Shown: piece after piece, positions 1 to 11,423 of the stretch | Position numbering within the stretch: the stretch's first letter is position 1 | Layout: each line of letters starts with the position of its first letter | Assembly: GCA_020626545.1 (NCBI GenBank) | Contig: JAHKZS010000092.1 | Span: forward strand, 1-11,423 | Length of the DNA stretch: 11,423 bases | Direction of reading: 5' to 3' | DNA from: a bacterium | Lineage (GTDB): Bacteria; Bacillota; Clostridia; Oscillospirales; Acutalibacteraceae | The notes under the pieces: generated by a model | What the model was told of the DNA's origin: nothing | Databases searched by the model: none | The model's input: the letters and a program-made list of their open reading frames with translations, nothing else | Program-made: the position numbers and the translations under genes

Positions 1-14
1 ATGTGCAGTTAATA

Positions 15-47
15 TGTAATAAATAACTTTAGAATGTAATAATTAAC
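15..47. repeat. Pair of 13-nt near-direct repeats, 20-nt period
   Basis: TGTAATAAATAAC (15-27) and TGTAATAATTAAC (35-47) differ at one position and start exactly 20 nt apart, about two helical turns. A weaker third match (10 of 13) falls in phase at 55-67. Such spacing would fit tandem binding sites for a regulator of a gene left of the window. The region is very AT-rich, so chance similarity is a serious alternative. Confidence 0.3.
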
Positions 48-160
48 ATACTTATTTTATAATTAAATACTATTAAATTCAAGTTTTTTCACCAATTTTA
101 TTTTTTACAAGAAAGCGCATACTTCTGAACTGACAATAAAAACCTTTTTGCCTTTTTTTT

Positions 161-194
161 AAAACAAAAACCGCTCTGTCGCTACAGAACGGTT
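161..194 (-). terminator. Intrinsic terminator of the leftward operon
   Basis: Read on the minus strand, AACCGTTCTGT and ACAGAGCGGTT form an 11-bp stem with one T-G wobble, closed by a 4-nt AGCG loop. TTTGTTTT follows at once. This is a textbook Rho-independent terminator placed about 40 nt after the last minus-strand stop codon. On the plus strand the hairpin is followed by GTATTAAAATT, a poor U-tract, so it is best read as acting on the minus-strand genes only. It marks the 3' end of the operon that starts near 9324. Confidence 0.88.
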
Positions 195-233
195 GTATTA
201 AAATTCTCGGTTTTTTTACACGTGCTTTTGGTA

Positions 234-662
234 TTATTCAACCGGTTTTTTATATTCAGAGGAGCCGAACGCGATAATCATCTGAAAAACATACGGCATA
301 AAAAACATACCGATTTTAAACCAAGTACCCTTACCGAAGCAATTGCCCATTTTATTCGTGTGTACAGCCTCCATAACGAGAGTGCATACCGTAGCAAAAA
401 TTGTAAACACAGTTTTAAACCATAAAGGCAAATCAATCACAGTAATTACAAAGGTTTCAAACACCCAAATAATCATCTCCAGCGCAAACCAGATATGTTT
501 CATTCCGACGATATGATGAGAAAGAAAAATATTGTAAAAAGGTATAAGCGATTTCCATCCCTTTTCACCGGCTTTTTCGAGAATTCTCCAATGTGAAATC
601 GCTATTTGCAGTACAAATACCGCAAGAAATGCGTACCATATAATTTTCAACAATGTATCCAT
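234..662 (-). CDS. Small DUF5684-like integral membrane protein
   Basis: This 142-residue protein is almost wholly hydrophobic. About four membrane segments are visible, near residues 4-25, 57-78, 82-100 and 113-132. Residues 30-44 (KAGEKGWKSLIPFYN) and 107-113 (NCFGKGT) match what I know of DUF5684-type proteins, which carry a KAGxxGWxxLIPxYN loop and a FGKG motif; no biochemical function is established for them. The start at 662 is supported by GGAGAA (667-672) about 5 nt upstream. It lies 23 nt after the phosphatase stop codon and is the last gene before the terminator, so it is probably co-transcribed with the signalling genes. A role as membrane partner or accessory of the phosphatase is only a guess. 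The family call is from motif memory. Confidence 0.75.
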   Translation of the reverse strand: MDTLLKIIWYAFLAVFVLQIAISHWRILEKAGEKGWKSLIPFYNIFLSHHIVGMKHIWFALEMIIWVFETFVITVIDLPLWFKTVFTIFATVCTLVMEAVHTNKMGNCFGKGTWFKIGMFFMPYVFQMIIAFGSSEYKKPVE

Positions 663-685
663 CTAATTCTCCATATCTATTTTCG

Positions 686-2146
686 TTAATCTGTATTATA
701 TCCGTTATATCTAAAGCTTACCATAGTAATATCGTCGCTTTGGTCATAGCCTTGGACAAAGTTATCGAGCTCAATTTTAACGGTACCGATAAGCTCCTCG
801 GGAGAAGCCGACGAATTTTTATTAAGGGCGTCGACCATTCTCTCTGTTGAAAAAAGCTCATGCTCGCTGTTATTAGCCTCGGGAACACCGTCGGTATACA
901 GGAATAGAGCGTCACCATTTTTAAGAGTAAACTCGTAGTCCTTATAGCGTACATTCTCCATACCGCCGACGATAAAGCTGTGATTATCTTTCAGCACTTC
1001 GTATTCACCGTTTCTGTCACGGAATACAGGGTACTCATGACCGGCGTTAGCGGCTATACCCTTACCTGTTTTAAGGTCGATAATTCCGAGCCATACAGTT
1101 ACGAACATTTCTGCTTTATTATTTTTACAAATACGGTTATTTACGAAGCCGAGTATTTCGCCCGGAGTTCCGCCCATAAGAGCGCGGTCGCTGATAAGAA
1201 TTTTTGCCGCCATCATAAACAGCGCGGCAGGTACTCCCTTATCGGAAACATCCGCGACTACAATCGCGAGATGGTCATCATCCACAAAGAAAAAGTCGTA
1301 GAAATCTCCGCCGACTTCCTTAGCGGTATACATAGCGGCGTATATATCAAATTCGGTTCTCTCAGGGAACGGCGGAAATATATTAGGAACTACGCCGTTT
1401 TGAATACGGTTAGCCGAATCGAGCTCTATCTTAACCTTAGCGGACGCGGTAGCGACACGCTCCTGCTCAATAACCATATTATAACCGTGCTGCGCAATAA
1501 GCACGGCTATCATCGTTATAATCATAAACACTAAAAGTCTGGGTAAGAAACCGTGTATTAATGACCTAACTAAAATTTCGTTAGGGTCGCCGCCAAGGGT
1601 TAAAAGGCTCTCACGAAGCGTACCGTGAATAACTACATTCGTTCCTTCGGCAAGCGGAGGGAAGAAGTTTAGGCCTACTATTCCGAAGTAAGCCGCCGAT
1701 ATAGTTCCGACTAACAGCGACATTATTGAAAGCGCCGAAATAATATACGTAAAGCCTCTCGAGAAATATCGGCTCGACAAAAGAACCGGTATTGTCATAA
1801 TAAGAATCACGTTATGGTTAAGGGCGCTGAACAGCCTTGTCAGCACAACCAGCAGACATATAACCATAAGGTACTTGAGCCAACTTTTCTGTCCTTTAAA
1901 GATAAAATACAAAACAAGCGGAAAAGCTAACTCGAACAAGCCCTGGATCGCGAGCATATTCATACGATGTTTATCAAGCGTAAAAACTCCGAACATGTTC
2001 AAAATCCACGCGACAATAAGTATAACTCCGCAAGCCGCCATAACTATAGCTACAAGGCGGTTGGACTCAACCTCGTTTTTCTTAAAAATTCTTTTAGTGT
2101 CTTCCGAACCGTAGACAGTAAAATACTTTTTTAATCTATCAACCAT
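686..2146 (-). CDS. Membrane-bound SpoIIE/RsbU-type PP2C serine phosphatase
   Basis: This 486-residue protein has about six membrane segments (near residues 31-55, 62-84, 89-106, 111-128, 132-157 and 199-220). A helical linker follows (222-250), then a SpoIIE-family PP2C domain (about 250-481). The metal-binding aspartates typical of the family are visible: D281 in EVGGDFYD, D299 in ADVSDKG, D419 in LYTDG and D471/D472 in QSDD. NAGH is at 367-370. The family dephosphorylates phosphoserine on STAS anti-anti-sigma proteins, and the likely substrate is the STAS protein of the same operon. The polytopic N-terminus is not a recognised PAS, GAF or response-regulator input, so it may sense a membrane or lipid signal. 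The start at 2146 has CTGGAG (2153-2158) upstream and lies 3 nt after the kinase stop codon, so kinase and phosphatase should be translated together. Confidence 0.92.
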   Translation of the reverse strand: MVDRLKKYFTVYGSEDTKRIFKKNEVESNRLVAIVMAACGVILIVAWILNMFGVFTLDKHRMNMLAIQGLFELAFPLVLYFIFKGQKSWLKYLMVICLLVVLTRLFSALNHNVILIMTIPVLLSSRYFSRGFTYIISALSIMSLLVGTISAAYFGIVGLNFFPPLAEGTNVVIHGTLRESLLTLGGDPNEILVRSLIHGFLPRLLVFMIITMIAVLIAQHGYNMVIEQERVATASAKVKIELDSANRIQNGVVPNIFPPFPERTEFDIYAAMYTAKEVGGDFYDFFFVDDDHLAIVVADVSDKGVPAALFMMAAKILISDRALMGGTPGEILGFVNNRICKNNKAEMFVTVWLGIIDLKTGKGIAANAGHEYPVFRDRNGEYEVLKDNHSFIVGGMENVRYKDYEFTLKNGDALFLYTDGVPEANNSEHELFSTERMVDALNKNSSASPEELIGTVKIELDNFVQGYDQSDDITMVSFRYNGYNTD

Positions 2147-2149
2147 ATA

Positions 2150-2560
2150 TTACTCCAGATTCTTTTTAATCTTCAGGATATTATGGCCGTTCTCAAATTC
2201 ATACTCAACCAGATCCATAGACTTTTTAACGAGGAAAATTCCGAGCCCTCCGATTCCTCTCTCCTCAGCGGAAAGAGTAATATCAGGAGTCGCCGCCGAA
2301 AGCGGATCAAAAGGTTTACCGTGGTCAATAAAGGTAATAACTACTGAAAGTGGCGATTTGTCAACCTCAATTCTTACGGTAGCTTTTCCGGTTGCGGGGT
2401 TATAGGCGTAACGGGCTATATTTCCGAACAATTCGTCGATAGCTACGTCTATCTGAATTTGAGCTTTCATCGGGCAATTTAGCTGTTCCAGTTCTTCGTT
2501 TATAAAATTAGTAACTGTTTCTATATTCTCAATAGCGGCGTCAACAGTAAGTTCCTTCAT
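2150..2560 (-). CDS. RsbW/SpoIIAB-like ATP-binding serine kinase
   Basis: This 136-residue soluble protein is a GHKL ATPase of the anti-sigma-factor kinase type. The N box IDELFGNIARYAY (41-53) keeps E43 and N47, which correspond to the catalytic Glu and Mg-binding Asn of the family. The G1 box is DHGKPFDP (79-86) and the G2 box is RGIGGLGIFLVKK (101-113). All nucleotide-binding motifs look intact. Known relatives phosphorylate a serine on a STAS partner and, when free, bind a client such as a sigma factor. No sigma factor is encoded in this window, so the client is unknown. I chose the start at 2560 over an in-frame ATG at 2599 because a perfect GGAGGTG (2568-2574) precedes it and the upstream 13 residues fall inside the esterase gene. 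Its ATG overlaps the esterase TGA in TGATG. Confidence 0.9.
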   Translation of the reverse strand: MKELTVDAAIENIETVTNFINEELEQLNCPMKAQIQIDVAIDELFGNIARYAYNPATGKATVRIEVDKSPLSVVITFIDHGKPFDPLSAATPDITLSAEERGIGGLGIFLVKKSMDLVEYEFENGHNILKIKKNLE

Positions 2561-4221
2561 CAGTTTGCACCTCCGTTTAATAATATTATTATAAGACATA
2601 CGATACCCGATATAATGCCTACTCCTAAGGCGATTTTTAAGAGCGCTTTTTTTACAAACGGAACATTAAAGCTCACGTGAGCGTAACTCGCGCTGATCGT
2701 ATCTCTTAAAAGCGGCATAAGAAGCCTTCGCTGATCTTTTTTGATATCGTATTCAAGCTTTGGTTCTTTTTCCAGAATCATCGCGGCTCTGTCGCTCGGA
2801 TTATACTTTTTCCATTCGAGAGATTCTATCGATGGATTTCCTGTTTTAGCAAACGTTGTCCACATCTCCATAGTTTTATCGGAAAGCTGTTTATCGGCAG
2901 GATTTCCAATATAAATTGTTTCGTCCAAATTACCGAAAACATAAGCAAGCTCTACGGCGTGGCAGGCTCCATAATGTTTTATAGCCGAAGGTTCTTTCCA
3001 GTAATACATATAAGCGTTTCCGCCGTTTTCGGCGTGAGACTGCGCCTGAACAATTGCGGGAAGCCTGAATAAAACCTCGTTGTAGAACTCAGTAATACGC
3101 CAAATATTATGTTCCTTTTGCTCGGGCATAAAATCTTTTACAAGCTTTTTTGCTTCGTCAGACAGAGCGCTGACATCATTTTCGTATCTAACGCTCATAC
3201 CTATACGATAGGGAATAAATCCGCCGAGCTCCCCTATCCAGTAGTTGAGCTCATTGGAGTTAGTTCCGATTAGGATATCGACATCCTTAGTATATCCGTC
3301 GCGATAAGGCTGATACGCGTCTATGGGGATTAGCTTACCGTCGCGCTGCGGGAAATTATTTTCGAGGTCAAGCTTATCGTTAAGTTTCTTCAACTCGGAG
3401 TCGGACAGTTTCATTAAATCGTCCATACAACTCGCTTTGGCTCCCGCTAAAAGCTTACGGGTATATTCCATACATTCCTCTTTGGAATATGTGAGAGCTA
3501 CTGAGCCGCTCTCGGCGATAACCCGGTTAAACAAACCTTTAGCCTCGGGAATAATCGGTAAAAGCGATACGCTTCCTCCTCCGGCGGATTCGCCGAAAAT
3601 CGTTACGTTATCGGGATTTCCGCCGAAAGCTGAGATATTCTTTTTCACCCATCTTAGCGCTTCTATCTGATCTAATATTCCGAGGTTCGGGGCGTCGGGG
3701 AAATCCTCGCCGCCCTTAACTTCGCTAAAATCAACAAAACCCGTAAGTCCTATTCTGTATCCGACCGTAACAAGCACAATATCGGGATGAGCGGAAACGA
3801 GATTCACTCCGTTATAAAGCGGATCCGCTGTTCCGCCCCAACCGTACGAGCCGCCGTGAAAAAATACCATTACCGTTTTATTCTTTATGGTAAGGTCAGT
3901 CCAAATATTCAGATAAAGGCAATCCTCGCTCTGAGGATAATAGGAAGCTCTCTCGCTGTTCCATTCTACCTGAATCGGAGATCTGCCGTTATAGTAAGCC
4001 TCAAAAGCTTTATCGCTGTCTTCTACAGGCTCGGGCTTTTTCCAACGACGGTTTCCCGTCGGAGATTTAGCGAAAGGTATTCCGCGGAATTCTACCGTTT
4101 TTCCTTTTTCTTTTCCGACGAAAGTTCCGTTATAACACTTTACGGCTACTTTTTCATCGAAACTTTGTATCTCTTTATTTACTCCATAGCTGTTTTTGAT
4201 ATCAGCCTTTGATGTACTCAT
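2560..4221 (-). CDS. Type B carboxylesterase (alpha/beta hydrolase) with C-terminal membrane anchor
   Basis: This 553-residue protein has the hallmarks of carboxylesterase family B: EDCLYLNIW (99-107), oxyanion-hole HGGS (122-125), nucleophile elbow GESAGGGS with S212, acid residue E324 in TNSNE and H421 in YGACHAVELAYVFGN. The triad is complete, so an active ester hydrolase or acyltransferase is expected. There is no signal peptide. Residues 527-549 form a single hydrophobic helix preceded by KK and followed by only a few residues, which looks like a tail anchor holding the catalytic domain at the cytoplasmic face of the membrane. The start at 4221 has AGGAG (4228-4232) upstream and overlaps the NRPS stop by 4 nt (ATGA). 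Lying directly behind an NRPS without a thioesterase domain, it may release or trim the product; that is inference. Its true substrate cannot be read from sequence. Confidence 0.93.
   Translation of the reverse strand: MSTSKADIKNSYGVNKEIQSFDEKVAVKCYNGTFVGKEKGKTVEFRGIPFAKSPTGNRRWKKPEPVEDSDKAFEAYYNGRSPIQVEWNSERASYYPQSEDCLYLNIWTDLTIKNKTVMVFFHGGSYGWGGTADPLYNGVNLVSAHPDIVLVTVGYRIGLTGFVDFSEVKGGEDFPDAPNLGILDQIEALRWVKKNISAFGGNPDNVTIFGESAGGGSVSLLPIIPEAKGLFNRVIAESGSVALTYSKEECMEYTRKLLAGAKASCMDDLMKLSDSELKKLNDKLDLENNFPQRDGKLIPIDAYQPYRDGYTKDVDILIGTNSNELNYWIGELGGFIPYRIGMSVRYENDVSALSDEAKKLVKDFMPEQKEHNIWRITEFYNEVLFRLPAIVQAQSHAENGGNAYMYYWKEPSAIKHYGACHAVELAYVFGNLDETIYIGNPADKQLSDKTMEMWTTFAKTGNPSIESLEWKKYNPSDRAAMILEKEPKLEYDIKKDQRRLLMPLLRDTISASYAHVSFNVPFVKKALLKIALGVGIISGIVCLIIILLNGGAN
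2568..2574 (-). promoter_or_regulatory. Ribosome binding site of the RsbW-like gene, inside the esterase
   Basis: On the minus strand the sequence reads GGAGGTG, 7 nt before the ATG at 2560. It also encodes the Gly-Gly-Ala tail of the upstream esterase. It decides the start of the kinase gene against the longer in-frame alternative and, with the TGATG overlap, suggests translational coupling. Confidence 0.8.
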
Positions 4222-7205
4222 TTCTTTCTCCTGAAAATAGCAGCGACTGTTTCGAAGAAGTTTTTCTTATCGCTGAGTTTCTTACGAAGCTCGCGAATAG
4301 TTATATCGTTCTGGGAATTATGTGTTACGAGCGACTGAGCTGTATTAACATAAATATCCTTAAAGCGCTCGATGCTCGAATCCTCGTATCTGCTCGCGGC
4401 ATAGTCAATCATAAGTACGAGTCCGTCGCTTCCGTCGAGAATCTCCATATCGAGAATAGTCTGGGAAGCCGCCTGGTTCTGTCTTATATCAATCGACTCT
4501 ACATTAAGCTCCTCAAGTCCGCCCATATCACGAATATCCTGCTGATACAGGAGATACGCGGTATCGTCGCTTACAACCTCGCTGTCCTTTTCAACATACG
4601 GATAACAGCTGTGTTCGATACCTTTTTGAACCTGAGTATGAACATCCGCGAAGAGCTCTCTTAGAGTCATTTCATCCTTAAGCCTTACGCCTATGGGTAA
4701 ATCCCTGAATAAAAGGCCTACCGACGACATACTGAGCATATCCTCTCGTCCGTTATAAATCCACGAGAGTTTAATATCATCCTTTTCGTTGTAAATAGAA
4801 ATCGCAAGCGCCGCGACAGAGATAAAGAACTCGTTTCGGCTGATTCGATACTGTTTTTCCATAGCCTTCATCTGAGGCTGTTCGATACCGATTTCCGCGA
4901 AAATTTCACCCATTTCATTCTCGCGGGATTCGTGATCGGTTTCCGGATAACACGACCACTCTATTCCGTCATAGGTATCCTCGAAGTACTTTTTACTCTC
5001 CTCGTAGAAATCGGTATTCTGCTCGTTCTCTCGATTTTGGAGCATTAAATAGTAATAGTCGGGATCGGGCATCATACCCATATAAATTTTACCGACATTA
5101 CCCATAAACAGTTTAAGCGATGTACCGTCGAATAAGGTATGGTGTACATCGAAGAAGATATAACCGTTCTTCTCGGTTTCGAATACACGACAGCGGTAAA
5201 GACTTCCGCCGATAACCTTAAACGGCTGTACAAGCGTATCTTTGAGACTGTCGAACTCAAACTCGCTTATCTTCTCAACCTTAATATCTCTTAAGCTATC
5301 AGGTACATATTTCTGAACAATCTCACCGTCGTCATTAAAATTAAACTGGGTTAAAATCGCGGGATGGTGTTTAATTGCCGCCTGCATAGCGTCGGCGAGT
5401 TTATCGAGGTCGAACACATCCTTATCCACTTTCTGCATAGAGAATAGGTTGTACATAGTGGATTTAGGGGTATAGAGCTGGTAGTCAACCATATAGAGCT
5501 GTTCGGTTGTAAGCGGATGCTCTGTTTTAAGAGCTCTTTCGTTCTTGACTTCGGGAGCTTCACCGTCATCGTTAGCGTGATTCTCCTCATAAAGAGCGGC
5601 GATTTTCTTCGGACTTCTTCCGCGGAAGATTTCTCCGGAGTTAAGTCCTGTAAGTCCGCTCTGTACGATAAGCTGGATTGACGTAAGCGAGTCGCCGCCG
5701 AGCTCATAGAAATCGTCGTTCACACCGACTCTATCGAGCTTAAGCACTCTCTCCATAGCCTCGCACAACTTCTTCTCAGTTTCGGTTTCGGGAGCTTCGT
5801 ACTCTACGCGGAAGTCCTTAATATCAGGCTCGGGGAGAGCCTTTCTGTCCATTTTTCCGTTGGGTTTAAGCGGAATTTTATCAATCTTAATATAGTAAGC
5901 GGGTATCATATAATACGGAAGGCGCTTCGACAGTTCCTGCCGCATCATTTCGGGGTCAACCTCAATATCGGCTGTGTAATAAGCGCAAAGGTAGCTTTGG
6001 GTATTGTTCTCAAATCCCTTAGCCGCTGCCCAATCAATTCCGAGAACCTGTTTTATAGACGCCTCAATTTCAGCGGGTTCGATACGGTTACCGTTAATCT
6101 TAATCATATCGTTGGAACGTCCGAGAAGAACGTAGTTTCCGTCGGCGTTTTTCATAGCCAAGTCGCCTGTATGATAAAGTCCGCCCGCGAAAGCTTTTTC
6201 GTTTTCTTCGGGGAGGTTCATATAACCTCGAACATATTCATTTACAAAGCAGAGTTCGCCGGTTTCGCCGTCCTCGACAGTATTTCCGTCCTCATCAAGA
6301 AGTTTAATATCGATGTCGATTTCGGGTTTACCTATCGGGCAGGTGTCATAAGCTTTATCAATCTTAAAAATACCGATAGCGAATCCGCTCTCGGAAGAAG
6401 CGTAAACGTTAATCAAATCAAGATTCTTATTATAAATATTGTTAGCGGGCTCGCTTCCGACAAAGAGCATTTTTAAGAACGGGCCTGTCTGGTTACCGAG
6501 CATACGAACATACGACGGTGTAAGGAAAGTAACCGAAATCCTCTTTTCGAGGAAGTGCCTTTTAAGCGCGATGGGGTTCTTTATAGTCGAATAACCGACT
6601 ACGTACATCTTCGCTCCGCGCTTATTGAGGAGCTGAAGAATAACCATAACAGAAGCGACAAAATTCATCGGAGCGAGCAGAGATACTCTTTCTTTATGGC
6701 TGAATAAATCCTTTCCGTCAAGGCTGATGGAACCAATAGACTGCTCCAGATTACCGAACTCGTGTAAAACACCTTTCGGGTTACCGGTAGTACCCGAGGT
6801 ATAGATCGCGTAAGCGGCGTCGTGAGGGTCAACCTCCTCAAAACCTTCGAGCGGCTCGCAGGACATAACTTCCTCCCAGTTATCTCCGCACAGCTCCGCC
6901 TTGCAGCCGCAGTCCTCACGGATATATTTAATACGCTCCGGCGCGTAGGTATCCTCTACAAGCGACCAGGCGGCACCGGCTTTCCATACACCGATCATTG
7001 CGACAATGGGCATAATTCCGCGCGGAAGATTAATAAGCACGAAATCTTCCTTACCAACTCCGTTACTCTTTAGATAGGAATAAACCTTAGCGCTCATATC
7101 GTCAATCTGGGCATAAGTCAAACCCTTTGAATGAGCCTCATCAAATAAAACAGCGGCATTAGGACTGTTTTCGGTATGATCTCTGAGAATTTCAATAATA
7201 GTCAT
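4218..7205 (-). CDS. Stand-alone nonribosomal peptide synthetase, A-PCP-C
   Basis: This 995-residue protein has three domains. The adenylation domain (about 1-455) has A3 YTSGTTGNPKG (135-145), A7 YHTGDL (344-349), A8 GRSNDMIKING (362-372) and A10 NGKMDRKALP with K451. The carrier protein (about 470-540) has the GGDS motif with phosphopantetheine site S506. The condensation domain (about 560-965) has an intact HHTLFDG (688-694) and a GLLFRDLPIGVRL segment (830-842) like motif C5. There is no N-terminal C domain and no thioesterase, so it can load one acid and make one bond to an acceptor supplied in trans or free. By manual alignment to GrsA, the pocket residues are V183, A184, M187, F227, L247, V249, V267, F275 and A276: wholly non-polar, with Val replacing the alpha-amine-binding Asp235. 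This suggests an acyl, aryl or other non-alpha-amino acid. No MbtH or phosphopantetheinyl transferase gene is visible nearby. Confidence 0.93.
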   Translation of the reverse strand: MTIIEILRDHTENSPNAAVLFDEAHSKGLTYAQIDDMSAKVYSYLKSNGVGKEDFVLINLPRGIMPIVAMIGVWKAGAAWSLVEDTYAPERIKYIREDCGCKAELCGDNWEEVMSCEPLEGFEEVDPHDAAYAIYTSGTTGNPKGVLHEFGNLEQSIGSISLDGKDLFSHKERVSLLAPMNFVASVMVILQLLNKRGAKMYVVGYSTIKNPIALKRHFLEKRISVTFLTPSYVRMLGNQTGPFLKMLFVGSEPANNIYNKNLDLINVYASSESGFAIGIFKIDKAYDTCPIGKPEIDIDIKLLDEDGNTVEDGETGELCFVNEYVRGYMNLPEENEKAFAGGLYHTGDLAMKNADGNYVLLGRSNDMIKINGNRIEPAEIEASIKQVLGIDWAAAKGFENNTQSYLCAYYTADIEVDPEMMRQELSKRLPYYMIPAYYIKIDKIPLKPNGKMDRKALPEPDIKDFRVEYEAPETETEKKLCEAMERVLKLDRVGVNDDFYELGGDSLTSIQLIVQSGLTGLNSGEIFRGRSPKKIAALYEENHANDDGEAPEVKNERALKTEHPLTTEQLYMVDYQLYTPKSTMYNLFSMQKVDKDVFDLDKLADAMQAAIKHHPAILTQFNFNDDGEIVQKYVPDSLRDIKVEKISEFEFDSLKDTLVQPFKVIGGSLYRCRVFETEKNGYIFFDVHHTLFDGTSLKLFMGNVGKIYMGMMPDPDYYYLMLQNRENEQNTDFYEESKKYFEDTYDGIEWSCYPETDHESRENEMGEIFAEIGIEQPQMKAMEKQYRISRNEFFISVAALAISIYNEKDDIKLSWIYNGREDMLSMSSVGLLFRDLPIGVRLKDEMTLRELFADVHTQVQKGIEHSCYPYVEKDSEVVSDDTAYLLYQQDIRDMGGLEELNVESIDIRQNQAASQTILDMEILDGSDGLVLMIDYAASRYEDSSIERFKDIYVNTAQSLVTHNSQNDITIRELRKKLSDKKNFFETVAAIFRRKK

Positions 7206-7223
7206 AACTCTACCTCACCCAGA

Positions 7224-7520
7224 TTATTCAACAGTAAGGATCTCCGAAAAGCCCGTTACTTCAAATATATCTTTAACGATATCGTTAGCGCCGACGATTT
7301 TCATAGAACCTTGCTTATTCATAATCTTCTGTAAGGAAAGAAGAACTCTAAGTCCCGCGGACGAGATATAATTGAGCTGGGTAAAGTCGAGCACAAGCTC
7401 CTCTACCCCGCCGAGATCCGCCTTCGCCTTTTCTTCGAACTCCTTTGAGGTAGATGTATCAACCCTGCCCTCTACAATGAGTTTAAGTGTAGATCCGTTT
7501 TTTTCGTTTTTAATAGTCAT
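7224..7520 (-). CDS. STAS-domain anti-anti-sigma-like protein
   Basis: This 98-residue protein is a single STAS domain of the SpoIIAA/RsbV type. The phosphorylation loop reads YISSAGLRVLL (51-61). By alignment with DSSGLG of SpoIIAA, S54 is the serine expected to be phosphorylated, and S53 takes the place of the usual Asp, a variant I know from many clostridial STAS proteins. In the known systems the unphosphorylated form binds an RsbW-type kinase and frees its client, while a PP2C phosphatase resets it. Both partner types are encoded in this operon, as is a HATPase domain on the transporter immediately upstream. The start at 7520 has AAGGAGA (7528-7534). It sits 34 nt after the transporter gene and 18 nt before the NRPS. 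Which of the two HATPase domains it binds is open. Confidence 0.92.
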   Translation of the reverse strand: MTIKNEKNGSTLKLIVEGRVDTSTSKEFEEKAKADLGGVEELVLDFTQLNYISSAGLRVLLSLQKIMNKQGSMKIVGANDIVKDIFEVTGFSEILTVE

Positions 7521-7554
7521 AATACTATCTCCTTTATATTTTATTTATATTTTT

Positions 7555-9324
7555 TTACAAATGAATTGTCAGGTTATTCAGCTCCATAGTGCTGAGGTAG
7601 TTTACGTCTTTAGCCATTCCGCAGACCATACGGATTCCGATATTAGAGGCGGGATCGTCGCTTTGGTGAAGCTTTATCCACTCGGTCGGATCAAAAAGCT
7701 TACAGTCATCGCGGAAACGGATTTTCCAGCCGTCCTTAAGCTTCATTACTCGGATATCTATGCTGTGCGGTTTTTTATCGGCAAAACCAAACTCTACGAT
7801 ATTATTACAAAGCTCCTCGACGAACAACGAGGTGAGCGTAGCGATTTTAGGCTCGGCTCCTTTTTCCTCGCAAAACTCGTACACTTTAGACGAAACCGGA
7901 ATAATCTCATCAGCTTTAGTAACACTGGTTTCAAACAAGTTTTCTTCCCCAACGCCGAAAGGCTCTTTAAGAAACAGAAAATCGGAAAACTTATACGGTA
8001 TTCCGCGTTTTCTTACGGCGGCGTAGATGTAAATTGTAATCAGCGTTAACGATTCTCCGATTATAAACGACAGCCACACCGCGTCGGTCTGAAGCATACC
8101 CGCAAGAGCGAGGGCGGGAAGCACCATATATACGAATCCCTGCAAGAAACAGAAGATATTGGTAAGCACCATTCTTCTTAACCCTTGGGTGTAATTTACA
8201 AAACAGATATTAAGTCCGTAGAGTATAATACTAACGGAGTAGAACCTAAGTCCGCGCGCGGCGAGCTCGACCATTTTAGCTCCGTCGGCGGAACCGAAAA
8301 CTCCCGCTATTACGTCGGCAAAAATAAATACTACCGCCGCTAAAAATGTGCCGATAATAAGGGCTGTTTTTACCGAAACTTTTACGAGGGCGTGAGCTCC
8401 CGAGCGATCCTCCTCACCGAGTATCATTCCCGAAATCATCGCCGTAGTAAGTCCGACACCTATCATAACGGATGAGGTAAAATTAAAAACTGTATTTAAA
8501 ACTCCGAACGCCGCTACAGCGGTACTCGATAAAACCGTCGCGACTAAAATCCTATTCAGAACGCCGTTACGGAGCATAGCCGCGACCGAACCCGCCGCCG
8601 AGGACGAACCTGTAGATAATAAATCACCGAGGTCTTTTAGCTTAAGGTTTTTTAGCGACATTTTAAATATAATATCCTTCTTGGTAAAATGCAGAAGCAT
8701 AATTACGAGAGCCGCGAAGTAGCTTATCGAAGTAGCGAGCCCCATTCCGAGCATTCCGCCGTGGATAATGAGAGCGTTTAATAAGTCGCCCGCGACATCG
8801 AGCAAGGTCATAACGACTACCGCTACAATAACCCTGTTCGGATCGCCGTCGAGGCGCATAAGCGAGTTGAACTCAAAAAGCAAAAGTACAGAAGGAAACG
8901 CGAATAACATTCCGAGCAGATAATCGGAAACGAGTGGTAAAAGGTGGGCTGATTTACCGTTAGCGCCGAGCAAGACGGCTATATTCCCTCTAAATAAGAA
9001 AACTACAACCATCATAACCGCCGCCAAAACAGCGGTAACCACCATACACATCGAAAACACACGGCGCGCTTTATCAGCTCTGCCCGCGCCGAGATGCTGG
9101 GCGCAAACTACCTGAGCGCCTGTAGCGAGTATGCCGCTGAACGCGGTCGCGAGGTTGATAATAGGAGTAACAAGTCCGTAAGCCGCCATACTGTCGGGGC
9201 CCAGAAATCTTCCGATTACTATACCGTCGATTACCACTCCGAGCATTGTAGCTATCGCCGCCGCGATTATGCTGATTACGGAATTTCGAAACAGCTTACT
9301 TATTATCCTATTATTTTTCTCCAT
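7555..9324 (-). CDS. MATE-family exporter fused to an RsbW-like HATPase domain
   Basis: This 589-residue protein has two parts. Residues 1-440 form a MATE transporter with about twelve membrane helices; the family normally has about 450 residues and exports drugs or metabolites by cation antiport. Residues about 460-589 form a cytoplasmic HATPase domain resembling the anti-sigma kinase family. Its N box FVEELCNNIVEFGF (501-514) keeps E504 and N508, aligned to E43 and N47 of the kinase encoded at 2150-2560. The G1 box is weakened (DDCKLFDP, 539-546, with Cys and Leu where Gly and Pro are usual) and the G2 region keeps only NIGI (561-564). ATP binding may therefore be altered. As first gene of the operon it probably exports the NRPS product and may be gated by the adjacent STAS protein (inference). 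The start at 9324 has AGAGGAT (9333-9339) upstream. A frameshift-free single frame covers both parts. Confidence 0.92.
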   Translation of the reverse strand: MEKNNRIISKLFRNSVISIIAAAIATMLGVVIDGIVIGRFLGPDSMAAYGLVTPIINLATAFSGILATGAQVVCAQHLGAGRADKARRVFSMCMVVTAVLAAVMMVVVFLFRGNIAVLLGANGKSAHLLPLVSDYLLGMLFAFPSVLLLFEFNSLMRLDGDPNRVIVAVVVMTLLDVAGDLLNALIIHGGMLGMGLATSISYFAALVIMLLHFTKKDIIFKMSLKNLKLKDLGDLLSTGSSSAAGSVAAMLRNGVLNRILVATVLSSTAVAAFGVLNTVFNFTSSVMIGVGLTTAMISGMILGEEDRSGAHALVKVSVKTALIIGTFLAAVVFIFADVIAGVFGSADGAKMVELAARGLRFYSVSIILYGLNICFVNYTQGLRRMVLTNIFCFLQGFVYMVLPALALAGMLQTDAVWLSFIIGESLTLITIYIYAAVRKRGIPYKFSDFLFLKEPFGVGEENLFETSVTKADEIIPVSSKVYEFCEEKGAEPKIATLTSLFVEELCNNIVEFGFADKKPHSIDIRVMKLKDGWKIRFRDDCKLFDPTEWIKLHQSDDPASNIGIRMVCGMAKDVNYLSTMELNNLTIHL

Positions 9325-9360
9325 TAACTTTCATCCTCTTACACAAATAAACTCCATTAT

Positions 9361-9389
9361 ATTATACAATATCGCTCCACTTAATGCAA
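9361..9389 (-). promoter_or_regulatory. Sigma-A-like promoter of the leftward operon
   Basis: On the minus strand TTGCAT (9384-9389) and a perfect TATAAT (9361-9366) are separated by exactly 17 nt. The -35 matches the consensus only in TTG. Transcription would start near 9354, giving a leader of about 30 nt before the transporter ATG at 9324. No other equally good candidate lies between the operon genes, which supports a single transcript of about 9 kb. Confidence 0.6.
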
Positions 9390-9503
9390 TATTTTTCGTA
9401 GCAAATAAATAATTTTCGCGTAATTTTTTTCGATTATCTTTTAAATGTATAAAACAAAGGTGAAAATCTAAAAACGAATCCCCAAAAAATTCTATTAATA
9501 AAC

Positions 9504-9530
9504 CAACAAATTTCAAACAATAATTTGTTG
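9504..9530. repeat. 9-bp perfect inverted repeat, possible operator
   Basis: CAACAAATT (9504-9512) and AATTTGTTG (9522-9530) are perfect inverted copies separated by 9 nt, so half-site centres are about 18 nt apart. The right arm overlaps the first three bases of the candidate -35 TTGAAA (9528-9533) of the amylase. A dimeric repressor bound here would block that promoter. There is no T-tract to make it a terminator. The regulator is unknown. Confidence 0.5.
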
Positions 9531-9569
9531 AAAATGCGGATATATTTTAGATAATATATTTGTTATAAT
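9528..9569 (+). promoter_or_regulatory. Promoter region of the alpha-amylase
   Basis: Two overlapping options are visible. One is TTGAAA (9528-9533), 16 nt, GATAAT (9550-9555). The other is an extended -10, TGTTATAAT (9561-9569), with a perfect TATAAT at 9564-9569 but no good -35. The extended -10 gives a leader of about 37 nt before the ATG at 9614. I cannot decide between them by eye. Confidence 0.6.
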
Positions 9570-9598
9570 TAAAGTGTTAAATTTTATTTAGAAGCTTT

Positions 9599-9605
9599 GA
9601 AAGGA
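9599..9605 (+). promoter_or_regulatory. Ribosome binding site deciding the amylase start
   Basis: GAAAGGA lies 8 nt before the ATG at 9614. An in-frame ATG at 9605 overlaps this site and would have no ribosome binding site of its own, so 9614 is preferred. That start also gives a clean signal peptide beginning MKKK. Confidence 0.75.
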
Positions 9606-9613
9606 TGGATTTT

Positions 9614-11423
9614 ATGAAGAAAAAGATTCTAGCTATCGCGCTGACTTTAGCACTTGCGGTATCTGTTTTCTCCGTAACTCCCGCTGTACAGGCGGCTGAT
9701 ACGGAAAAAGCCGAAACCTCCGCCGGCACTTTAAAAAGCGCGTCGGACTTTTCGTGGGATAACGCGTCGGTTTACTTTTTACTTACCGACCGATTTAACA
9801 ACGGAAAATCCTCTAACGACCACGCCTACAACAGAAGTCTTAACAAGAGCGGACAGGTTACATACGGACGCTCAAAAGACGCTTCGTTCCACGGCGGAGA
9901 CTTTGTAGGTATTACTAAAAAAATCGAAGAAGGCTATTTCGACGATTTAGGCGTAAACGCTCTATGGATTTCAGCTCCTTACGAGCAGATGCACGGTTAT
10001 TGTATAGCGGGTACAGGTAAATCGGGCTCCTTCGCTCACTATTCATACCACGGCTATTACGCTCTCGACTTCTCTCAAACCGACCAGGCTTTCGGTACCG
10101 AAGAAGAATTTCAAACTATGGTAGATACCGCCCATAAGCACGGTATAAGAATTGTACTCGATATAGTAATGAACCACGTTGGATACAACACCCTCTACGA
10201 TATGAATGAGTACGGCTTCGGTAAGCTTAAAAACGGCTGGGAAACTCCTTATTTTGAACACACAATCACCGACAGTTCGGATAACGGTTACCACTCTTTT
10301 ATAGATTACTGGGATTCAAGCTGGACAAAATGGTGGGGCCCTCAGTGGATCAGAGCAGGTCTCGGCGGCGGATATGAAAACGGTGACGGAAGTGATTTAA
10401 AAGGAAATCAGGTTTATCTTCCCGACTTAAAAACAGAAAACTCCGCTTCCCTGGATATTCCCGAAATTCTTAAAACAAAATGGAACAAAGAAGGTACTTT
10501 CTCTAAGAAACAGAGCGAGTTAAACAACTACTTCACCAAAAACAATAAAAGTAAGACTGTAAGAAACTACCTCGTATTCTGGCTTACACAGTGGGTTGAG
10601 AAATACGGCGTAGACGGTTTCAGATGTGATACAGCTAAGCACGTTGAGTTCGAAAGCTGGAAGGCTCTAAAAGAACAGGGTCTTAAATCACTTAAAACCT
10701 GGAGAGCTAATAATCCGAATAAACCCGGCGCCGACTGGGATGAGGACTTCTGGATGACAGGAGAATGTTTCCCGCACGGTTTAAGCTACGACGGTTTCTA
10801 CACTCAGGGCGGATTCGACTCAATGATTAACTTCTCGTTCTGCTCAGGTCAGCCCTTCGACGGAAGCTCAGGCGGCGTACCCGGTTCAGGCTCAATCAAT
10901 AACACTTACGCCGATTACGCTAAACAGCTTAATTCAAACGATAAGTTCAATGTACTGTCGTATATTTCATCTCATGATACGGCGCTTTGCCGTCAGGGAG
11001 ATAAAAACATCTATCAGGGTTCGGCGTTCCAGCTTCTCCCCGGAGCAATTCAAATTTTCTACGGCGATGAAACAAACCGTCCCCTTGTAGGCGGAAACTT
11101 CTCCAGCGGTAAAGACCACAACCTCAGAAGCGATATGAACTGGTCGAGCTACGATAAGAACACTCTCGCTCACTGGCAGAAGGTCGGCAAGTTCCGCTCC
11201 CGTCACGTAGCGGTAGGCGCGGGAAGCCACGCTAACCTCAGCGCTACATCGGGAACAGCGTTCGCGCGTACATACAACAAAAACGGCGTTACCGATAAAA
11301 TAGCGGCTTGTATAGGCGCGGGCAGCAACTCTAACGTAACGGTAACTCTTAACAACACTTTCCCCGACGGAACAGTTGTAACAAACGCTTACGACGGCAA
11401 AACAGCTACAGTTTCGGGCGGAA
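9614..11423 (+). CDS. Secreted GH13 alpha-amylase, MalS-like, 3' end cut by the window
   Basis: The frame is open from 9614 to the right edge (603 codons seen, no stop). Residues 1-27 form a signal peptide: MKKK, a hydrophobic core and a likely cut at VQA/AD. The catalytic TIM barrel starts near residue 48. The four GH13 regions are visible: I DIVMNH (183-188), II GFRCDTAKH with nucleophile D339, III GECF with acid/base E384, and IV ISSHD with D455. Segments such as LLTDRFNNG (56-64), FHGGD (92-96) and NALWISAPYEQMHG (115-128) closely resemble E. coli MalS, so I place it near that GH13 subgroup. Residues about 520-603 look like the start of the beta-sandwich domain C. It should cut alpha-1,4 bonds of starch or maltodextrin outside the cell. 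Carbohydrate-binding modules, a dockerin or a wall anchor may follow beyond the edge. Transcription is divergent from the neighbouring operon. Confidence 0.95.
   Translation, partial: MKKKILAIALTLALAVSVFSVTPAVQAADTEKAETSAGTLKSASDFSWDNASVYFLLTDRFNNGKSSNDHAYNRSLNKSGQVTYGRSKDASFHGGDFVGITKKIEEGYFDDLGVNALWISAPYEQMHGYCIAGTGKSGSFAHYSYHGYYALDFSQTDQAFGTEEEFQTMVDTAHKHGIRIVLDIVMNHVGYNTLYDMNEYGFGKLKNGWETPYFEHTITDSSDNGYHSFIDYWDSSWTKWWGPQWIRAGLGGGYENGDGSDLKGNQVYLPDLKTENSASLDIPEILKTKWNKEGTFSKKQSELNNYFTKNNKSKTVRNYLVFWLTQWVEKYGVDGFRCDTAKHVEFESWKALKEQGLKSLKTWRANNPNKPGADWDEDFWMTGECFPHGLSYDGFYTQGGFDSMINFSFCSGQPFDGSSGGVPGSGSINNTYADYAKQLNSNDKFNVLSYISSHDTALCRQGDKNIYQGSAFQLLPGAIQIFYGDETNRPLVGGNFSSGKDHNLRSDMNWSSYDKNTLAHWQKVGKFRSRHVAVGAGSHANLSATSGTAFARTYNKNGVTDKIAACIGAGSNSNVTVTLNNTFPDGTVVTNAYDGKTATVSGG

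Follow-up and report, generated by a model that had tools for sequence, protein, structure and literature searches.

The operon

The window, meaning the whole stretch of 11,423 nt analysed here, carries an operon-like run of seven genes, listed from its 5' end together with the sites that flank it.

9489..9580, minus strand: promoter-like sites 5' of the exporter (consensus matches only; weak)
7555..9324, minus strand: MATE-family exporter with a C-terminal HATPase_c_2-like domain, 589 aa (Pfam MatE and HATPase_c_2)
7224..7520, minus strand: STAS protein (SpoIIAA/RsbV-like), 98 aa (Pfam STAS; TIGR00377 above cut-off)
4218..7205, minus strand: A-PCP-C non-ribosomal peptide synthetase (NRPS), 995 aa (Pfam AMP-binding, PP-binding and Condensation)
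2560..4221, minus strand: type-B carboxylesterase, 553 aa (Pfam COesterase)
2150..2560, minus strand: RsbW/SpoIIAB-type serine kinase, 136 aa from its likely start (Pfam HATPase_c_2)
686..2146, minus strand: SpoIIE-type PP2C phosphatase, 486 aa (Pfam SpoIIE)
234..662, minus strand: DUF5684 membrane protein, the final gene of the run, 142 aa (Pfam DUF5684)
169..194, minus strand: intrinsic terminator (11-pair stem, 4-nt loop, T-rich tail)

The first-pass annotation of this DNA described seven co-directional genes with gaps of 34 nt or less; all of the reading frames are indeed present on the minus strand between 9324 and 234, and its domain calls for the seven proteins are correct by Pfam. From MATE to DUF5684 the intergenic distances are 34, 18, -4, about -1, 3 and 23 nt. 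The kinase reading frame opens at 2599, with the true start most likely at 2560, behind GGAGGT, which gives the 136 aa also found in several relatives. The terminator proposed for the operon end lies at 194-169. In the case of the proposed front promoter, candidate sites do exist at 9580-9553 and 9516-9489 (TTAACA-16-TATATT and TTGAAA-16-TAGAAT), but such matches are weak against the expectation from shuffled sequence (34 observed in the window, 20.6 +/- 4.8 expected) and on their own are weak evidence. There is, as had been noted, no sigma factor among the window genes by Pfam, with the flank past the operon cut by the contig end after 233 nt.

The DUF5684 gene had also been counted as part of the operon. 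It is the last of the run in the window, but only here and in the nearest relative, L055, does it stand immediately next to the other genes, and in L056, L059 and L064 it lies up to six genes away; it was rejected as a functional part. An anti-phage role was rejected, there being no PADLOC match to any of the seven proteins at E 0.01, as was a plasmid origin, since each of the 2257 plasmid records that match the NRPS does so at less than 60% identity.

Switch proteins

The phosphorylatable Ser/Thr of a partner-switch STAS protein is present as a serine within YISSAGL, conserved in all 65 of the small STAS proteins compared and aligned with the SpoIIAA site, which we take to be the phosphorylated position. 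STAS proteins with a second domain also occur, these being STAS-APH in the four tested. The N, G1 and G2 boxes of a GHKL serine kinase are intact in the window kinase, in all 20 stand-alone relatives and in all 14 HATPases fused to PP2C. In the phosphatase, the motif (metal-binding) aspartates expected of an active PP2C are kept in 38/38 homologues, and the N-terminus has membrane segments, five by hydropathy.

Synthetase and esterase

The A, PCP and C domains are present with their active-site motifs (Pfam; alignment), the catalytic residues of GGDSL and HHTLFDG being invariant across 12 aligned sequences, and the aromatic-basic C-terminal tail is conserved. The adenylation code, V-A-M-F-L-V-V-F-A-K, lacks the Asp at PheA position 235 that marks alpha-amino acid activation; 119 of 120 NRPS homologues have Val there and one has Ile. 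Given the lack of Asp235, the domain should activate a non-amino acid.

Conservation of the 995-aa synthetase is unusually high, with a mean pairwise identity of 74% (80 sequences), against 54% for the adjacent STAS proteins (49) and 58% for the adjacent esterases (61). A protein search returned at least 120 NRPS clusters at 72-100% identity. Such conservation and number would suggest that the product is likely to be a common metabolite of the ruminant gut. The carboxylesterase has an intact catalytic triad and a hydrophobic stretch near its C-terminus (523-541).

Linkage across related loci

Related NRPS genes, 67-92% identical, were collected from named genome records at about 79 loci (80 fetched; L100 was dropped by rule, its central NRPS being missing). 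The carriers include many gut bacteria, mostly from ruminants, and the loci are related to one another. STAS genes are present in 54/79, in 48 cases directly upstream of the NRPS with a gap of -56 to 32 nt (median 6), leaving uncounted L111, where the STAS reading frame overlaps the NRPS start and was dropped by the gene picker. The esterase is found in 61/79, directly downstream of the NRPS in 60. PP2C is present in 28/79 and the kinase HATPase, alone or fused, in 27/79; 27 of the 30 loci with phosphatase or kinase also contain STAS. MATE genes occur in 19/79, as MATE-HATPase in 11 and plain MATE in 9.

The gene order of the window was put forward earlier as a feature to be sought across distant Clostridia. 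Linkage of switch and biosynthesis does extend beyond close strains, in several orders, there being at least six arrangements around the related NRPSs, but of the loci examined only L056, L058 and L083 have exactly the order of the window. Ruminococcaceae bacterium P7 (L077), for example, has PP2C-kinase-STAS-NRPS, and Lachnospiraceae bacterium AC2029 (L085) has NRPS-esterase, with no switch gene over 9 kb. In L055, the nearest relative (NRPS 92%), the operon has all of the switch parts and no exporter, and at 18 loci, some interrupted by contig ends, STAS, NRPS and esterase are present with no exporter within six genes.

In unbiased clustering of the neighbours, the next family after the operon parts (c5) occurs in 10 loci, with a single representative without Pfam match, and the one after it (c6) in 7, with the representative BaxI_1; both were rejected as recurring extra operon neighbours, being rare.

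Switch genes are absent from 19/79 loci, many of them interrupted by contig ends, and since the profiles were derived from window-like proteins, switch genes of other families were possibly missed. Where 6 kb is available on both sides, 7 of 31 loci have no switch gene. The NRPS and esterase stand alone at 12/79 loci (some interrupted by contig ends), which indicates, from gene content, that the switch is an attached controller and not a component of the chemistry.

That linkage is not limited to close strains is seen also with unrelated NRPSs. Among non-orthologous NRPSs of the same bacterial family, STAS, PP2C or HATPase genes are present at 12 of 35 loci in seven genera, compared with 1 of 20 stretches of 20 kb taken arbitrarily (Fisher p 0.013), the control samples being small and position-chosen and the 12 positive loci sharing genera. 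NRPS loci from other families, 20 hand-picked among the matches listed, likewise gave 1/20. The family sample was 40 regions hand-picked among the matches listed, less 5 orthologues of the window NRPS; it leaves out the window, short frames (mostly free-standing condensation domains), the possible NRPS matches G535:C38, G662:C17 and G016:C24, and the previously fetched NRPS loci G084:C13, G073:C67, G121:C140 and G000:C195, in all four of which STAS, kinase, PP2C or MATE-HATPase adjoins the NRPS. The arbitrary stretches were taken at set positions from 12 genomes.

It might be that there is no direct coupling, and that switch and NRPS genes have been brought together by mobility or co-expression. 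The varying gene orders and the loci without a switch would fit this, as would the abundance of switch proteins in the genome (9 STAS, 5 HATPase_c_2 and 5 SpoIIE matches over cut-off). The directional gaps of only a few bases and the extension of the association to NRPSs of other sizes and other genera nevertheless make this reading very improbable. STAS and NRPS distances also co-vary (Mantel rho 0.47, 0/2000 permutations), though linked inheritance alone would give the same result.

Sigma factors

The classical reading of these genes would be an ordinary partner switch, in which the kinase acts as the anti-sigma factor of a sigma factor whose gene lies elsewhere and whose regulon includes the operon. 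In its favour, none of the three classical components is missing or defective, 11 sigma-70 region-2 matches occur in the genome, some of them, judged by their context, presumably the sporulation sigma factors F, E and G, and in L055 sigG lies about 114 nt behind DUF5684. Against this, contig C34 of the genome already carries a separate STAS-HATPase-sigma operon, and the genome's own sigG is on C157, behind a putative epimerase gene and away from the operon. A sigma factor just outside the window had been raised earlier as a possible sole client, but none recurs beside the relatives: a sigma gene linked to the switch, as an ordinary partner switch would have, is absent from the window and was found by BLASTP in the fetched flanks of 2/79 loci (L055 and L133), using as queries seven of the genome's own sigma reading frames (of the 11 matches; three were entered twice), which divergent sigma factors may escape. 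Two NRPS loci that have no switch genes, L179 and L222, were also matched by the same search, as were two random stretches. Neither the HATPase fused to the exporter nor the persistent adjacency of STAS and NRPS would be explained by a sigma factor acting in trans, which is considered unlikely.

The exporter

The MATE part of the exporter spans approximately residues 1-450 and the HATPase_c_2-like domain 474-587, the match to which is real (34.9 bits, cut-off 27.4). The presence of this domain, as first annotated, therefore stands, but it is degenerate and has little of the look of a second working kinase. Within the close family E503, E504, N508 and D539 are kept in 120/120 homologues, the G1 glycine is Cys in 113/120, and the G2 region is NIGIRMV, without GxGLG. 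In a wider set of 25 exporter domains the G1 Gly is kept in 10, the GGLG lid in none, and the N-box Asn is lost in 8. The glycine-rich G1 and G2 boxes of a GHKL kinase are thus missing, and a domain conserved without its glycine-rich ATP lid looks like a receiver rather than a kinase. ATP binding is possible, since the Glu, Asn and Asp residues are kept.

MATE-HATPase genes have switch neighbours in 5/11 loci, compared with 0/16 for plain MATE in the same 1.5-kb flanks (p 0.006), the 11 leaving out L008, where the HATPase domain was not found, and L014, where a contig end cuts the locus (STAS is present).

The switch could control the exporter only, with the NRPS linked as the maker of the cargo. 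MATE-HATPase is the sole fusion of machinery and switch that was observed, and L039 and L040 have MATE-HATPase, STAS and PP2C with no NRPS nearby. The 18 STAS-NRPS-esterase loci described above tell against it, as does the nearest relative, which has every switch part without MATE-HATPase; control of the exporter alone seems improbable.

Proposed mechanism

The reading that we prefer, with a probability of roughly 0.55, is that the operon combines biosynthesis and export with its own sigma-independent, SiaABCD-like partner switch, the STAS output of which would act on the exporter, the NRPS, or both. The kinase would phosphorylate the STAS serine, and the membrane phosphatase would strip the phosphate once its sensor part perceives a signal. 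Unphosphorylated STAS, as the output, would dock on the degenerate, kinase-mimicking HATPase of the exporter or, where this is absent, on the NRPS encoded directly beside it, switching product release on (or off). The exporter is probably not the sole target because L055 lacks it. The substrate loaded by the synthetase would be a carboxylic acid of hydrophobic, non-amino type, which the terminal C domain may couple to a free amine or alcohol to give a small acyl conjugate.

Control of NRPSs is mostly discussed at the level of transcription. Here, we infer, it would lie at the protein level and not act via transcription. A stronger proposal is that STAS binds the NRPS and an exporter with a kinase-shaped receiver, serine phosphorylation thereby gating the making and the secretion of a metabolite together. 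This would be a novel class of output for partner switches, one that has evolved more than once, next to different NRPSs, in gut Clostridia; the proposal is tentative and falls somewhat short of an even chance. If the switch does act on the assembly line or the exporter, output could be started or stopped without new protein, and a STAS or MATE-HATPase gene adjoining an NRPS would be a genomic beacon of regulated clusters.

Comparison with known systems

No description of switch genes with an NRPS was found in the open-access literature, among the titles and abstract starts of the best matches. The rumen survey that counted 5,346 NRPS clusters does not describe an operon of this type in the passages drawn on here (PMC8241843), and the word 'nonribosomal' is absent from the main text of PMC8256260.

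The A-PCP-C core resembles AusA (305 bits, residues 2-879, against a cut-off of 2500 bits for AusA) and the linear gramicidin synthetase LgrA (449 bits in two stretches, best 5-948). Unlike the modules of these, the window NRPS is single-module, lacks Asp235 and has no release domain after C.

With RsbU-RsbW-RsbV and SpoIIE-SpoIIAB-SpoIIAA the switch shares the three protein families, the alignment of the STAS serine and the intact kinase boxes. It differs in that the operon has no sigma gene and its clients appear to be the synthetase and the exporter, and the scores of the window proteins fall well short of the NCBIfam equivalog thresholds set for RsbW and SpoIIAB. SypA-SypE of Vibrio fischeri is similar in having a STAS output that is inactive when phosphorylated and acts below transcription, but SypE is a fused kinase-receiver-phosphatase and NRPSs are not mentioned in the portion of that article drawn on here (PMC10120452).

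A further parallel, by analogy only, is with SiaABCD of Pseudomonas aeruginosa, as presented in PMC7278518. There the target is a diguanylate cyclase (SiaD), a domain absent from the seven genes of the window; the phospho-protein is modified on Thr-68, the kinase is termed unusual, and the four-gene operon is without biosynthesis or exporter genes. The two share a membrane PP2C phosphatase, a kinase and a small phospho-protein, and SiaABCD provides the precedent for a switch co-transcribed with the enzyme that it controls (PMC7278518).

Gene content of the operon

The window is an entire contig of 11,423 bases, from a draft genome of 1.86 Mb that is 87% complete. Its minus strand carries seven consecutive genes between 9324 and 234, spaced by 34, 18, -4, approximately -1, 3, and 23 nt, and this gene run, its gaps, the Pfam domains, and a terminator confirm the operon and the gene list proposed in the first-pass annotation.

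Features of the window
9324–234, minus strand: operon genes, in order MatE + HATPase_c_2; STAS; AMP-binding/PP-binding/Condensation; COesterase; HATPase_c_2; SpoIIE; DUF5684
194–169, minus strand: terminator at the end of the gene run
9614–11422: alpha-amylase gene, divergent from the operon, with a signal-peptide-like start and running off the contig end

Judged by its three switch proteins (STAS protein, RsbW/SpoIIAB-type kinase, and SpoIIE-type PP2C phosphatase), the system is a partner switch. The serine that aligns with the SpoIIAA phosphorylation site, which we take to be Ser58, is kept in 65/65 small STAS sequences, and the PP2C metal ligands are conserved in 38/38 homologues; the window PP2C protein has membrane segments at its N-terminal end. 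Searches of open-access literature listed no description of partner-switch genes with an NRPS.

Partner switches at related NRPS loci

Scanning named genome records with a 12-homologue NRPS alignment (E 1e-3) gave 342 stretches encoding NRPS relatives, the best 80 of which were kept, with identities of 67–92%, mostly near full length. Most of their record titles denote metagenome bins, many of them sampled in the rumen or elsewhere in the ruminant gut, and name Ruminococcus, Oscillospiraceae, Lachnospiraceae, Clostridiales, Clostridia, and, in a few cases, Bacilli or Erysipelotrichaceae. The copies whose bins carry the title Bacilli, Bacillales, or Erysipelotrichaceae (L090, L091, L094, L096, L129) are approximately 70% identical, and reflect either horizontal transfer or mislabelled bins.

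Unbiased clustering of the neighbours within six genes, in the 79 loci with a usable centre, recovers the proposed gene list with little besides: esterase in 59, STAS in 54, PP2C in 28, stand-alone HATPase in 19, and MATE in 19, the remaining clusters being of 10, 7, 6 loci and fewer. Counted by label, with fused forms included, there are 54 loci with STAS, 28 with PP2C, 27 with kinase HATPase, 11 with MATE-HATPase, 9 with MATE, and 61 with esterase. Where 6 kb is available on each side (31 loci) the counts are STAS 23, PP2C 14, kinase 13, MATE-HATPase 8, and esterase 22, and no switch gene was found in 7 of the 31. The intact partner switch is recurrently linked to NRPS and MATE genes, independent of their order.

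Gene orders at related NRPS loci
Window, L056, L058, L083: MATE-HATPase, STAS, NRPS, esterase, kinase, PP2C
L064, L082: PP2C, kinase, MATE-HATPase, STAS, NRPS, esterase
L059, L065, L068: as L064 and L082, with PP2C and kinase fused
L066, L075, L079, L107: without exporter
L109: PP2C and kinase after NRPS, without esterase
L125, L132: NRPS, plain MATE, STAS, then PP2C and kinase (fused in L125)
L127: as L125 and L132, with only PP2C detected of PP2C and kinase
18 loci: STAS, NRPS, esterase alone
12 loci: NRPS, esterase alone

This variety, with the loci that have only STAS, NRPS, and esterase or only NRPS and esterase, shows that the enzymes are the core and STAS their most faithful companion. 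STAS is also present in 27/30 loci having kinase or phosphatase, which means that the other switch parts tend to be present or absent together. STAS and NRPS distances co-vary (Mantel rho 0.47, 49 sequences, 0/2000 permutations), as expected if both travel together; for esterase and NRPS rho is 0.34 (61 sequences). In L074, L089, L103, L119, L125, L127, L130, and L132 the gene after the NRPS is a plain MATE instead of the esterase, and in L103 and L130 MATE genes flank the NRPS on both sides.

Other NRPSs of the bacterial family

Switch genes adjoin 17/40 NRPS regions chosen by hand from the same bacterial family. Without five orthologues of the window NRPS there are 12/35, from seven genera but with several sharing a genus, and detected with profiles built from window-like proteins, against 1/20 arbitrary 20-kb stretches from this family, where the single hit is a STAS alone (Fisher p 0.013); in NRPS loci from other families it is likewise 1/20. 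The synthetases concerned vary in size (1417–1463, 1976, 2231–2461, and 2993–2998 aa), and a second NRPS locus, on contig C195 of the window's genome, is headed by a STAS gene. The finding of the first-pass annotation is real and wider than was seen there, although partly corrected. In L185, L188, L189, L197, and L208, from three related genera, separate PP2C, kinase, and STAS genes surround a second NRPS type (1417–1463 aa).

Exporter and STAS fusions

The HATPase domain of the exporter is degenerate. Glu503, Glu504, Asn508, and Asp539 are kept in 120/120 close homologues, but the G1 glycine is a cysteine in 113/120 and the GxGLG lid is missing, which argues that the domain is under selection and hardly a normal kinase. 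Of the 25 exporter domains in a broader set, 10 retain the G1 glycine, 17 the N-box Asn, and none GGLG, in contrast to 20 stand-alone and 14 PP2C-fused HATPases, where the boxes are intact. The simplest reading is that the domain would be a receiver imitating a kinase. Three cysteines are conserved in the exporter HATPase domain (window 7555–9324): C485, invariant in 37 aligned sequences, and C541, which takes the place of the G1 glycine, and C568, both in 113/120; they are possibly redox or metal related.

STAS, PP2C, or kinase genes lie within 1.5 kb of MATE-HATPase in 5/11 loci, compared with 0/16 for plain MATE from the same search. MATE-HATPase modules without a nearby NRPS exist, for example L039 (STAS, PP2C, MATE-HATPase, STAS-APH-HATPase). 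STAS fused to an APH-like phosphotransferase, an unfamiliar switch protein that in some loci adjoins MATE-HATPase, is found in L039 (10952–12541, there also fused to HATPase), L134 (2876–4009), L104 (5749–6909), and contig C264 of the window's genome (L163, 5334–6470), with proteins similar by BLAST in L040 and L054.

NRPS chemistry and possible location

The A-PCP-C protein matches linear gramicidin synthetase A over residues 5–948. With residue numbers fixed on 1amu, its adenylation pocket code is V-A-M-F-L-V-V-F-A-K, the commonest code being VAIFLVIFAK (101/120 homologues), and Asp235 is absent, position 235 being Val in 119/120 homologues and Ile in one. Passages of PMC11355689 have Asp235 holding the amino group of alpha-amino acids, and in those of PMC10949194 an aliphatic residue typically replaces it in keto-acid domains, although the domain studied there retains it. 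The substrate is therefore probably a hydrophobic keto, fatty, or other non-amino acid. A conserved aromatic-basic tail ends the NRPS (118/120 fit a loose pattern) and a hydrophobic stretch ends the esterase (52/63), which would suggest that this machinery may sit at the membrane close to the exporter.

Sigma factors and known systems

The system might instead be an ordinary partner switch whose sigma factor is encoded elsewhere. The best evidence for this is in L055, the nearest relative, where sigG (15621–16400) is approximately 114 nt behind DUF5684, at the end of the operon. In the window's genome, however, the same gene (98% identical) is on another contig from the operon, behind a gene reading as an epimerase, so either the operon or sigG has moved. 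When seven sigma factors of the window's genome were used as BLASTP queries, a sigma gene was found near 2 of the 79 NRPS relatives, L055 and L133 (in the latter ECF-like, 28% identity). A conventional STAS-HATPase-sigma operon is present on contig C34 of the window's genome, which makes the window's switch set an additional one. The switch may have a sigma client in trans; a linked sigma factor for the window switch was looked for and not found, and the system is therefore not termed an anti-sigma system.

On our reading of a partner switch serving export or synthesis, the STAS protein would act directly on the exporter or the NRPS; that a STAS protein can serve as output is described for SypA in passages of PMC10120452. 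By analogy the switch would work like SiaABCD, with which it agrees in logic: according to parts of PMC7278518 that system has a membrane PP2C, a kinase, and a small phospho-protein, and its client is an enzyme encoded alongside them. The window switch is not a SiaABCD member, since the diguanylate cyclase of that system is missing from the window operon.
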